Positions 1 through 64,000 of a DNA stretch of 64,000 bases are shown here, piece after piece (the stretch's first letter is position 1; every line of letters begins with the position of its first letter). The translations under genes and the position numbers were made by a program. This DNA comes from Phycisphaerales bacterium (GTDB taxonomy: Bacteria; Planctomycetota; Phycisphaerae; Phycisphaerales; UBA1924), in NCBI GenBank assembly GCA_007693785.1, contig RECY01000038.1, forward strand, positions 1 to 64,000, read 5' to 3'. Under the pieces are notes generated by a model that did no database searches, was not told the DNA's origin, and was given only the letters and a program-made list of their open reading frames with translations.

Positions 1-5
1 GGGAA

Positions 6-79
<74 letters not shown>

Positions 80-291
80 ATCTGGACGCAACAATAGGCT
101 GCGTGCTGGGATTGGTCAATGGGCGTGGGATGGGGCTGGGATTCTGGGGAGTGGTCGTGGCTTTTGCAGCGATGATCGGGCGTGTGGTTTCCGCTGGCCG
201 CTACCTGCTGCCCGGCGGCGGGTGGCGTGCATGATCGTGATGTCCCGAGGCCTTCTCCTACGCCGCGACCCGGGGGCTCCGGCGCTCGGCG

Positions 292-297
292 TAGGAT
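292..297 (+). promoter_or_regulatory. Candidate -10 hexamer of purD
   Basis: TAGGAT ends 6 nt before the purD ATG, which would place the transcription start at or next to the start codon. No convincing -35 box was seen, and the AGGA inside it could instead act as a ribosome binding site. Confidence 0.3.
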
Positions 298-303
298 CCC
301 GCG

Positions 304-1740
<1,437 letters not shown>

Positions 1741-1760
1741 TAAAGTGCGCGAGTGCCGCG

Positions 1761-1775
1761 CGGGCGAGACGCCCG
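1761..1775. repeat. Short palindrome between convergent genes
   Basis: CGGGCG-AGA-CGCCCG forms a perfect 6-bp hairpin between the ends of purD and the LptD-like gene. It has no T-tract, so it is terminator-like at best. The same word (GGGCG-AGA-CGCCC) recurs at 6857-6869, pointing to a dispersed palindrome family. Confidence 0.5.
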
Positions 1776-1797
1776 TGCTTCGCTCGTCATCCCGTGA

Positions 1798-4700
1798 TCA
1801 CCCGCCGAGGCGCGAGCCGCGGTTGCGTCCGTCCGCGGCCCCAAGGCCTCGGACGCGCACGCCTTGGCGTTGCGTGCCCATCGGGCTGAAACTGAAGCCG
1901 AAGCTGGTTTCGCCGGTGATGTTGTTGTAGTTGATCCCCGCGCCGAGGATGGCGTTCGGGAACTCGCGTTGCAGTTCGCCCCCGACGCGCTGGACGTCCC
2001 GATCGTCGGTGTCGTAGCTCATGGAGCCGTTGAGGCGATACTTGGCGGTGAGCTCGTAAAACGCGGCAAGATCGAGGTAGGTCGAGTCCTGCGCGTTCAG
2101 GTATCGCAGCTCGGTCAGCGTCTGGAAGCGCGGCGTATGGCGGACCAGCACGCCCACGCTGGTCCGCGCGTTCTGCCCGAGGTCGAGGTCGAAGACGTTC
2201 TGCCCGCTGAGCGCGACGGCGTCGGTCACCTGCCAGCCGGCCTCGGCCGTCCAGTACTCGCCGGGGTTGGTCAGCTCCGGGCGGGACTCGATGTAGCGTC
2301 CGACGGGGCTGGTGAGCCCGTCGTCGTCGGTCGTGAAGACGAGTTCGTTGTCGAAAACCAGGACGTCCACGTCGCGCCAGCGCCCGGGGCCGCCGCGCTT
2401 GGTCTGCCAGGTCTGGTTGAGCCCGAATCGGACCATGGAGCCGGCGAAGATGTTCTCGACGTCCTCGTCGTAGACGGGCAGGTCCTTACGATCGATGGTG
2501 GTGCCGCTGGTCATGACGGTGACGCTGGGCTCGACGATGTGGCGTGCGCGGTTCAGGTCGAAGAGGTCGCTCTGCACGCCGTTGTAGACGCGTTGGAGCT
2601 CGGTCGAAGCGCGCATCCCGACGCCGCCCCACACGCGGATCTGATCGTCCTCCTCGGGGCTGAACTCGCTGAAGTCGTTGTCCCACGCGGTGACGCGTCC
2701 GATCGCGAAGGGCGTAAGCCGCCACGGCCCGCTCGCGAGCTGCGCGGTCACTTCCTGGCGGGTGTCGAAGCGGACGACCTCGGACTCGGTGTACCCCTCG
2801 CTGCGGAGGCGGTCGCCGAGGCTCTCGTCGGGTTCGACGCCGAACGCCGCTTGGCTCTGGCGGAGCCCGGTGAAGCCGAACTGGCGTGCGGTGGGCTCGG
2901 TGAAGCTGAGCCGCACGACGCCGAGACGTGTATCGCTGGAGTAGCTGATCAGCCCGGGGGCCGAGGCGCTGAACACGTCCTGCGCGATGACCTGGTGGCG
3001 CGCCTCGGGCAGGCGATCGACGGTGTACCCGCGGCTCTGCAGGATCGCCTGGTTCGGCGTGAAGTCGTTGAACGTCCCCTTCAGTTCCATCGTGAACGCC
3101 TGGTTCGCCTCGGTCCGCTGCGCGAGCATGCGGTTGGCAAACTCGCGTCGGCTCCGCGCGTCGCCCTGGAAGAGCGCTTCCACGAACGTCTCGTCGGAGA
3201 TGTAGCTGCCCTCGACGAGGAAGGTCCACTCGTCGTTGAGGCGCCAGCGGTGAGCAAGGGTCGCGAGCCCGCGAACCTCGCTGTCGTTCTCGATCTCCGC
3301 CCCCGTCGAGAGCACGTCCGTTCCGCGGTCGTCGATCACGAGATACCCAAATAGCTCGCCCTGCTGCTCAGGCGTGCTCCAGCGGAACTCGGTGCCGATC
3401 GCGGGGCCGCGCTGGCTGTAGAAGTCCAGCAGAAGATCCGCGCTGAGCCCGTCGGGCCCGTCGATGCCGGTCAGCCCGAAGAGGTTCCACGTCGTACGCA
3501 CGCCCTCACCGCTGCCCGAGCTGCTCTCGAACGAGACGTCGCGCAGCGGGATGTTCTCCGGATCCCCTCGGAATCGCGGGAAGTAGAAGAACGGCACGGG
3601 CCCGGCGCGGAGCGTCAGGTGACGCGCGTCCGCGATCGTCCGGTCCTCCAGGCCCGCGCGCTCCTCACGCTCGATCGTCACCGAGCCGGCCCCCACCGAG
3701 AAGTGCGGGCGCGCAAAGCCCGTGTTCGCCAGTGTCGCACGCTCGGCCTTGAACTGGCTCGCCGATTCCTGACGCACCGCGTCCGCGCGCACGTACAGCG
3801 GCATCCGCACCCGCGCGTTGTACGTCCAGAACACCGCGTCCAGCACGATCGCACGGTCCGCGCGCACGTCGTAGAACACCCGTGGCCCGCGCAGCGTGTA
3901 CTCCCCGTCCGTCGCGACCACACCGCCCTCGAGATAAATCCCGCGCACGTCCGCGATCTCGAACCGTCCGAACCGCTCGATCGGCCCGGGCTCCAGAAAG
4001 ACGACCGCACGCTCCGCATCGAGTTGCAGCGTCCGGCGAGCCCCGGGCTCCCACGCCTGCATCACCACGCCACCGGTCACGATCAGCGCGTTCTCGTCCT
4101 CGCCGGGCACAAACGCCAGGTCGCCAGCGGCCACGCTGAGCGAGCCGTCGGGCGAGAAAATCGGCTCGCTCACGCTCCCGCGCGGGAGGCGTTCGAGCAG
4201 GTCCGCGACCGCCGCCAGATCCGGATCGATCGCGCGCGTCGGCGCGGGGCGGTCGAACACGCTCGGCGGGGCGATCGGCCCGTCGTCGGTCTCGCCCTCT
4301 CGGCGAGCGACCATCGCCTCGTACCGCGCCGCCCATGCCGGCCCGCCGACGAGCGCGCGGAGGTACGCCGCCAGTTCACGCTCGCCCTCGGTCAGCAGTT
4401 GATCGGTCGGTCGCCCCCGCTCAACCACGTCGGCCCGGAGCGCGACCCCGCTCGCGGGGCGCACGATCGCCTGCACCGGCACGCGCGGGCCCGCGAGCCC
4501 GGTCGAGGCGGCCGACGTCGCGTTCTCCAGACGATCGAAATACACCCACGTCTGCCAGACCTCGCGCCCGTCGGTTTCTTCCTCCGGCACGCGCTGCAGC
4601 CAGACCGCCGCCCGCTGCGCCTCAAAGCGCCGCACCCCGATCGTGACCGCCACCTCACCCGAGATCAGAAGACGACGAACCTCCGCCCCGCCCGCACCGG

Positions 4701-4989
4701 GCTCGCCGGGCGACGGCGCCTGCTCCGTCCACGTCCACGCCCGACGCCCCGAAAACGACAACGGCCCATCGGTCACGCCCACCGGCAGCACGATCCCCGC
4801 AAACCCGCGGCCCGTGATCGCCAACGGCTCAATCGATGCCTCGGGCGAGGGCTGAACGCCCCCGTCCGCCGCGGGCTGCGCGATCGCTAGCCCAGGGCAC
4901 GCCGCGAGCGACCCGGCCGCCAACGCCACCCAGGACGCTCGCCCGCGAACAGCCCATCCCGCACGCTTCGCTCCCCGCTGCCTCGCCAT
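1798..4989 (-). CDS. LptD/OstA-like outer membrane LPS-assembly protein
   Basis: Predicted outer-membrane beta-barrel of 1063 residues that would insert lipopolysaccharide into the outer leaflet. After a signal peptide (hydrophobic WVALAAGSLAACPGLAIAQ, ending near residue 38) comes an OstA/LptA-like beta-rich region with repeated strands such as LLISGEVAVTIG and YTLRGPRVFYD, then the LptD-type phrase PVPFFYFPRFRGDP, then a long barrel of alternating strands running to the C-terminus (FGFSFSPMGT). The start at 4989 is chosen because AAGGAG lies 5 nt upstream; an in-frame extension to 5115 is Arg-rich and lacks a ribosome site. No lpt partner genes are next to it. Family assignment is good; the transported glycolipid is not known. 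Confidence 0.75.
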   Translation of the reverse strand: MARQRGAKRAGWAVRGRASWVALAAGSLAACPGLAIAQPAADGGVQPSPEASIEPLAITGRGFAGIVLPVGVTDGPLSFSGRRAWTWTEQAPSPGEPGAGGAEVRRLLISGEVAVTIGVRRFEAQRAAVWLQRVPEEETDGREVWQTWVYFDRLENATSAASTGLAGPRVPVQAIVRPASGVALRADVVERGRPTDQLLTEGERELAAYLRALVGGPAWAARYEAMVARREGETDDGPIAPPSVFDRPAPTRAIDPDLAAVADLLERLPRGSVSEPIFSPDGSLSVAAGDLAFVPGEDENALIVTGGVVMQAWEPGARRTLQLDAERAVVFLEPGPIERFGRFEIADVRGIYLEGGVVATDGEYTLRGPRVFYDVRADRAIVLDAVFWTYNARVRMPLYVRADAVRQESASQFKAERATLANTGFARPHFSVGAGSVTIEREERAGLEDRTIADARHLTLRAGPVPFFYFPRFRGDPENIPLRDVSFESSSGSGEGVRTTWNLFGLTGIDGPDGLSADLLLDFYSQRGPAIGTEFRWSTPEQQGELFGYLVIDDRGTDVLSTGAEIENDSEVRGLATLAHRWRLNDEWTFLVEGSYISDETFVEALFQGDARSRREFANRMLAQRTEANQAFTMELKGTFNDFTPNQAILQSRGYTVDRLPEARHQVIAQDVFSASAPGLISYSSDTRLGVVRLSFTEPTARQFGFTGLRQSQAAFGVEPDESLGDRLRSEGYTESEVVRFDTRQEVTAQLASGPWRLTPFAIGRVTAWDNDFSEFSPEEDDQIRVWGGVGMRASTELQRVYNGVQSDLFDLNRARHIVEPSVTVMTSGTTIDRKDLPVYDEDVENIFAGSMVRFGLNQTWQTKRGGPGRWRDVDVLVFDNELVFTTDDDGLTSPVGRYIESRPELTNPGEYWTAEAGWQVTDAVALSGQNVFDLDLGQNARTSVGVLVRHTPRFQTLTELRYLNAQDSTYLDLAAFYELTAKYRLNGSMSYDTDDRDVQRVGGELQREFPNAILGAGINYNNITGETSFGFSFSPMGTQRQGVRVRGLGAADGRNRGSRLGG

Positions 4990-5222
4990 CCGCACTCCTT
5001 GCGATCGCGTCCGTCGGGCGTGCTCATCGGGAGCCCGCGCCCGGGCTCGCAGCCTACGCCGAAGCCGCCCGCGCCGCACGCCGAACCGCGTCCATCGACA
5101 CGATTCGGCGCACAAAAAACGCCCGGAGCCATCGCCCCGGGCGGGAGTTGTTCAGCCTCGCGCCGCGTGCGCCCACGCCCGCGGCAGTGGGGGCCGCGTG
5201 GACGACGCCGGCAGTGTGGGCG

Positions 5223-6530
5223 TCACTCCCAGGTATTGACGCCCGTCGGCTTGGGCGTCATGGGCCCCGCCTGCCCGTTGCTCACCGCGGCCGAGCCCTC
5301 GGCTCGCCAGCTCTCTGGGTATTTCGGGTCGTCCAGCTCCAGCGCCAGCTTGGTCGGGAAGAGCGGGCGGAACGTGTCGCACATCACCGCGAGCTCGTTG
5401 GTGACCTTCGCCCCGAGGCTCTTCTCGACGGTCCCCGGGTGCGGGCCGTGGGGGATGCCCTGCGGGTGGAGGCTGATCGAGCCGGACTCGATCCCGCGCC
5501 GGGCCTTGTAGTTCCCCTCGACGTAGTACAGCACCTCGTCGCTGTCCAAATTCGAGTGGTTGTACGGCACCGGGATCGCCTCGGGATGGAAATCCAGCAG
5601 GCGCGGGCAGAACGAGCAGATGACGAAATTGTGACCCTCAAACGTCTGATGGATCGGCGGCGGCATGTGCAGCTTGCCCACGATCGGCGCAAAATCATCG
5701 ATATTGAAAATGTACGGGTAGTAGCACCCGTCCCACCCCACGATGTCGCACGGGTGGTAGTCGTAGTCGTAGCTGTGCACCGTGTTCCGGGCCTTGATCC
5801 GCACCTCGAACGACCCACGCTCGTCGGTGTACAGCGGGTGCTCGTCGTCCGCGAACGGCAGCACCAGGTCGCGCTCGCAGTACGGCGCGTGCTCGAGGAA
5901 CTGGGCCGTCTGCTTGCTCAGATACCGCGGCGGCGGCAGGATGTGGCTCCCGTTCGCCGTCTCGAACAGCACGAACTTCCCGTACGGCATGTCCGCCTTC
6001 GTGTGCCCGCCGAACGCCTCGTCGTCGCGCCCGTCGTCCGGACGCTCGTCCCACGTCACCGTGTAGATGATCCCCTTGGGCACCATCACATAGTCCTTCG
6101 GCCCGAACCGCAGCGTCCCCATGAACGAGCGCAGCGTCCCCGAGCCGAAGTGGACGAAGATGCACTCGTCCCCCTGCCCGTTCTTGAAGTGGTACCCCAT
6201 CTGCGCCGACGGCTGGCAGAGCGCCATCTCCACGTCGCTGTTCCCCAGGATCACCTTCCGCCCGGTGACGAAATCCCCTTCGGGCGAGAGGCGCGTCGAG
6301 ACCAGGTGACGCATCCGCATCACCTCCGTCTCCACATACTCCGGCTTGGTCCCGTACAGCGGCTTCCAACCCGTCACCTGCGTCGGCGGGTGAATGTGGT
6401 ACATCGTGCTCGTCGGCCCGACAAACCCCTCGGTCCCGAACAGCTCCTCGGAATACAGCCCCCCGTCCGGACGACGGAACTGCACGTGACGCTTCTTCGG
6501 GAGCGACCCCATCTTCGTGTAATACGCCAT
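5223..6530 (-). CDS. hmgA: Homogentisate 1,2-dioxygenase family protein
   Basis: Fe(II) ring-cleaving dioxygenase that converts homogentisate to maleylacetoacetate in tyrosine and phenylalanine breakdown, cytoplasmic. The 435-residue protein starts MAYYTKMGSLPKKRH, typical of the family, and carries HPQGIPHGPHPG near residue 354, where the metal ligands sit. The next step upstream, 4-hydroxyphenylpyruvate dioxygenase, is encoded on the same strand at 8659-9840, which supports the pathway. Start chosen at the ATG giving the family N-terminus; a GTG at 6593 would add an unlikely extension. No strong ribosome site is visible. No fumarylacetoacetase gene is in the window. Confidence 0.85.
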   Translation of the reverse strand: MAYYTKMGSLPKKRHVQFRRPDGGLYSEELFGTEGFVGPTSTMYHIHPPTQVTGWKPLYGTKPEYVETEVMRMRHLVSTRLSPEGDFVTGRKVILGNSDVEMALCQPSAQMGYHFKNGQGDECIFVHFGSGTLRSFMGTLRFGPKDYVMVPKGIIYTVTWDERPDDGRDDEAFGGHTKADMPYGKFVLFETANGSHILPPPRYLSKQTAQFLEHAPYCERDLVLPFADDEHPLYTDERGSFEVRIKARNTVHSYDYDYHPCDIVGWDGCYYPYIFNIDDFAPIVGKLHMPPPIHQTFEGHNFVICSFCPRLLDFHPEAIPVPYNHSNLDSDEVLYYVEGNYKARRGIESGSISLHPQGIPHGPHPGTVEKSLGAKVTNELAVMCDTFRPLFPTKLALELDDPKYPESWRAEGSAAVSNGQAGPMTPKPTGVNTWE

Positions 6531-6881
6531 GACGCTCAAAACCTCGGCTTCCCCGAGCCGCAAGCGGCGGGGGAGGGCGTTGATGAATCCCACCAGATTC
6601 TACCGGCCGACCCGCCCCGGTGGCACACTCCGGTGGCACAGGTCTGTCCCGGTGGCACAGGTCTCCGACCTGTGTTCCCCCCGCTCACCATAACCCCCCG
6701 GTGCCACGGCTTGGCTTCCGAGCCAAGCCGTGCTCCCCCCGCCAGGCAAAAGCAGCCCCACTCCCCAACAACGAGCGACAAGCCTCCGGCGCAACACAAC
6801 GCCCGGGCGGCTTCGTCGCCCGGGCGTGGAGGAGAATTCGGATTCAAGCCGGCTCAGGGCGAGACGCCCCGCGGGGAGGGC
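6531..6881. repeat. Gene-free stretch with clustered direct and inverted repeats
   Basis: The word CGGTGGCACA occurs three times (6618, 6631, 6650). Three hairpins follow: CACAGGTC-TCC-GACCTGTG (6656-6674), a 12-bp stem CACGGCTTGGCT/AGCCAAGCCGTG with loop TCCG (6705-6732), and CGCCCGGGCG repeated as an inverted pair around CTTCGT (6800-6826). The last could terminate the minus-strand PfpI-like gene. GGGCG-AGA-CGCCC lies at 6857-6869. No coding signal was seen. These look like dispersed palindromic elements of the REP type. Confidence 0.6.
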
Positions 6882-7625
6882 TTACTCCGTGCCCATGCGC
6901 GACGAGCCGCGGTGCCGTGCGGCGTGCTCCAGCATCGACTTCTCCAGCGTCGACACGAACACCGGGATGTCATCCGGGACACGCGAGGTAATCAGGTTGC
7001 CGTCGCGGACGACTTCCTTATCCTTGTATTCCGCCCCGGCCTCTTTCATCTCGTCGCTGATCGACTCCACGCAGGTCGCCTCGCGCCCTTCGAGCACGCC
7101 AGCGGTCGCGAGGATCTGCGGGCCGTGGCAGATCGCGGCCACGGGCTTGCCCGTCTCAAAGAACTCGCGAGCGAACTCGACCACCTCGGAATGCTCGCGA
7201 AGCTGGTCCGGCGCCCGCCCGCCCGGGAGCACCAACGCGTCGAAGTCGTCCGGGCTGGCGTCGCGCACGCTCTTTTCGATGAGGACCTCGATATCGCTGT
7301 TGTACGCCGAGACGAGGCCCGGCTCGATGCCGATGACCGTCACCTCCGCGCCCCGGTTCTGCAGAAACGCCAGCGGCATCAACGTCTCCGCGTCTTGCAG
7401 CCCCTCGCCGGTCAGGATCGCCACACGCATCCCGCGAAGCGTGGCCTCGCTGTCCTGCGCGTCCGTCGTCTTGCGTTGGTGATCTCGCTGCATCTGAGGC
7501 TCCATCTGCCGGTCGCTCTGGCGCGTCTGGGTTTCCTGCTGGCGAATCGTCTGCTGCCCCGTCGCGAGGCCCGCGCTCAGCAAGAGCGAGCCGGCGAGAC
7601 AAGCAAGGTTGGTGGGGCGAGGCAT
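6882..7625 (-). CDS. Secreted DJ-1/PfpI family protein
   Basis: A 247-residue protein with a signal peptide (NLACLAGSLLLSAGLATGQ), a Gln/Arg-rich low-complexity linker (about residues 25-60) and a DJ-1/PfpI domain. The domain shows the order seen in general stress protein 18 / PfpI relatives: RVAILTGEGLQD, DFDALVLPGGRAPDQLR, and the nucleophile elbow AICHGP near residue 163 with the His immediately after the Cys. Family members act as peptidases, glyoxalases or chaperones; which applies here cannot be told. Export to the periplasm is unusual for this family, which is mostly cytoplasmic. Start supported by AAGGAG 6 nt upstream. Confidence 0.8.
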   Translation of the reverse strand: MPRPTNLACLAGSLLLSAGLATGQQTIRQQETQTRQSDRQMEPQMQRDHQRKTTDAQDSEATLRGMRVAILTGEGLQDAETLMPLAFLQNRGAEVTVIGIEPGLVSAYNSDIEVLIEKSVRDASPDDFDALVLPGGRAPDQLREHSEVVEFAREFFETGKPVAAICHGPQILATAGVLEGREATCVESISDEMKEAGAEYKDKEVVRDGNLITSRVPDDIPVFVSTLEKSMLEHAARHRGSSRMGTE

Positions 7626-7918
7626 CGGGTGCTCCTTTCCAATCCGCGGCACAGAAATCACACAGCGCGAATAGACCGCGCCCGGCAATCTCGATGCCGG
7701 TGTTCAAACAGTAAAAATGTCCGTGGCCGCTCGCTTTTACAGACTCGTGCACCGGGCGAACTATTCACGCCAACCGCGAGAACCGGGCCGGATCGCGTGA
7801 AACCCTGCGGTGGCGTCAAGCACACGCGGGGAGGGGGGTCTGTCACGGCCCCCCCAGACAGGTCAATCAGAGACGTGCCCTGTGTGCTGGGGCATGTAAA
7901 ATAACTAAGCGTTCAAAA

Positions 7919-8662
7919 CTATCTTAATGTATTTTGAAGCCTAATTCTATATTCCGAAGGCACGTTTAAGCCATAGCTTTCGAGCGCGCCAATTGTATAA
8001 AGTAGATCTGCCTGCTGTACGCTTATACCAAGGTGCCTGGCTGCCCGGCTGGCCATTGCAAGCCCGTGTTCTGGAATTGGTCTACCCATTCGCTCTGCGC
8101 GAGTCCATTCCTGCTGACACCAGTGGTAGACTCTAGTTGCCGAGGGAAGCGTGTTTAAAGTGTAAACTTCAGTGGAGTCGCCGTCCACAGCTTCAGATGA
8201 ACCTTGATGATACGCTTCGTCGGGGACCAGGGATGTAATATACTCAGCAATTTCGATCGATGGGCCGCGCAAATTCGGGTGCCTGTGGTCCTGTATCCTT
8301 GGCGTAATAAATTCAACACACGCTTGAGTGGCGTTGTAGTAATCTAGTAATATATGCTTTACTAGCTTGTCAACCCATGCCTTTGCATCATCATATTTTT
8401 CATGGGGTATGAATTTGTACTTTAAAAGTATGGAATAAATATGTGATCGTGAATATTCTATCTGATAATTATATAATTCAAATAATGTAGACGAATCACC
8501 TAGTCTGTGGTGTAGATATACTGATCTTAAATGCGATTCACCATTAAGTGCTGGGTTGGGCTTCGAATGCCACGCATTGGACATTAGCCATATGCCAGCA
8601 GCGAATGCGCTTCCAAGGCTGATGCTTGCGGCTAAAATAAACAAGAAGGCTTTGCGGCTCAC
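7919..8662 (-). CDS. Unrecognised membrane-anchored protein, AT-rich
   Basis: A 247-residue protein I do not recognise. It has one N-terminal hydrophobic segment (AFLFILAASISLGSAFAAGIW), so it is probably anchored with the rest in the periplasm; the remainder is mixed helical with few motifs. The GTG start overlaps the stop of the hpd gene (GTGA, 4-nt overlap), which suggests translational coupling. Base composition is strikingly unlike the neighbours: 8400-8520 is largely A and T with codons such as ATA, AAT and TTA, whereas flanking genes are very GC-rich. This points to recent acquisition, yet it sits exactly at the end of a native gene. Confidence 0.65.
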   Translation of the reverse strand: MSRKAFLFILAASISLGSAFAAGIWLMSNAWHSKPNPALNGESHLRSVYLHHRLGDSSTLFELYNYQIEYSRSHIYSILLKYKFIPHEKYDDAKAWVDKLVKHILLDYYNATQACVEFITPRIQDHRHPNLRGPSIEIAEYITSLVPDEAYHQGSSEAVDGDSTEVYTLNTLPSATRVYHWCQQEWTRAERMGRPIPEHGLAMASRAARHLGISVQQADLLYTIGALESYGLNVPSEYRIRLQNTLR

Positions 8663-9840
8663 AGATTCCCTCTCCGCTCCTGCTCCTTCTCCAACGCCTC
8701 AAACAGCGCCTTGAAGTTCCCCTTCCCAAAGCTCTGGCTCCCGCGGCGGCAGATGATCTCGAAGAACAGTGTTGGGCGGTCCTGCAGCGGCTTCGTAAAC
8801 AACTGGAGCAGGTACCCCTCGTCGTCGGCGTCGACCAGCACGCCGAGGTCGCGGATCTTTTCGTGGTCTTCTTTGACTTCCCAGCCGAGCGCCTCGACGC
8901 GCTTCCAGACGGTGTCGTAGTAGGTGTCGGGGATCTGGAGGAAGTCGACGCCGCGGTTGCGGAGGGCGGCGACGGAGTGGAGCTCGTCGTCGGTGCGGAG
9001 GGCGAGGTGCTGGACGCCGGGGGTCATGTGGTGCCACTCGAGGTATTCGAGGATCTGGCTCTTCTTCTTGCCCTCGGCCGGCTCGTTGATGGGCATCTTG
9101 ATGAGGTGGTTGCCGCTCGCCATGACCTTGGACATCAGGGCCGAGTACTCGGTGGAGATGTCCGCGTCGTCGAAGTGCTTGAACATCTTGAATTCGAGCA
9201 CGTTCTCGTACCACTCGACCCAGTGGTTCATCTTGCCCTCTTCGACGTTGCCGACGCAGTGGTCAACGAACTTGAGCCCGCAGGGGTTCTTGCGGTTGTA
9301 GTCGTTCAGCGCGAACGACCCCATCGGCTTGTACCCCGGCGCGAACGCACCGCCCTTCTTCAGGTGCGGCAGGTCGTACTCGCCCGTGCGGCTCACGAAC
9401 GAGTGCACCGCGCGACCGTACGTCTGGATCCCGGCCATGGTCACCGTGCCCCGGTCGTCCTTGAACGTCCGCGGCTCGTACGCCGACGTGCCCCCGTTGG
9501 CGACCGCCCGCTCGTACGCGGCCTCCGCGTCCGCGACCGTCATCGCGACGTCCTTCACCCCGTCGCCGTAGAGGCGGACCTCCTCGTTCGCCGGGTGGTC
9601 CGAGGTCAGGCCGGTCGTGAGCAGCAAGCGGATGTTGCCCTGGGTCAGCAGATAGTTCGCCTCCGTGCGGGAGCCGGTGGTCAGGTCGGCGTACTGCTCA
9701 ACCTGGAACCCGAAGGTGTGGGCGTAGAACGTCGCGGCCTGCTTGGCGTTGCCGACGTAGAAGCGGACGTGGTCGACGTCGATCAGGCTCAGCGGATCGG
9801 CAGCGGTGGCGGCACCAGGGTTGGTCGACGCGGTGGTCAT
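8659..9840 (-). CDS. hpd: 4-hydroxyphenylpyruvate dioxygenase
   Basis: Fe(II) enzyme making homogentisate from 4-hydroxyphenylpyruvate in tyrosine catabolism. The 393-residue protein has two VOC (glyoxalase-like) domains: the N-terminal begins DVDHVRFYVGNAKQAATFY, and the catalytic C-terminal one carries the three metal ligands in DHCVGNV (His), QHLALRTDD (His) and LFFEIICRRG (Glu). Its product is the substrate of the homogentisate dioxygenase at 5223-6530. The ATG at 9840 has GGAG 9 nt upstream; the longer frame to 9972 is rejected. The stop overlaps the next, AT-rich gene. Confidence 0.93.
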   Translation of the reverse strand: MTTASTNPGAATAADPLSLIDVDHVRFYVGNAKQAATFYAHTFGFQVEQYADLTTGSRTEANYLLTQGNIRLLLTTGLTSDHPANEEVRLYGDGVKDVAMTVADAEAAYERAVANGGTSAYEPRTFKDDRGTVTMAGIQTYGRAVHSFVSRTGEYDLPHLKKGGAFAPGYKPMGSFALNDYNRKNPCGLKFVDHCVGNVEEGKMNHWVEWYENVLEFKMFKHFDDADISTEYSALMSKVMASGNHLIKMPINEPAEGKKKSQILEYLEWHHMTPGVQHLALRTDDELHSVAALRNRGVDFLQIPDTYYDTVWKRVEALGWEVKEDHEKIRDLGVLVDADDEGYLLQLFTKPLQDRPTLFFEIICRRGSQSFGKGNFKALFEALEKEQERRGNL

Positions 9841-10196
9841 GATCACGATCTCCAGTGTCTTGGGCAGGAATGCGGGGCCCAGGCCCGTGCTACATTCTAC
9901 CGCCAACAAGCCCGCAGGCGGCCTCCCGCTCGCGATGCTCGGCAGGGATCTGTCCGGAACATCCCGCCCCAAGCACAGCCTTGCAAGAGCCCTGTTCAGG
10001 GTAAATCGTGCAGAAGTTTGCGGACCTTGGCCCGCGTGGGTCGATGCCTAATGCTGCGGGTTTGGACGGTGACGACGCGAGGGGGATACACTCCCGCCAC
10101 GTTTTGGAGCAGTCCGCGGCCTTTCCGAGGGGCTCGGCGTCGTCAGGGGTTGTCCTTGAAGTCTCCGGTTTTGGCCGCGATGGGGTAACTGCACGG
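9841..10196. other. Intergenic region between divergent hpd and the kinase-like gene
   Basis: No gene recognised. It should hold promoters for both flanks; the clearest candidate is a TACACT -10-like hexamer at 10087-10092 on the plus strand, about 105 nt before the kinase-like start, without a good -35 at normal spacing. Confidence 0.4.
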
Positions 10197-11003
10197 ATGA
10201 GTACCGATGTTGGGTCGTTCGGGCCGTTCGAACTCGTGCAGGAGCTGCACCCGCACCCGCTCGCGGGGCGCTGGCTGGCGCTCGACCGTCGCGACGAGAG
10301 CTCGCACCTGATCTACCGGCTGGGGCCGTTCCATGACGGGACGGACCGCCGCCGCTTCCTCGCGGCGGCTGCCGCCTGGGCCGGGGTGCAGAACATCCAT
10401 GTGCAGCGTCTGCAGCACTACGCGCTCGACAGCGCCGCGCGCGGCTGGCTCGTCACGCCCTACACCGGCAACCAGCACGGCCTGGTCACGCTCGCGGACC
10501 TCCTAGAGGTCAAGGGCGGACGGCTCGGGACGCTGGAGTCCGAACGATGCGTGCGACACCTGCTCGAGGCCTATGCCGCCGGGCACGATCGCGGGCTCTC
10601 GCACGGCCCGATCGCCGCGTCCGACGCGATGGTCGATACGCGCGGGTGCGTCACGGTCGAGTTGTTCGGCTTCGCTCGCGGGCTCGAAGGGCTCGGGCGG
10701 GGCAACGCCGAACTGGTCGGCGATGAGATCCGCAGCGTCGCGGCGTTGGCGTACACGATGATCACCGGTCTGCCCGCCGACGAGCCCCGGATCCCCGCGA
10801 GCCGCTTGGTCCGGCGTCTCGATCGACGCTGGGACGACTGGTTGCAGCAGGGGCTCGAGCCGTCGGGTGGGTTCCGATCCGCGGCTGACGCGTTGGCGGC
10901 GCTCCCAAGCGCCCGCCGGGATGCCGAGGCCCCGCCCGTGCAGACGACGCCCCGCGTCCGGGCCGTCCTGAGCCGACTCGGGCGGACCATCGCCTCCGGC
11001 TGA
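10197..11003 (+). CDS. Protein-kinase-like protein lacking catalytic residues (pseudokinase)
   Basis: A 268-residue protein whose layout follows a Ser/Thr kinase fold but whose active site is gone. The beginning GPFELVQELHPHPLAGRWLALD resembles the glycine-rich loop; HLIYRL replaces the strand with the ATP-binding Lys; WLVTPYTG fits the hinge; and LLEAYAAGHDRGLSHGPI fits helix E plus catalytic loop, with HGPI where HRD should be (about 136-139). ELFGFAR stands where DFGxAR should be (about 155-161). It may act as a scaffold or sensor. The start is uncertain: ATG 10197 has no clear ribosome site, and an upstream in-frame extension exists. The kinase-fold call is inference from pattern. Confidence 0.5.
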   Translation: MSTDVGSFGPFELVQELHPHPLAGRWLALDRRDESSHLIYRLGPFHDGTDRRRFLAAAAAWAGVQNIHVQRLQHYALDSAARGWLVTPYTGNQHGLVTLADLLEVKGGRLGTLESERCVRHLLEAYAAGHDRGLSHGPIAASDAMVDTRGCVTVELFGFARGLEGLGRGNAELVGDEIRSVAALAYTMITGLPADEPRIPASRLVRRLDRRWDDWLQQGLEPSGGFRSAADALAALPSARRDAEAPPVQTTPRVRAVLSRLGRTIASG

Positions 11004-11096
11004 CCGCTCCTCCCGGTCCCCTCGGTCCGAGCTCCATTCGAACTGCGTCGCGGGCCCCGTCGGTGATCGTCGGCCCTTGTTCTGGCGTAGAGTTGA

Positions 11097-11572
<476 letters not shown>

Positions 11573-11583
11573 GGCTTTCAGAA

Positions 11584-11620
11584 GGCGGGCCCCCGGGCAA
11601 CCGGGGGCCCGCCGCCTTTT
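11584..11620 (+). terminator. Intrinsic terminator of rnpB
   Basis: A near-perfect GC stem (GGCGGGCCCCCGG pairing with CCGGGGGCCCGCC, loop GCAA) is followed by GCCTTTT. It lies about 12 nt after the end of the RNase P RNA. Confidence 0.9.
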
Positions 11621-11836
11621 CAAGGCCGAGCCGGCGTCACACAAGGGAAAACAAGCGCCCGAACGATGCGGTGTAGGGTCGGCACCCCGGGTGTGATCGC
11701 GCGCGCTCGGGGCACCTTGCGGGCTGTGCGGGGCGGGGCATTGCGGAGTGGGTCAATACCCCCAGTCGCAACCGGCTCGCGGAACAAGTCGAGCGGTCAA
11801 ACCGTCGATATCCACGGCATGACCACAGGAGACGCC

Positions 11837-12901
11837 ATGCCGCAATTGAGCCGTCACGCCGGGCACGCCTGCAAGTGCCGCCAGCCCGTTCCCGAAACCC
11901 GGCCGCAGGGCGTCGCGATCCTGTCCGACAGCCCCATGGTATCCGGCAAGCTGAGCGGGATGCTGGAGCCGCTCCCCAACACCCCGGCCTTCCGGACCGC
12001 TCTGGGCGAGGGGTGGCTGGAGTCTTTGAAGGAAGCTTTGGCCCGGTTCTCCCCGATCGAGCGTCAGTCGATGCGAGGCTCGCCCATCGATGCCGCCGGC
12101 GGCTTCGATCCGTGGGGCGCGGTTGCGATCGATACGCTAATCGAGCGACTCGAAACGCAGTGGTTCCCCGCGATGATGAACCGCGGGGGCCTGATCCCGT
12201 ACATGCAGCCGATCGCGCGGGTCGCCGACGGCAGCGTCTTCGCCTACGAGGCGCTCGCCCGCGCCGAGATCGACGGGCGGCTCATCGGGGGCGGGCAGAT
12301 CGTGGACGCCGCCCGCGCTCACGGCGCCATGTTCCAGTTCGACCAGGTGAGCCGCACCACCGCGATCCGCACCTGCGGCCCCAAGCTCCTCGGCGACGAG
12401 AAGCTCTTCATCAATTTCATCCCGATGGTGATCTACGACCCGGAACTCTGCTTGCAAAGCTGCTGGGCCGCGGCGAAGGAGTCGAACACGCCGCTGTCAA
12501 GCCTCGTGTTCGAAGTGGTCGAGAGCGAGCAGTTCCCGGATATCGAGCACCTCAAGCGGATCCTCAAGACTTACCAAGACCACGGCGCGCAAGTCGCGCT
12601 CGACGACCTCGGCACCGGGCACACTGCGCTGTCGTACATCGACGAGCTCTCGCCGAACTACATCAAGCTGGCGAAGGGGCTCATCCCCGAATCGCCGAGG
12701 GCCGACGACCTCAAACTCGTCCGGGGTCTCGTCGAGCACGCTAAGGGACGGGGTATCACCGTGCTCGTCGAAGGCGTGGAGACCGAGGCGCAGCTCAAAG
12801 CCGCGGCCGACCTCGGCATCGACCTCGCCCAGGGCTGGCTTCTCGGCAGGCCCGCGCCCGAGCCGGTCCGCAACGCCTGCCCGATGAAAATCGCGGCCTG
12901 A
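11837..12901 (+). CDS. EAL-domain protein, probable c-di-GMP phosphodiesterase
   Basis: A 354-residue soluble protein with a complete EAL domain from about residue 115. Key motifs are intact: YEALAR (137), LFINFIP, LVFEVVESE, ALDDLGTGHTALSYI (255), IKLAKGLI, VLVEGVETEAQL (311) and AQGWLLGRP. So hydrolysis of cyclic di-GMP to pGpG is expected. The first 110 residues contain a short Cys/His cluster (HAGHACKC, about residues 6-13) that could bind a metal, but no recognised sensor domain or membrane segment. ATG 11837 is chosen because AGGAG lies 5 nt upstream; the frame open further upstream runs into the rnpB gene. A strong hairpin follows. Confidence 0.88.
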   Translation: MPQLSRHAGHACKCRQPVPETRPQGVAILSDSPMVSGKLSGMLEPLPNTPAFRTALGEGWLESLKEALARFSPIERQSMRGSPIDAAGGFDPWGAVAIDTLIERLETQWFPAMMNRGGLIPYMQPIARVADGSVFAYEALARAEIDGRLIGGGQIVDAARAHGAMFQFDQVSRTTAIRTCGPKLLGDEKLFINFIPMVIYDPELCLQSCWAAAKESNTPLSSLVFEVVESEQFPDIEHLKRILKTYQDHGAQVALDDLGTGHTALSYIDELSPNYIKLAKGLIPESPRADDLKLVRGLVEHAKGRGITVLVEGVETEAQLKAAADLGIDLAQGWLLGRPAPEPVRNACPMKIAA

Positions 12902-12948
12902 GCAACGGGCGTCACCGCTCCCGGATTCGCCAAATCGCCAAAACGCAC

Positions 12949-12978
12949 GGGCGTCGTCATCGCGCGATGACGACGCCC
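12949..12978. terminator. Bidirectional terminator hairpin
   Basis: GGGCGTCGTCATCG and CGATGACGACGCCC form a long perfect stem between the convergent EAL gene and a lipoprotein gene. On the minus strand it is followed by a TTTT run, on the plus strand by a shorter TTT. Confidence 0.8.
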
Positions 12979-13001
12979 ATCGTGTTTCCGACCCGGCTCG
13001 A

Positions 13002-13643
13002 TCAGTTGATCCGCGGGCGCTCGTGCCCCCAGGGGAGCGGCGGGGGCTCGATCGGGTTGGTCAGGTCAAACTCGACGCGGAAACGCCGGTCGGTCCCTTC
13101 GCGCCGCAGGGCGTACGCGTAGACCTCGCCGGGGACGATCTCGACGGTCCAGATGTTGGTCGCGGCCTCGGGGAGCATCTCCGCGGTCAAGCTGTCGGCG
13201 TAGAACTCCTGCGTGGTCGGTGTGCCGGCGTCCTGCGTGTCCCCGCCGTACCAGGTGAGATCGTCGTCGGTGCCGTCGGGCATGCGGTGGTCGTGCTTGA
13301 GACGGAGACCACGCCCGGTCTTGGTGAAGACCCAGGTGCGCGAGCGGTTCTCGCCGACGTGGAACGGCACGAGAATGACGCCGGAGTCGCACCGCATGAC
13401 GTGCATGACCATGCGCTGCCCCGCGAAGTCGTCGCTCCGCGTGCTGTCGACGGCGATCTGACCCTCGAACGCTTGCCCGCAGAGCGATTCGAGCTTCGCC
13501 CAGAACTGCTCGTGCGTGTTGACGCTGGCTGTGCGACCGACCCGCGTCTCCCCGCCGGTGGAGCACCCGAGCGAGAACATTGAGATCGCGGCGAATCCAG
13601 CGGCGCCGAGCGCGGCCAAGGTGAGCGTACGGGGTGTGCGCAT
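13002..13643 (-). CDS. Uncharacterised lipoprotein
   Basis: A 213-residue protein of unknown function. It has a lipoprotein signal (hydrophobic stretch then FSLGC, lipidated Cys27). The mature part includes FWAKLESLCGQAFEGQI, DDFAGQRMVMHVMRCD and LRLKHDHRMPDGTDDDLTWYGG, suggesting a compact beta-rich fold with conserved Asp/His residues, but I cannot name the family. Start supported by AGGAG 8 nt upstream of ATG. It converges on the EAL gene and is transcribed divergently from the next lipoprotein gene. Confidence 0.75.
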   Translation of the reverse strand: MRTPRTLTLAALGAAGFAAISMFSLGCSTGGETRVGRTASVNTHEQFWAKLESLCGQAFEGQIAVDSTRSDDFAGQRMVMHVMRCDSGVILVPFHVGENRSRTWVFTKTGRGLRLKHDHRMPDGTDDDLTWYGGDTQDAGTPTTQEFYADSLTAEMLPEAATNIWTVEIVPGEVYAYALRREGTDRRFRVEFDLTNPIEPPPLPWGHERPRIN

Positions 13644-13805
13644 GGGTGGGTCTCCTGCGGGTTGCGTGTCTCGTGCGGACGGTTTGGGCGGGCGATGGAA
13701 TGCATCAGCCCGGGGCCGTGTTGGAGCTTACAGACATCGCGCCACGCTTGCGACCAAAGGCCTGCGAGCGCCGCAACATACATGAACCCGCAGCGGAGAC
13801 CGCAT

Positions 13806-14654
13806 ATGCCCTGCTCAGCATCCATTTTCCAACCGAAGCGTGTCGCGGCCCTCGCCGGTGCGGCCGCTGGCCTCATCGCCCTCTCGGCGCTGTCGGCTTG
13901 CGACACACGCGGGACCGGCGACGGCACCGGCACCGCCGATCCCGCCACCCGGGACCGAGACGCGGCGACCGACCGCGACAACGTCAATCAACGCGACGAC
14001 ACCCGCACCCGCGATCCCGCCCAGGACCGGGGGGTGGCGCCGGATCGGGATAACGTCGATCAACGCGGCGACGAACGCCGCACACCCCAGCCCGATCGCA
14101 GCGGCGGCATGCGTGCCGACGACGCGGATGAGCCCGACGCCGGACGGCCGGTGCAGAATCCGAATGAGCAGACCAGCAGCATGCCCAACGCATCTCCCCC
14201 ACAAGCCGACGCCGGCCCGGTCTCGGAACTGGACGACTCGAGCTCGATCTGGACCGTCCCCTCCAACTGGCGTGAGCGGTCCGACAACCCGCCGATGCGC
14301 CACGCGACGCTCATCGTGCCGGACCAAGACGGCGAGATCGAGGTCGCCATCAGCCGATTCCCTGGCGACGTCGGCGGGGAGCTTGCGAACATCAACCGCT
14401 GGCGCGGGCAGATGGGCCTCGATGCGCTCGAGGAAGACGAACTCGAAGAGCACGTCGATCGATTCGAGCACCCGGGCTTCGAAGGCTTTGTGTTGAGGAT
14501 CGAAGGCGAGGACGAGCACATGCTCACAGCCAGCATCTATGAGGAAAACGCGGACCGGACGTGGTACGTGCGTGCGTCGGCGTCGCCGGATGCGGCCGAG
14601 CGGATCGAAGAGTCGGTCTTCGCGTTCGCGAGATCGTTCGGGCAGGGGCGGTAA
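13806..14654 (+). CDS. Lipoprotein with Asp/Arg-rich linker and conserved C-terminal domain
   Basis: A 282-residue predicted lipoprotein (SALSAC, lipidated Cys32). Residues about 33-115 are a low-complexity linker rich in Asp, Arg and Thr with repeated phrases DRDNVNQR / DRDNVDQR. The C-terminal 150 residues are folded and include WTVPSNW, ATLIVPDQDGEIEVAISRFP, GDVGGELANINRWRGQMGL and YVRASASPDAAERIEESVF, a domain I recall from exported planctomycete proteins of unknown role. The start at 13806 has GGAG 7 nt upstream; an ATG at 13782 is also in frame but without such a site. Confidence 0.75.
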   Translation: MPCSASIFQPKRVAALAGAAAGLIALSALSACDTRGTGDGTGTADPATRDRDAATDRDNVNQRDDTRTRDPAQDRGVAPDRDNVDQRGDERRTPQPDRSGGMRADDADEPDAGRPVQNPNEQTSSMPNASPPQADAGPVSELDDSSSIWTVPSNWRERSDNPPMRHATLIVPDQDGEIEVAISRFPGDVGGELANINRWRGQMGLDALEEDELEEHVDRFEHPGFEGFVLRIEGEDEHMLTASIYEENADRTWYVRASASPDAAERIEESVFAFARSFGQGR

Positions 14655-14678
14655 ACCTGTCACTTGAATGCAAAAACG

Positions 14679-14713
14679 CACAGCGGCCCCCGGTTATCCC
14701 GGGGGCCGCTGTG
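14679..14713 (-). terminator. Terminator of fusA (also faces the lipoprotein gene)
   Basis: CACAGCGGCCCCCGG and CCGGGGGCCGCTGTG type arms form a 15-bp stem around TTAT. On the minus strand it is followed by GCGTTTTTGC, a proper T-tract, so it should end the fusA transcript; it can also stop the convergent lipoprotein transcript. Confidence 0.88.
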
Positions 14714-14761
14714 GTTGATACGTGTGCACTCAAACAGCGATGATCCGTCGCTGCGTGGGCT

Positions 14762-16882
14762 TTACCCCGCCGAGGCGGCCATGACTTCTTTCTGGAGGTT
14801 CATGGGCATCGGGGCGTACTTGGCGAACTCCATGGAGTTGCTGGCGCGTCCCTGGCTGAGGCCGCGGAGGACGGTGGTGTAGCCGAACATCTCGCTGAGG
14901 GGGACCTCGGCGGTGATGACCTTGATGTTGTTGCGGTCTTCCTGTTCGAGGATCATGCCGCGTCGGGAGGCGAGGTCGCCGGTGACGTTGCCGAAGTAGT
15001 CCTCGGGGGTGAGGATGACGACCTTCATGATGGGCTCGAGAAGGATGCTCTTGGCCTTGTGGACGGCCTCGATGAGCGCGAGCCGCCCGGCCTGCTCGAA
15101 GGCGACCTGGCTGGAGTCGACGTCGTGGTACTTGCCGTCGGTGAGTGTGACCTTGATGTCGATGAGCGGGTAGGCGGCGCTGACGCCGCTCTTGGCGGTC
15201 ATGCGGACGCCGTACTCGATGCTGGGGATGAACTCCTTGGGGATCGCGCCGCCGACGATCGCGTTGACGAACGCGACGTTGTCGGTGTACTTGAGCCCGT
15301 CGGCCTCGGCCTGCTCCTTGGAGTAGGGCTCGATGTTGACGGTGCAGTCGCCGAACTGCCCGCGACCGCCGGTCTGCTTCTTGAAGATGCCGCGGCAGCC
15401 GGTCGCCGAGCCGGCGATCGCCTCGCGGTAGCTCACGCGGGGCTGCCCGACCTCGACGCCGACCTTCATGTCGCGGACGAGCTTGTTCTTGATGATCTCG
15501 AGGTGGAGCTCGCCCATGCCGGAGATGATGGTCTGCCCGGTCTCATCGTTGTACTCGCTGCGGAAGCTGGGGTCCTCGCGACGGATGGTGACGAGGGCTT
15601 CGCTGAGCTTGCGCTTGTCGTCGGCCGTGTTGGGCTCGATCGACATGCTGATGACCGGCTCCGGGAAGTCCATACGTTCGAGCACGATCGGGTTGTCGCT
15701 GTCGCAGAGCGTATCGCCGGTGATCGAGTCCTTGATGCCGACGACGGCGACGATGTTGCCCGCGCCGACCTCGTCGAGCGCGACGCGGTCCTTGGCGTGC
15801 ATCTCGAAGATGCGGCTGGCGATCTCGCGCTTGCCGTTGACGGGGTTCAGCAGGCGGGTGCCCTTCTTGAGCACGCCCGAGTAGACGCGGACGTAGGTCA
15901 GGTCGCCGTGCGTGTCGCTGACGACCTTGAAAACCAGGGCGCTGAACGGGTCCTCATTGGAGTGCTTACGGCTGAGCTTCTTCTCTTTGTCACGCGGGTC
16001 GGTGCCCTGGACCTCGGGGACCTGCTGCGGGTTGGGGAGGTAGTCGATGACGCCGTCGAGCACGCGCTGCACACCGATGTTCTTAAGGGCCGAGCCGCAG
16101 AAGACGGGGTTGCACTGCAGGGCGATCGTGCCCTTGCGGAGGGCTTTCTTGATCTCGTCGACCGTGATCGAGCTCTCGTCCTCGAGATAGCGCTCCATGA
16201 GGTCGTCGTCGAGCTCCACGGCTCGCTCGATCATCTCGCGGCGCCACTCGTTGGCCTTGTCCGCCATCTGCTCGGGGACCTCCTTCTCCGTCACGACCGC
16301 GCCCTGGCTGTCGATGTCGTAGAAGTAGGCCTTCATGGTGAGCAGGTCGATGATGCCCTCGAGATCGTTGCCGTGCCCGATGGGGAGCTGGACGGCGATC
16401 GGGTTCGCGCCGAGGCGCTTGCGGATCGACTTGAAGCTGAACTCAAAGTCCGCGCCGAGCTTGTCCATCTTGTTGATGAAGCAGAGGCGGGGAACCTTAT
16501 AGCGGTCGGCCTGACGCCAGACGGTCTCGCTCTGGGCCTCGACGCCTTCCTTGCCGTCGAAGACGGCGACCGCGCCGTCGAGCACGCGGAGCGAGCGCTC
16601 GACCTCGATGGTGAAGTCCACGTGCCCGGGGGTGTCGATCAGGTTGACCTTGTACTCGACGCCGTCCTTGCTCCATGGGCAGGTGGTGGCGGCCGACTGG
16701 ATCGTGATCCCGCGCTCCTGCTCTTCCTGGAGGAAGTCCATGGTGGCGGTGCCCTCGTGGACCTCGCCCAGCTTGTAGTTCTTGCCGGTGTAGAACAGGA
16801 TGCGCTCGGTGACGGTGGTTTTGCCGGCGTCGATGTGCGCGGCGATCCCGATGTTGCGGATCTTGCTGAGGTCGGTGCCCAT
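14762..16882 (-). CDS. fusA: Translation elongation factor G
   Basis: GTPase that drives ribosome translocation. The 706-residue protein has the full set of G motifs: AHIDAGKTT (G1), [11 protein letters not shown] (G2), DTPGHVDF (G3), NKMDK (G4) and GSALKN (G5), then domains II-V ending with the EF-G C-terminal fold ([14 protein letters not shown]). Length is standard. The start at 16882 ([12 protein letters not shown]) has GAAGG about 10 nt upstream. It stands alone rather than in the rpsL-rpsG cluster, so it could be a second copy, though nothing in the motifs suggests a specialised paralogue. Confidence 0.95.
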
Positions 16883-17448
16883 GGTGGTCAAGCCTTCGAA
16901 ACTTTGCCCCGACGACTCGGGGCCGGTGCGGTCTGAAATCGCCCGGCCGCGCCGGACGTGTCGAGCGAACGCGCTCAGACGGGCGGGAGCACGCGCTCCC
17001 GCTCTCTCGGACAAACCCCGCGACGCGGGCTCTCGCTCGCGATCGGGCAGACGCGGCCGCGACGGATCGCGTGCCGATGAATCACGCTCGGGTCGCACCC
17101 GTCGGAGGCTTCGCCGCCGACAGAGGGCATCCAGCAACAGGTTCTGAAGGGATCCGAGGCCCGGACGAGCATCCGGTCACCGAAGAGCTGAAAAGTGCAG
17201 ACGAACGGGCGGCACACGCACGTGCGGGCTGAGGGCACGCACCACACGTCGGGCGGCGTGGGTCAACGCCGAGACGTCTCTGGTTCCGGATCCTCATCCA
17301 TCGCGCACGCTCCGCTCCGGCGACGCCCACCGGGCATATCGCCCCAAACCCGCCCGAATCGGCCGATCCTGAGCGGGAACAATGCTAGACCGCGCTGCAA
17401 GCGGATCAAGGCATCTGAACCAAACCCTGATGAACCATCCCAGGGGCC
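16883..17448 (-). other. Long gene-free leader upstream of fusA
   Basis: About 566 nt without a believable gene between the Wzy-like gene and fusA, both on the minus strand. A candidate promoter for fusA lies at its far end (17382-17409), which would give a 5' leader near 490 nt. Several GC-rich inverted segments are present but I recognise no known RNA element. Confidence 0.4.
17382..17409 (-). promoter_or_regulatory. Candidate sigma-70-type promoter for fusA
   Basis: On the minus strand TTGATC, 16-nt spacer, TAGCAT. Four of six bases match consensus in each box. Distance to the fusA start is about 490 nt, so other promoters may lie nearer. Confidence 0.4.
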
Positions 17449-19863
17449 TTACCCGCCTCCGACAAGCCTCACCAGACGCTCCCGCGTCGAATCGCCGAGT
17501 TGCCGGAGCGGATCCAGGTAGTAGCGATCGTTGATCGCCAGCGCCCGGGACGCCCACGCCCGGGCGGCCCGGTCGTCTCCCAGACGGGTGTATAGATCCG
17601 TGAGGCGGAGGGGGTGGGCGAGCCCGTTGGGGTCGAGCTCGTGGGCCCGGCGTGACGCTGCCGCGGCTTCGCGGAGCAACCGGTCCCGTGCGGCCCCGTC
17701 CCCCTCGTTCTCGGTCATCTCCGCGCGAGCCAGGCGCACCGAGGACAAGTGCGCCCACGCCTCGGCGATCTCCGGGCGACGCTCGCTCAGGCGCCGAGCC
17801 ACGCTCTCGGCCTCCATCGCCGGCCCGATCCGGCGCTCGAACGGGGCCTCCGGATCCGACATCGCCGAGGCTCGCAGAAGTGCCCGCTGAAAGATCTCCG
17901 ACGTCCGGAGATGGTTCGGCTGGCGAGCGTGCGCACGCGCGAGGTGCTCGCTCGCCACGGTCAGACGCTCGCTCGCCAGGAACGACCACGCCCCCCGCAC
18001 CTGACGCTCGTCGGCGTGGACCGGCACGCCCAGCATCCGCGTCAGCTCCGTCGCGAGGCGTGGCAGGTCCGCAGGGTCGGCGGCTTCCGCCCGCAGACGC
18101 AGTTCCGCAAGGTCGTCCACCGCCCGATACGCCTCGCTCATGTCCCGAGCCCACGCCGCGATCGGCCACCACGCGACCACGAACACCCCGACCCCCGCCA
18201 GCGCCGCTGCCGACGCGATCGCCCACGACACCCGTCGCCCGCCCGCCTGCGCCTCGGTGTCGCCCGCCGGGGCGCCATCGCGAGCCGATGCGGGAGCCGC
18301 GGCAGGGGCCGCCCCTGCGGCAACGATCGCCAAAGCCAAAGCCGCGGACGTGGGCGTGCTCAGCGTCATCTCGACCTGCGCGTGGACGAGCACCGCGATG
18401 CCGCCGGCGGCCGCCCCCCAGAGCGCCAGCGATCGCGCCCCGGCGTCCGCTTGACGAAGCATCCCGAGGGCGGCCCAGCCCAGCCCGATCCACAGCCCGA
18501 CCCCGAGCAAGCGCACCACGGCGTTTTCCAGCGTCGAAGCCGCCGATTCTGCGGTCGCTCCCGCGACGGTCGCGACGGCGGCCCCGAGCAGGAGCAGGCG
18601 GACGTCCACGCCGAGCGTGCGTGCGGGGTCGCCGGTCGCCAAGGCGTCATCGGCCTCCGTCGCCCGCCGCCCGGCGAGCCACGCGAGGCGGAGCACCAGC
18701 ACCCCCCAGGCGAGGCCGCCGATCCCCAGCGTTGCGGCGTAATCCAGGAGCACCGAATGGGGGCTGGAGACCTCTTCCGGACTCATCGGGGGCTTGGCGA
18801 GCAAGTAGGCGTTCTTGAAGTCCCCGGGCCCGATACCGAAGAGGGGTTGCTCGAAAAAGATCCGCGCCGCCGCGTCGAGGTAGAACGCCCGGAAGAGCAA
18901 GCTGAGCTCGTCCATCGCCTCGCCGATCATTCCACGAGCGACGATCGCCAGCATCGCGAGCCAGATCGCGCCCAGCCCCAGCAGCCCGCTCAGGGGCCCG
19001 AGCCCCCGCGCCAGCCTCGGCCCCGCAAAGAGCAGCGCCAGCCCGAGCGTCGCCGCCCCGTACCCGCCCTTCGCGCCCGCCATGACCAAAGCCGCGATCG
19101 AGATCGCCAGCCCGATGACCGCGACGATCAGGCGGGCCTTCCCGTCCGGGTCACCCCGGGAGCGCAACCCTGCGCGCACAAAACCCGCGAACGTCACCAC
19201 ACCGGCCGCGGCAAAAGTGGCGAAAACGTTCGCCAACCCGAACCACCCGATCGCCTCCGGCTGACGCAGGCGTCGCTCATAGATTAGCGCCGAGCGCGAG
19301 CCCGGCGTCCAGCCCTGGCTCGCGAGAAACCGATCCGGATCCGCGTCGTACGCCCGAACCGTCGCCGGGTGCTCGACGAGCACCTGCAGCCCGCCCTTGG
19401 CGGCGAGCATCGCGACAAACCCGAGCCCGAACGCGAGCGCGAGCGAGCGATGGCGCGCGTCCCGGCAGATCGAGAGCAAGGCGACCGCGCCCGCGAGCGA
19501 AGCCGACCACGCCAACCCGAGCCGCAGGTGGTCGAGCTCGCCTCCGCGGAAGTAGACGCCGTGCGCAAGGGCGCTCGTCGTCCCGAGCGCCCAGAGCCCC
19601 AGGGGCCAGCGTGGCAGCGAGCGCCCGCTCGCCGCGTCGGCGAGCATCGCCAGCGCGAGCCCGAGGATCGCGAGCGCGTCCATGAGGGCGAACCCGCCCG
19701 GCCCGAGGCCGACCAAGGGGGCCGCGATCACCATCGGGTCGAGCTCCCATCCCACGCTCGGGCTCAGCACCACCGACGCGCGCACCGTCGCGGGGATCAT
19801 CACAAGCGCCAGCGCCGCCCAGCGGAGCCCCGAGCCGAGTTGATCGCGGCGCTTGCCCGTCAT
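17449..19863 (-). CDS. O-antigen ligase/polymerase-like membrane protein with TPR-like tail
   Basis: An 804-residue polytopic membrane protein. About a dozen hydrophobic helices cover residues 1-600; the Wzy_C-type signature is FGIGPGDFKNAYLL followed by PHSVLLDYAATLGIGGLAW, the usual loop-and-His region of O-antigen ligases and polymerases. The last 200 residues are soluble and alpha-helical with TPR-like spacing (AEAWAHLSSVRLARAEM, ANGLAHPLRLTDLYTRLGDD-type segments). It should polymerise or transfer an undecaprenyl-linked glycan across or outside the inner membrane. The ATG overlaps the stop of the WecA-like gene by 4 nt (ATGA), so the two are translationally coupled. Confidence 0.75.
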   Translation of the reverse strand: MTGKRRDQLGSGLRWAALALVMIPATVRASVVLSPSVGWELDPMVIAAPLVGLGPGGFALMDALAILGLALAMLADAASGRSLPRWPLGLWALGTTSALAHGVYFRGGELDHLRLGLAWSASLAGAVALLSICRDARHRSLALAFGLGFVAMLAAKGGLQVLVEHPATVRAYDADPDRFLASQGWTPGSRSALIYERRLRQPEAIGWFGLANVFATFAAAGVVTFAGFVRAGLRSRGDPDGKARLIVAVIGLAISIAALVMAGAKGGYGAATLGLALLFAGPRLARGLGPLSGLLGLGAIWLAMLAIVARGMIGEAMDELSLLFRAFYLDAAARIFFEQPLFGIGPGDFKNAYLLAKPPMSPEEVSSPHSVLLDYAATLGIGGLAWGVLVLRLAWLAGRRATEADDALATGDPARTLGVDVRLLLLGAAVATVAGATAESAASTLENAVVRLLGVGLWIGLGWAALGMLRQADAGARSLALWGAAAGGIAVLVHAQVEMTLSTPTSAALALAIVAAGAAPAAAPASARDGAPAGDTEAQAGGRRVSWAIASAAALAGVGVFVVAWWPIAAWARDMSEAYRAVDDLAELRLRAEAADPADLPRLATELTRMLGVPVHADERQVRGAWSFLASERLTVASEHLARAHARQPNHLRTSEIFQRALLRASAMSDPEAPFERRIGPAMEAESVARRLSERRPEIAEAWAHLSSVRLARAEMTENEGDGAARDRLLREAAAASRRAHELDPNGLAHPLRLTDLYTRLGDDRAARAWASRALAINDRYYLDPLRQLGDSTRERLVRLVGGG

Positions 19864-21008
19864 GGCGCGGGCTCGATCCCGGCGCTGCTCGCGTACTCGA
19901 ACACCGCCAGCACGCCGAGCAGGAGCGCGACCTGCGCGAAGATCACCGTCGCGGCCCACCCGTCGGCCGCCCCCAGCGCGATCCCCGCCAGGCCCGTCGC
20001 GCCCGTAAAGCCCCAGATCACGATCACCGCGTTCGTGCGCGATAGACCCCGACGCACCAGGCGGTGCGAGAGGTGCTGGAGGTCGCCCACGAACGGGCTG
20101 CGCCCCTGGCTCAGGCGGATCGCGGTCACGGTCACGAAGTCGTAGATCGGCACCGCCAGCACGACCAGCGGCAGCAGCACCACGCTCGGATGGCTCGCGA
20201 TGCCGAGCACGCCGGGCTGGTCGGTGAAATACGTCGTCCGGACCGTAAGAAACGCGAGGAGAAACCCGAGCACCAATGAGCCGCCGTCGCCAAGAAAGAG
20301 CTTCGCGCGAGGAAAGTTCCAGACGAGGAACCCGAGGCACGCCCCGACGAGCAACGCGAGCACGGCGGCGACAAACCACTGCCCGCCGAGCAGAGCCGTC
20401 GCGAGGAAACACCCCCCGGCGATCGCGGTGACGCCGGCGCTGAGCCCGTCCATGTTGTCCAGAAAGTTGAGCGCGTTGGTGACGACGGCGAACCAGAGCA
20501 CGGTGAGCCCGATGCTCAGCCAAGACCCGCCGACCCGCTCGTCGAGCACGGTCAGCAGGCGCGTTTCCTGCGTGAGCGCGACGCCCAGGCCGCAGGCCAG
20601 CATCACGCCGAGCTTGATCCACGGGCCCAGCGGTCGCCGGTCGTCGAGGAGCCCGACCGCGTGCAGCACCGCGAGCGAGATCAGCAGCACGACGCCCAGC
20701 GGCACGCGCTCGCGAGCGCCCGGCAGGTGCTCCGCGGCGCTTTCAGGCAGGCGCGCGCCGAGCGTCCCACCGAAGACGGTGAGCGCGATGAGCCCGAGCC
20801 CGAGCGGGATCGCGATCGCCCAGAAGACACCCACCCCGCCCGTATTGGGGACGCGCCGCGCGGGGGCTTTGACCTGCCCCGCCACGCCGGGCGTATCGAT
20901 CGCGCCCAGGCACAGGCTGAGCCGATACACAAGCCCGCAGAGCGGCGCGGCGATCGCGAACGCGAGCGGCACGAGCGCAAGGATCCAGATGGCGGGGGTC
21001 GCTGGCAT
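19860..21008 (-). CDS. WecA/MraY-family undecaprenyl-phosphate sugar-1-phosphate transferase
   Basis: Integral membrane enzyme that starts glycan assembly by moving a HexNAc-1-phosphate from UDP-sugar to undecaprenyl phosphate. The 382-residue protein has about ten membrane helices and the family motifs NALNFLDNMDGLSAG, FLGDGGSLVLG and the cytoplasmic DLQHLSHRLVRRG (the HxxHR loop that specifies the sugar in WecA/TagO types). It lacks the MraY-specific features, so cell-wall lipid I synthesis is unlikely. Start at 21008 (MPATPAIWILAL). It is 14 nt downstream of the TIGR02206-like gene and overlaps the Wzy-like gene, forming a surface-glycan pair. Confidence 0.85.
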   Translation of the reverse strand: MPATPAIWILALVPLAFAIAAPLCGLVYRLSLCLGAIDTPGVAGQVKAPARRVPNTGGVGVFWAIAIPLGLGLIALTVFGGTLGARLPESAAEHLPGARERVPLGVVLLISLAVLHAVGLLDDRRPLGPWIKLGVMLACGLGVALTQETRLLTVLDERVGGSWLSIGLTVLWFAVVTNALNFLDNMDGLSAGVTAIAGGCFLATALLGGQWFVAAVLALLVGACLGFLVWNFPRAKLFLGDGGSLVLGFLLAFLTVRTTYFTDQPGVLGIASHPSVVLLPLVVLAVPIYDFVTVTAIRLSQGRSPFVGDLQHLSHRLVRRGLSRTNAVIVIWGFTGATGLAGIALGAADGWAATVIFAQVALLLGVLAVFEYASSAGIEPAP

Positions 21009-21022
21009 CGGGCGGGCGGAGT

Positions 21023-21790
21023 CTACACGCCCTGCGCGCCCCGGCGCGCCAGGCGGCCGAGCGTCGCCGACATCGGCCAGACCAGCCACAGCGCCGCAAA
21101 CAGCGACGTCACGATCACCCCCAGCACGCCGACCCGCCACGGCCAGGGCCCGAGGTGGTCCACGATCGTCGGGTTCTCCGGCGTCGCGCTACCGATGAAC
21201 CCGTAGTTGGTGCCGAGCAGCAGATTGACCAACATCGCCGTGCTCGCCCATACGACCGAGGCCCCGACGCCGATCAGAAAATCGCGACCGGTGGGGCGGA
21301 AGCCGCGGACCGCGACGTCGTACACCGCGACGCCGACGATCTGGAGGTGCCCGATCCAGAAGAACCAGAACAGGAGCGTCGCGACGCCGTCGGTCAGCGT
21401 CGGCGTGAAGAACGCCTGCGTGCTCAGCCCGATCGCCCAGAAATACAGCACCGCGCGCAGCCAGCGGGCGTTGGTGAACAGCATCAAGGCGGCCGTCACC
21501 GACGCGAGGTCGCACAGGTGCAGCGGCAGCGAGGTGCCGATCAAGAAGTTTTCGGGCAGAAACCAGTACGTCAGGTGCGCCACCTGAAACGCGACGATCG
21601 ACCACGCGACCGCGAGTTCGGCCCGTCGCCTCGCGGCCCCCTCGCCCAGGCGGCGACCCAGCCAGCAGAACCCGACCATGAGCGCGGTGCTGATCAGAAA
21701 CACCGTCGCGTGCTTGAGCCCGAAAGGCTGGAAGACGGTCCAGTCGCCGGCGTGTGAAGCCGTCGCAAGGATGGACGGGCCCGGGCTCAT
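21023..21790 (-). CDS. TIGR02206/YwaF-like integral membrane protein
   Basis: A 255-residue protein with about seven hydrophobic helices. HYFxx-like landmarks of the TIGR02206 family are visible: FQPFGLKHATVFL near the N-terminus, WSIVAFQVAHLTYW, and SLPLHLCDLASVTAALMLF with the characteristic LPLHLC. The family role is unknown. ATG 21790 overlaps the rlmN stop by 4 nt (ATGA), and the WecA-like gene follows after 14 nt, so it is expressed with them. Confidence 0.75.
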   Translation of the reverse strand: MSPGPSILATASHAGDWTVFQPFGLKHATVFLISTALMVGFCWLGRRLGEGAARRRAELAVAWSIVAFQVAHLTYWFLPENFLIGTSLPLHLCDLASVTAALMLFTNARWLRAVLYFWAIGLSTQAFFTPTLTDGVATLLFWFFWIGHLQIVGVAVYDVAVRGFRPTGRDFLIGVGASVVWASTAMLVNLLLGTNYGFIGSATPENPTIVDHLGPWPWRVGVLGVIVTSLFAALWLVWPMSATLGRLARRGAQGV

Positions 21791-22953
21791 GTCGTCGCGG
21801 CCTCGTGGCGGAGCTGCCCGCACGCCGCCGCGATGTCCCGCCCGCGGCTCGCACGGATGTGCGCATTCACGTGGCGCGCTCGCAGGATCCGCTGGAACTC
21901 GTGAACGTCCTCCTGGCGCGGGCGCTCGAACGGCGTCGCGTCGACCTCGTTGTAGCGGATCAGGTTCACGTTCGCCCGCAGGCTCTTCGCCAGCCCCGCG
22001 AGCTGCTGGGCGTGCTCCGGGCGGTCGTTGACGTTTCGCAGGAGCGTGTACTCGAGCGTGATCTCGCGCCCGGTCTTCTTGAACCACCGCTGGCAGGCGG
22101 CGAGCAGGTCCGCGATCGTCGTGAACTCGCTCCACGGGATCAGCTGTCGCCGGAGCTCGTCGGTCGTCGCGTGCAGGCTGAGCGCGAGCGTGACGGGGAG
22201 GTCCATCTCGTTCGCCAGGCGGTCGATGTACTTCGGCAGGCCGACGGTCGAGATCGTGATGCGCCGTGCGCCGATGCCCATGCCCCAGTCGGCCGCGAGC
22301 GTGCGCACCGCTCGGCTCACCGCGTCGAAGTTGCTCAGCGGCTCGCCCATGCCCATGAACACAATGTTGGTGATGCGCCCGACCTCGGGCAGGCGGCCGA
22401 GGCGCCACGCCTGCTCGACGATCCGCCCGGCCGAGAGATTCGCGTCCAGCCCGCCCAGCCCGCTGGCGCAGAAGCGGCACCCGACGGGGCAGCCGACCTG
22501 CGAGCTGATGCAGGCCGTGCGCCGGGAGGGGGCCTTGCCGTCCTCGCCGTCCATCGAAGGGATCATGACGCACTCGGTCTGCCGGTCGCTGTGCCCGCCC
22601 GAGCCCGGGGCGTTGTTGAGCACCGCCAGGCGCGTCGCGGGCTCAAAACCGATCGAGGCCGCGCCCGCGGGGGCGGGCTCGCCGTCGCTCCACTCCACGA
22701 GCAGTTTTTGCGTGCCGTCGGTCGCGACCTGGTGCGCCAGAACCTCGCCCGAGAGAAACACCATGCTCTCGCTCAGCTTTTGGCGGTCCGCGCCGGAGAG
22801 GTTGGTCATCAACGCCGGATCGATGACGCCGTGCCGGTAGACCCACTCCAGGATCTGCTTGGCGCGGAACGCTGGCATCCCGTGTTCGGCGCACCAGGCG
22901 CTCAGCGTCTCGGGCGTGTGCTGAAAGATGTGATTTGCGGGTGAGCGGAGCAT
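21787..22953 (-). CDS. rlmN: 23S rRNA (adenine2503-C2)/tRNA (adenine37-C2) methyltransferase
   Basis: Radical-SAM enzyme that methylates A2503 of 23S rRNA and A37 of some tRNAs. In the 388-residue protein the cluster motif is GCPVGCRFC (Cys155, Cys159, Cys162), preceded by ACISSQV; FMGMGEPLSNFDAV and ALSLHATTDELRRQLIP are typical. The resolving Cys near the C-terminus sits in IAAACGQL. About 40 extra residues (roughly 105-145, NNAPGSGGHSDRQTE) lie before the cluster. There is no clear ribosome site before ATG 22953; a TACCCT hexamer lies 10 nt upstream. It is 33 nt after the pseudopilin gene and overlaps the next gene. Confidence 0.93.
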   Translation of the reverse strand: MLRSPANHIFQHTPETLSAWCAEHGMPAFRAKQILEWVYRHGVIDPALMTNLSGADRQKLSESMVFLSGEVLAHQVATDGTQKLLVEWSDGEPAPAGAASIGFEPATRLAVLNNAPGSGGHSDRQTECVMIPSMDGEDGKAPSRRTACISSQVGCPVGCRFCASGLGGLDANLSAGRIVEQAWRLGRLPEVGRITNIVFMGMGEPLSNFDAVSRAVRTLAADWGMGIGARRITISTVGLPKYIDRLANEMDLPVTLALSLHATTDELRRQLIPWSEFTTIADLLAACQRWFKKTGREITLEYTLLRNVNDRPEHAQQLAGLAKSLRANVNLIRYNEVDATPFERPRQEDVHEFQRILRARHVNAHIRASRGRDIAAACGQLRHEAATT

Positions 22954-22986
22954 GAACGTTTGAAGGGTAGCGCCGCGGCCCGCGGG

Positions 22987-23826
<840 letters not shown>

Positions 23827-23839
23827 GGGGGTCTCCTTT

Positions 23840-23873
23840 GTAGCATTGGCTACATATTTGTAGCCAAAGCTAC
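23840..23873 (-). promoter_or_regulatory. Nested palindromic operator in front of the pseudopilin gene
   Basis: A perfect 9-bp inverted repeat TTGGCTACA-TATT-TGTAGCCAA (23846-23867) is flanked by a second inverted pair GTAGC (23840-23844) and GCTAC (23869-23873). Altogether four GTAGC/GCTAC half-sites lie within 34 bp, immediately next to the ribosome binding site. It looks like a binding site for a dimeric repressor (LacI, GntR or metal-sensor type), or an RNA hairpin masking the ribosome site. No regulator gene is adjacent. Confidence 0.7.
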
Positions 23874-23939
23874 GAGACTGGGCGGGCCGCGTCAATCGGG
23901 TGGGTGAGAAAAAAAGGAAAATCGCCGGGATGGGCTTGT

Positions 23940-24986
23940 TCAGGCTTCGGGCTTGGCGCTGACCGTCAGCGGCACGGCACCGTAGAGCTCCGCTGTGACC
24001 GTCGGTGCGCTCACGCGGATCTTGCGGCTCTCGCCCTCGATCCCGCGCGACCGCATCTCGCGACGCAGCGCCCCGGGCAGCGCGAACTCCACGTCTTCCT
24101 CGAAGACCTCCGCGACCTCGAGATCCCCCCCGAACCGCCCGAGCAGCGCCCGGCAGATCGACGCGACCAGGTCCTCCGGCGCCGAAGCCCCGGCCGTCAG
24201 AAGCACCCGCTCCCCGCCCGTCAGAAACCACCCGAAATCCAGTTCCGACACGTCGTCGATCCGGACGGCCTTGGTCCCGACGTTCTCCGCGATCTCCGCC
24301 AGCCGGTTCGAGTTCGAGCTGTTGCGGCTCCCGACCACCAGCACAAGGTCGCAACCCGGCGCCAACGCCCGCACCGCCGCCTGACGATTGGTCGTTGCGT
24401 AGCAGATGTCATCGCTCGGCGGCGCCTTCAGCAGCGGGAACGCCGCCTTCAGCGCGTCGATGATCACCGCCGCGTCGTCCGTCGAGAGCGTCGTCTGCGT
24501 CAGGTACACCAGCTTCGCCGGGTCGTCGATCCGGAGCGTCGGGATGTCGTCCGGCGTTTCAACGACCTGGACCGCCTCCGGCGCTTCGCCGCGTGTGCCG
24601 ATGACCTCCTGGTGGTTCGCGTGCCCGACCAGCAAGATCTGGTACCCCTGTCGCGCGTACCGGATCGCTTCGGAGTGGACCTTGGTCACGAGCGGACATG
24701 TCGCGTCGATCGTGCGCAAGCCCCGAGCCGCCGCACGCTGGCGCACCGTCGGCGGGATCCCGTGCGCACTGAAGACAACGATCGCCCCCTCCGGCACGTC
24801 GTCCACGTCTTCGACGAACCGCACGCCCCGATCCACGAACCGCTGCACAACGTGCTTGTTGTGCACGATGTCGTGGTACACATAGATCGGCTCGCCTGGA
24901 AAGAGCGATAACGCCTGATCGACCACGTCGATCGCCATGCGCACGCCGGCGCAGAAGCCTCTCGGGTTGGGCAAAACGATCCGCAT
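23940..24986 (-). CDS. ispH: 4-hydroxy-3-methylbut-2-enyl diphosphate reductase
   Basis: Last enzyme of the MEP isoprenoid pathway, reducing HMBPP to IPP and DMAPP with a [4Fe-4S] cluster. The 348-residue protein carries the three cluster cysteines in PRGFCAGV (Cys12), DATCPLV (Cys97) and DDICYATTNRQ (Cys195), plus SAHGIPP and VGSRNSSNSNRL. It is somewhat longer than E. coli IspH because of a C-terminal extension. The ATG at 24986 gives the family N-terminus MRIVLPNPRGFC; the frame extends upstream to 25040 without support. Confidence 0.95.
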   Translation of the reverse strand: MRIVLPNPRGFCAGVRMAIDVVDQALSLFPGEPIYVYHDIVHNKHVVQRFVDRGVRFVEDVDDVPEGAIVVFSAHGIPPTVRQRAAARGLRTIDATCPLVTKVHSEAIRYARQGYQILLVGHANHQEVIGTRGEAPEAVQVVETPDDIPTLRIDDPAKLVYLTQTTLSTDDAAVIIDALKAAFPLLKAPPSDDICYATTNRQAAVRALAPGCDLVLVVGSRNSSNSNRLAEIAENVGTKAVRIDDVSELDFGWFLTGGERVLLTAGASAPEDLVASICRALLGRFGGDLEVAEVFEEDVEFALPGALRREMRSRGIEGESRKIRVSAPTVTAELYGAVPLTVSAKPEA

Positions 24987-25290
24987 AAGTCCGGGCGCGC
25001 ACGGGGCGGGAGCAAGGCCGGAACACGCACGCCGGCACATGGGAAAACGGGCAAGCTCTCGCTGAATACGATGGTAGTCCTGCCCCGCTCCCCCGTCGGC
25101 CTTCCGAAGCGATACAGCTTTTCGCTCAGGGGCTCACGGGCGTCCGCCGAGCCACGTCTCTTATGGGCTGTGCCGAGGCGGTCGCCCCACGACGCTTGAA
25201 GCGGGCGGTGTGGCGGGGGATACTTCCACATCTCTCCGGGCCGGTGGGGCTCGGGTGTTGGGGCCAAACAAGACATCAGCGGGAGCAGCG
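24987..25290. other. Intergenic region between divergent ispH and the phosphatase-like gene
   Basis: No gene or known RNA seen. It should contain divergent promoters. Candidate -10-like words are TACCAT on the minus strand near 25070 and GATACTT near 25217 on the plus strand, neither with a clear -35. Confidence 0.4.
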
Positions 25291-26364
25291 ATGCCGATGA
25301 ATAAATCCGGCGTGGCGATCGGCGGAGCCTTCATCGCGGCGGCGTGCCTGAGCGCCTTCGCCCTCTTCGGCTTCGGGCGGGGCGACGCCCCGCCGACCAT
25401 CGAGCGGGCCGCCCAGGTCACCCAAGCCGCCCCGCAAACGCCGACCGACTTCATCCGGGGCGGCCTCCGCGAGCCCAAGCCCCGCACCCCCGGCGCGATC
25501 CGCCTGGCGACCTACAACGTCGAAAACCTCTTCAAAGGCGGCGACAACGCTAAACCCGAGTCCGAACTCGTCGCCCTCGCCGAGACGCTCCGGCGCATCG
25601 ACGCGGACGTCGTCGCCCTCCAAGAAGTCGAGAGCGAGGAAGCCCTGAAATGGTTCCTCAACCAGCACGCCAGCGACCTCGGCTATGAGCACGTCCTCTC
25701 TCCCGACGCCGGCGACCAGCGAGGGATCGAGCAGTCTTTCATCAGCCGCTTCCCTCTCAGCGGCACCCGCCAGTGGCTCGGCGAGCTCCTCGGCGGGGAG
25801 CACCCCGAGCTCTACGGCTCCCAGCCCAACTGGCACGCCGGCGAGCCCATCGCCTTCCGGCGCAGCCCCCTCATGGTCGACGTGACCGTCCCTGCCGGCG
25901 CCAAGGGCAACCAGGAGCCGTACCGCTTCACGGCGATCACGGTCCATCAGAAAGCCGGGCGGTTCGCGACCTACTGGCGCGAGGCCGAGGCCCGACGCAT
26001 CGTCGAGATCATCGAGAAGCTCGAAGCCGAGGATCCCGACCGCAACATTGTGCTTCTGGGCGATTTCAACGCTCAAACATGGGACGACAGCGTCCAGTTT
26101 TACCTTGACGCCGGCCTGATCGACCTCTTCGCCGAGGAAGAGCCGGCCGAGTCCAACGTCACCCACGCCAGCGACCGGCGGATCGACATGATCCTCTACA
26201 ACCGGGCGATGGCGTCGGAGATGATCGCCGACAGCCGCTTCGTCCTCGGCACCCCGGTCCACCCGATCGGAGCCGACTGGCGGAACGACCCGCGCCCGCC
26301 GGGGTACGCGGCCGACCATTACCCCGTCGTCGTGGATCTCTGGCCCGTCGAGGGTGGGCGATAA
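25291..26364 (+). CDS. Exported endonuclease/exonuclease/phosphatase-family protein
   Basis: A 357-residue protein with an N-terminal membrane or signal segment (GVAIGGAFIAAACLSAFALFGF) and an EEP (DNase I-like) domain. Catalytic motifs are visible: IRLATYNVENLF (Asn), VVALQEVES (Glu metal ligand), NIVLLGDFNAQTW (Asp/Asn), SDRRIDMIL and YAADHYPVVVDL (Asp-His pair). Substrate could be nucleic acid, phosphoinositide or sphingomyelin; export favours a role outside the cytoplasm. The start is supported by GGGAG 5 nt upstream of ATG. A GGGCGGC/GCCGCCC hairpin follows the stop. Confidence 0.85.
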   Translation: MPMNKSGVAIGGAFIAAACLSAFALFGFGRGDAPPTIERAAQVTQAAPQTPTDFIRGGLREPKPRTPGAIRLATYNVENLFKGGDNAKPESELVALAETLRRIDADVVALQEVESEEALKWFLNQHASDLGYEHVLSPDAGDQRGIEQSFISRFPLSGTRQWLGELLGGEHPELYGSQPNWHAGEPIAFRRSPLMVDVTVPAGAKGNQEPYRFTAITVHQKAGRFATYWREAEARRIVEIIEKLEAEDPDRNIVLLGDFNAQTWDDSVQFYLDAGLIDLFAEEEPAESNVTHASDRRIDMILYNRAMASEMIADSRFVLGTPVHPIGADWRNDPRPPGYAADHYPVVVDLWPVEGGR

Positions 26365-26371
26365 CCCCATT

Positions 26372-26396
26372 GGGCGGCTCGGAGGGAGGGCCGCCC
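26372..26396 (+). terminator. Terminator-like hairpin after the phosphatase-like gene
   Basis: GGGCGGC and GCCGCCC form a 7-bp stem with an 11-nt loop just after the stop codon. There is no T-tract, so intrinsic termination is doubtful. Confidence 0.35.
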
Positions 26397-26635
26397 CGGG
26401 TGTGAAGATAGCGAAACCGACAGAACGACAAGATTGCGCAAAGCCCGTCCCGAGCCGTGTCTAAGGCCTGAGTGCGGCTCCTAACATGCGTACTCGACAT
26501 GCGGGCCGTCCGCCTCCCGGATACGCTCACGACCAACCCGCGGCGGTTCTGCTCGGGTCTGGTTCCGAAGACGTCTCGATCACTCGCTCTCGGCAACCGG
26601 TTCAGTAAGCCGAGGGCGGCCAGCAAGGAACGCGT

Positions 26636-27022
26636 ATGGGTCAGCTCAAACCCTGGCAGATCATTCTCTTCGTCGCAGCCATCGGCGTGCTGGGCGTATC
26701 GCTGTGGTTCAGCTTGAAGACGGATCGTGAGCGTCCCTCGGACCATGTCATGTTTGTGGATGTGACCACAGGCGAATTGGTGAGGGCCAGGATCACGCGT
26801 TCGATGTTTATGCCCGAGGTTCGCCCCGACGGTGCGGCCGTGCTCTGGCCAGTCTTTAAAGATGAAGATTCCGGCGACTGGCTGATCAATCCCCGCCACT
26901 TGCCGCAGGTGGGCGAGCAAACCGAGGGGCAAATCAATGCGGAGCACATCGACCTGACCACAGGTCGAGTACGGCCCGCGAACACATCGCCAAAGCGGAT
27001 GTCACTTTCTTCGCGAAGCTGA
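26636..27022 (+). CDS. Small membrane-anchored protein of unknown function
   Basis: A 128-residue protein with one N-terminal transmembrane helix ([19 protein letters not shown]) and a soluble remainder beginning [18 protein letters not shown]. The remainder has short beta strands ([20 protein letters not shown]). No family recognised. ATG 26636 has AAGGA 6 nt upstream. It lies 77 nt before a pseudopilin gene on the same strand, so both may be secretion or envelope components. GC content here is lower than in the flanking backbone. Confidence 0.65.
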
Positions 27023-27099
27023 GCATTTTCGGTCATCGGTCATCGTTCGGGTGGCAGACAGTTTCAATGATTCGTCTGATGAAGCAGGAGCGTTCCATC

Positions 27100-28188
27100 G
27101 TGAGAAATCACTCAAATTTCGGCCGCCGGGTCCGTGCGTTTACGCTGATCGAACTCCTGGTCGTCATCGCGATCATTGCGCTGCTGATCGGGATTTTGCT
27201 GCCGGCGTTGGGCACTGCTCGTGAAGCCGCTCGCTCGCTTGTCTGCCAGACGACCCTGCGATCCCTGGCCCAAGGCCAGATTTTTTACAGCACCTCTAAC
27301 CAAGATTATTACGCGGGTCTTTCGACAACCGGTATTGCGGGGGCACGAGACGGCGGGCGCGCACGCAGCGAATGGATCTCGGATACGTCTTCAACAACGC
27401 CGGTCACCACGTTCGACTGGATCTCGCCCACGCTGGGGGATAGCGCCGATTTCAGCCCGAATCGTGCGGCACGAACCGAGCAGATACTCAACACGTATGC
27501 GTGCCCATCCGCACGTTTCAACAACGCTGATATTTTTGGAAACGCCGGTGATCGTGAAGATTTCCGAGCGAGAGTGTTAGGGACCAGTGCCGGCGGATCG
27601 GGCTTCATCCGTCAGGTCAGCTATCTGGCACCCGCGACGTTTCATAAGCTTCCCAACGGTGCCGGACGGTTCGAACAGTCCCAGGCGAGTCGGGCGGCAG
27701 GCCGAGTCCAAAGTCGTTATCGAACGACTCGAAACTTCCTTGATATTGTTCCGGGTTTTCAAATTGGTGTGCCGCTGAATTACCAGCACCGTGAAGATCG
27801 AATAGGCCTGCAGCCGTCTGCGAAAATCATGGTTGCGGACGGCACGCGATACGCATCGACTCAGCTTGGCTTGGATATTGATATCGATCCTGCGCCAAGG
27901 TATTTCAGTTCGTTCACAAGCTCCACTCCCATCTTCCAGAACTCAACCGAGTACGGGCGGACGCCGGGACAGGGTGTGGATCGGCCTCTCAACTGGCAGG
28001 CAAGTTTCCGGCACGGCGATTTCTCGATTAACGCCGCCTATTACGACGGGCACGTTGGTCGCGTCACACGCACCGAGGCGTACAGCAACGCCGCCCCGTG
28101 GGCTCCCGGGGGAAGCGTGTACAGTCGCTCCGCAGCGACTCCAGAATCTCAGCAGCGTCACCAAGAGGGTGAAGTGCTGACGCCGTGA
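27100..28188 (+). CDS. Type II secretion-like pseudopilin (H-X9-DG family)
   Basis: A protein of about 362 residues with prepilin leader RRVRA then [19 protein letters not shown], again Ala at -1 before the cut. A helix ([20 protein letters not shown]) leads into a large soluble domain; near the C-terminus [20 protein letters not shown] matches the closing H/YYDGHV motif of this planctomycete family. Start is not certain: GTG 27100 has AGGAG 9 nt upstream and gives a 19-residue leader; ATG 27079 and ATG 27067 are in frame but lack a ribosome site. Paralogue of the gene at 22987, with little similarity past the helix. Confidence 0.85.
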
Positions 28189-28263
28189 TCGACTGCACGG
28201 TGGCATGAAGGCTACAACGGCTCTTCATAAACTCGTCGAGTGTGACTGAAGCACGAACAAACC

Positions 28264-28293
28264 AAACACCGCGGCCACACGGCCGCGGTGTTT
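28264..28293 (+). terminator. Intrinsic terminator after the pseudopilin
   Basis: AAACACCGCGGCC and GGCCGCGGTGTTT form a perfect 13-bp stem with loop ACAC. The A-run before and T-run after allow termination in both directions. Confidence 0.8.
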
Positions 28294-28613
28294 ACTTGGG
28301 TACTTTGGTCACTGAACATCCTAAAGGCCTTCGCGCAATCTTCACTGTAATATCGCTTGCTGCATTTGGAAACCTGTGGTCAGGTGGTTTATTGTTCATC
28401 GCATCTGGTAACGGCTTGCGACAAGCGTGTTTCGGGCTGAGCCCGGGGGCTTGTCTGGGCTGATGACCGGATGGCATGGAGCTTGGTTCCGTACAAAGGC
28501 GTTCCTGACCCGACCGACCTTTGTTCAGTGCATCGTGCCTCGTGTTTTCGCCGGTTTCGGCGTGCGGGGCAAGAGACTCGAGACTTGACAGTGTTTCTTT
28601 GGAGAGATTGACC
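28294..28613. other. Gene-free stretch before the PEP-CTERM-like gene
   Basis: About 320 nt with moderate GC and no convincing gene; a possible 73-codon frame at 28242-28463 overlaps the terminator and has no ribosome site. It should carry the promoter of the following gene. Confidence 0.4.
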
Positions 28614-29327
28614 ATGAAGAACGTGCTTGCCCTCATCGCGATCGCCGGCGTCGCCGGCGCCGCCTCGGCCCAGGACCTCATCGCCTACTGGAACTTCAAC
28701 GACAGCACCCCCGGCAGCGGCGGCGGCCTCGGCAGCCTCAACGGCTTCGACGGCACCGGCTTCCCCTCCGACGCCGGCGCGGGCCTGCTCACCACCAACA
28801 TCGCTATCAACACCGTTGCGGGCACCCCCAGCCAGAACAACGGCACCCTCGGCACCTTCGCCGGCACGACCAACAACGCCCTCTTCGGCGACGCCTCCGG
28901 CGGCGCCCTCTCGATCCAGGGCGGCCAGGACCAGGTCAACAACGGCAACTGGATCCAGTTTGAGTTCGACGCCAGCCTCTACACCGACGTCAACATCAGC
29001 TGGGCCGGGCGCGGTACCGGCACCGGCTTCGGTGACCCCTTCGGTCTGCAGAACACCGTGCAGTTCTCGACCGACGGCGTGAACTTCACCAACGTCGACA
29101 CCTACGCCAGCCGTCAGGCCAGCTTCGACCTGTACGACTTCAGCATGGGCTCGGGCCTCGACTTCGCCGACAACGCGATCATCCGTATCGTGTTCGATGG
29201 CGCCACCGGTTCCGCTGGCAACAACCGTCTGGACAACGTCCAGATCACCGGCGCCTTCATCCCCGCCCCGGGCGCGTTCGCGCTCCTGGGCCTCGGTGGC
29301 CTCGCCGCCGCCCGTCGTCGCCGCTAA
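28614..29327 (+). CDS. Secreted protein with PEP-CTERM-like sorting tail
   Basis: A 237-residue exported protein. It has a signal peptide (VLALIAIAGVAGAASAQ), then a beta-sandwich-like region rich in Gly, Asn, Thr and Phe (starting LIAYWNFND, and ending GNNRLDNVQITGAF) that resembles lectin/glucanase-type jelly rolls. The C-terminus is IPAPGAFALLGLGGLAAARRRR-like: a PxPG box, a hydrophobic stretch and an Arg cluster, the layout of PEP-CTERM/exosortase substrates. No exosortase gene is in the window. ATG has GGAG 9 nt upstream; a strong terminator follows, so it is probably monocistronic. Confidence 0.85.
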   Translation: MKNVLALIAIAGVAGAASAQDLIAYWNFNDSTPGSGGGLGSLNGFDGTGFPSDAGAGLLTTNIAINTVAGTPSQNNGTLGTFAGTTNNALFGDASGGALSIQGGQDQVNNGNWIQFEFDASLYTDVNISWAGRGTGTGFGDPFGLQNTVQFSTDGVNFTNVDTYASRQASFDLYDFSMGSGLDFADNAIIRIVFDGATGSAGNNRLDNVQITGAFIPAPGAFALLGLGGLAAARRRR

Positions 29328-29381
29328 TCCGCTCACTCCGGATTGACGCTTCGATTCGGCTGAACAAAACGTTCATCCACG

Positions 29382-29419
29382 CCGCCGCCCCGGTCTCGCA
29401 CCGGGGCGGCGGTTGTTTT
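29382..29419 (+). terminator. Intrinsic terminator of the PEP-CTERM-like gene
   Basis: CCGCCGCCCCGG and CCGGGGCGGCGG form a perfect 12-bp stem around TCTCGCA, followed by TTGTTTT. Confidence 0.92.
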
Positions 29420-29467
29420 GCATACTCTGCTTTTTCAGCACCCGGAATCAACTCAGGAGGCGAGACG

Positions 29468-30916
29468 ATGGCACCGATCGGCAACGCGGACAAGGCCCTG
29501 GCCTGGCTCGACGCGAACGAGGCGGGCTCGATCGAGCGCCTGATGGACTGGCTGCGGATGCCGAGCGTGGGGACGGACCCGGAGCACCGGGCGGACACGC
29601 GTCGCGCGGCCGAGTGGGCGGGCGAGCGGCTGCGGGAGGCGGGGCTCGAGGCCGAGCTGTGCGAAACGGGCGACGTCGGGCCCGACGGGCACGGCACGGG
29701 GCACCCGATCGTGATGGCAGAAGCACCCGGCTCGCCCGACTACCGCGGCCCGCATGTGCTGTTCTACGGGCACTACGACGTGCAGCCGTCGGACCCGGAC
29801 GAGCTCTGGCGATCGCCCGCGTTCGAGCCTGTGATCGAGGACGCGGGCAAGCCCAGCGAGCGGATCGTGGCCCGCGGGGCGTGCGACGACAAGGGGCAGG
29901 TCCACATGTTCCTCGAAGCCCTCCGTGCGTGGCGCGAGGCGGGCGGCGAGGTGGCCGGGGGCGTGCGCGTGACGGTCATGCTCGAGGGCGAGGAAGAGTC
30001 CGGCTCCGTGCATCTCGAACGGTTCGTCCGCGAGCAGCGGGAACGCCTCGGGCGGTGCGACGTGGTCGTCATCAGCGACACGGGGATGCTCGGGCGCGAT
30101 CGCCCGGCGATCACCTACGGCGTGCGCGGGCTGACCTACACCGAGATCACCCTGCACGGGCCGGACCACGACCTGCACTCGGGCATGTGGGGCGGGAAGA
30201 TCCCGAACCCGAACAACGAGCTCGTGCGCATCCTCGGGCAGTTGTGGGACGACAAGCGGCGCGTCGCGATCCCGGGTTTTTACGACGACGTGCGCGAGGC
30301 GACCGCGGAGGAGCGGGCGGCGTGGAAGCAGCTCGGGATCGATAAGGCGGCGTCGCTCCGCGGGATCGGCTTCGGGCCCGAGGCGGACGTCGGCGAGGCG
30401 GGGTACTCGATGCTCGAGCGGGAGTGGGGGCGTCCGACGGCCGAGGTCAACGGGATCTTCGGCGGCTACACCGGGGCCGGGGCGAAGACGGTGATCCCGA
30501 CGCACGCGACGGCGAAGGTGAGCTTCCGCCTGGTGGCGGATCAGGACCCGGCGAAGATCCGGGACGCGTTTTTTGCGTGGCTGGACGAGCGGACGCCGCC
30601 GGGGTGCCGATGGACCAAGACGGACCACGGCGGTGGTCACGGCGTGACGACGCCGGTGGATTCCGACGCGTTGCGGGCGGCGAGCCGCGCGATCGAGGCG
30701 GCGGCCGGTCGGAAGCCGGAGCTGATCAAGAGCGGGGGGTCGATCCCGGTCGCGGGGCTGCTCAAGGCCGAGCTGGGGCTCGACACGATCTTCATGGGCT
30801 TCGGGCTGGACGACGACCGGGTGCACTCGCCGAACGAGAAGTTTGAACTGGCGTGCTTCCGCATGGGGGCGCGGTCGCACGTGCGCCTGCTGGAGGAGCT
30901 TCGGAAGCTCGGGTGA
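29468..30916 (+). CDS. M20-family dipeptidase (CNDP-like)
   Basis: Cytoplasmic two-metal peptidase of 482 residues. Metal ligands can be read in FYGHYDVQP (His), ARGACDDKGQ (bridging Asp), LEGEEESGS (catalytic and ligand Glu), VVISDTGM (Asp) and DDRVHSPNEKF (His). The dimerisation lid domain sits between about residues 215 and 370 (YTEITLHGPDHDLHSGMWGG). This order and HSGxxGG are typical of carnosinase-like dipeptidases rather than ArgE or DapE. AGGAGG lies 7 nt before the ATG, one of the strongest ribosome sites here. It follows directly after a terminator, so it has its own promoter. Confidence 0.9.
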   Translation: MAPIGNADKALAWLDANEAGSIERLMDWLRMPSVGTDPEHRADTRRAAEWAGERLREAGLEAELCETGDVGPDGHGTGHPIVMAEAPGSPDYRGPHVLFYGHYDVQPSDPDELWRSPAFEPVIEDAGKPSERIVARGACDDKGQVHMFLEALRAWREAGGEVAGGVRVTVMLEGEEESGSVHLERFVREQRERLGRCDVVVISDTGMLGRDRPAITYGVRGLTYTEITLHGPDHDLHSGMWGGKIPNPNNELVRILGQLWDDKRRVAIPGFYDDVREATAEERAAWKQLGIDKAASLRGIGFGPEADVGEAGYSMLEREWGRPTAEVNGIFGGYTGAGAKTVIPTHATAKVSFRLVADQDPAKIRDAFFAWLDERTPPGCRWTKTDHGGGHGVTTPVDSDALRAASRAIEAAAGRKPELIKSGGSIPVAGLLKAELGLDTIFMGFGLDDDRVHSPNEKFELACFRMGARSHVRLLEELRKLG

Positions 30917-30953
30917 GCTGCTTCGATTCGTTCCTGCTTCTGGGGAGATGGGA

Positions 30954-31247
30954 TCAGGCGGCGGCCGCGGGCTGAGCTGGGGTGTCGGATGCCTCCGGAC
31001 CGGGCTCGGCGGGGGTCTGGTCCCCGTCTTCGGGCTCGTCGTCTTCGACGATGTCCACGCCGCCGATCTCGTCGTCACCCCGCATATGGCGGACATAGCG
31101 GTTGCGGGCCTCGACGACCTCGACGCGGAGATTGTGGATCTTGGTTTCGTGCTTGACCGCCGAGGCGAGCATGTGCAGGAACCCCAGCACCGCGAGTGCG
31201 GCGAAGGTCGCGGTGATCAGCCAGACGGTCTCGGACATCGCCTGCAC
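30954..31247 (-). CDS. Small membrane protein with acidic tail
   Basis: A 97-residue protein: one N-terminal transmembrane helix (TVWLITATFAALAVLGFLHML), a basic helical stretch (KIHNLRVEVVEARNRYVRHM) and an acidic/Pro/Ala-rich tail (DDEIGGVDIVEDDEPEDGD). Function unknown. GTG 31247 is chosen over the ATG at 31238 because AAAGGA lies 5 nt upstream of the GTG. It converges on the dipeptidase gene. Confidence 0.65.
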   Translation of the reverse strand: MQAMSETVWLITATFAALAVLGFLHMLASAVKHETKIHNLRVEVVEARNRYVRHMRGDDEIGGVDIVEDDEPEDGDQTPAEPGPEASDTPAQPAAAA

Positions 31248-31386
31248 GGGCGTCCTTTCCCTCGCTCCCGTCGGGGCTCCGGGCGGGGCGCGGAGCGGGC
31301 GCGGGCGGGTGTTTCCTTGCGGTTAGGATCGGCGGGTTTCTGATCGGACTTGAGCCCGACGAGCGGCCGCGTCCGGGCGGATCCGA

Positions 31387-31392
31387 TACCAT
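31387..31392 (+). promoter_or_regulatory. Candidate -10 hexamer for the 863-residue membrane protein
   Basis: TACCAT lies 9 nt before the ATG at 31402, which itself has no ribosome site, so the mRNA may be nearly leaderless. No clear -35. Confidence 0.3.
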
Positions 31393-31401
31393 TCCTCGCG
31401 T

Positions 31402-33993
31402 ATGGCGATGGGGCAAGGCATCCCGGGCTGGTGGCGTCCGATCACGCGCCGGAGTTGGGTCTTTGGGCTCTTGGCTGTGCTGCTCTGTTCGGGGGCGGTG
31501 CCGGGGGCATCGGCTCAGGTCGCGCCGGACCGCGTTCGCGCGGCTCAGGCGGGGGCGGAGCCGAGCTTCGGCACGGGGCGTGTCCGAATCCAGGCGGTGC
31601 GGCTCGGGCTCGGTGAGCGCGTCCGTCCGGGGAGCTGGGCGGGCGTCCTTGTCGAGTTCCAGAACCAGGGCGACCGCGAGATCGAGGTCTTGCTCCGGGT
31701 CGAGATCCCCGATGCCGACGGCGATCGCGCGTTGTACGAACGGGTTTTAGCGGCGAACCCCGGGGTGCGTCAGTCGGCATGGCTCTACGCGCGACTGCCG
31801 CACGCCTTGCAGGCGGGCTCGGGTGTGGTGGTCTCGGCTCACGAGGCGATCGAAGCGGGCTTCGGGGAGACGCCGACGGGCTTTCGCGCCGGGGATCTCT
31901 ATGACCGGCGGATCGCAGTCAGCCCCCCGGCTGGGCAAGTCTCGTCGGGCACGGGGATGATGGGCGTGCTCGGGCGTTTCCCGATCGGGCTCGGCACGCT
32001 CGGCGAGCGCCCGCCCGGGCAAAGCTCGGACCATCTCCCGCAGGGTCACGAGCGGACGGAGGTCATCGGGCAGTTGCGCGCGCAGGACCTGCCGGACCGC
32101 TGGCTCGGGCTGGAGTCGTTTCACACGCTGATCTGGGCGGGCGAGCCGCCGAGCGAGCTGCGTGCTGATGCGGGGGAAGCGGTCGCGGAGTGGATCGCTC
32201 GGGGCGGGCACATGATCGTGATCCTGCCACCGGTGGGGCAGGAGTGGGTGAGCCGGGGCGCGAACGAGCTGTTCGACCTGCTCCCGCGGGTGCGCGTGAC
32301 GCGTCGGGAGGGGGTGAGCTACGAGCCGCTGCGGACGATGCTGACGCGCGACGCGGACGTGGTGCTGCCGACAAACTCGACGCTGCACGTGCTGGAGCCC
32401 GAAGCGGCGGCCGAGCGTGGCGAGGCGCGGGTGATCCTCACGACGCCCGAGGGCGAGCCGATCGTGGTCCGCCGCTTGGTCGGCGCGGGCGCGGTGACGA
32501 TGATCGGGCTAGACCTGAGCGACGGGGTGCTCCGGCGATCGGGGCTGCCGGAGGTGGGCTCGTTCTGGAACCGCGTGCTGGGTCGCCGGGGGCCGGCCGA
32601 CCCGCAGTGGCGGCTGGATGAGATCATAAGGAGTGAACAGATCGTCTTCCAACGCTCGGACTCGGTCTATCTGGACGACGCGATCGCTGACGAGATCGCC
32701 AAGACGGGGCGAGCCGCGGCTGGGGTCTTGCTGGGCGTGATTGTCTTCGCGTTGTACTGGGCGTTGGCGGGGCCGGTCGGGTACGCCGTGCTGCGCGGTG
32801 CGAAGCGGACGCGTCACGCGTGGGTGGTGTTTTTGCTGACGGGGGCTGTGTTCACCGCGATCGCGTGGGGCGGCGCGACGGCGCTGCGTCCGAAGACCGT
32901 CTCGGGCGAGCACCTGACTTTCCTGACCCACGTCCACGGGCAGCCGGTGCAGCGGGCGCGGAGTTGGATGAGCCTGCTCATCCCGGACTACGGGTCGGCC
33001 GTCGTGCGTGTGGGCGATGACGACGCCGTCACGCTCGGCGGGCGCCGGTACCGCCTGCACCAGGCGTTGGCGGCCTGGGACGCCCGCTCGTCGGAGGGAG
33101 GGCCCCGCGGGGGCTTCCCGGACACACGCGCGTATAGCGTCGAGGCGCGGGACCCGTCCTCGGCTCGTTTCCCGGCCCGCCAGACGGTCAAGCAGATCCG
33201 GGCCGACTGGGCGGGGGCGACAAACTGGGGCGGGATGCCGCGGGTCCTCCCGCACGAGGATGGGCGTGTCGGGGAGCTGCGCCTTTCGACCGCGCCGGAC
33301 GCCGCGCCGTGGCAGGTCGAGGGCGAATTGGTGCACGACCTGCCCGAGGAGCTTCGGAACGTTCGGGTGATCGTGGTGCGGGGGCAGACGACGGTGGGCG
33401 GGGCGCCGGAGATGCTGGCGGCGAGCGCTGGCGCGTTCGCGATCCGCGACTCGTGGGCGCCGGGGACGGTGCTGGACATGAGCGTGGTGACCGGTCGGAT
33501 CGCGCCGGACGCGCGCGCCGGTCGCGATGTCGAGGCCGCCGCGACGTTCCTGGAGAACCTGACCCCGCAGGGCGGTCGTCAGCCGCTGTCGGGGATCGTG
33601 CAGATCGGTCTGGACCGTCGCTTGACGGCTCTGGCGTTGTACGGGCAGCTCCAGCCCCCGCAGCTCTCGCGGACCTCATCGCCGCAGCTGGTGTCGCTCC
33701 GGAGCGAAACGCACGGGCTGGATCTGGGTCGCTGGTTTACGGAGCCGTGCGTCATCGTGCTGGGCACGGTGGTACAGCGTGCGGAGGGGAGCGCGCGGGG
33801 CCCGGTGCCGCTGACGGTGGACGGGCAGGCGGTGCGCGCCGGCGGGCGGACGGTGGTGGCGTGGGTGTACCCTCTCCCGGACGAGCCGCCGCGGGTGCGA
33901 TTGCCGGGCGATGCGGGGATCGATGAAGGCTCGGAAGGGCCGGAGGGCGAGGGCCCGCTCCGCCCCGCGGGGACGCTGAACGGGAACGGGTGA
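31402..33993 (+). CDS. Large membrane protein with glutamine-amidotransferase-like domain, unknown role
   Basis: An 863-residue protein with a signal peptide (SWVFGLLAVLLCSGAVPGASA), a periplasmic beta-rich N-terminal part, a class I GATase-like segment (GGHMIVILPPVGQEW, about residues 275), and two central transmembrane helices near residues 437-465 and 471-495 (LLGVIVFALYWALAGPVGYAVL). A second periplasmic part follows. Relatives in planctomycetes lie next to ABC transporter genes, and here an ABC ATPase gene follows after 74 nt, so it may be part of an exporter complex. No transporter permease of normal type is present. The ATG lacks a ribosome site. Confidence 0.6.
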   Translation: MAMGQGIPGWWRPITRRSWVFGLLAVLLCSGAVPGASAQVAPDRVRAAQAGAEPSFGTGRVRIQAVRLGLGERVRPGSWAGVLVEFQNQGDREIEVLLRVEIPDADGDRALYERVLAANPGVRQSAWLYARLPHALQAGSGVVVSAHEAIEAGFGETPTGFRAGDLYDRRIAVSPPAGQVSSGTGMMGVLGRFPIGLGTLGERPPGQSSDHLPQGHERTEVIGQLRAQDLPDRWLGLESFHTLIWAGEPPSELRADAGEAVAEWIARGGHMIVILPPVGQEWVSRGANELFDLLPRVRVTRREGVSYEPLRTMLTRDADVVLPTNSTLHVLEPEAAAERGEARVILTTPEGEPIVVRRLVGAGAVTMIGLDLSDGVLRRSGLPEVGSFWNRVLGRRGPADPQWRLDEIIRSEQIVFQRSDSVYLDDAIADEIAKTGRAAAGVLLGVIVFALYWALAGPVGYAVLRGAKRTRHAWVVFLLTGAVFTAIAWGGATALRPKTVSGEHLTFLTHVHGQPVQRARSWMSLLIPDYGSAVVRVGDDDAVTLGGRRYRLHQALAAWDARSSEGGPRGGFPDTRAYSVEARDPSSARFPARQTVKQIRADWAGATNWGGMPRVLPHEDGRVGELRLSTAPDAAPWQVEGELVHDLPEELRNVRVIVVRGQTTVGGAPEMLAASAGAFAIRDSWAPGTVLDMSVVTGRIAPDARAGRDVEAAATFLENLTPQGGRQPLSGIVQIGLDRRLTALALYGQLQPPQLSRTSSPQLVSLRSETHGLDLGRWFTEPCVIVLGTVVQRAEGSARGPVPLTVDGQAVRAGGRTVVAWVYPLPDEPPRVRLPGDAGIDEGSEGPEGEGPLRPAGTLNGNG

Positions 33994-34067
33994 GGCGACG
34001 GGTCGTTGCACGGGGCGATCCTCGGCGGGGTTCGGCGGTGCTGGTGGGATGTGTGGAGGAACGCCGC

Positions 34068-35015
34068 GTGGCGATGGTCGAGACGACAAACCTGACGAAG
34101 CGGTACGGCGACCTCGTCGCGCTCGACAGCCTCAACCTCACGCTCGAGGAAGGGGACTGCTTCGGCTTCATCGGCCCCAACGGCGCGGGCAAGACCACGA
34201 CCATGAAGATCCTCGCGACGCTGCTCAAGCCCTCGAGCGGGCAGGCGCAGATCAACGGGCTCACCGTCGGCTATCAGAACCGCCAGATCCGCCCGCTCAT
34301 CGGCTACGTGCCGGACTTCATGGGCGCGTACGAGGACATGGTGGTCACGGAGTACCTGGAGTTCTTTGCGGCGGCGTACAACATCCACGGCGACGCGCGC
34401 CGGAAGGTCGTCCGCGACGTGCTGGAGCTGACGGACCTGACCTACAAGGCGACGGCCGAGGTCAACAGCCTGAGCCGCGGGATGCAGCAGCGCCTGTCGA
34501 TCGCGCGTGTGCTCCTGCACGACCCGAAACTTTTATTGCTGGACGAGCCGGCGAGCGGGCTCGACCCGCGGGCGCGGATCGAGATCCGCGAGCTGCTCAA
34601 GGAGCTCAAGCGGATGGGCAAGACGATCCTGATCTCGAGCCACATCCTGCACGAGCTCGCGGAGCTGTGCAACGTCGTTGGCATCATCGAGCGCGGGCAG
34701 CTGCTGTTCAACGGGTCGGTGAGCGAGATCCTGCGCCGTGCGCGCGTGGGGCACGTGCTGCACGTGGGCGTGCTGGACCGGCGAGCCGAGGCGGCCGAGG
34801 TCATCAAGAAGATGCCCGGGGTGAAGAAAGTTTCCGGCGCGAGCGACGACCCGAACGGCGTGCTGCACGTGTCGTTTGAGGAGAACGGCGGGGTGAAGCC
34901 GAGCGACCTGCCGAACCTGCTGATCAATCACGGCTACCGCATCACGCACTTCGCGGAGGAGCCGGTGAACCTGGAGACGGCCTTCATGCGGTTGACCAAG
35001 GGTCTGGTGCAGTAA
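34068..35015 (+). CDS. ABC transporter ATP-binding protein (CcmA/NatA-type)
   Basis: A 315-residue ATPase. Walker A GPNGAGKTT, Q-loop region YVPDFMGAYEDM, signature LSRGMQQRL, Walker B LLLLDEPASGLDP and H-loop ISSHILHE are all intact, followed by a C-terminal extension of about 80 residues (VLHVGVLDRRAEAAEVIKKM) typical of exporters of the NatA/DRA type. GTG 34068 is chosen because GGAGGA lies 7 nt upstream; the ATG two codons later is 13 nt away. The preceding gene encodes a large membrane protein, but no adjacent permease gene exists; the next gene is an unrelated peptidase. Confidence 0.88.
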   Translation: MAMVETTNLTKRYGDLVALDSLNLTLEEGDCFGFIGPNGAGKTTTMKILATLLKPSSGQAQINGLTVGYQNRQIRPLIGYVPDFMGAYEDMVVTEYLEFFAAAYNIHGDARRKVVRDVLELTDLTYKATAEVNSLSRGMQQRLSIARVLLHDPKLLLLDEPASGLDPRARIEIRELLKELKRMGKTILISSHILHELAELCNVVGIIERGQLLFNGSVSEILRRARVGHVLHVGVLDRRAEAAEVIKKMPGVKKVSGASDDPNGVLHVSFEENGGVKPSDLPNLLINHGYRITHFAEEPVNLETAFMRLTKGLVQ

Positions 35016-35121
35016 GGTCGGTGCCCGCGTCGGGGCGCTCGCCCGCGACGCCCGGGCTTGGTCTTCGGTAGGATGCGTGGCGAACGGCCCGGGTTGGGGC
35101 CGCTGGATGGAGAACAGACCG

Positions 35122-37359
35122 ATGCCGAATGTTTTACGTTGGAAATCTGCCGACGCCCCGCTTGCCACGTTGCTCGCCGCGGTGCTCGTGTGTGCCGTGC
35201 TGCCGCTTGCGGGTTGCTCGGGCAAGGCGGGGGAGGCGGGCTCGTCCGTGCGCCCCGGAGCGGTGCAATCGCCCCGCTCGGCCCCGCTCAGCTACCCGCA
35301 GGCCCGGATGGTGGACCACGTCGACGTGTATCACGGCGTCGAAGTCGCGGACCCTTACCGGTGGCTCGAGGATCCGGAGAGCGAGGAAAGCCGCGCGTGG
35401 ATCGCCGCGCAGCAGGCGCTGACCCAGCCCTGGCTGGAGTCGGTCCCCGCGCGTGAGCGGATCATCGACCGCCTGACCGAGCTGTGGAACTACGAGCGTT
35501 TCGGGATGCCGATGAAAGAAGGCGGGCGTTATTTTTACACCCGCAACGACGGGCTCCAGAACCAGTCGGTGCTGTTCTACGCCGACCGCCTCAGCGACGA
35601 GCCGACGATGCTGGTCGACCCGAACACCTTCAGCGACGACGGCACGATCAGCATGGCCTCGTGGAGCATCTCGCCGAACGGGCGCTACCTCGCCTACGCG
35701 ATCAGCGACGGCGGGAGCGACTGGCGGACCTGGCGGGTGCGCGACGTCCTGCGTGGTGAGGACCTCGACGACGTGATCGAGTGGAGCAAGTTCAGCGGCG
35801 CCGCGTGGGCCGCCGACAGCAGCGGGTTCTACTACAGCGCGTACGACGCCCCCGAGGGGGGGCGGGAGTTGGTCGCGTCGAACGACAACCAGAAAATCTA
35901 TTTCCACCGCCTCGGTGATGATCAGTCGCAGGACGAGCTCGTGTACGCCCGCCCGGACCAGCCGCGATGGGGGCTCAACGCCTGGGTGACCGAGGACGGG
36001 CGTTTCCTGATCGTCTATGCCCGCATGGGGACGGACCGTCGCAACGGGCTGTACGTCCGCGACCTGGAGTCCGACGAGACGGAGTTTGCCGAGATCGTCG
36101 TGCCCGGGGAGGCGAGCTTCAGCGTCTTCGGCAATGACGGCTCAACGCTTTTCGTCCAGACCGACCTCGACGCACCGCTCGGGCGCATCATCGCGATCGA
36201 TGCGCACAGCCCCGCCCGCGGCAACTGGCGGGAACTCGTGCCCGAGAGCCGCGACGCGCTCCGTTCCTCGAATCACGTCGGCGGGCGTTTCATCCTGAGC
36301 TACCTCAAAGACGCCCGTTCGAGCATCCGCGTCCACGGCACCGACGGGCGGCGCCTGCGCGAGATCCGGCTCCCCGGCATCGGCTCGGCGAGCGGCTTCG
36401 GCGGCAAGGCCGACGACAACGAGACCTTCTTCACCTTCACCAGCTACACCAACCCCGGCACGATCTACCGCTACGACGTCGAGACCAACGAGACCGAGAC
36501 CTTCCGCCAGCCGCAGGTCGGGTTCGACCCGAGCGACTACGTCACCCAGCAGGTCTTCTACCGATCCAAGGACGGCACGCGCGTCCCTATGTTCATCACC
36601 CACAAGCGCGGCCTGCCCATCGACCGCAACCGCCCGACCCTCCTCTACGGGTACGGCGGGTTCATGATCCCGGTCACCCCCTCGTTCAGCCCCGCCAACC
36701 TTGCGTGGATGGAGATGGGCGGGATCTACGCCGTCGCCAACATCCGCGGCGGGAGCGAGTACGGCTCCGAGTGGCACCGCCAGGGCAGCCTGCTCAACAA
36801 GCAGAACACGTTCGACGACTTCATCGCCGCCGCCGAGGACCTGATCCGGCGCGGGTACACCCAGCCGTCGCGCCTCGGCATCTTCGGCGGGTCCAACGGC
36901 GGGCTGCTCGTCGCCGCGTGCATGATCCAGCGCCCGGATCTGTTCGGCGCGGTGATCCCGGCCGTCGGCGTGCTCGACATGCTCCGCTTCGATCAGTTCA
37001 CCATCGGCTGGGCCTGGCGCAGCGACTACGGGCACCCGGAAGAGAACGAGGCCGACTTCCGCTACAACCTCGCCTACTCGCCTTATCACAACATCGAGCC
37101 CGGGCGCTGCTACCCCGCGACGCTGATCACCACCGCCGACCGCGATGACCGCGTCGTGCCGATGCACAGCTTCAAATTCGGCGCCGCGCTGCAGGCCGCG
37201 CAGGGGTGCGACAACCCGATCCTGATGCGGATCGAGACCCGCGCCGGGCACGGCGCCGGCACGCCGACGAGCAAGATCATCGAGGCGGCCGCCGATCGAT
37301 GGGCGTTCCTCTACCGAGCGCTCGGCATGGAGCAGGACGAGGGCACGACGGCTCGCTGA
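35122..37359 (+). CDS. Prolyl oligopeptidase (S9A) lipoprotein
   Basis: A 745-residue exported serine peptidase that would cut short proline-containing peptides outside the cytoplasm. A lipobox is visible (LPLAGC, Cys32). The family N-terminal DPYRWLED begins the propeller domain (about 85-450), followed by the alpha/beta-hydrolase domain: nucleophile GGSNGG (Ser near 592), Asp in TADRDDRVVP (about 675) and His in RAGHGAG (about 710). All three catalytic residues are present. The start has GGAG 9 nt upstream; an in-frame ATG five codons earlier is weaker. TAGGAT at 35069-35074 is a possible -10. Confidence 0.92.
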   Translation: MPNVLRWKSADAPLATLLAAVLVCAVLPLAGCSGKAGEAGSSVRPGAVQSPRSAPLSYPQARMVDHVDVYHGVEVADPYRWLEDPESEESRAWIAAQQALTQPWLESVPARERIIDRLTELWNYERFGMPMKEGGRYFYTRNDGLQNQSVLFYADRLSDEPTMLVDPNTFSDDGTISMASWSISPNGRYLAYAISDGGSDWRTWRVRDVLRGEDLDDVIEWSKFSGAAWAADSSGFYYSAYDAPEGGRELVASNDNQKIYFHRLGDDQSQDELVYARPDQPRWGLNAWVTEDGRFLIVYARMGTDRRNGLYVRDLESDETEFAEIVVPGEASFSVFGNDGSTLFVQTDLDAPLGRIIAIDAHSPARGNWRELVPESRDALRSSNHVGGRFILSYLKDARSSIRVHGTDGRRLREIRLPGIGSASGFGGKADDNETFFTFTSYTNPGTIYRYDVETNETETFRQPQVGFDPSDYVTQQVFYRSKDGTRVPMFITHKRGLPIDRNRPTLLYGYGGFMIPVTPSFSPANLAWMEMGGIYAVANIRGGSEYGSEWHRQGSLLNKQNTFDDFIAAAEDLIRRGYTQPSRLGIFGGSNGGLLVAACMIQRPDLFGAVIPAVGVLDMLRFDQFTIGWAWRSDYGHPEENEADFRYNLAYSPYHNIEPGRCYPATLITTADRDDRVVPMHSFKFGAALQAAQGCDNPILMRIETRAGHGAGTPTSKIIEAAADRWAFLYRALGMEQDEGTTAR

Positions 37360-37372
37360 GCGGAGCAAGCCG

Positions 37373-37397
37373 TGGCACGGGCGGGATACCCGTGCCA
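37373..37397. repeat. Short intergenic palindrome
   Basis: TGGCACGGG and CCCGTGCCA form a perfect 9-bp stem around CGGGATA, between two convergent genes. It belongs to the same style of palindromes as those at 6656-6732 and 55746-55763. Confidence 0.6.
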
Positions 37398-37423
37398 AGG
37401 GTGTGCGTTCTGCGTGAAGCGGC

Positions 37424-38989
37424 TTAGCGCAGCCAGTGGTCGTCGAGCATCATCCCCGGAGCGACGGTCGCGTCGCTGCCGGATTCGATGAGGGCGGCGA
37501 CGGGGTAGGCGCAGTAATCCAGGCTGAACGCCCCGGCCGGGCGGTGGTTGCCGCTGAGCCCGAGCCCGCCGAAGGGGAGCTTGCTGCTCGCCCCGGCCGT
37601 GCCCGCGTTGACATTGACGCACCCCGCGCGGGCCTCGTGGACGAACCGCTCGATCGCGTCGTGGTCCCGGGTGAAGATCGAGGCCGCGAGTCCGTAGCGG
37701 GTCGCGTTCGCCTGCGCGATCGCCTCGTCGAGGCTGTCCACGACGCAGATCCGCAGGAGCGGGCCGAAGACTTCCTCGTCGGTCCCCGCCTCGCTCGGGT
37801 CCTCGCGCGGCACAAAGCGATCGACGCGAACAACGCCCGGCGAGACGTACCACCCGCCGCCGGGGCCGTCGACGGCTCTCGCTTCGACGAGCACTTCGCC
37901 GCCGGCCTTGGCGAACCGGGCCTGCGCTTCGAGGACGGCCCGGCGGGAGTCTTCGGTGATGATCGGCCCCATGAACGCGGGCTCGTCGCCGCGCGGGTGC
38001 CCGAGGACCAGCGCCGACGTCGCCTGGCAGATCGCGGGGATGAGTCGGTCCGCGATGTCGCGGTGCACGATGAGTCGGCGCGTGCAGGTGCATCGCTGCC
38101 CGGTCGTGATGAACGCGCAGCGGACGCACTCGATCGCGGCCTGGCGCAGGTCCGCGTCCGGCATCACCACCGCGGCGTTGTTTCCACCCAATTCGAGCGC
38201 GACGATCCGCCCCGGCGTGTCGAGGTTGCGCTCGAGGATCTTCCGCCCGACGGGCCAGGAGCCGGTGAAGAGCACGCCGTCGACGCCCTCGTGCCCGACG
38301 AGTGTGCCCGCGATCTCGCCCGCGCCGTGGACGAGGTTGACCACGCCCGCCGGCGCGCCCGAGTCGCTCAGCGCCTCGTGCAGCAGCTCGGCGAGGCGCT
38401 GCCCGACGGCCGGCGTCTTGTCGCTGGGCTTGAAGACAACCGTGTTGCCCATCGCGAGCGCCGGGACGATGTGCCCGTTGGGCAGGTGGGCCGGGAAGTT
38501 GAACGGCCCGACGACGGCCATCACGCCGTGCGGGCGGAAGACGCACCGCCCGGCCTTGGTCACCCCGGCCTCGAACTCATACCCGCGGACGCGGCTTATC
38601 CCGCTGTTGCCCGAGTCATCCAGCGTGATGTCGACCTTCGCCGCCAAGGCCCCGGCCTCGGTTTTCGCGTCCCAGAGCGCCTTGCCCGTCTCCTCGCTGA
38701 TCAGCGTCCCGATCTCGGTCTGCTGGTCGTGGCAGATCTCGGCGAACCGGCGCAGCACCGCGGCTCGGTCCTCAAACGGCGTGCGCGACCATTCCGGGAG
38801 GGCTTTTCGCGCCGCCGCCACCGCGTCGTCGACGTGCGAAAGGACGGGCGCGCCGGCCCACAGCTCGCGCGACGGCTCGGCCGGGTCGGTCGAACGGATC
38901 ACCCCGTCGCCCGCGTTCGTGAGCGAGCGGAACTCGCCGGCGATGAGGTCGCTGGGCGTGTGGCGGCGCGGAGGGTGGCGCTCGGTCAT
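37424..38989 (-). CDS. astD: N-succinylglutamate 5-semialdehyde dehydrogenase
   Basis: NAD-dependent oxidation of succinylglutamate semialdehyde to succinylglutamate, fourth step of arginine succinyltransferase catabolism. The 521-residue protein is an aldehyde dehydrogenase with VVGPFNFPAHLPNGH (as in AstD), FKPSDKTP, FTGSWPVGR, catalytic Glu in ALELGGNN (about 262) and catalytic Cys in TGQRCTCTRR (about 297), then EEVFGPLL and the KLPFGGLGLSGNHRP end. ATG 38989 overlaps the astA stop by 4 nt (ATGA). It is the last gene of the M20-aminotransferase-astA-astD operon. Confidence 0.92.
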   Translation of the reverse strand: MTERHPPRRHTPSDLIAGEFRSLTNAGDGVIRSTDPAEPSRELWAGAPVLSHVDDAVAAARKALPEWSRTPFEDRAAVLRRFAEICHDQQTEIGTLISEETGKALWDAKTEAGALAAKVDITLDDSGNSGISRVRGYEFEAGVTKAGRCVFRPHGVMAVVGPFNFPAHLPNGHIVPALAMGNTVVFKPSDKTPAVGQRLAELLHEALSDSGAPAGVVNLVHGAGEIAGTLVGHEGVDGVLFTGSWPVGRKILERNLDTPGRIVALELGGNNAAVVMPDADLRQAAIECVRCAFITTGQRCTCTRRLIVHRDIADRLIPAICQATSALVLGHPRGDEPAFMGPIITEDSRRAVLEAQARFAKAGGEVLVEARAVDGPGGGWYVSPGVVRVDRFVPREDPSEAGTDEEVFGPLLRICVVDSLDEAIAQANATRYGLAASIFTRDHDAIERFVHEARAGCVNVNAGTAGASSKLPFGGLGLSGNHRPAGAFSLDYCAYPVAALIESGSDATVAPGMMLDDHWLR

Positions 38990-40176
38990 CGGGCCGCCTT
39001 TCGGGCGTTGCGGGTGCGGGATTTTTTCTTCGCGGGCTCGCGCTTCGTGTCGGCGCTGCTGCGGTCTGGCTTGCTGAGGACGGTGTAACCCACGCTCGCG
39101 CCGGGCTCGGCGACGAGGGCCGTCATGACGTCCTTGGGCAGCGAGACGACGCCCTCGGCATCGACCGCGAACTGCTCGTCGACGGCTCGGAAGTCGCCGT
39201 CGGTGTCCATGAAGCTCACGATCCCGCGGGTGTCGCACTTGCTGCGCGCGATCGTGGGCCCGAGCTCGCCGCGGTGGGTGGCTTGGACGGTCTGGATGCT
39301 GTCGGTCTTGGCGTGCAGGTGGGGGCCGCCGTCGAAGGGGTCGACGAAGTCGCGGTACTCGAAGCCGAGTTTCTCAAGCATGCGCCGCGCGGGGACGGTC
39401 TCGGCGCCGACCTTGCCGACGACGTCGCGTGCGGCCGGTGGAAGCAGCGTGAGATAGATCGGCTCGCGCGGAAGCAAGTTAGCGATAAAGTCGCGCGAGA
39501 TCTGGCAGTGCCGGTCGGCCTCGGAGTAGCTGAGCGGGATGAACCGCCGCCCGAGCGCGTTCCAGAGCAGGTTCTCCCCCTCGTTGCTGATCGGGGCCAT
39601 CATCTCCGCGAGCACCTCGTCGGCGAACAGCTCGCGGTGCAGCGCCATGAAGTGGAACCGGATCAGGCTGAGGAACCGCCCCAGCTTCTGCTTGTGCCCG
39701 CGGTAGCTGGGCTGGAGGATGAGCCCGCCGATCTCGCTCGGCCCGCTCTCGTCGCCGTAGAGCGTCGCGGTCACGTGCGTTGTGCCGGCGTGGATGTCAT
39801 CGCTGAAAAAGTGCTGTTTATGCAGCTTGAACGACCAGTTGGGGCGACCCGGCCCGCCCATCCGCGCGATGACTTGGCTGGTCCCCAGGACGCCGCGGCT
39901 CTCGGTGTCCTCCAGCACGAACATGAACACGTTCGTCTCGGCGAGCGCCTCGTCCAGCCCGCCGCCGGCGCTCTTGCCCGCCGCCCCGCCCGCGAGCGAG
40001 CGCACCGGCTCCGGCAGCGGCTCGCCCTTGGCGACGCGCATGAAGCTCGATCGCGATTGCACGATCTTGCGGTTGATGATGTCCGAATCCGGCGGCAGGT
40101 TGATGAAGTGCACCATCCGCGCCAGCTTCAGCATCGTCCCGGCGTCATCGACCTTCGCACGACGAACCACGAACAC
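38986..40176 (-). CDS. astA: Arginine/ornithine N-succinyltransferase
   Basis: Transfers succinyl from succinyl-CoA to arginine (or ornithine), the entry step of the pathway. The 396-residue protein matches the AstA family: FVVRRAKVDDAGTMLKLA at the start, MVHFINLPPD, SIRFHFMALHRELFADEVLAEMM, WNALGRRFIPLSYSEADRH and LLPREPIYLTLLP. It carries an unusual Lys/Arg-rich tail (AKKKSRTRNARKAAR), longer than the usual 340-residue family length, and an extra loop near residues 60-75. It lies 62 nt after the aminotransferase gene and overlaps astD. Confidence 0.9.
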   Translation of the reverse strand: MFVVRRAKVDDAGTMLKLARMVHFINLPPDSDIINRKIVQSRSSFMRVAKGEPLPEPVRSLAGGAAGKSAGGGLDEALAETNVFMFVLEDTESRGVLGTSQVIARMGGPGRPNWSFKLHKQHFFSDDIHAGTTHVTATLYGDESGPSEIGGLILQPSYRGHKQKLGRFLSLIRFHFMALHRELFADEVLAEMMAPISNEGENLLWNALGRRFIPLSYSEADRHCQISRDFIANLLPREPIYLTLLPPAARDVVGKVGAETVPARRMLEKLGFEYRDFVDPFDGGPHLHAKTDSIQTVQATHRGELGPTIARSKCDTRGIVSFMDTDGDFRAVDEQFAVDAEGVVSLPKDVMTALVAEPGASVGYTVLSKPDRSSADTKREPAKKKSRTRNARKAAR

Positions 40177-40238
40177 AAGTCACCCCCGGCTTCACGCCGA
40201 ACTCCGTTGAAACGCTTCCGTGCGCACGACGCGAACGC

Positions 40239-41669
40239 TCAGCTCCCGACCTTCAGCAAGCCCTCTTCCACCTTCTCGAACACACGGGGCCAGTCCTCCA
40301 TCTCCATCACCCCCAGCGGCGGCAGCATCCGCAGGTGGAACGGCCCGTGCCCGCAGTAGAACGCGATCACGCCCGCGTCGAACAGCGTCTTGCACGACTG
40401 CGTGATCTTGCCCTTGTCGCCGCCGAACGGGGTCATGCGGCACATCCCGCCGACGCCGCCGACGATGTCCTTGACCTTGGGCGAGGGGGGGAAGAGCTGC
40501 GGGTGCTTCGCGGCCAGCTTCTTCACCTCGGCGCAGAACGCCGCGTGATGGCGGGCGATCTTCCCGTCGTTCCCGTAGTACCCGCCCTCAGCGAGGCGCT
40601 CGATGATCCGCTTGCCGACCGCGAACTCCGCGCTCGCGCCCGTGAACGTCCCGCTCAGCAGCCCCGCCTGCGGGTTGTATTCCTCGGTGTACAGCGTCGC
40701 GCACGTCTGGGTCATCTTGCCGACGCAGAACACGTCGACGTACTCGCCCAGGTCGTAGTGCTCGTAGGCGAACATCTCCGTCGTGCGCCCGAAGCTCTGG
40801 ATCTCGTCGTCCCAGATCGCGACGTTGTGCGCACGGCAGCAGTCCATCAGCGCCTTGTGGAAGTCCCGCGGCGCAGCGTTGAACCCGCCCTCGCCCTGGA
40901 CCAGTTCGAAGATGAAGCACGCGTGCTGCTTCGGGTAGCGCTCGAAGTACTGCTCCAGGTGCATGACGGCCATGTCGATGTACCGCGTCTGTCCCATCCG
41001 CTCGCCCGCGACGTCGTCCCAGAACGGCATGTAGTCGACATGAACATTGAGCGGGATCCCGACGCGACCGGCGGCCGAGTCGCCGATCTGCGCCATCGTT
41101 GTGCTCCGACCCATGAAGCAGTTCTGAAAGGCGATCACACGGCTCGCCGGCGCGTGCTTCTGGTAGCAGACCTTGATCGCGTTCTCGTTCGCCATCGCGC
41201 CCGAGGTCGTCACAAACCCGTGACGCAGGCGGCTGCGCTTCTTCGCGTGGCTCAGCAGCGTCTCGAGAAACTCGTACGCCCCGGACCCCGATTGCAGGTT
41301 CCCGTGCTTGAGCGTGTCCTCGGCCCCCGCGCGGACGGCCGCCCCGATCAGCTCCGGCTCGGCGTGCCCGAAGAAGTGGACGCCGATCCCGCCGATCATG
41401 TCCCACTTCACGCTCCCGTCCATCAGCTCGACCAGCGCCCCGTTCCCCGCGCCGCTCGCGACGTAGGGGTAGAGCAGCCCGCGACCGCGCGCCTCGGCCG
41501 CACGGGCCATGAACGACTCGTAGCTCTCGCGGAGGCCCTCGATCGGCCCCCGGGGCCCGGAGATCAGCGCGCTCTTGGCGCGCACCTCGTCAACGACCGC
41601 GTCGATCGCGGCCTGCAGCGCCGGGCTCTCCCGCAGCTGCTGCCCAACGGTTTTGTCCGTCGCCGTCAT
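40239..41669 (-). CDS. Class III PLP aminotransferase, likely succinylornithine transaminase role
   Basis: A 476-residue fold-type I aminotransferase. PLP contacts are visible: GAMANENAIKV (phosphate and ring region), AIWDDEIQSFGRT (Asp) and the Schiff-base Lys in CVGKMTQ (about 317). It differs from typical AstC/ArgD (about 400 residues) in length and in the motif around the Lys, so it is a distant class III branch. Position between an M20 hydrolase gene and astA-astD argues that it does the AstC step, removing the amino group from succinylornithine. ATG 41669 is preferred over a GTG at 41696; both have weak ribosome sites. Confidence 0.75.
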   Translation of the reverse strand: MTATDKTVGQQLRESPALQAAIDAVVDEVRAKSALISGPRGPIEGLRESYESFMARAAEARGRGLLYPYVASGAGNGALVELMDGSVKWDMIGGIGVHFFGHAEPELIGAAVRAGAEDTLKHGNLQSGSGAYEFLETLLSHAKKRSRLRHGFVTTSGAMANENAIKVCYQKHAPASRVIAFQNCFMGRSTTMAQIGDSAAGRVGIPLNVHVDYMPFWDDVAGERMGQTRYIDMAVMHLEQYFERYPKQHACFIFELVQGEGGFNAAPRDFHKALMDCCRAHNVAIWDDEIQSFGRTTEMFAYEHYDLGEYVDVFCVGKMTQTCATLYTEEYNPQAGLLSGTFTGASAEFAVGKRIIERLAEGGYYGNDGKIARHHAAFCAEVKKLAAKHPQLFPPSPKVKDIVGGVGGMCRMTPFGGDKGKITQSCKTLFDAGVIAFYCGHGPFHLRMLPPLGVMEMEDWPRVFEKVEEGLLKVGS

Positions 41670-41765
41670 CGTCGCCTGTCCGTTCCCCTGCGTCACTGAG
41701 CACCCCGTGTTCCCGCCGCGGCCGATCGCCGGGGCGTTGCTGTTGATTCGGTCATCCCTCGCCGG

Positions 41766-42998
41766 TCATCCCTCGTTCTCGATCGCGCCGCTCGAAAGGC
41801 GGGCGATCAGGACCGCGAGCAGCTGGCATCGCTCCACCAGGCTCGCGAGCTCGATCCATTCTTCGGTCGTGTGCAGCTTCCCGCCGCGGACGCCCAGCGT
41901 GTCGATCGTCGGCAAGCCCGCGTCCTGCATCACGTTCCCGTCGCACACCCCGCCCGTCGAGGCGAAGGGCAAGCGCTGCCCGAGCGCCTCGGCCGCCGAG
42001 CGGGCGGCCAATCCCAGACGCTCCGTCGCCGGCATCATCGGCTTCGCCGGGCGGTTGAACGACATGTCCACGCGGACGCTCGGCATCGCGTCCGCTCCCG
42101 TCGCCAGCGCTTCCAGCTCAGCCCGCAGTTCCGCCGCGACCTCCGGCGTCCGGTAACGCACGTTGCCCCACGCCCGCGCCCGGTCCGGCACGGCGTTCGT
42201 CGCCGCCCCGCCCTCGATCGGGCCCACGTTCACGATCTTCCCACGCTCCAGGTCCGGCATCGCGCCGATCGCCACGAGCGCGCGCGCCAGCGCCGTCACC
42301 GCGCTCACGCCCTTCTCGAACTCCCGCCCAACGTGGGCAGAGCGCCCGCGGCACTCCACATAAAACTGCCCGCTCCCGCCCCGCTCGATCGCGAGCTCGC
42401 CCCCCGGCAGCGCCGGCTCGAGCGCGATGCCGAACGCGTGACGCTTGGACACGTCCCGGATCGCGCGCTCGGAGCAGTACGTCCCGGTTTCCTCGTCGCT
42501 GTTGAGCAGGAACGTCCAGCTCGCGTCGATTCCGGCCTCTTCCAAGGCTTCGAGCGCGGCGACCGCGATAACCAGCCCGCCCTTCATGTCCACGCACCCC
42601 GGCCCGACCGCGGTCTTGCCGTCCGATGCGATCAAGAGCTCGCGGAACGCCCCCGCCGGGTCGTGCACCGTGTCGAGGTGCCCGGCGATCAGGACGGGTG
42701 AGAGCGATTCGCGCCCGCTCGTGCGCGCGCAGACGGCCGTGGGGGGGATCGCCCCGTCGGATCCGCCGCTCGCAAGCCACGCCGGCGGCGCATCGCCCGG
42801 GACCAGCTCCACGCTCGCGCCGAGTCGGCGGAGGCGGGCGGTGAAGATCTCGCGCGTTTCGTCCAGTCCCGGCGTGTGGTTGTGCCCGGTGGGGATCGCG
42901 ACGTGACGGCGCAGGTCGTCCAGCAGGTCCGCCGAGCGTCGCTCGATCGCGGCACAGACGCGCGTCTCGGCTTCTGTCAACCCGGGCGACCCTGGCAC
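41766..42998 (-). CDS. M20-family metallohydrolase in the arginine catabolic operon
   Basis: A 410-residue two-metal hydrolase of the ArgE/DapE/CPG2 group. Ligands appear in LIAGHLDTVHD (His), GPGCVDMKGG (Asp), NSDEETGT (Glu pair), IALEPALPGG (Glu) and GKLHTTEEW (His); the lid domain includes GRSAHVGREFEKGVSA. It is the first gene of a run followed by an aminotransferase, astA and astD. As no astE-type gene is near, it could remove succinate from succinylglutamate, the final step. Start is uncertain: GTG 42998 with AAAGGGA 6 nt upstream is chosen; the frame remains open to 43061. Confidence 0.75.
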   Translation of the reverse strand: MPGSPGLTEAETRVCAAIERRSADLLDDLRRHVAIPTGHNHTPGLDETREIFTARLRRLGASVELVPGDAPPAWLASGGSDGAIPPTAVCARTSGRESLSPVLIAGHLDTVHDPAGAFRELLIASDGKTAVGPGCVDMKGGLVIAVAALEALEEAGIDASWTFLLNSDEETGTYCSERAIRDVSKRHAFGIALEPALPGGELAIERGGSGQFYVECRGRSAHVGREFEKGVSAVTALARALVAIGAMPDLERGKIVNVGPIEGGAATNAVPDRARAWGNVRYRTPEVAAELRAELEALATGADAMPSVRVDMSFNRPAKPMMPATERLGLAARSAAEALGQRLPFASTGGVCDGNVMQDAGLPTIDTLGVRGGKLHTTEEWIELASLVERCQLLAVLIARLSSGAIENEG

Positions 42999-43167
42999 AC
43001 ATGTCCCTTTCCCGCTCGGATCCGTTCGAGGCCGATCCGTCCACGCGGTCGGCGCACACACCCACCCGCCGGCCGCTCGTCACGCGTCGCCCGCTCGGTG
43101 GGGGCGGTCGTATCGCATCGATTCGGCCGGACCGGCCAAGCTGGCGCGGTCGCGGGTATGCAGAAGT

Positions 43168-44718
43168 CTACACGCCCGCCCCGGGTGACGCCGAGAGCCA
43201 CGCTTCCAGCAGCAGGAAGGCCGCGGCTGCGCCCATGATCGCCAGCCCCGCCCGCTTGGCTCGTCGGGCCGCCCGGTCCGCGGGGAGGGCGTCCAAGGGG
43301 CAGCCCACGGCCTGCCAGAGGCGGCGCTGGCGGTCCGCGATCGACCCGTGCCGGAACGTGAACCGGTGGATCGCGACGTGGTTCAGCACCGCGACCCGCT
43401 GCAAGGCCCCGGCCATCGCGGCCGCCGCCTCGGGCGTGACGTGCATCGCCTCGCCCGCGTCCGTCGCCGCATCTGTCTTTGTTTCGGAGGCGATCGAGGC
43501 CGTCTCGTCTGGTGTTCGGTCGTCCGCCGAACTCGTCATGTGCTGAGCCGCGAAGGCGTCCGCCTGGCGCTCGAACACGCGGCTCACCCACCCGAACACG
43601 GCACCCGCCACCACGAACGACGCGACCGCGATCACGAACCCAGCCCCCTCGCCCGAGCCAAACCTGCCCGGCAGCGCCGCCCCCAGCAGCGTGAGCCCCG
43701 ACCCAACGAGCACCAGCGTCCCCAGCACGGTTCCCGCGAGCCAAGGCATATGCCGACGGCGCACATGCGCGATCTCGTGCGCCATCACCGCCTCGACCTC
43801 GCGGCGCGTCAGCGCGTCCAGCAGCGCATCGGTCAGCAGCACATACCGCGCCGGCCAGACCAGTCCCAGCACCGCGCCGTTGATCATCGTCCCGCCCGTC
43901 CGCCAGACCAGCAGCCCGGAGATGCGCACCCTGTGGCGCGCGCACATCGCCCGCAGATGGTCCCGCAGCGGCCCGGGGCCCAGCGGCGTCGTGTCCCACA
44001 CGAACCGCAGGATCGCCGGCGCGAACGCCATCACCACCAGCACGCCCAGCATCTGCGCCAGCGGCGCCACCCACTCCGCCCGGTCCAGCGCCCACGCGGG
44101 CAGCGCCCGCCCCCAGAAGCCGCCGGGATCGCGGAAGGCCGCGTTGAACGCGACCGCGACGCCCTCGGCCCAGCTCAGGATCAGCGACATCGGCACCAGC
44201 ACGAACAGCAACTGGTGGCGCGTGGTCATCCAGACCGCCCGCGCCCGCCCCGGCGGGCGGTGCAGCGCCCGACCCTGCTCAAGCGCCCGGAAGAGCAACG
44301 CCTCGCGCACGCGCCGCTCGATCGGGTGCGACGCCCACCACGTCGCGATCATCGCCAGACACAGCGGGAGCAACGCCAGCAGTTCGTCGAGCAGCACCGG
44401 ATCGCCCACGAGCGCGCGCACGCGGTCGAGCCACCCGAAGCCCAGCACGCCGAGTGCGAACCACGCGGCGCACGCGGCCCGCGCGCCCCCGGCCCAACGC
44501 TCGGCCGCGATGACCTCCCGCGCGTCGCCCACGCGGTCCAGGCGACGCCCGCTCGCCCACGCCCGCGCCCACGCGAGCAGCACGAAGAACGCCATCGGCC
44601 CCAGTGTCCACGCCGTCGCCCCGCCGAACGATGAGGCGAACGACTCGAACGCCGGGCGCGACAGGCTCTCCCGCAGCACGATCGCCGCCACCGCGCCGAT
44701 CATGAGCAGGTGCACCAT
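43168..44718 (-). CDS. M48-family integral membrane metalloprotease
   Basis: A 516-residue membrane protein with about seven hydrophobic segments. Zinc motif HEIAH at residues 314-318 (VMAHEIAHVRRRH) and the third ligand in FERQAD are intact, as in HtpX/Ste24 relatives. The region 430-460 is a variable acidic insert, and another helix lies at the C-terminus (AIMGAAAAFLLLEAW). Such enzymes clear damaged membrane proteins. It follows a JAMM-like lipoprotein gene by 35 nt, so the two peptidase-like proteins are probably co-expressed. Start supported by GAGG 7 nt before ATG. Confidence 0.85.
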   Translation of the reverse strand: MVHLLMIGAVAAIVLRESLSRPAFESFASSFGGATAWTLGPMAFFVLLAWARAWASGRRLDRVGDAREVIAAERWAGGARAACAAWFALGVLGFGWLDRVRALVGDPVLLDELLALLPLCLAMIATWWASHPIERRVREALLFRALEQGRALHRPPGRARAVWMTTRHQLLFVLVPMSLILSWAEGVAVAFNAAFRDPGGFWGRALPAWALDRAEWVAPLAQMLGVLVVMAFAPAILRFVWDTTPLGPGPLRDHLRAMCARHRVRISGLLVWRTGGTMINGAVLGLVWPARYVLLTDALLDALTRREVEAVMAHEIAHVRRRHMPWLAGTVLGTLVLVGSGLTLLGAALPGRFGSGEGAGFVIAVASFVVAGAVFGWVSRVFERQADAFAAQHMTSSADDRTPDETASIASETKTDAATDAGEAMHVTPEAAAAMAGALQRVAVLNHVAIHRFTFRHGSIADRQRRLWQAVGCPLDALPADRAARRAKRAGLAIMGAAAAFLLLEAWLSASPGAGV

Positions 44719-44753
44719 CGGAAAGCCTCACTCCGTTCTGGCGGCGCCCGCGA

Positions 44754-46307
44754 TCACTCCCCGGGGCGCGTGTACGTTCCGAGGTCGATGACCACGCCGT
44801 CGGGCGTGAACACGTCCAGGTTCATCGTGTCCCGGTCGATGCTGGTGAAGACCACGCACGTGCGCCCGCTCCGGGCGGCGTAGGCGAAATCCCCCTCGCT
44901 CGGGCCCGCGAAGCGGCGCATATCGACGCGCTGGGCGTGGAGGTGGAAGTGCGCGAGCGCCCGGTCGCTCGCCTCGATCATCTCCGCCGAGGCGACGAAC
45001 ACGTCGTCGCCCCGGCGATCGCTCGCACGCGGCGGGTAGAGGCTGAGACGCCAGCGTCCGGGCGCGGCCCACTCCAGCGTGCCGCCGTATTCGGTCGTTG
45101 TGTCCTCGCGGTCGAGCTCGGCGAACTCGAAGATCGCCCGCTCGAAGCCGCCGTCCCGGAGCGCGTCATCGACGACCAGCACCGTGAGCGCGTCGGCCCA
45201 GCTCATCCGGTCGCTCCATGCTTCGAGGCTCTCGCTCCGAACCCCTCGGAACGAGGCCACGCCGTCGCGCCGCGGGAACCGGTCGCGTGACGAAGTGCGC
45301 GCCCCGATCTCCGCGAGCAGGTCTTCCCGGGTGCGGTCGAGCCAGTCCGAGCGGTGGGCGCTCGCCCAGCGGACCGCCTCGACGTGGCGGAGCTCGAGGC
45401 GCTCGCCTCGAGCCCCGTCCAGGCGGGCGATCGCGCGGGCGGCTTCTCGCCACCATGCCGCGTTGGCACCGTCCGAGGTGTCGCGCAGGCGGATCAGCCA
45501 GCGGAGCTCGTCGCTGGTCTTGGGCACCACTCGAAGGTCAGCCAGCCCCGCACGCAGCGTCTGCACCACCGCGAGCCCACCGGCATCGGCGACCGCGGCC
45601 TCCGACCCTTCCAGCAAACGCCCGCGCAGGCGACCGTCCGGGTCCAGGCGTTGAAGGAGGTCCCACGCGTCCATCCGCGTGCGCTCGCTCCAGTCCATGT
45701 CGTAGACGCCGCCCTCGATCTCGGGGCGGAGAAAGATCCCGAAGACAACCTCCGCCACGGGGCGATCCGGATGGAGGCGCGCGAGCGCCGCCCTCTCGGG
45801 GCGATCGGCGTCGCGGACGCGGGGGCGCTGCTGGGCATAGCTGCGCACCAGCGAGGGTGTGAACTCTGTCCAGCCGCGGTCGGCCGCCGTCGTCGCGATG
45901 AACTCGACGATCGGGAGCAGAGGCTCGCGCCAGATCAGCATCGACGCCATCTGGCGGGCGTCGGCCTCGCCCGACGGGCTCGGGTCGTTGAGCAACGCCT
46001 CCAGGCACGCCAGCCGGACCGGCACCGGGGCCTGACGCGACCACGCGAGAGATTTCATGGTTTCCCGGGTCGCCGTCCGGTCGCCTTCGCCCTCGCGAAC
46101 GCGGTCCCACGCCTGCTCGGCGGCGGCGACGCGCCGCCCGACGCTCGCCGTCGGGTCGCGGAGTTGCCCGAGCGGGTCGCTCAGGTGCGGCGAGCCGCCG
46201 CACCCGGTCAGGAGCAGGGCGGCAAGCACCATCGGCACCACCCACGCCCCCGCCAACGACTTGGCGCGTGGGGATCCGGGCCCGTTCACGTCCGTGCGCA
46301 TCGTCAT
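44754..46307 (-). CDS. Lipoprotein with helical repeats and a JAMM-like C-terminal domain
   Basis: A 517-residue predicted lipoprotein (LLLTGC). The middle (about 45-350) is alpha-helical with HEAT-like spacing. The C-terminal 120 residues contain a JAB1/MPN/Mov34 (JAMM) metal-site pattern: EYGG with Glu406, then HFHLHA (His455, His457), then PSEGD (Ser470, Asp473), followed by FAYAARSGRTCVVFTS, which is typical after SxxD in that fold. So it may be a zinc-dependent protease acting in the periplasm. The loop between HxH and SxxD is longer than usual, so this is an inference. The ATG has no ribosome site; TACACT lies 6 nt upstream. Confidence 0.6.
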   Translation of the reverse strand: MTMRTDVNGPGSPRAKSLAGAWVVPMVLAALLLTGCGGSPHLSDPLGQLRDPTASVGRRVAAAEQAWDRVREGEGDRTATRETMKSLAWSRQAPVPVRLACLEALLNDPSPSGEADARQMASMLIWREPLLPIVEFIATTAADRGWTEFTPSLVRSYAQQRPRVRDADRPERAALARLHPDRPVAEVVFGIFLRPEIEGGVYDMDWSERTRMDAWDLLQRLDPDGRLRGRLLEGSEAAVADAGGLAVVQTLRAGLADLRVVPKTSDELRWLIRLRDTSDGANAAWWREAARAIARLDGARGERLELRHVEAVRWASAHRSDWLDRTREDLLAEIGARTSSRDRFPRRDGVASFRGVRSESLEAWSDRMSWADALTVLVVDDALRDGGFERAIFEFAELDREDTTTEYGGTLEWAAPGRWRLSLYPPRASDRRGDDVFVASAEMIEASDRALAHFHLHAQRVDMRRFAGPSEGDFAYAARSGRTCVVFTSIDRDTMNLDVFTPDGVVIDLGTYTRPGE

Positions 46308-46313
46308 CGGGCG

Positions 46314-46319
46314 AGTGTA
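46314..46319 (-). promoter_or_regulatory. Candidate -10 hexamer for the JAMM-like lipoprotein gene
   Basis: TACACT on the minus strand ends 6 nt before the ATG at 46307, implying a leaderless transcript. No good -35 at 16-18 nt. Confidence 0.35.
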
Positions 46320-46377
46320 CGGCCCTCATCCCCGCCGCACCCTCTGCCTACCCTTTCAGACGTAAGCGAGGCAACCC

Positions 46378-46641
46378 ATGAGCGACCGAACCGGAGCGAC
46401 CGCCACCGACGACCAGACGCGCGACCGCGTCGCACGCGTCCTCAACGCGATCCGTCCGGCGATCCAGGCCGATGGCGGGGATGTCGAACTCGTCGAGATC
46501 ACGCCCGACGGCGTCGTTAGCATCCGCCTTCACGGGGCCTGCGTCGGGTGCCCGAGCAGCAACATGACGCTCCAGGTCGGGATCGAGCGGAACCTCCGCG
46601 AGCACGTGCCGGAGATCACGGGCGTGCGAGCCGTGGAGTAA
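46378..46641 (+). CDS. NifU C-terminal-domain (Nfu-type) iron-sulfur carrier
   Basis: An 87-residue protein made only of the NifU-like scaffold domain that carries and delivers [4Fe-4S] clusters. Family sequence is clear: VLNAIRPAIQADGGDVELVEI and the cluster-binding HGACVGCPSSNMTLQ (CxxC). Start has GAGG 6 nt upstream. It is transcribed divergently from the JAMM-like lipoprotein gene, with only 70 bp between. Radical-SAM and Fe-S enzymes in this window (RlmN, IspH) are possible clients. Confidence 0.92.
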   Translation: MSDRTGATATDDQTRDRVARVLNAIRPAIQADGGDVELVEITPDGVVSIRLHGACVGCPSSNMTLQVGIERNLREHVPEITGVRAVE

Positions 46642-46820
46642 GCCGCCCGGGTGCCCCGACACTCGGGGGAGATGCGCCAAGCGGGAAACCCCGCCCCGAT
46701 CTTTCCCCAGTTTGTCATCTTGAACATCGTCCAAGCTCATGGCCCCGCTGGTATTGCTCCGGTCGAGAGACGTCGGGCCGGGGGTAAATGGCGTAAATCT
46801 CTGCCGAATAAGGATTTTGC

Positions 46821-46849
46821 TTTCCACATGTCCTGGTGGGTGGTATGCT
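46821..46849 (+). promoter_or_regulatory. Candidate sigma-70-type promoter of csrA
   Basis: TTTCCA, 17-nt spacer, TATGCT. Four of six bases match in each box. It lies about 90 nt upstream of the csrA ATG, leaving a leader of about 83 nt. Confidence 0.5.
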
Positions 46850-46938
46850 CGCGATTGTATTCGGTCGTGGACGCTGAGCGCCGGGTGGGACTTGCGCCGG
46901 TGATCCTTCGTGGCGGCCGACGAGCCGGGAGCAGCACG

Positions 46939-47145
46939 ATGCTGGTCATCACACGTCGGGAAGGCGAAGAAGTGGTCATCGGAGACCCGCGCAACCCGCT
47001 CGGTGTGGTCCGTATCGCGTCGGTGAAGGGCGAGCGTGTGCGCGTCGCCTTCGACTTCCCTCGGGACGTCGATATTCACCGCCGCGAGATCGCGGATCAG
47101 ATCAAGAGCGAGGAACCCGCGGTCATCGGTGCCATCAAGCCCTGA
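46939..47145 (+). CDS. csrA: Carbon storage regulator, mRNA-binding
   Basis: A 68-residue dimeric RNA-binding protein that represses or stabilises mRNAs by binding GGA motifs. The N-terminal MLVITRREGEEVVIGD is canonical, and the RNA-contacting region RVRVAFDFPRDVDIHRREI is present (VAxDxPxxxxVxRxEI pattern). The ATG has GGAG 7 nt upstream. The frame is open for about 95 codons upstream, but that part contains the promoter and is not protein-like. Context gives no targets; planctomycete CsrA is often linked to flagellar genes, none of which are here. Confidence 0.93.
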   Translation: MLVITRREGEEVVIGDPRNPLGVVRIASVKGERVRVAFDFPRDVDIHRREIADQIKSEEPAVIGAIKP

Positions 47146-47461
47146 AAGGCTCTTCGCACAAGCCGACGGCAACGCACGCAAGGATCGCGACGCGGCTCGA
47201 TCGCCCGCGGGGTGTGCCATTGTGTGAGGCACTAGGGATTGGGCATTAGGCACTGGGTGGGTTGATGCGGATTGGTGGGTGGAGGCCGCTCGACCAGCTT
47301 GAGTTGTGCGCCGAGAGAAATGATGAAGCGGGCGTGGCGGATGAGTCCGGATCGCGCTCCCGAGCCGACTCGACGTGCGCACAAAAAAGGCCTCAGCCCG
47401 AGACGCCCCACACGCCCCGGCCCAAAGCCCTAGTGCCTAGTCCCCAATGCCTAGTGCCTTC
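47146..47461. repeat. Gene-free stretch with a diverged long inverted repeat
   Basis: A 31-nt element at 47227-47257 beginning AGGCACTAGGGATTGGGC has a nearly matching inverted copy at 47428-47459. Each copy also contains the word AGGCACT twice. The segment between holds the ndk terminator. No gene was seen. It may be a small transposon-like element (MITE) or a diverged pair of dispersed repeats. Confidence 0.55.
47383..47407 (-). terminator. Terminator of ndk
   Basis: On the minus strand GGCGTCTC-GGGCT-GAGGCC can form a bulged stem and is followed by TTTTTT, about 55 nt after the ndk stop. Confidence 0.6.
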
Positions 47462-47932
47462 TCACTCCGCCTTGCCGCCGGACATGTCGTAGACCCAGGC
47501 GTCGCCCGGGCGATCGAAGCTCTGGACCTCGCCCTGGGCGAAGAAGAGCCCCAGCTCGCGCTCAGCGGCTTCGGGGCTGTCCGAGCCGTGGATCAGGTTG
47601 AAGCTGTTGCTGACGCCGAAGTCCCCGCGGATGGTCCCGGCGGCGGCTTTGGAGCCGAAGGTCGCGCCCATCAGGTTGCGGCTGATGGTGATCGCCCCGA
47701 CGCCGCGGACGGCCAGCACCAGCACCGGGCTCGAGGTCATGAATTTGACCAGCCCGTCGTAGAACGGCTTGCCCTGGTGGTCCTTGTAGTGCTTGGCGGC
47801 CAGCTCTTGGCTGATCTTGGTCATCTTGGCCCCGACGATCTGGAGCCCCTTCTCCTCAAACCGGCTGATGATCCGCCCCATCAGCCCCCGCTGCACGGCG
47901 TCGGGCTTCAGGATGATGAGCGTGGTTTCCAT
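47462..47932 (-). CDS. ndk: Nucleoside diphosphate kinase
   Basis: Balances NTP and dNTP pools by phosphate exchange. The 156-residue protein begins METTLIILKPDAVQRGLMG, and has the active site NLIHGSDSPEAAEREL with catalytic His115. TRxxxG-type positions are changed to SRNLMGAT, still acceptable. The length is slightly above the usual 140-150. AGGAGG lies 7 nt before the ATG. Monocistronic, between csrA and a restriction gene. Confidence 0.96.
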   Translation of the reverse strand: METTLIILKPDAVQRGLMGRIISRFEEKGLQIVGAKMTKISQELAAKHYKDHQGKPFYDGLVKFMTSSPVLVLAVRGVGAITISRNLMGATFGSKAAAGTIRGDFGVSNSFNLIHGSDSPEAAERELGLFFAQGEVQSFDRPGDAWVYDMSGGKAE

Positions 47933-48031
47933 GGGTGGTCCTCCTGGGAAAAAGCGTGGGTGGATGAGCCCCGGGCCGGGCTGGCGCGAGGGGGCGGGAA
48001 GGATAGGCGTAGATGAATCCGGGAGGTGGGG

Positions 48032-49081
48032 TTATGGTGCGACGACGTAGACTTGGCGGAGTGGGAATCGGTGACGGATGTCGGCACTCAGAGATTCATA
48101 ACTTCGTATAAAGAGTTCGACAAACCGATCCGCATCGATAAGAATGATATTCGCGTCGTTCTGTTCGGTGTGGCGAGCATCTGTCGTAAACCCGCCAAGA
48201 CTGATGAGAATCTCCTTCTCGCCAGTGTTCAGAGTGCCGCGGAGTTGCTTGACCACCGGGGCGCCGGTCGTTGAGACACCACTCTTGGCCTGGATCTTCA
48301 GGATCGGCGGTGTGACACCAAGTGGGTCGGCATGCGCAATGACGTCGACGCCGAGGTCGCGGGTGCCTTGCTGCACCGTCGCTGTGTAGCCCAGGGCACG
48401 GAACACCGCTGCGACCACTTCCTCGAAGTCCTGAGCCGTATTGCTCCAGCTTCGCACAAGGTGGTCTTTCGTGAATTGGATTACCTCTTCTGCCGCAATA
48501 GCTGCGTCCTCCTCGCTCTCCTCGGTTTCTGCAGTTTGGAGCGTGTCGTCAGCCAAGTCGGGAGCGGGCTGTTTCCCTCTTGAGCCGTTGCCGGACAACA
48601 AGCCGCGAACCTCATCGAGGTGATCATCGGAGAGTGATATTGACGTGAAGCTGCCGAAGCTGCGAAGGGCGGACTGGCTGAATCGAACTCGCGGCACGTC
48701 TTTAAGCACCCATTCGACACGTCGTACGTTGCAGTAATCCAGCTCGCGGAGTTCTTTGTCCTCCGACCATTCGTAGTCGCCTGTGATCTTTCCGATCATG
48801 ATGTTTCGTGAATTCTTAATTGGGTAGACAATCGGCTCGCCGACTCGAAGCTCGTGGGCGAACCGGTAGGCTTGGATGAATGAAGCGCTGACCGACGCCT
48901 TTGATTTCTGCGGGAAAGCACGCTCGTAAGCCGCTCGCATCTTCTCGGGAGTGTCGTATGGGCTTAGGTCACCGATCCGGGTCCACCCAACGCAGATGAA
49001 GCCCTCCTTTTGAGCGCGTGCAGCGATTTTTTGGTGATTCGAAATGTGGATGACCCAAAGACGACTCGCGGACTCGAACAT
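48032..49081 (-). CDS. Type IV restriction endonuclease, EVE-like domain plus Mrr nuclease domain
   Basis: A 349-residue protein with two domains. The N-terminal 110 residues (ASRLWVIHISNHQKIAARA, VYPIKNSRNIMIGKI) look like an EVE/PUA-type modified-base reader. A helical linker with an acidic patch follows, then an Mrr-type PD-(D/E)xK nuclease: FEEVVAAVFRALGY, GTRDLGVDVIAH (Asp) and LKIQAKSG (QxK), all catalytic residues present. It probably cuts DNA carrying modified bases and so defends against modified phages. Base composition is lower in GC than the neighbours, as expected for a mobile defence gene. GAGG lies 6 nt before the ATG. Confidence 0.8.
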   Translation of the reverse strand: MFESASRLWVIHISNHQKIAARAQKEGFICVGWTRIGDLSPYDTPEKMRAAYERAFPQKSKASVSASFIQAYRFAHELRVGEPIVYPIKNSRNIMIGKITGDYEWSEDKELRELDYCNVRRVEWVLKDVPRVRFSQSALRSFGSFTSISLSDDHLDEVRGLLSGNGSRGKQPAPDLADDTLQTAETEESEEDAAIAAEEVIQFTKDHLVRSWSNTAQDFEEVVAAVFRALGYTATVQQGTRDLGVDVIAHADPLGVTPPILKIQAKSGVSTTGAPVVKQLRGTLNTGEKEILISLGGFTTDARHTEQNDANIILIDADRFVELFIRSYESLSADIRHRFPLRQVYVVAP

Positions 49082-49261
49082 GGCTCACCTCGCTATGGGC
49101 TGATCTGGGGACGTGCTCTCGGGTTGCGAACAGGCGCTCACACGGGGGAAAGTCGTAAAGCGTGGCGAGCCCTCAACAAGGCCGAGTCCGCCATATCCTT
49201 GTACTACCCCTGTATCGGCCGAACAACTCCCCGGCTTTCGATTCGGGGAATCACTTCGGCG

Positions 49262-49267
49262 TACACT
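49262..49267 (+). promoter_or_regulatory. Candidate -10 hexamer for the topoisomerase VI genes
   Basis: TACACT on the plus strand, about 62 nt before the subunit B start, in the 247-bp gap from the divergent restriction gene. The -35 is unclear. Confidence 0.3.
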
Positions 49268-49328
49268 TGCCCCCAAAGCCCCACCCCCGGCGGAGCCGGG
49301 CCATGTCCCCCCTCGCGAAGGAGCGCGT

Positions 49329-51317
49329 ATGGCGAAGACCACGGAGCGACGCAAGCAGACCGCCGAGACGATGGCGGGGCGGCAGCGTGAGATCTCCGTC
49401 AGCGAGTTCTTCGCCAAGAACCGGCACCTGCTCGGCTTCGACAACCCGCGCAAGGCCCTGCTGACCACGGTCAAGGAGGCCGTGGACAACGCGCTGGACG
49501 CCTGCGAGGAGGCGGGGATCCTGCCGGATATCACGGTGGAACTGGAGGAACTCGCCCCGCCGCTGAGCGCCAGCAAGAGCGGGCGGTACCGGGTGACGAT
49601 CACGGACAACGGGCCGGGGATCGTGCGCCGCCAGGTCGAGAACATCTTCGGCAAGCTGCTGTACGGGTCGAAGTTTCACCGCCTCAAGATGTCCCGCGGG
49701 CAGCAGGGGATCGGCATCTCGGCGGCCGGCATGTACGGGCTCATGACCACCGGCAAGCCGATGGTCATCACCACCCGCCCCAACAAGAAAAAACCGGCCC
49801 ACCACATCGAGCTGGCGATGGACACCAGCAAGAACCAGCCCGAGGTCACCGTCGATATCGAGACCGATGACTTCCCCGAGACCACCACCGGCACGGGCAC
49901 CCGCGTCGCGATCGAGCTCGAAGCCCGCTACCAGCGCGGCAAGGCATCGGTCGACACCTACCTCGAGCAGACGGCGATCGCCAACCCGCACGCCTCGATC
50001 ACGTTCATCCCTCCGCGCCGCGCCGGCTCGCCCGCGGAGGACCCGGCGAGCGAGATGCTCGCGGCGATCGAGGACGCCGCCGAGGGCCCGCCGGACCTGA
50101 GCGAGCACACGATCGTCGACGGCAGGATCCTGATGCCGCGGACGATCGACGAGCTCCCGCCGGAGACGCAGGAGATCAAGCCGCACCCCTACGGCGTCGA
50201 GCTTGGCAACTTCCTTCGGATGCTCAAGAGCACGGACGAGAAGCAGCTGACGGGTTTTTTCAAGAACGAGTTCTGCCGCGTGACGCCGCCGATCGTGAAG
50301 CGGATCACCGACGCGGCGAGCACGAAGGGGAGCACGTTCAGCGGGCAGACGTGGCTGAAGAGCCTGAGCGCGAGCGACTCGGAGCGTCTGTACCGGGCGA
50401 TGCAGGAGGTGAAGCTGCTGAACCCGCCGACGGACTGCCTGAGCCCGATCGGCGTGCGCCAGATGCTCGCGGGGCTGATGAAGGGCGTGCGGGGCGAGTT
50501 CTACGCAGCCAGCACGCGTCCGGCGGCGGTCTACCGGGGCAACCCGTTCCAGATCGAGGCGGCGATCGCCTTCGGCGGGGACCTGCCGGGCGATCAGCCG
50601 GCGCGGGTGCTGCGGTTCGCCAACCGCGTGCCGCTGCTGTACCAGCAGTCGGCGTGCAGCGCGTTCAAGAGCGTGACGGAGACGGCGTGGAAGAACTATG
50701 GGCTCAGCCAGCCGCGCGGCGGCGCGCCGGTGGGCCCGCTGGTGATCGCGATCCACATGGCGAGCGTCTGGGTGCCGTTCACGAGCGAGAGCAAGGAAGC
50801 GATCGCGGACTACGACGAGATCCGCAAGGAGATGAAGCTCGCGTTGCAAGAGTGCGGGCGGAAGCTGGGGATCTACCTGCGCCGCCGCCAGCGGATGCGC
50901 CGCGACGCCGAGAAACGCGACGTCTTCGAGCGGTACATCGGCGAGATTGCCAAGGCGTGCCACGCGATCACGGGGACGGACGCGGCGGAGCTGTACGAAT
51001 CGCTGATGCGCCAGGCGCAGCGCCGGACGGAGATCGCGGATGCCGTGCTGGATGAGGACGGCAAGATCGTTGGCTATCAGAACGAGCGTAACGGGCTGGA
51101 GAAGGACGAGGGGGTGGTGATTCTGGACCGGAGCGCCACGCCTTCCGCTTCGACAGCCGCGGCCGCGCCCCAACCCGCGGCCGACGGGGCGGATGAGCCG
51201 GTGGAGACGCCCGTCGTGACGGAGCGTCCGAAGAAGAAGATCTTGAAGAAGGTGAAGAAGAAGGTCCGCAAGAAAGCCGGGGCGGCCAAGGGCGACGACA
51301 GCCTCTTCGGCGCGTGA
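49329..51317 (+). CDS. top6B: DNA topoisomerase VI subunit B
   Basis: ATPase subunit of the type IIB topoisomerase that passes one duplex through another. The 662-residue protein has the GHKL ATP site: EAVDNALDACEEAG (N-box), ITDNGPGIV (G1) and SRGQQGIGISAAGMYG (G2), preceded by the strap-like start SEFFAKNRHLLGFDNP. The H2TH and transducer regions follow, with RVPLLYQQSACSAF and the long helix IRKEMKLALQECGRKLGIYL. The C-terminus ends in a Lys-rich tail (KKKILKKVKKKVRKKAGAAK). AAGGAG lies 5 nt before ATG 49329. Topo VI is mainly archaeal and plant; subunit A follows 111 nt later. Confidence 0.95.
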   Translation: MAKTTERRKQTAETMAGRQREISVSEFFAKNRHLLGFDNPRKALLTTVKEAVDNALDACEEAGILPDITVELEELAPPLSASKSGRYRVTITDNGPGIVRRQVENIFGKLLYGSKFHRLKMSRGQQGIGISAAGMYGLMTTGKPMVITTRPNKKKPAHHIELAMDTSKNQPEVTVDIETDDFPETTTGTGTRVAIELEARYQRGKASVDTYLEQTAIANPHASITFIPPRRAGSPAEDPASEMLAAIEDAAEGPPDLSEHTIVDGRILMPRTIDELPPETQEIKPHPYGVELGNFLRMLKSTDEKQLTGFFKNEFCRVTPPIVKRITDAASTKGSTFSGQTWLKSLSASDSERLYRAMQEVKLLNPPTDCLSPIGVRQMLAGLMKGVRGEFYAASTRPAAVYRGNPFQIEAAIAFGGDLPGDQPARVLRFANRVPLLYQQSACSAFKSVTETAWKNYGLSQPRGGAPVGPLVIAIHMASVWVPFTSESKEAIADYDEIRKEMKLALQECGRKLGIYLRRRQRMRRDAEKRDVFERYIGEIAKACHAITGTDAAELYESLMRQAQRRTEIADAVLDEDGKIVGYQNERNGLEKDEGVVILDRSATPSASTAAAAPQPAADGADEPVETPVVTERPKKKILKKVKKKVRKKAGAAKGDDSLFGA

Positions 51318-51327
51318 TGCCTCCCGA

Positions 51328-51402
51328 CGAGCCGCAACCGTGAGGGAGCGGTCCCGACGCCAACCAACGATGCGGACCGCTCCCTCACGGTCGCGGCTCG
51401 TT
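51328..51402. repeat. 28-bp inverted repeat between the two topoisomerase VI genes
   Basis: Arms 51328-51355 (ACGAGCCGCAACCGTGAGGG...) and 51375-51402 pair over 28 bp with a single mismatch, loop 19 nt. The arm sequence resembles a dispersed planctomycete intergenic repeat I recall. In the mRNA it would form a very stable hairpin between the coding regions, which could attenuate or protect the downstream message. Confidence 0.85.
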
Positions 51403-51428
51403 CAGATCCAGATCCTTGAGCAACACCC

Positions 51429-52658
51429 ATGGCGAAGAAAACCACAAAGAAAACCGCCGCACGCACGCCGGGCAAGAAGTTTTCCAAGAAAGCGCCCAGC
51501 TCGCGGAACGTCAAGACCGGCGACGCTGCCAAGGCGACGCCGCGTGTTCGTTCCAAGTCGGCCGCCGACCGCGACGTGCGCACGTCTGAGGCGATCGGCA
51601 CGCTGGCCGAGAGCGTGGTGAAGTCCGCGTTGTCGGGGCGGGAGCCGAAGGTGGAGGTGCCGACGCGGTCGGCGAACAACACCAAGTGGAACAAGAGCCG
51701 CGGGATCCTGCAGATGGGCTCGGCCGTGCAGGAACGCCAGCTCTTCAACATGGGGCAGGCCCGCAAGTTCATGCAGACGCTGCTCCACGGGCAGGGCATT
51801 CGGCGCCTCATCGAGCAGGACAAGACGCTCAGCCTCCGCGGGATGTTCTACAGCGGGCTCCACACCATTCAAGGAACCAAAGAAAAGACCTTCGACGATC
51901 AGACCGAGTCCGACGCGATCCTCGAGGACCTCGAGGTCACGCTCGGCAGCCTCCGTGAAGAGCTGCACATCTTCGCCAAAAAACGCGGCACCATGGTCGG
52001 GAACATCACCGTCATCGACTCCGGCGACGAGATCGACTGCCGACGCATGGGCACCGGCGGCTACGCGATCCCGAGCATCTGCGAGCCGGACGTGATCCAG
52101 TTCGAGAAGGTCGAAGCCGACTTCGTGCTGCACGTCGAGAAGGACACCGTCTGGCAGCGGTTCAACGAGGACAAGTTCTGGAAGACGCACAACTGCATCC
52201 TGACCGAGGGCAGCGGGCAGCCGCCGCGGGGCGTGCGACGGTTGCTGCACCGGCTCAATAAGGAGCACGGGCTGCCGATCATCTGCCTGCTCGATTGCGA
52301 CCCGTGGGGGCACTACATCTACAGCGTCATCAAGCAGGGCTCGATCTCGCTCGCGTTCGAGAGCGAGCGCCTGGCGATCCCGGACGCCAAGTTCCTCGGC
52401 ATCCGCTCCAAGGACTACGAGGCGTGCGAGCTGAGCGACGACGTGCAGATCGAGCTCAACGACCGCGACATCGCGCGGGCGAAGCAGATCATGGCCTACC
52501 CGTGGTTCGACGGGCACCGGGGGTGGAAGAACGAGATCGAGAAGATGCTCCGCAACGGGTTCAAGATGGAGGTCGAGTCGCTGATCACCAAGGACATCAG
52601 CTACGTGACGGAGACGTACGTCCCGGAGCGGCTGGCGGCCGAGGACTGGCTGGTCTGA
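51429..52658 (+). CDS. top6A: DNA topoisomerase VI subunit A (Spo11-like)
   Basis: DNA-cleaving subunit, related to the meiotic Spo11. The 409-residue protein has a Lys/Ala-rich N-terminal extension of about 75 residues (KKTTKKTAARTPGKKFSKK), then the CAP domain with catalytic Tyr141 in LRGMFYSGLHTI, and the Toprim domain with Glu237 (LHVEKDTVWQRF) and Asp289/Asp291 (CLLDCDPWGHYIY). The closing segment AKQIMAYPWFDGHRGW is typical. All residues for double-strand cleavage are present, so the enzyme should be active. It is co-directional with subunit B. Confidence 0.95.
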   Translation: MAKKTTKKTAARTPGKKFSKKAPSSRNVKTGDAAKATPRVRSKSAADRDVRTSEAIGTLAESVVKSALSGREPKVEVPTRSANNTKWNKSRGILQMGSAVQERQLFNMGQARKFMQTLLHGQGIRRLIEQDKTLSLRGMFYSGLHTIQGTKEKTFDDQTESDAILEDLEVTLGSLREELHIFAKKRGTMVGNITVIDSGDEIDCRRMGTGGYAIPSICEPDVIQFEKVEADFVLHVEKDTVWQRFNEDKFWKTHNCILTEGSGQPPRGVRRLLHRLNKEHGLPIICLLDCDPWGHYIYSVIKQGSISLAFESERLAIPDAKFLGIRSKDYEACELSDDVQIELNDRDIARAKQIMAYPWFDGHRGWKNEIEKMLRNGFKMEVESLITKDISYVTETYVPERLAAEDWLV

Positions 52659-53104
52659 CCCCGCTCGCGGCTCGCGCTCCGCCCCTGTGCAAGAACGGCG
52701 AGGCCCGTTTCCTGCCCACTCCGGTGAGGTGGGGGCGAGGAGAAAAACAGCGATCGGATCGGTGTTTTGGGCGCTGACGGGGCTTGCGTCGTGAGGCGTC
52801 AGCGTGTATGTTCAACAAACTTGTCCCCCGGAACCGACAGGGCGGGAAGACGGGACCCCGGAGTTTTTGATCGTTTTTTGATAGGATAATCTACACGCGG
52901 GTTCGCCCCGCCATCCGGCCGCTGGTGTTGAGCGCGGGCTGGGAGCGTCTGGAGGTTACGCTCTCACCCAATCTCCGCCGGCGGCCGGTCTTTTTAACGG
53001 ATTTTGTTCGGTTTGGCCTAGCTTTATCGCGACTCACCGCAGGATGCGTTGATCTGAGTCGGGCCGCCTTGAGCCATGGAAGCTGCAAAACCACCGGGCT
53101 TGCC
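52659..53104. other. Gene-free stretch after the topoisomerase VI operon
   Basis: About 446 nt without a recognisable gene. It holds an AT-rich tract at 52863-52893 (two TTTTTGAT words then GGATAATC), a small hairpin GAGCGT/ACGCTC near 52947-52967, and GCCGGCGGCCGG followed by TCTTTTT near 52977-52997, which could be a terminator. A short untranslated RNA between the AT-rich tract (as promoter) and the T-run is possible but unproven. Confidence 0.35.
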
Positions 53105-53132
53105 TTGACGTGGGCGGTAATGATTCTACACT
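53105..53132 (+). promoter_or_regulatory. Promoter of the ArsR-methyltransferase gene
   Basis: TTGACG, 16-nt spacer, TACACT. The start point would fall around 53139, inside the palindrome that overlaps the start codon, leaving a leader of about 10 nt. Confidence 0.55.
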
Positions 53133-53154
53133 TCATCCGGATTAACGGATGAAG
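53131..53154 (+). promoter_or_regulatory. Palindromic operator overlapping the start codon of the ArsR-type gene
   Basis: CTTCATCCG-GATTAA-CGGATGAAG, a perfect 9-bp inverted repeat. It covers the predicted transcription start and the ATG (53149). The position suits autorepression by the ArsR-type protein encoded immediately downstream. Confidence 0.7.
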
Positions 53155-54120
53155 CGACCCGCCAAAGACATGCCGGTGACCGAACGCCTGAACGCCTTGG
53201 CCGAGCCTGTGCGTCTCCGGATGCTCCGCTTGCTGGAGCGTGAGGAATTGACGGTCGGCGAGGTTGCGAGCGTGGTGCAGTTGCCCCAGTCCACGGTGAG
53301 CCGCCACCTGAAGGTGCTGCTCGGCGGGGGTTGGCTGGCGCGGAGGAGCGTCGGGACGTCCACGCTGCACCGCCTGCTGCTGGACGATCTGGAGCCGGAA
53401 TCGCGACGCCTGTGGATCGCCGTCCGCGATCAAGTGGGCGGGGGGACCGAGCTAGGCGAAGACGATCGGCGGCTCGAGGCGGTGCTCCAAGAGCGAGCCA
53501 GCGACAGCCAAGCGTTCTTCGGGCGGATCGCGGGGGAGTGGGACAGCGTGCGTGCGGAGCTGTTCGGCTCGCGGTTTACGCCGCTGGGCTTGCTGGGGCT
53601 GCTGCGTCCGGACTGGGTGGTGGCGGACCTCGGTTGCGGGACAGGGAACGCGAGCGAGGTGCTGGAGCCGTGGGTCGAGCGGGTGATCGCGGTGGACCTG
53701 TCCGAGCCGATGCTGGACGCGGCGCGGAAGCGGCTGGGCGAGCGGGACCGGGTCGAGTTCCGCACAGGCCCTTTGGAGAAGCTGCCGCTCGCGGACGGGA
53801 GCGTGGACGCGGCCGTCTGCCTGCTGGTGCTGCACCACGTCGCGGAGCCGGGCAAGGCGATCGCGGAGATACGTCGCGTGCTGCGGGCCTCGCGCTCGGG
53901 CGGGGTGGCGCTGATCGTCGACATGGTCGAGCACGACCGCGAGCGGTACCGCGACTTGATGGGGCACCAGCACCTGGGCTTCCGCACCGAAGAACTCGAA
54001 GAACTGATGAGCCGCGCCGGCTTCGCGACGGTGACGAGCCGCCACCTGCCGGCCGAGCCCGGGAGCAAAGGCCCCGGGCTGATCGCGACCGTCGGCTGGC
54101 TGGATGAAGCGACGACGTAA
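53149..54120 (+). CDS. ArsR-family regulator fused to a SAM-dependent methyltransferase domain
   Basis: A 323-residue fusion. Residues 1-90 are an ArsR winged helix (LNALAEPVRLRMLRLLEREE, then QLPQSTVSRHLKVLLGGGWL, the recognition helix). Residues 120-323 are a class I methyltransferase: VVADLGCGTGNASEVLEP (SAM loop), VIAVDLSEPMLDAARKRL and DAAVCLLVLHHVAEP. This architecture is that of SahR-type regulators that sense SAM or S-adenosylhomocysteine. The next gene is ahcY, the enzyme that removes S-adenosylhomocysteine, which strongly supports that role. No ribosome site; the promoter leaves a leader of about 10 nt, and the operator covers the ATG. Confidence 0.88.
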   Translation: MKRPAKDMPVTERLNALAEPVRLRMLRLLEREELTVGEVASVVQLPQSTVSRHLKVLLGGGWLARRSVGTSTLHRLLLDDLEPESRRLWIAVRDQVGGGTELGEDDRRLEAVLQERASDSQAFFGRIAGEWDSVRAELFGSRFTPLGLLGLLRPDWVVADLGCGTGNASEVLEPWVERVIAVDLSEPMLDAARKRLGERDRVEFRTGPLEKLPLADGSVDAAVCLLVLHHVAEPGKAIAEIRRVLRASRSGGVALIVDMVEHDRERYRDLMGHQHLGFRTEELEELMSRAGFATVTSRHLPAEPGSKGPGLIATVGWLDEATT

Positions 54121-54240
54121 CTGACGACGTGACCGAGGATGAACACAGGGGGTCGGCGTCCCGCCACGCGGCGGGGTGAGGCCTGAAGCACATGAGAACG
54201 AGCCCCGCCGGTGCGGGGCGCACGAGACACAGGAGCACCG

Positions 54241-55737
54241 ATGACCACGATGACGACCCGCCCGCAGCTGACCCCCGACGAGATCGGCGGCCTGCAGTTC
54301 AAGGTCCGCGACCTCAAGCTCGCCGCCAGCGGGCGCCACGAGCTGCGCCTCGCGGAAGACGAGATGCCCGGGCTGATGGCCCTCCGCAACAAGTACAAGG
54401 GCAAGAAACCGCTCAGCGGCATCAAGATCACCGGCTCGCTGCACATGACCGTGCAGACCGCGGTCCTGATCGAGACGCTGACCGAGCTCGGCGCCGACGT
54501 CCGCTGGGCGTCGTGCAACATCTTCAGCACGCAGGACTCGGCCGCCGCGGCGATCGTCGTCGGTCGCCCCGAAACCGGCGGCACGCCCGAGAGCCCCAAG
54601 GGCGTGCCCGTCTTCGCCTGGAAGGGTGAGACGCTCAGCGAGTACTGGTGGTGCACCAAGCAGGCGCTGACCTGGCCCGACGGCTCGGGCCCGGACCAGA
54701 TCGTCGACGACGGCGGCGACGCGAGCATGTTCCTGATCAAGGGCCTGGAGTACACCAAGGCCGGCGCGGTCCCCGCGTTCGATCCGAGCAAGGACTCCGA
54801 GGAGTGGGAGCAGGTGCTCAACACGATCCGGCAGACGATCGAGGAGACGCCGGAGTACTTCACGAAGAACACCCCGGCCGTCCGCGGCATCAGCGAAGAG
54901 ACGACCACCGGCGTCCACCGCCTCTACCAGATGATGGAAGCCGGCACGCTGCCCTTCCCCGCGATCAACGTCAACGACAGCGTGACCAAGAGCAAGTTCG
55001 ACAACGTCTACGGCTGCCGCCACTCGCTCATCGACGGTCTCAACCGCGCGACCGACGTCATGCTCAGCGGCAAGGTCGCGGTCGTCTGCGGGTACGGCGA
55101 CGTCGGCAAGGGCTGCGTCCAGAGCCTGAAGGGGCAAGGCTGCCGCGTGATCGTCACCGAGATCGACCCGATCTGTGCGCTCCAGGCGGCGATGGAAGGC
55201 CTTGAGGTCAAGCCGCTGGAGGATTACCTCGAGTCGGCCGACATCTTCATCACGACGACCGGCAACAAGGACATCATCACGCTGGCGCACATGAAGAAGA
55301 TGAAGGACAAGGCGATCATCGGCAACATCGGGCACTTCGACAACGAGATCCAGATGGAGAAGCTCATCAAGGATCCGGACGTCGAGCGCCGCAATGTCAA
55401 GCCGCAGTACGACGAGTTCTACTTCAAAAGCATGGACAAGAGCATCCTCGTGCTGGCCGAGGGCCGCCTGCTCAACCTCGGGTGCGCGACCGGGCACCCC
55501 AGCTTCGTGATGAGCGCGAGCTTCACCAACCAGGTGATCGCGCAGATCGAGCTGCACGAGAACCCCGAGAACTACGAGAACAAGGTCTACGTCCTGCCCA
55601 AGCACCTCGACGAGATGGTCGCCCGCCTGCACCTCGACAAGCTCGGCGTCAAGCTGACCAAGCTTAGCAGCGATCAGGCCGAGTACCTCGGCGTGCCCGT
55701 CGACGGCCCCTACAAGCCCAACCACTACCGCTACTAA
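54241..55737 (+). CDS. ahcY: Adenosylhomocysteinase
   Basis: NAD-dependent hydrolysis of S-adenosylhomocysteine to adenosine and homocysteine, closing the methyl cycle. The 498-residue protein has [35 protein letters not shown], the NAD-binding [35 protein letters not shown] and the C-terminal [11 protein letters not shown] with the Lys/Tyr that close the NAD site. About 40-50 extra residues near positions 105-140 match the longer bacterial/plant form. AGGAG lies 5 nt before the ATG. The regulator gene just upstream probably controls it. Confidence 0.97.
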
Positions 55738-55745
55738 ACCTGCCT

Positions 55746-55763
55746 GCGGGCTTCCAAGCCCGC
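55746..55763. repeat. Short palindrome after ahcY
   Basis: GCGGGCTT-CC-AAGCCCGC, a perfect 8-bp stem, of the same family as the palindromes at 6656-6732 and 37373-37397. Confidence 0.6.
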
Positions 55764-55791
55764 GAGCAGGCGGCGTGAACGCGAGACAAAC

Positions 55792-55829
55792 CAGGCCCCG
55801 CCGTTCCGACGGCGGGGCCTGTGTTTTTT
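55792..55829 (+). terminator. Intrinsic terminator of ahcY
   Basis: CAGGCCCCGCCG and CGGCGGGGCCTG form a perfect 12-bp stem with loop TTCCGA, followed by TGTTTTTT. Confidence 0.93.
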
Positions 55830-55862
55830 CCAAAACGCCGGGTGTGCCCCGGGCGAGCTCGC

Positions 55863-57182
55863 TTATTTGGTGCGTCGGCAGGCGCGAATAAACGCCTCGA
55901 CGTCGGCGGTGGTGCGTGGGATATGAGCCGAGAGGTTCTGATGCCCCGCCTTGGTGACAAGCACGTCGTCTTCGAGGCGGACGCCGATGCCCTCGTCGGG
56001 GAGGTAGATCCCCGGCTCGATCGTCACGACCATGCCGGGCTGGAGTTTCCCGCCGGGGTTCGCGTCGTGAACTTCGGTGCCGAGGTGGTGCCCGATGCCA
56101 TGGGGGTAGAAATCGCCGAAGCCGGCGTCGTTGATGACCGCGCGGCTGACCGCGTCGAGCTCTGCCAGCGTCACACCCGGTCGGACGGCCCGTGTCGTCT
56201 TGACCAGTGACTCGAGCACCACGTCGTAGACCTGCTTCTGACGCTTGCTGAACGTGCCGGAGGCCGGGAAGACGCGTGTGATGTCGGCGCAGTACCCGCG
56301 GTAGGACGCGCCGCAATCGACCAGCACGACGTCCCCGTCCTCGACTCTGCCGCCGCGCGAGCGGTAGTGCAGGACCGTCGAGTGCCGCCCGGCGCCGACG
56401 ATGGTGTTAAATCCGGCCTCCTCGGCCCCGGCTTCGCCGAAGCCGTGCTCGAGTGCGCGTTGCAGGTCCAGCTCATCCACGCCGGGCTCGAGCATGGCGC
56501 ACAGGCGCCGGTGCCCTTCGTGCGTCGCGTCGATGGCGCGTTTCATCAGGCGGATCTCGGCGGGGCTCTTGACCGCGCGCAGCCCCGGGAGCACGCCGGT
56601 CGCGTCTTCGATGGAAACACCGACGACGCGCTCGCTGACCTTGCGGAAGATCGCGAGATCCTCCGAGACCGGGGCGGCGTGCGAGGCAAAAGGGTGCAGG
56701 CAGGCGAGGCGTTTGGCGCGGGTAGCCGCGTGCTGAAGAAACGTCGGGAGCGCGTACGTGCGCATCACGCGGCGAAAACCCAGGCGGCTGCGCATCGAAG
56801 ACGCGATCGGGTCCCGCTCGCCGTCCCATCGCTCCATCTCCGGGTCCAGCGGCTTCAAAAACAGCACACAACGGCGCGTCGGATCCTCCGATTTCGGGTC
56901 GAACAGCACCGCCGCCCCCGGCTCGTTGTCGATACCGGTCAGATACACAAAATCCGGGTTCGCGCGCCACCGACCGACCAGCGGCGCGCCGCCGTCACCC
57001 GCGAGCACGACGCCCACGGCCCCCTTCAACGCGCGCAACACGCGCTCCCGGCGGGCGACAAACTCGCGGACACCGATCCCGCCCGCGTTCGATGCGGCGC
57101 GGGCGGGCGCCGCGCTCGGGCGAGGCCCTGCCTTCGGCGACGAGCGGCGGCCCGGGCTCTTCTTGCTTGTGCGTTTCGCCAA
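55863..57182 (-). CDS. Xaa-Pro aminopeptidase (aminopeptidase P, M24B)
   Basis: Removes N-terminal residues before proline, using two metal ions. The 439-residue protein has the creatinase N-domain (WRANPDFVYLTGIDNEPGA) and the pita-bread domain with ligands in VLVDCGASYRGYCADITR (two Asp), HGIGHHLGTEVHD (His), TIEPGIYLPDE (Glu) and GVRLEDDVLVT (Glu). A Lys/Arg/Ala-rich leader of about 35 residues precedes it. The start is taken as TTG 57182 with GGGAG 8 nt upstream; a GTG at 57191 sits too close to that site. The gene follows the receiver-like gene by 5 nt, so tilS, receiver and peptidase form one operon. Confidence 0.88.
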   Translation of the reverse strand: MAKRTSKKSPGRRSSPKAGPRPSAAPARAASNAGGIGVREFVARRERVLRALKGAVGVVLAGDGGAPLVGRWRANPDFVYLTGIDNEPGAAVLFDPKSEDPTRRCVLFLKPLDPEMERWDGERDPIASSMRSRLGFRRVMRTYALPTFLQHAATRAKRLACLHPFASHAAPVSEDLAIFRKVSERVVGVSIEDATGVLPGLRAVKSPAEIRLMKRAIDATHEGHRRLCAMLEPGVDELDLQRALEHGFGEAGAEEAGFNTIVGAGRHSTVLHYRSRGGRVEDGDVVLVDCGASYRGYCADITRVFPASGTFSKRQKQVYDVVLESLVKTTRAVRPGVTLAELDAVSRAVINDAGFGDFYPHGIGHHLGTEVHDANPGGKLQPGMVVTIEPGIYLPDEGIGVRLEDDVLVTKAGHQNLSAHIPRTTADVEAFIRACRRTK

Positions 57183-57187
57183 TGTGT

Positions 57188-57586
57188 TCACTCCCTTGCC
57201 GCGTCGCGGACACGGTCCAGCGTGCTCGATTCGTTCAGGTCGGTTTTTCCGAAGCCGGGGCGTGCCCCGGCGGCCTCGGCCTCGTCCTGCGCCTCGGCGT
57301 AGTTGCTCACGAGCATCGTTCGCGCCGCCGACGACGTGTCCGACGAGAGTTTGCGGATCAGCTCGATCCCGCTCTCCACGCCGTCGAAGCTCCCGTCCAG
57401 CACGCGGTTGATCAGCAGCAGCCCGGCGGTCTTCTCGGCCTGCAGGCCCTTGCTGTCGTTCACCATCACGATCTCGGCCTCCGGCACCGCGCGCCGGACC
57501 ATCGCACGGATCGCCGCCGCATCCGGCACGCAGTGCCCGACCAGCGCGATCCGCGTCCCAGCTTGTTGCCCGTTCGATCCACTCAT
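57188..57586 (-). CDS. Receiver-like protein with the phospho-acceptor Asp replaced
   Basis: A 132-residue stand-alone protein with the pattern of a response-regulator receiver domain: strand RIALVGHCVPDAAAIRAMV, helix, then AGLLLINRVLDGSFDGVESG where the phosphorylated Asp is expected but Asn60 is found; ARTMLVSNYAE fits the Ser/Thr position and GFGKTDL keeps the conserved Lys (114). The acidic pair after strand 1 is also lost (GHCVPD). It therefore should not be a normal phosphorylation switch. The ATG overlaps the tilS stop by one base (TAATG) and has AAGGAG 8 nt upstream. Confidence 0.65.
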   Translation of the reverse strand: MSGSNGQQAGTRIALVGHCVPDAAAIRAMVRRAVPEAEIVMVNDSKGLQAEKTAGLLLINRVLDGSFDGVESGIELIRKLSSDTSSAARTMLVSNYAEAQDEAEAAGARPGFGKTDLNESSTLDRVRDAARE

Positions 57587-58686
57587 TATGTTCGCTCCTT
57601 CCGGCGCACGAGCACCTCGTGCGCACTCAATTCGATGATGACATGTCGCCACACGTACCGCGCGGGCTCGGGGCACGGGCCCGTGATCCGCTCGGCGGCC
57701 GCGCGGAGCGTCCGCCCCGCCAAGCGGTCCGCCCCCAGACCCTCCCCCATGCGTACCGCGAGCGAGCGGAGCAATTCCGCAACGACCACGGGACGGGCGC
57801 TGCGCAGCACGGTGCGATCGAGCGCCCACCGGGCGTCTTGCGCGGGGGCGCGGCGCGCCTCGGCGAGCAGCGCCTCGGCCGCGTCCTGAACGACCTGGTG
57901 CGCCTCGCCCGCCAGGCGTTGCGCTTCGGCAGCGCGGGCGGCCCCGCGCGGGGCGATCTCGCGCAGCCTCGGCGTGACGTCGGCGCGCAGGCGCGCGCGC
58001 AGGCGCGTCCGATCGCTGTTGGTCGCGTCGTGCACGGGCTCGTGGGCGTACATCGCGCACAGGCGGGCGGCGTCTTCCCGCGTGACGCTCAGCATGGGGC
58101 GGACGAGCGTCACGCCAGTCGCGCCCGGGCTCGCCCCAGCAGCGACGCCACGATCGCCTTGGAGGCGGCGTCGCTCGCGGACGCCCGCGAGCCCGCGCGG
58201 CCCGGAGCCGCGGAGCAGGCGCATGATCGCGGTCTCGAGCTGGTCGTCCGCGTGATGCCCGGTCGCGACAAACAGGCACTCGTGCGTGATCGCGAGGGCG
58301 GCGAGCGCGCGTTCGCGGGCCTGGCGCGCGTTAGCCTCGGCGTTTCCGGGGGTTTCTCGCACCGTTGCGTCGGCGTGGGCGATGCCGGTGCCGAGGCGAC
58401 GCGCAAGTGCCTCGGCCGCGTCGCGGTCGCGGTCGGCTTCGGGCGCGGGGCGGAGGTCGTGACGCACGTGCGCGAGCACGACCGAGCCCGGAGCCGCCGA
58501 GGCGAGCGCGATCGCGAGACACGACGAATCCGTGCCGGCGGAGCAGGCGACGAGCGTTCGACGCTGGGCATCGCGCACGTCGCGACCGCCGGTGAGGCGT
58601 CTCCATGCGGCGATGATCCGGCGACAGGCCGGGTCGGCGCGGAGCGCCGCGGTCACGGGATCGGGCGGGGCGTGCGGCGTGGGCAT
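57586..58686 (-). CDS. tilS: tRNA(Ile)-lysidine synthetase
   Basis: Converts C34 of tRNA-Ile(CAU) to lysidine using ATP and lysine, needed to read AUA codons. The 366-residue protein has the PP-loop TLVACSAGTDSSCLAIAL (SAGTDS instead of the usual SGGxDS) and ATGHHADDQLETAIMRLLRG, plus RPMLSVTRED and DATNSDRTRLRARLR. It is short, lacking the C-terminal tRNA-binding extension of E. coli TilS, as in several other phyla. The stop shares one base with the next gene's ATG. Confidence 0.88.
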   Translation of the reverse strand: MPTPHAPPDPVTAALRADPACRRIIAAWRRLTGGRDVRDAQRRTLVACSAGTDSSCLAIALASAAPGSVVLAHVRHDLRPAPEADRDRDAAEALARRLGTGIAHADATVRETPGNAEANARQARERALAALAITHECLFVATGHHADDQLETAIMRLLRGSGPRGLAGVRERRRLQGDRGVAAGASPGATGVTLVRPMLSVTREDAARLCAMYAHEPVHDATNSDRTRLRARLRADVTPRLREIAPRGAARAAEAQRLAGEAHQVVQDAAEALLAEARRAPAQDARWALDRTVLRSARPVVVAELLRSLAVRMGEGLGADRLAGRTLRAAAERITGPCPEPARYVWRHVIIELSAHEVLVRRKERT

Positions 58687-58733
58687 CGGGGCATGGTATT
58701 CGACCCGTTCCTAGTTCGACCCCTCGGGGCGGC

Positions 58734-59168
58734 TTACGCCGGGTCGGCCCCGGGCGCGGGGGCCCCGTCGGGATCCGGCGGGGCGTCGCCCGGTTCCTCT
58801 TCTTCCTCGTCGTCGGTGAACTTGAGGAACGGGATCGCACCGTCGATCTGACGCACGATCCTGAGAATCGACGCGAGCGTGCGGTCGAGGCTCTGGAGCG
58901 TGGTGTTCACGCTCGCGAGCGAGGTGTCGATCGTGTCCAGCACCTCGAGCTGACTCTGCAGCGACTCCAGCTGAGCCTGGAGCGTCTCCAGCATCGCGTT
59001 GGTGTCGTCCACGGCTTCCAGCTTCTGGTCCACCGTCACCAGCGTGTCGTTCGCGGCGACGAGCTGGTCTCGGATCTCCCAGACGATGCAGCCGGGCATG
59101 GCCGAGCCGGCGGCGAGCAGAAACAGCCCGATCAACGCGGGACGACGGTGGCAGGTACTCGGGTTCAT
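58734..59168 (-). CDS. Small lipoprotein with coiled coil
   Basis: A 144-residue predicted lipoprotein (SAMPGC). Residues about 30-105 form a coiled coil with heptad-like repeats (TLVTVDQKLEAVDDTNAML, LETLQAQLESLQSQLEVL, LQSLDRTLASILRIV), followed by an acidic Pro/Ala tail. It could be a periplasmic spacer or partner protein; no family recognised. GGAG lies 9 nt before ATG. It is divergent from the next gene. Confidence 0.7.
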   Translation of the reverse strand: MNPSTCHRRPALIGLFLLAAGSAMPGCIVWEIRDQLVAANDTLVTVDQKLEAVDDTNAMLETLQAQLESLQSQLEVLDTIDTSLASVNTTLQSLDRTLASILRIVRQIDGAIPFLKFTDDEEEEEPGDAPPDPDGAPAPGADPA

Positions 59169-59324
59169 CTCGGCGTGCTCCCTCTCCTTTGCGGAGATGC
59201 CATATCTATGGGCTCGTCGCGCCCGAGGTCGGTCGCGATTCGGACGGCGCTCCGGGGCGATGATACTCTCAGGGCGCGGGGTATCGCCCCGGGATCCGCG
59301 AGCCGCGATGAGCGAGGACCGCCC

Positions 59325-60017
59325 GTGCAGGACGCACAGACCACCTGGACCGTCGCGCAGGAGAGCCGTCCGCTGATTGCGCAGGACGCGTCGGGATCGG
59401 CGGACGCCCCCGGGGGCGGGGGTGGGAGCCCGATCGCGCAGCAGTTCTTGTTCGCGTTCGGTGTGCTGGTGCTGATTGTGGTCTCGCTCCGCCTTCTGCG
59501 AAAGTCTCAGGCGAACCGTGCCGCGCTCGCGGATCGGTCGGAAGACCCGCGCGAGCGGATCGAGCAGGTTCGTCAGGCCGCCGGCGAGCGTCAGTCGATC
59601 GACACGCTGATGGCCGACGCGACCGAGCTGACCCAGCGTCTGGCGGCTCAGCTTGAGAACAAGGCGGTGCGTCTCGAGACGCTGATCGCCGAAGCCGACG
59701 AGCGTCTGCGCCGCCTAGAAGCCGGTGGAGAGGGCTCGGGGCGTGAGCGGGCTCAGGAGGGCGATCCCCCGGCGCCGGTCACAGGGCGGCGTTTCGCGGA
59801 TCAGCCCAGGAGCGGGCCGCCCGCGAGCGATCGCCCGACTCGCCACGCGCCCCCGATGGAGCCCGGGGCGGATGCCGATGAGGGCGGCGTGCCCGCGGGC
59901 CATACGCGCGTCTTTGAACTCGCCGATCGCGGGCTGACCCCGATCGAGATCGCGCGCGAGGTCAACCAGCCGACCGGGCAGGTCGAACTGATCCTCGCCC
60001 TCCGCCGCCGGGCGTGA
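59325..60017 (+). CDS. Membrane-anchored protein with coiled coil and C-terminal DUF2802/DUF6115-like helix-turn-helix
   Basis: A 230-residue protein: a Gly/Ser-rich start, one transmembrane helix (FLFAFGVLVLIVVSLRLL), a coiled coil (about 75-135), a Pro/Arg-rich linker and a C-terminal motif RVFELADRGLTPIEIAREVNQPTGQVELIL, which matches the small domain at the end of DUF2802/DUF6115 proteins. Those are found in flagellar or membrane-associated contexts; the role is unknown. GTG 59325 is chosen because GAGG lies 7 nt upstream; no ATG is suitably placed in this frame. Confidence 0.7.
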   Translation: MQDAQTTWTVAQESRPLIAQDASGSADAPGGGGGSPIAQQFLFAFGVLVLIVVSLRLLRKSQANRAALADRSEDPRERIEQVRQAAGERQSIDTLMADATELTQRLAAQLENKAVRLETLIAEADERLRRLEAGGEGSGRERAQEGDPPAPVTGRRFADQPRSGPPASDRPTRHAPPMEPGADADEGGVPAGHTRVFELADRGLTPIEIAREVNQPTGQVELILALRRRA

Positions 60018-60023
60018 GCGGGG

Positions 60024-61025
60024 TCATTCGCGTCCGGGAGCGGGCGTGCCCAAGCTGCGACGCACGGCGTCCAGAGCCAGAATTTCGAAGATCACGTGCC
60101 CCGCGAGCAGGGCCGTGTTCTGGTTCACGTCGCGATCCGGGAGCACCTCGACCACGTCGGCCCCGACGATGTTCGCCCCACGGAGCGAGCGTAGAGCCTG
60201 GAAAATCTCGAAGCTGGTGAACCCGCCGTGGCTCGGCGTGCCCGTGCCCGGGGCGTAGGCGGGATCGATGCAGTCGATGTCGAAGCTCAGGTAGGCCTCG
60301 TCGTCGGCGAGCGTGCGCACAAAGTCGTCGATCACGCGCTGCCCGCCGCCTCGCCACTGTTCGTAGGTGAGCACGGTGACGCCGTGTTTTTTGGCGTAGT
60401 CGAGATCGTGCCGGGTGTTGAGCGGGCCCTTGATGCCGACGGTGAGCATGCGTTTCGGGTCGATGAGCCCGTCTTCGATCGCGCGGATGAACGGGGAGGC
60501 GTGGGTGAAGCGTTCGCCGAGGATCGCGTCCACGGTGTCGAGATGGCTGTCGAAGTGGAGCATCGCGAGCCCGCGCTCGGGTCGCCCGCGCCGCTCCCAG
60601 GCGGCCTTGATGCAGGGATACGCGATCGAGTGATCCCCGCCCACCGCGAGCAGTCGCGTGCGGGACGGGTCGGCGAGCCCGCGCGCGAAATCAAAGACCG
60701 AGTCGGCGTTGGCCGAGCACGAGTAGGGGAGCACGGGCGCATCCCCCGCGTCGGCGAGGCTGAGGACCTCGCGGAGGTCCACGTCGTGCTCGGTGTGGTA
60801 GTGCTTGACGTACTGGCTGGCGTCGCGGATCGCGCGCGGGCCGAAGCGGGCGCCGGGGCGGTAGGTGACCGCGGAGTCAAACGGAACGCCGAAGAGCGCC
60901 CAATCGACGGGTTGGTGCGCGGGCTCGACGTCTTCGAGCCTCGGATAGCGGCAGAAGGTGCTGATGCCGGCGAAGCGGGGCTGAAGGCGAGGGTCGGGCA
61001 GTCGTGTGCGGAAGTTTTCGCTCAT
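60024..61025 (-). CDS. Agmatinase/guanidinohydrolase (ureohydrolase family)
   Basis: Mn-dependent hydrolysis of agmatine (or a similar guanidino compound) to urea and an amine. The 333-residue protein has VTYRPGARFGPRAIRDAS, GGDHSIAYP (His, first ligand), MLHFDSHLDTVD (Asp/His/Asp; FDSH in place of the usual FDAH) and SFDIDCIDPAYAPGTGTP (two Asp), all ligands present. The N-terminal match favours SpeB-type agmatinase over arginase. ATG 61025 lacks a strong ribosome site; TACGCT ends 6 nt upstream and may be a -10. Together with the ast operon this is a second route acting on guanidino nitrogen. Confidence 0.88.
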   Translation of the reverse strand: MSENFRTRLPDPRLQPRFAGISTFCRYPRLEDVEPAHQPVDWALFGVPFDSAVTYRPGARFGPRAIRDASQYVKHYHTEHDVDLREVLSLADAGDAPVLPYSCSANADSVFDFARGLADPSRTRLLAVGGDHSIAYPCIKAAWERRGRPERGLAMLHFDSHLDTVDAILGERFTHASPFIRAIEDGLIDPKRMLTVGIKGPLNTRHDLDYAKKHGVTVLTYEQWRGGGQRVIDDFVRTLADDEAYLSFDIDCIDPAYAPGTGTPSHGGFTSFEIFQALRSLRGANIVGADVVEVLPDRDVNQNTALLAGHVIFEILALDAVRRSLGTPAPGRE

Positions 61026-61062
61026 CGCCCCAGCGTAGAGCTTCGGCGGCGTGTGTGCGGCT

Positions 61063-61782
61063 TTAGCGGGCTTCTTCGGGGACCAGGGCGAGGGTGGGGC
61101 CGGGGATCTCGCCCATGCCCCGCAGGCGGTCGGAGGCCTCGGGGTGCCCGGGCTCGACATAGATGACCATGCGGAGGCGTCGGCGTTCGTTCTGGACGTC
61201 GCCGACCTGGCGGTAGAAGTTCGCGAGGTCGAGCTGCGGCCCGGCGGATTGGCCGCGGTCGGCCTGGGCGGCGCCGAGGAAAGCGACCTCCGCTTCATCG
61301 ACCGCGCCGACGCGGGCCGAATAGTCGCCGAGGCGGCTGTAGTCGCCGACACGCCCGCGCCGCTCGACCTCGCCCCGGAGCAGCCGGAAGAGGTCGTCGA
61401 TCGCGCCGGCCTGGAACATCGCCTCGGCGAGCAGCTCGGTGTACTTCTCTTCCGAGGGGCGGACGTCGCGAGCGACTTCCATCAGTTCGCGTGCTTCGCG
61501 GGGGCGTCCGAGGGGCAGAAGCGTCCGTGCGAGGTGGTACTTGGCTTCGGGATCTTCGGGCTTCCGGTTGGCCCACTGCTGGTAGAGGGCGCGGGCCTGC
61601 TCGTACTGCCCGATGGAGTAGGCGGTCGCGGCGTCGGCTCGCACCATGGAGAGCGAACGCTGGCTCCCACATCCGGACGCGATCGCGAGGGCGGCGGCTG
61701 CGCAGACGCCGAGAATGAGAGTGTTCAGCCGACCGCGCAGCGGGCGGGCGGAGGAAAGAGCGGTCCGGTGCTTGAAGGTCAT
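61063..61782 (-). CDS. TPR-type lipoprotein
   Basis: A 239-residue predicted lipoprotein (IASGC). The mature part consists of tetratricopeptide-like helical pairs: TAYSIGQYEQARALYQQW, AKYHLARTLLPLGRPREARE, YTELLAEAMFQAGAIDDLF, LDLANFYRQVGDVQNERRRL. Such proteins mediate protein contacts in the periplasm; partners are unknown. GAGG lies 4 nt and AAGGA 10 nt before ATG 61782. It is 37 nt upstream of the agmatinase gene on the same strand. Confidence 0.75.
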   Translation of the reverse strand: MTFKHRTALSSARPLRGRLNTLILGVCAAAALAIASGCGSQRSLSMVRADAATAYSIGQYEQARALYQQWANRKPEDPEAKYHLARTLLPLGRPREARELMEVARDVRPSEEKYTELLAEAMFQAGAIDDLFRLLRGEVERRGRVGDYSRLGDYSARVGAVDEAEVAFLGAAQADRGQSAGPQLDLANFYRQVGDVQNERRRLRMVIYVEPGHPEASDRLRGMGEIPGPTLALVPEEAR

Positions 61783-62011
61783 GTCGCCTCGTTCCTTGAC
61801 AATCCGCCCGACAGGGGCGTGTGCGGTCCATGACGACGGCTTGCCCATCCGGTCCTCGGTGGGCCCGCCCGTCGGTCACGCATGGTATCGGGCGGGCCTC
61901 CGCTCAGCCTGCAAACACGCGTGAGCCGCGAGAATCCCGCGGGCGAGGCTCGATGGCTTCCGATCAACGGGTTCTCCTCGACTGGGCCCGATCGCCCGGG
62001 GAAGATCCCGC

Positions 62012-62482
62012 GTGTCTGCAGAGCCCGGACAAGGCGTGCGTTCGCAGCAAGCTTCGCTCGGCGGGTGGGGGCGCTGGGCCGTCCTGCGCCATGAGCTGCC
62101 CGACGGCTCCCACCATTTCGATCTGTTGCTCCAGCGACCCGGGCGCGAGGCATCGGACCGCGTTCCGACGTTCCGCTGCCCGCAGGAGCCAGCGGTGAAA
62201 GGCCCCGGTTCGGCCCAAGACGTTGAGCGCCTCGCGGACCACCGGGCGGTGTACCTACATTATGAAGGCCCTGTTTCGGGTGGTCGCGGGGTGGTTCGGC
62301 GCGTGCTGGGCGGGGAAGTTGCGGCTTGGGCGGACCTGGGCGATGCGGCGGGTCTCCGCGTGCGTCTGCGGCACGACGATCAGCGGGCGGACTGGATCGT
62401 GCGGATCGAGAGCCCAGCGAGCGGGGGGACGGAGCGTCTTTGGGTGACGAGGGGGTCGGCGTGTGCTGAATCGTGGGGATGA
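62012..62482 (+). CDS. Protein resembling the LigD N-terminal 3'-phosphoesterase domain
   Basis: A 156-residue protein. The segment GRWAVLRHELPDGSHHFDLLLQ, followed by LADHRAVYLHYEGPVSGGRG and VVRRVLGGEVAAWADL, parallels the DNA ligase D 3'-phosphoesterase domain (His..HxD, then the EG..GxGxG segment and W). That domain trims 3' phosphates and ribonucleotides during end joining. Here it stands alone, and no Ku, polymerase or ligase gene is near. Start uncertain: GTG 62012 has a weak ribosome site and another GTG is at 62036. Family call is moderate. Confidence 0.55.
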   Translation: MSAEPGQGVRSQQASLGGWGRWAVLRHELPDGSHHFDLLLQRPGREASDRVPTFRCPQEPAVKGPGSAQDVERLADHRAVYLHYEGPVSGGRGVVRRVLGGEVAAWADLGDAAGLRVRLRHDDQRADWIVRIESPASGGTERLWVTRGSACAESWG

Positions 62483-62618
62483 GCCTTGGAGGCGAGGGGC
62501 GATTGTGTTAGGGTGGAGCGACGGCTGACTTGTTCTTGGGTTGGTCGCTCGCAAGTCGCAGCCCTCCGCGGGCTGTTCGTGCCCGCGTCGGGGCGGCCCT
62601 GTCTGAAGGGAGGCCGCG

Positions 62619-63107
62619 GTGCGTTTGCCCCAGCCTGTGCGCTCGCCGAGCGCGTTTGATCAATCGTTCGATGGCGACTCGATCCCCGTCGATTCGGGTG
62701 AGCCGATGCCGGTGCCGATCTACCGCGACGCGAACGGCCGCGTGGTGGAGAAGGGCGACGATCCGCCGTCGCCCGTGCCGGTGCGCCGGGCGCCGACGTC
62801 GTCGGGGGCGTCCGACCCGACGCCCGGCGAGTTTTCCAAGATCCGCCAGCTCGACCAGGCCCTCAGCGGCGCGTCGCGCCACGAGGAAGCCTGGAACCGG
62901 ACGCCGAACGTGACGGGGATGGGCGCGATCCACGTCAAGAGCTTCCACTGCAAGCTGACGGGTGACTGTTTGAATCTGCTCGATCAGCAGATCAACGAGT
63001 GGCTGGACGCGCACCCGCAGTACGAGGTCAAGCAGGTGACGACCAGCGTCGGGGAGTGGTCGGGCAAGACGCGGGAGCCGAACCTGATCGTCAACGTCTG
63101 GGTGTGA
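62619..63107 (+). CDS. Conserved planctomycete protein of unknown function
   Basis: A 162-residue protein. The first 95 residues are Pro/Asp-rich and probably disordered. The last 60 are compact: GAIHVKSFHCKLTGDCLNLL, DQQINEWLDAHPQYEVK, then VTTSVGEWSGKTREPNLIVNVWV, a small alpha/beta domain I recall as widespread in planctomycetes without assigned role. GTG 62619 is chosen as GGGAGG lies 5 nt upstream. No signal peptide; cytoplasmic. Confidence 0.75.
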   Translation: MRLPQPVRSPSAFDQSFDGDSIPVDSGEPMPVPIYRDANGRVVEKGDDPPSPVPVRRAPTSSGASDPTPGEFSKIRQLDQALSGASRHEEAWNRTPNVTGMGAIHVKSFHCKLTGDCLNLLDQQINEWLDAHPQYEVKQVTTSVGEWSGKTREPNLIVNVWV

Positions 63108-63171
63108 TCGCCCCGCCGGAGGGATCGGCGCGGTCTGCATCGCGGCTCGCCACGGGGTCCTGCGGTGCGGT

Positions 63172-63202
63172 TTGACCGGATCGTGCCGGGATCGCCGATA
63201 AA
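63172..63202 (+). promoter_or_regulatory. Candidate promoter of asnB
   Basis: TTGACC, 19-nt spacer, GATAAA. The -10 ends 6 nt before the ATG at 63209, so the message would be leaderless; no ribosome site is visible. The spacer is longer than ideal. Confidence 0.35.
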
Positions 63203-63208
63203 CCCGCC

Positions 63209-64000
63209 ATGTGCGGGTTTGTGGGCGTGGTCGCGTGCGGTGATCGTTCCGTCTCGGTGAGCGAGCGGGATGTGGTCGCGATGCGCGACCGCCTGACCCG
63301 GCGCGGCCCCGACGACGCGGGCGTGTGGCTGGATAGCCATGCCGCGTTCGGGCACCGGCGTCTCGCGGTGCTCGACCCGACGCCCGCCGGGCGACAGCCG
63401 ATGGCGACCGAGGACGGGCGCTTCGTGCTCGTCTACAACGGGGAACTCTACAACGACGCGGAGGTCCGGGGCGAGCTTCGCGCCCGCGGCGTGCGCTTCC
63501 GGACCGCGTGCGACACCGAGACCGTCCTCCGTGCGATCGAGGCGTGGGGCTCGGCCGCGCTGCCTCGCCTCCGTGGGATGTACGCCTTGGCGTGGTACGA
63601 CACCTTCGAGCGTCGGGTGGTGCTGGCGCGCGATCCGCTCGGGATCAAGCCGCTGTGCTGGTGGCTCGGGCCCGTGGACGGGGGGGTGGAGCTGGTCTTT
63701 GCGAGCGAGGTGACGGGCGTGCTGGCGCACCCGTCGGTGCCGGCGCGCCCGGACTGGGTGACGGTCAGCGCCTATCTCACGACGATCCGGACGACGCTGG
63801 AGGACCGAACGCTGTTTGAGAACGTGCGCACGCTGCGCCCGGGGGAGCAGGTGGAGCTGGGCCTCGGCGGGACGGAGCCGCGGGCGAAGGCGGCGATCGT
63901 CACGCTGCCCCCGCCGGAACGCAGCGATGGAGCGGACGCGACGCGAGCGACCCGGGCGGCGATTGAAGGATCGGTGCGCGCGCATCTTCGCAGCGACGTG
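63209..64000 (+). CDS. asnB: Asparagine synthase (glutamine-hydrolysing), 5' part only
   Basis: The first 264 codons are present; the gene runs off the window end. The N-terminal MCGFVGVVAC provides the Cys nucleophile of a class II glutamine amidotransferase domain, followed by RRGPDDAGVWLDSHAAFGHRRLAVLD, VYNGELYNDAEVR, TDTETVLRAIEAWG-type and RDPLGIKPL(C) motifs, all typical. The C-terminal synthetase domain would begin around residue 215. This could be true AsnB or one of the exosortase-associated or surface-glycan asparagine synthase paralogues. Confidence 0.88.
   Translation, partial: MCGFVGVVACGDRSVSVSERDVVAMRDRLTRRGPDDAGVWLDSHAAFGHRRLAVLDPTPAGRQPMATEDGRFVLVYNGELYNDAEVRGELRARGVRFRTACDTETVLRAIEAWGSAALPRLRGMYALAWYDTFERRVVLARDPLGIKPLCWWLGPVDGGVELVFASEVTGVLAHPSVPARPDWVTVSAYLTTIRTTLEDRTLFENVRTLRPGEQVELGLGGTEPRAKAAIVTLPPPERSDGADATRATRAAIEGSVRAHLRSDV

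Follow-up and report, generated by a model that had tools for sequence, protein, structure and literature searches.

Does a bacterial lipoprotein carry a JAMM-type metal site out of the cytoplasm, and what might it do there? The known role of JAMM enzymes is that of ubiquitin-type peptidases inside the cell. The question is raised by a locus in a Phycisphaerales bacterium, which we analyzed within a window of 64,000 nucleotides (GenBank assembly GCA_007693785.1, contig RECY01000038.1; all coordinates refer to this whole stretch). A first-pass annotation had read the residue order of a JAMM metal site in the C-terminus of a predicted lipoprotein, i.e., E406 of an EYGG motif, H455xH457, and S470xxD473, and had coupled this protein to an M48 protease with a HEIAH motif, encoded 35 nt behind it, as a two-protease envelope system. 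The residues and the downstream gene are present as it described. The lipoprotein gene comprises the following parts:

44754..46307, minus strand: lipoprotein gene (ORF), 517 aa, N-terminal helical solenoid and C-terminal JAMM/MPN-fold domain
46200..46307, minus strand: signal peptide and lipobox LTGC36, with residue 36 as the predicted lipidated Cys (sequence)
45291..46175, minus strand: helical-repeat (HEAT-like) solenoid, residues ~45-339 (AlphaFold2, structural matches)
44766..45200, minus strand: JAMM/MPN-fold domain, residues ~370-514 (AlphaFold2, Foldseek, VIA)

The N-terminus in the ORF translation (MTMRTDVNGPGSPRAKSLAGAWVVPMVLAALLLTGC36GGS) has the features of a bacterial lipoprotein, a signal peptide with a lipobox cysteine (LTGC36). 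Conservation was followed in an alignment of 90 orthologues, roughly 27-50% identical to the window protein, whose members were chosen by whole-protein similarity, with the metal-site motif being no selection criterion. Cysteine occupies the Cys36 column in 84 of the 90 sequences, 70 of these 84 with the lipobox pattern, and a hydrophobic, signal-like N-terminus is retained in four complete orthologues that have no cysteine there. The conserved signal peptide and lipobox are predicted to place the mature lipoprotein outside the cytoplasm, an unusual location, since bacterial JAMM domains have been described as intracellular. Whole-protein searches recovered a homologue in 90/101 genomes of the same family and order, the window's own included, and in 110/298 genomes of the class. 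Named relatives from a separate scan belong mostly to Phycisphaerales/Phycisphaerae; conservation counts from that scan are left out because its pattern required HxHxHxQ.

AlphaFold2 models the mature lipoprotein (pLDDT 93.5) in two parts, a helical solenoid and, after it, a compact alpha/beta domain. By structure, the solenoid matches helical-repeat proteins of both designed and natural origin (Z up to 12.7), with similarity to HEAT/ARM-type repeats that is subject to the usual caution for helical-repeat matches; Pfam HEAT_2 matched 2/41 family members, with a best E of 0.0016. Because helical-repeat matches dominated the full-length fold search and made it uninformative for the C-terminal domain, this domain was folded alone (pLDDT 94.7). 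Its predicted order is helix-helix-strand-strand-helix-strand(HxH)-helix(SxxD)-three strands, and the model contains the MPN core, i.e., a sheet in which HxH closes a strand, with SxxD carried by the helix that comes after it. The top Foldseek matches were CfBRCC36 (E 4.5e-4) and PfJAMM1 (E 9.1e-4), both with probability 1.00. VIA-align likewise placed PfJAMM1 best (Z 9.7, rmsd 3.3 over 114 residues); realignment was led by PfJAMM1, DSY2949, CfBRCC36, BRISC, and Rpn11, and the rows below PfJAMM1 were mostly BRCC36/BRISC, Rpn11, CSN5, AMSH, and the bacterial BubCD and Cap3. JAB-domain proteins were also among the Foldseek matches to viral models. The predicted fold is thus JAB/MPN, with JAMM/MPN proteins as the best PDB matches. 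TM-scores were modest, about 0.5, which is consistent with a divergent JAMM/MPN member, as judged from the predicted model.

No Pfam family, JAB-type Prok-JAB (PF14464) and DUF4329 (PF14220) included, matched the window lipoprotein above curated cut-offs, and a profile-based search of PDB sequences returned no significant match. The best weak hit of any C-terminal domain member was to DUF4329 (E 0.00097), and Prok-JAB was weakly matched by 3/72 members (best E 0.015). We gathered genuine Prok-JAB domains from relatives and compared profiles by hhalign, which brought E, H, H, S, and D into register once a 5-residue insertion was allowed for. The best local alignment spans HxH...SxxD and scored above all 150 column shuffles (pairwise P 0.0044), at an hhalign probability of only 7.9%; the pairing of E406 with the JAMM glutamate comes from the extended part of the alignment, where column confidence is low. 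Prok-JAB proteins proper occur separately in 20/101 genomes, and none was found in the window's genome. That no family model matches the lipoprotein speaks for a resemblance by chance, in which some other fold would happen to carry E..HxH..SxxD. We regard such a chance resemblance as very improbable and reject it: it is contradicted by the predicted fold, the profile register, and the invariance across 90 orthologues, all of which are concordant. Fold and sequence evidence for the JAMM assignment agree, and together with the conserved signal peptide and lipobox they bear out the earlier description of a JAMM-like lipoprotein.

The residues of the putative metal site are as follows:

45090..45092, minus strand: Glu406 of EYGG, predicted catalytic base, conserved in 90/90 orthologues
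44937..44945, minus strand: His455-Leu-His457, predicted Zn ligands, conserved and aligned with the Prok-JAB HxH
44898..44900, minus strand: Ser470, JAMM serine position, unconserved within the lipoprotein family
44889..44891, minus strand: Asp473, predicted third Zn ligand, conserved in 90/90 orthologues

Invariant in all 90 orthologues are E406, H455, D473, G408, G409, D399, and P469; H457 is retained in 87, with Q in the other three, and D434 and D498 are each kept in 89. The E/H/H/D set of the first-pass annotation therefore stands, but the serine of SxxD does not: residue 470 is S in 36, G in 44, H in 9, and A in one, having changed state at least 5 times on the tree, so that the motif is better written [SGH]xxD. 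Measured against canonical JAMM/MPN+ proteins, the upstream Glu, the HxH, and the Asp of SxxD are in place; the serine, found in the window protein, is shared by only 36/90 orthologues, and the spacing from HxH to SxxD is x12 versus the canonical x7. Since residue 470 is G, H, or A in 54/90 orthologues, catalysis may differ from that of canonical JAMM enzymes or be weak, and the doubt stems mainly from this loss of serine in most orthologues. The replacement of Ser by Gly or His offers a test of how JAMM catalysis works.

The same variation feeds the main rival reading, a metal-binding but non-catalytic MPN domain that acts as scaffold or regulator, e.g., as an adaptor of the M48 protease, with a structural or sensory metal. 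We consider this possible, though on the unlikely side. It draws on the unconserved Ser position, on H457Q in three members, on linkage with an intact M48 (see below), and on some class-level homologues that keep the domain without E and/or H. Outside the order, other families of the class often retain the C-terminal domain with an eroded site, E406 and/or H455 being replaced; a few class-level members have the site intact (L071, L074, and L085). The loss of these residues implies a fold that is of use even where the site is gone, and the site-eroded class-level relatives are, from their sequences, probable pseudoenzymes. What fits catalysis better is the glutamate. In JAMM enzymes, Glu is the catalytic base and no direct metal ligand, yet E406 is as invariant as the ligands across the 90 orthologues.

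Two observations concern these more distant relatives. Many members among L072-L090 (families f9 and f15) carry the JAMM-like domain with E406 and/or H455 replaced, and several of the site-eroded ones adjoin a tyrosyl-tRNA-synthetase-like gene. At the phylum level, family f93 (L246-L248) joins this JAMM-like domain to an N-terminal region of another kind and is apparently exported, with a lipobox-like start in 2/3 members, the ORF of the third ending at a contig edge; HxH is present in all, E is aligned, and D follows after a small insertion. As these proteins look exported with a different N-terminus, the exported context is not confined to one architecture.

The second half of the earlier proposal concerns the gene immediately downstream of the lipoprotein gene, separated from it by 35 nt (44719-44753):

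43168..44718, minus strand: M48-family membrane metallopeptidase (516 aa) with several hydrophobic segments (Pfam PF01435)
43765..43779, minus strand: HEIAH zinc motif of M48, residues 314-318 (sequence)
43570-43572, minus strand: third ligand Glu383 of M48 (sequence)

The ORF matches PF01435 with E 2.1e-17 (64 bits, cut-off 20.3) and has both HExxH and the downstream Glu of the M48 family. H/E/H are present in 89/90 homologue rows and E383 with D387 in 86/90, the remainder being alignment gaps. The protein resembles HtpX-like M48 peptidases in its HExxH, third-ligand E, and membrane character, yet it scores far under all HtpX and BepA equivalog cut-offs (31.4 bits versus 369 for the best NCBIfam model), i.e., it is not an HtpX equivalog. 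Its metal site probably faces the cytosol, to judge from hydropathy and positive-inside loop charge, as does the site of HtpX, which lies on the cytosolic face; lipoprotein and M48 would then probably act on opposite sides of the membrane.

In counts that include incomplete assemblies, 79 genomes have both genes. M48 directly follows the lipoprotein gene in 57 of them, lies close by in 4, and is located at another place in 18; the lipoprotein occurs with no detected M48 in 11 genomes and M48 alone in 6 (E <= 1e-20). DapF (Pfam PF01678) follows M48 in 37/54 loci with an adjacent M48 and directly follows the lipoprotein in 9 loci with no adjacent M48. M48 is linked to DapF as much as to the lipoprotein. 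The suggested two-protease envelope system accordingly finds only partial support, in its conserved gene pair and intact M48 residues; the pair is separable, and the M48 site is probably cytosolic. Conserved neighbors of the lipoprotein are M48, DapF, CsrA, and SppA. In the window, the genes that come next encode an M20 peptidase and proteins of arginine-catabolism type. In family f6 (e.g., L140 and L159), the lipoprotein gene lies downstream of genes for an SppA-like S49 protease and for a small membrane protein that matches no Pfam family, and several f6 loci have M48-DapF 3-5 kb off on the opposite strand.

Against known systems, the lipoprotein is of the JAMM kind by fold and ligands and differs in location, spacing, serine, architecture, and neighbors. 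With archaeal JAMM1 (PfJAMM1, PDB 5ld9/5lda) and the MPN+ deubiquitinases BRCC36/Rpn11, the C-terminal domain has its fold in common, and E, HxH, and D are in register with JAMM profiles; identity is mostly 10-18%, and the lipoprotein departs from these proteins in its export, its 5-residue insertion between HxH and SxxD, and its unconserved Ser. Unlike for these enzymes, we know of no ubiquitin-like partner of the lipoprotein. Prok-JAB shows the same order of catalytic residues, but the proline of its HxHP is Ala/Val in the lipoprotein family, no member of which comes near significance. Tox-JAB-2, which partly overlaps DUF4329, has the residues E, H[ST]H, S, and D and belongs to proteins destined for export (PMC3482391), a combination similar to that predicted for the lipoprotein. 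Tox-JAB-2/DUF4329 domains are toxin modules with immunity genes, whereas the lipoprotein is near-universal and usually single-copy in the order, and neither an immunity gene nor, with the helical solenoid in front, a toxin-delivery domain was seen. A 2012 survey described all earlier-identified prokaryotic JABs as intracellular; the exceptions were the toxin JABs and the secreted viral versions that it went on to report itself (PMC3482391). In phage tail proteins, JAB occurs together with NlpC/P60 (PMC1779556). No description of a housekeeping extracytoplasmic or lipoprotein JAMM was found in a literature search that covered few subscription papers.

The divergence of the family and a weak Pfam similarity that includes DUF4329, overlapping Tox-JAB-2, would also suit an exported hydrolase of the JAMM fold with a non-peptidase activity, such as that of a nuclease or of an amidase acting on a small envelope molecule. 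This seems improbable to us: the solved fold neighbors are mostly deubiquitinase-type JAMMs, and a housekeeping nuclease outside the cytoplasm would be odd.

The reading that we favor, and hold to be probable, is that of an exported, membrane-anchored zinc hydrolase of the JAMM fold fused to a helical solenoid. Signal peptide and lipobox would anchor the mature protein outside the cytoplasm, where the solenoid probably serves to bring in a substrate or a partner. From fold and invariance, we infer that the C-terminal domain binds Zn via H455, H457, and D473 and that E406 activates the metal-bound water. The likeliest reaction would be the hydrolysis of an envelope amide, in a peptide or an isopeptide, with side-chain-amine cross-links such as the meso-DAP bond of peptidoglycan or a protein isopeptide as candidate substrates, which only known JAMM chemistry and the DapF neighbor suggest. 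The M48 protease is probably co-expressed with the lipoprotein and its partner in one housekeeping process, possibly acting at the opposite membrane face. In its fullest version, this scheme would have an extracytoplasmic JAMM isopeptidase throughout the order that cuts amide cross-links between side chains of the envelope (peptidoglycan meso-DAP or protein isopeptides) and is coupled to an M48 on the other side; it is speculative and, taken as a whole, rather unlikely. A near-universal lipid-anchored JAMM in a planctomycete order would imply a housekeeping use of JAMM chemistry outside the cytoplasm.

The window holds further genes of note beside the lipoprotein. A CsrA gene (46945-47145, plus strand) is divergent to the lipoprotein gene and is an upstream neighbor in many relatives. 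Another gene encodes a protein with an Mrr-type restriction endonuclease domain (48032-49081, minus strand; Pfam Mrr_cat, E 2.7e-21). Two adjoining genes that together span 49113-52658 (plus strand) are one for subunit B of DNA topoisomerase VI (Pfam Topo-VIb_trans, E 2e-57) and an ORF that, by eye, resembles a Spo11/Top6A-type subunit; topoisomerase VI is a mainly archaeal-type enzyme that is here encoded in a bacterium.
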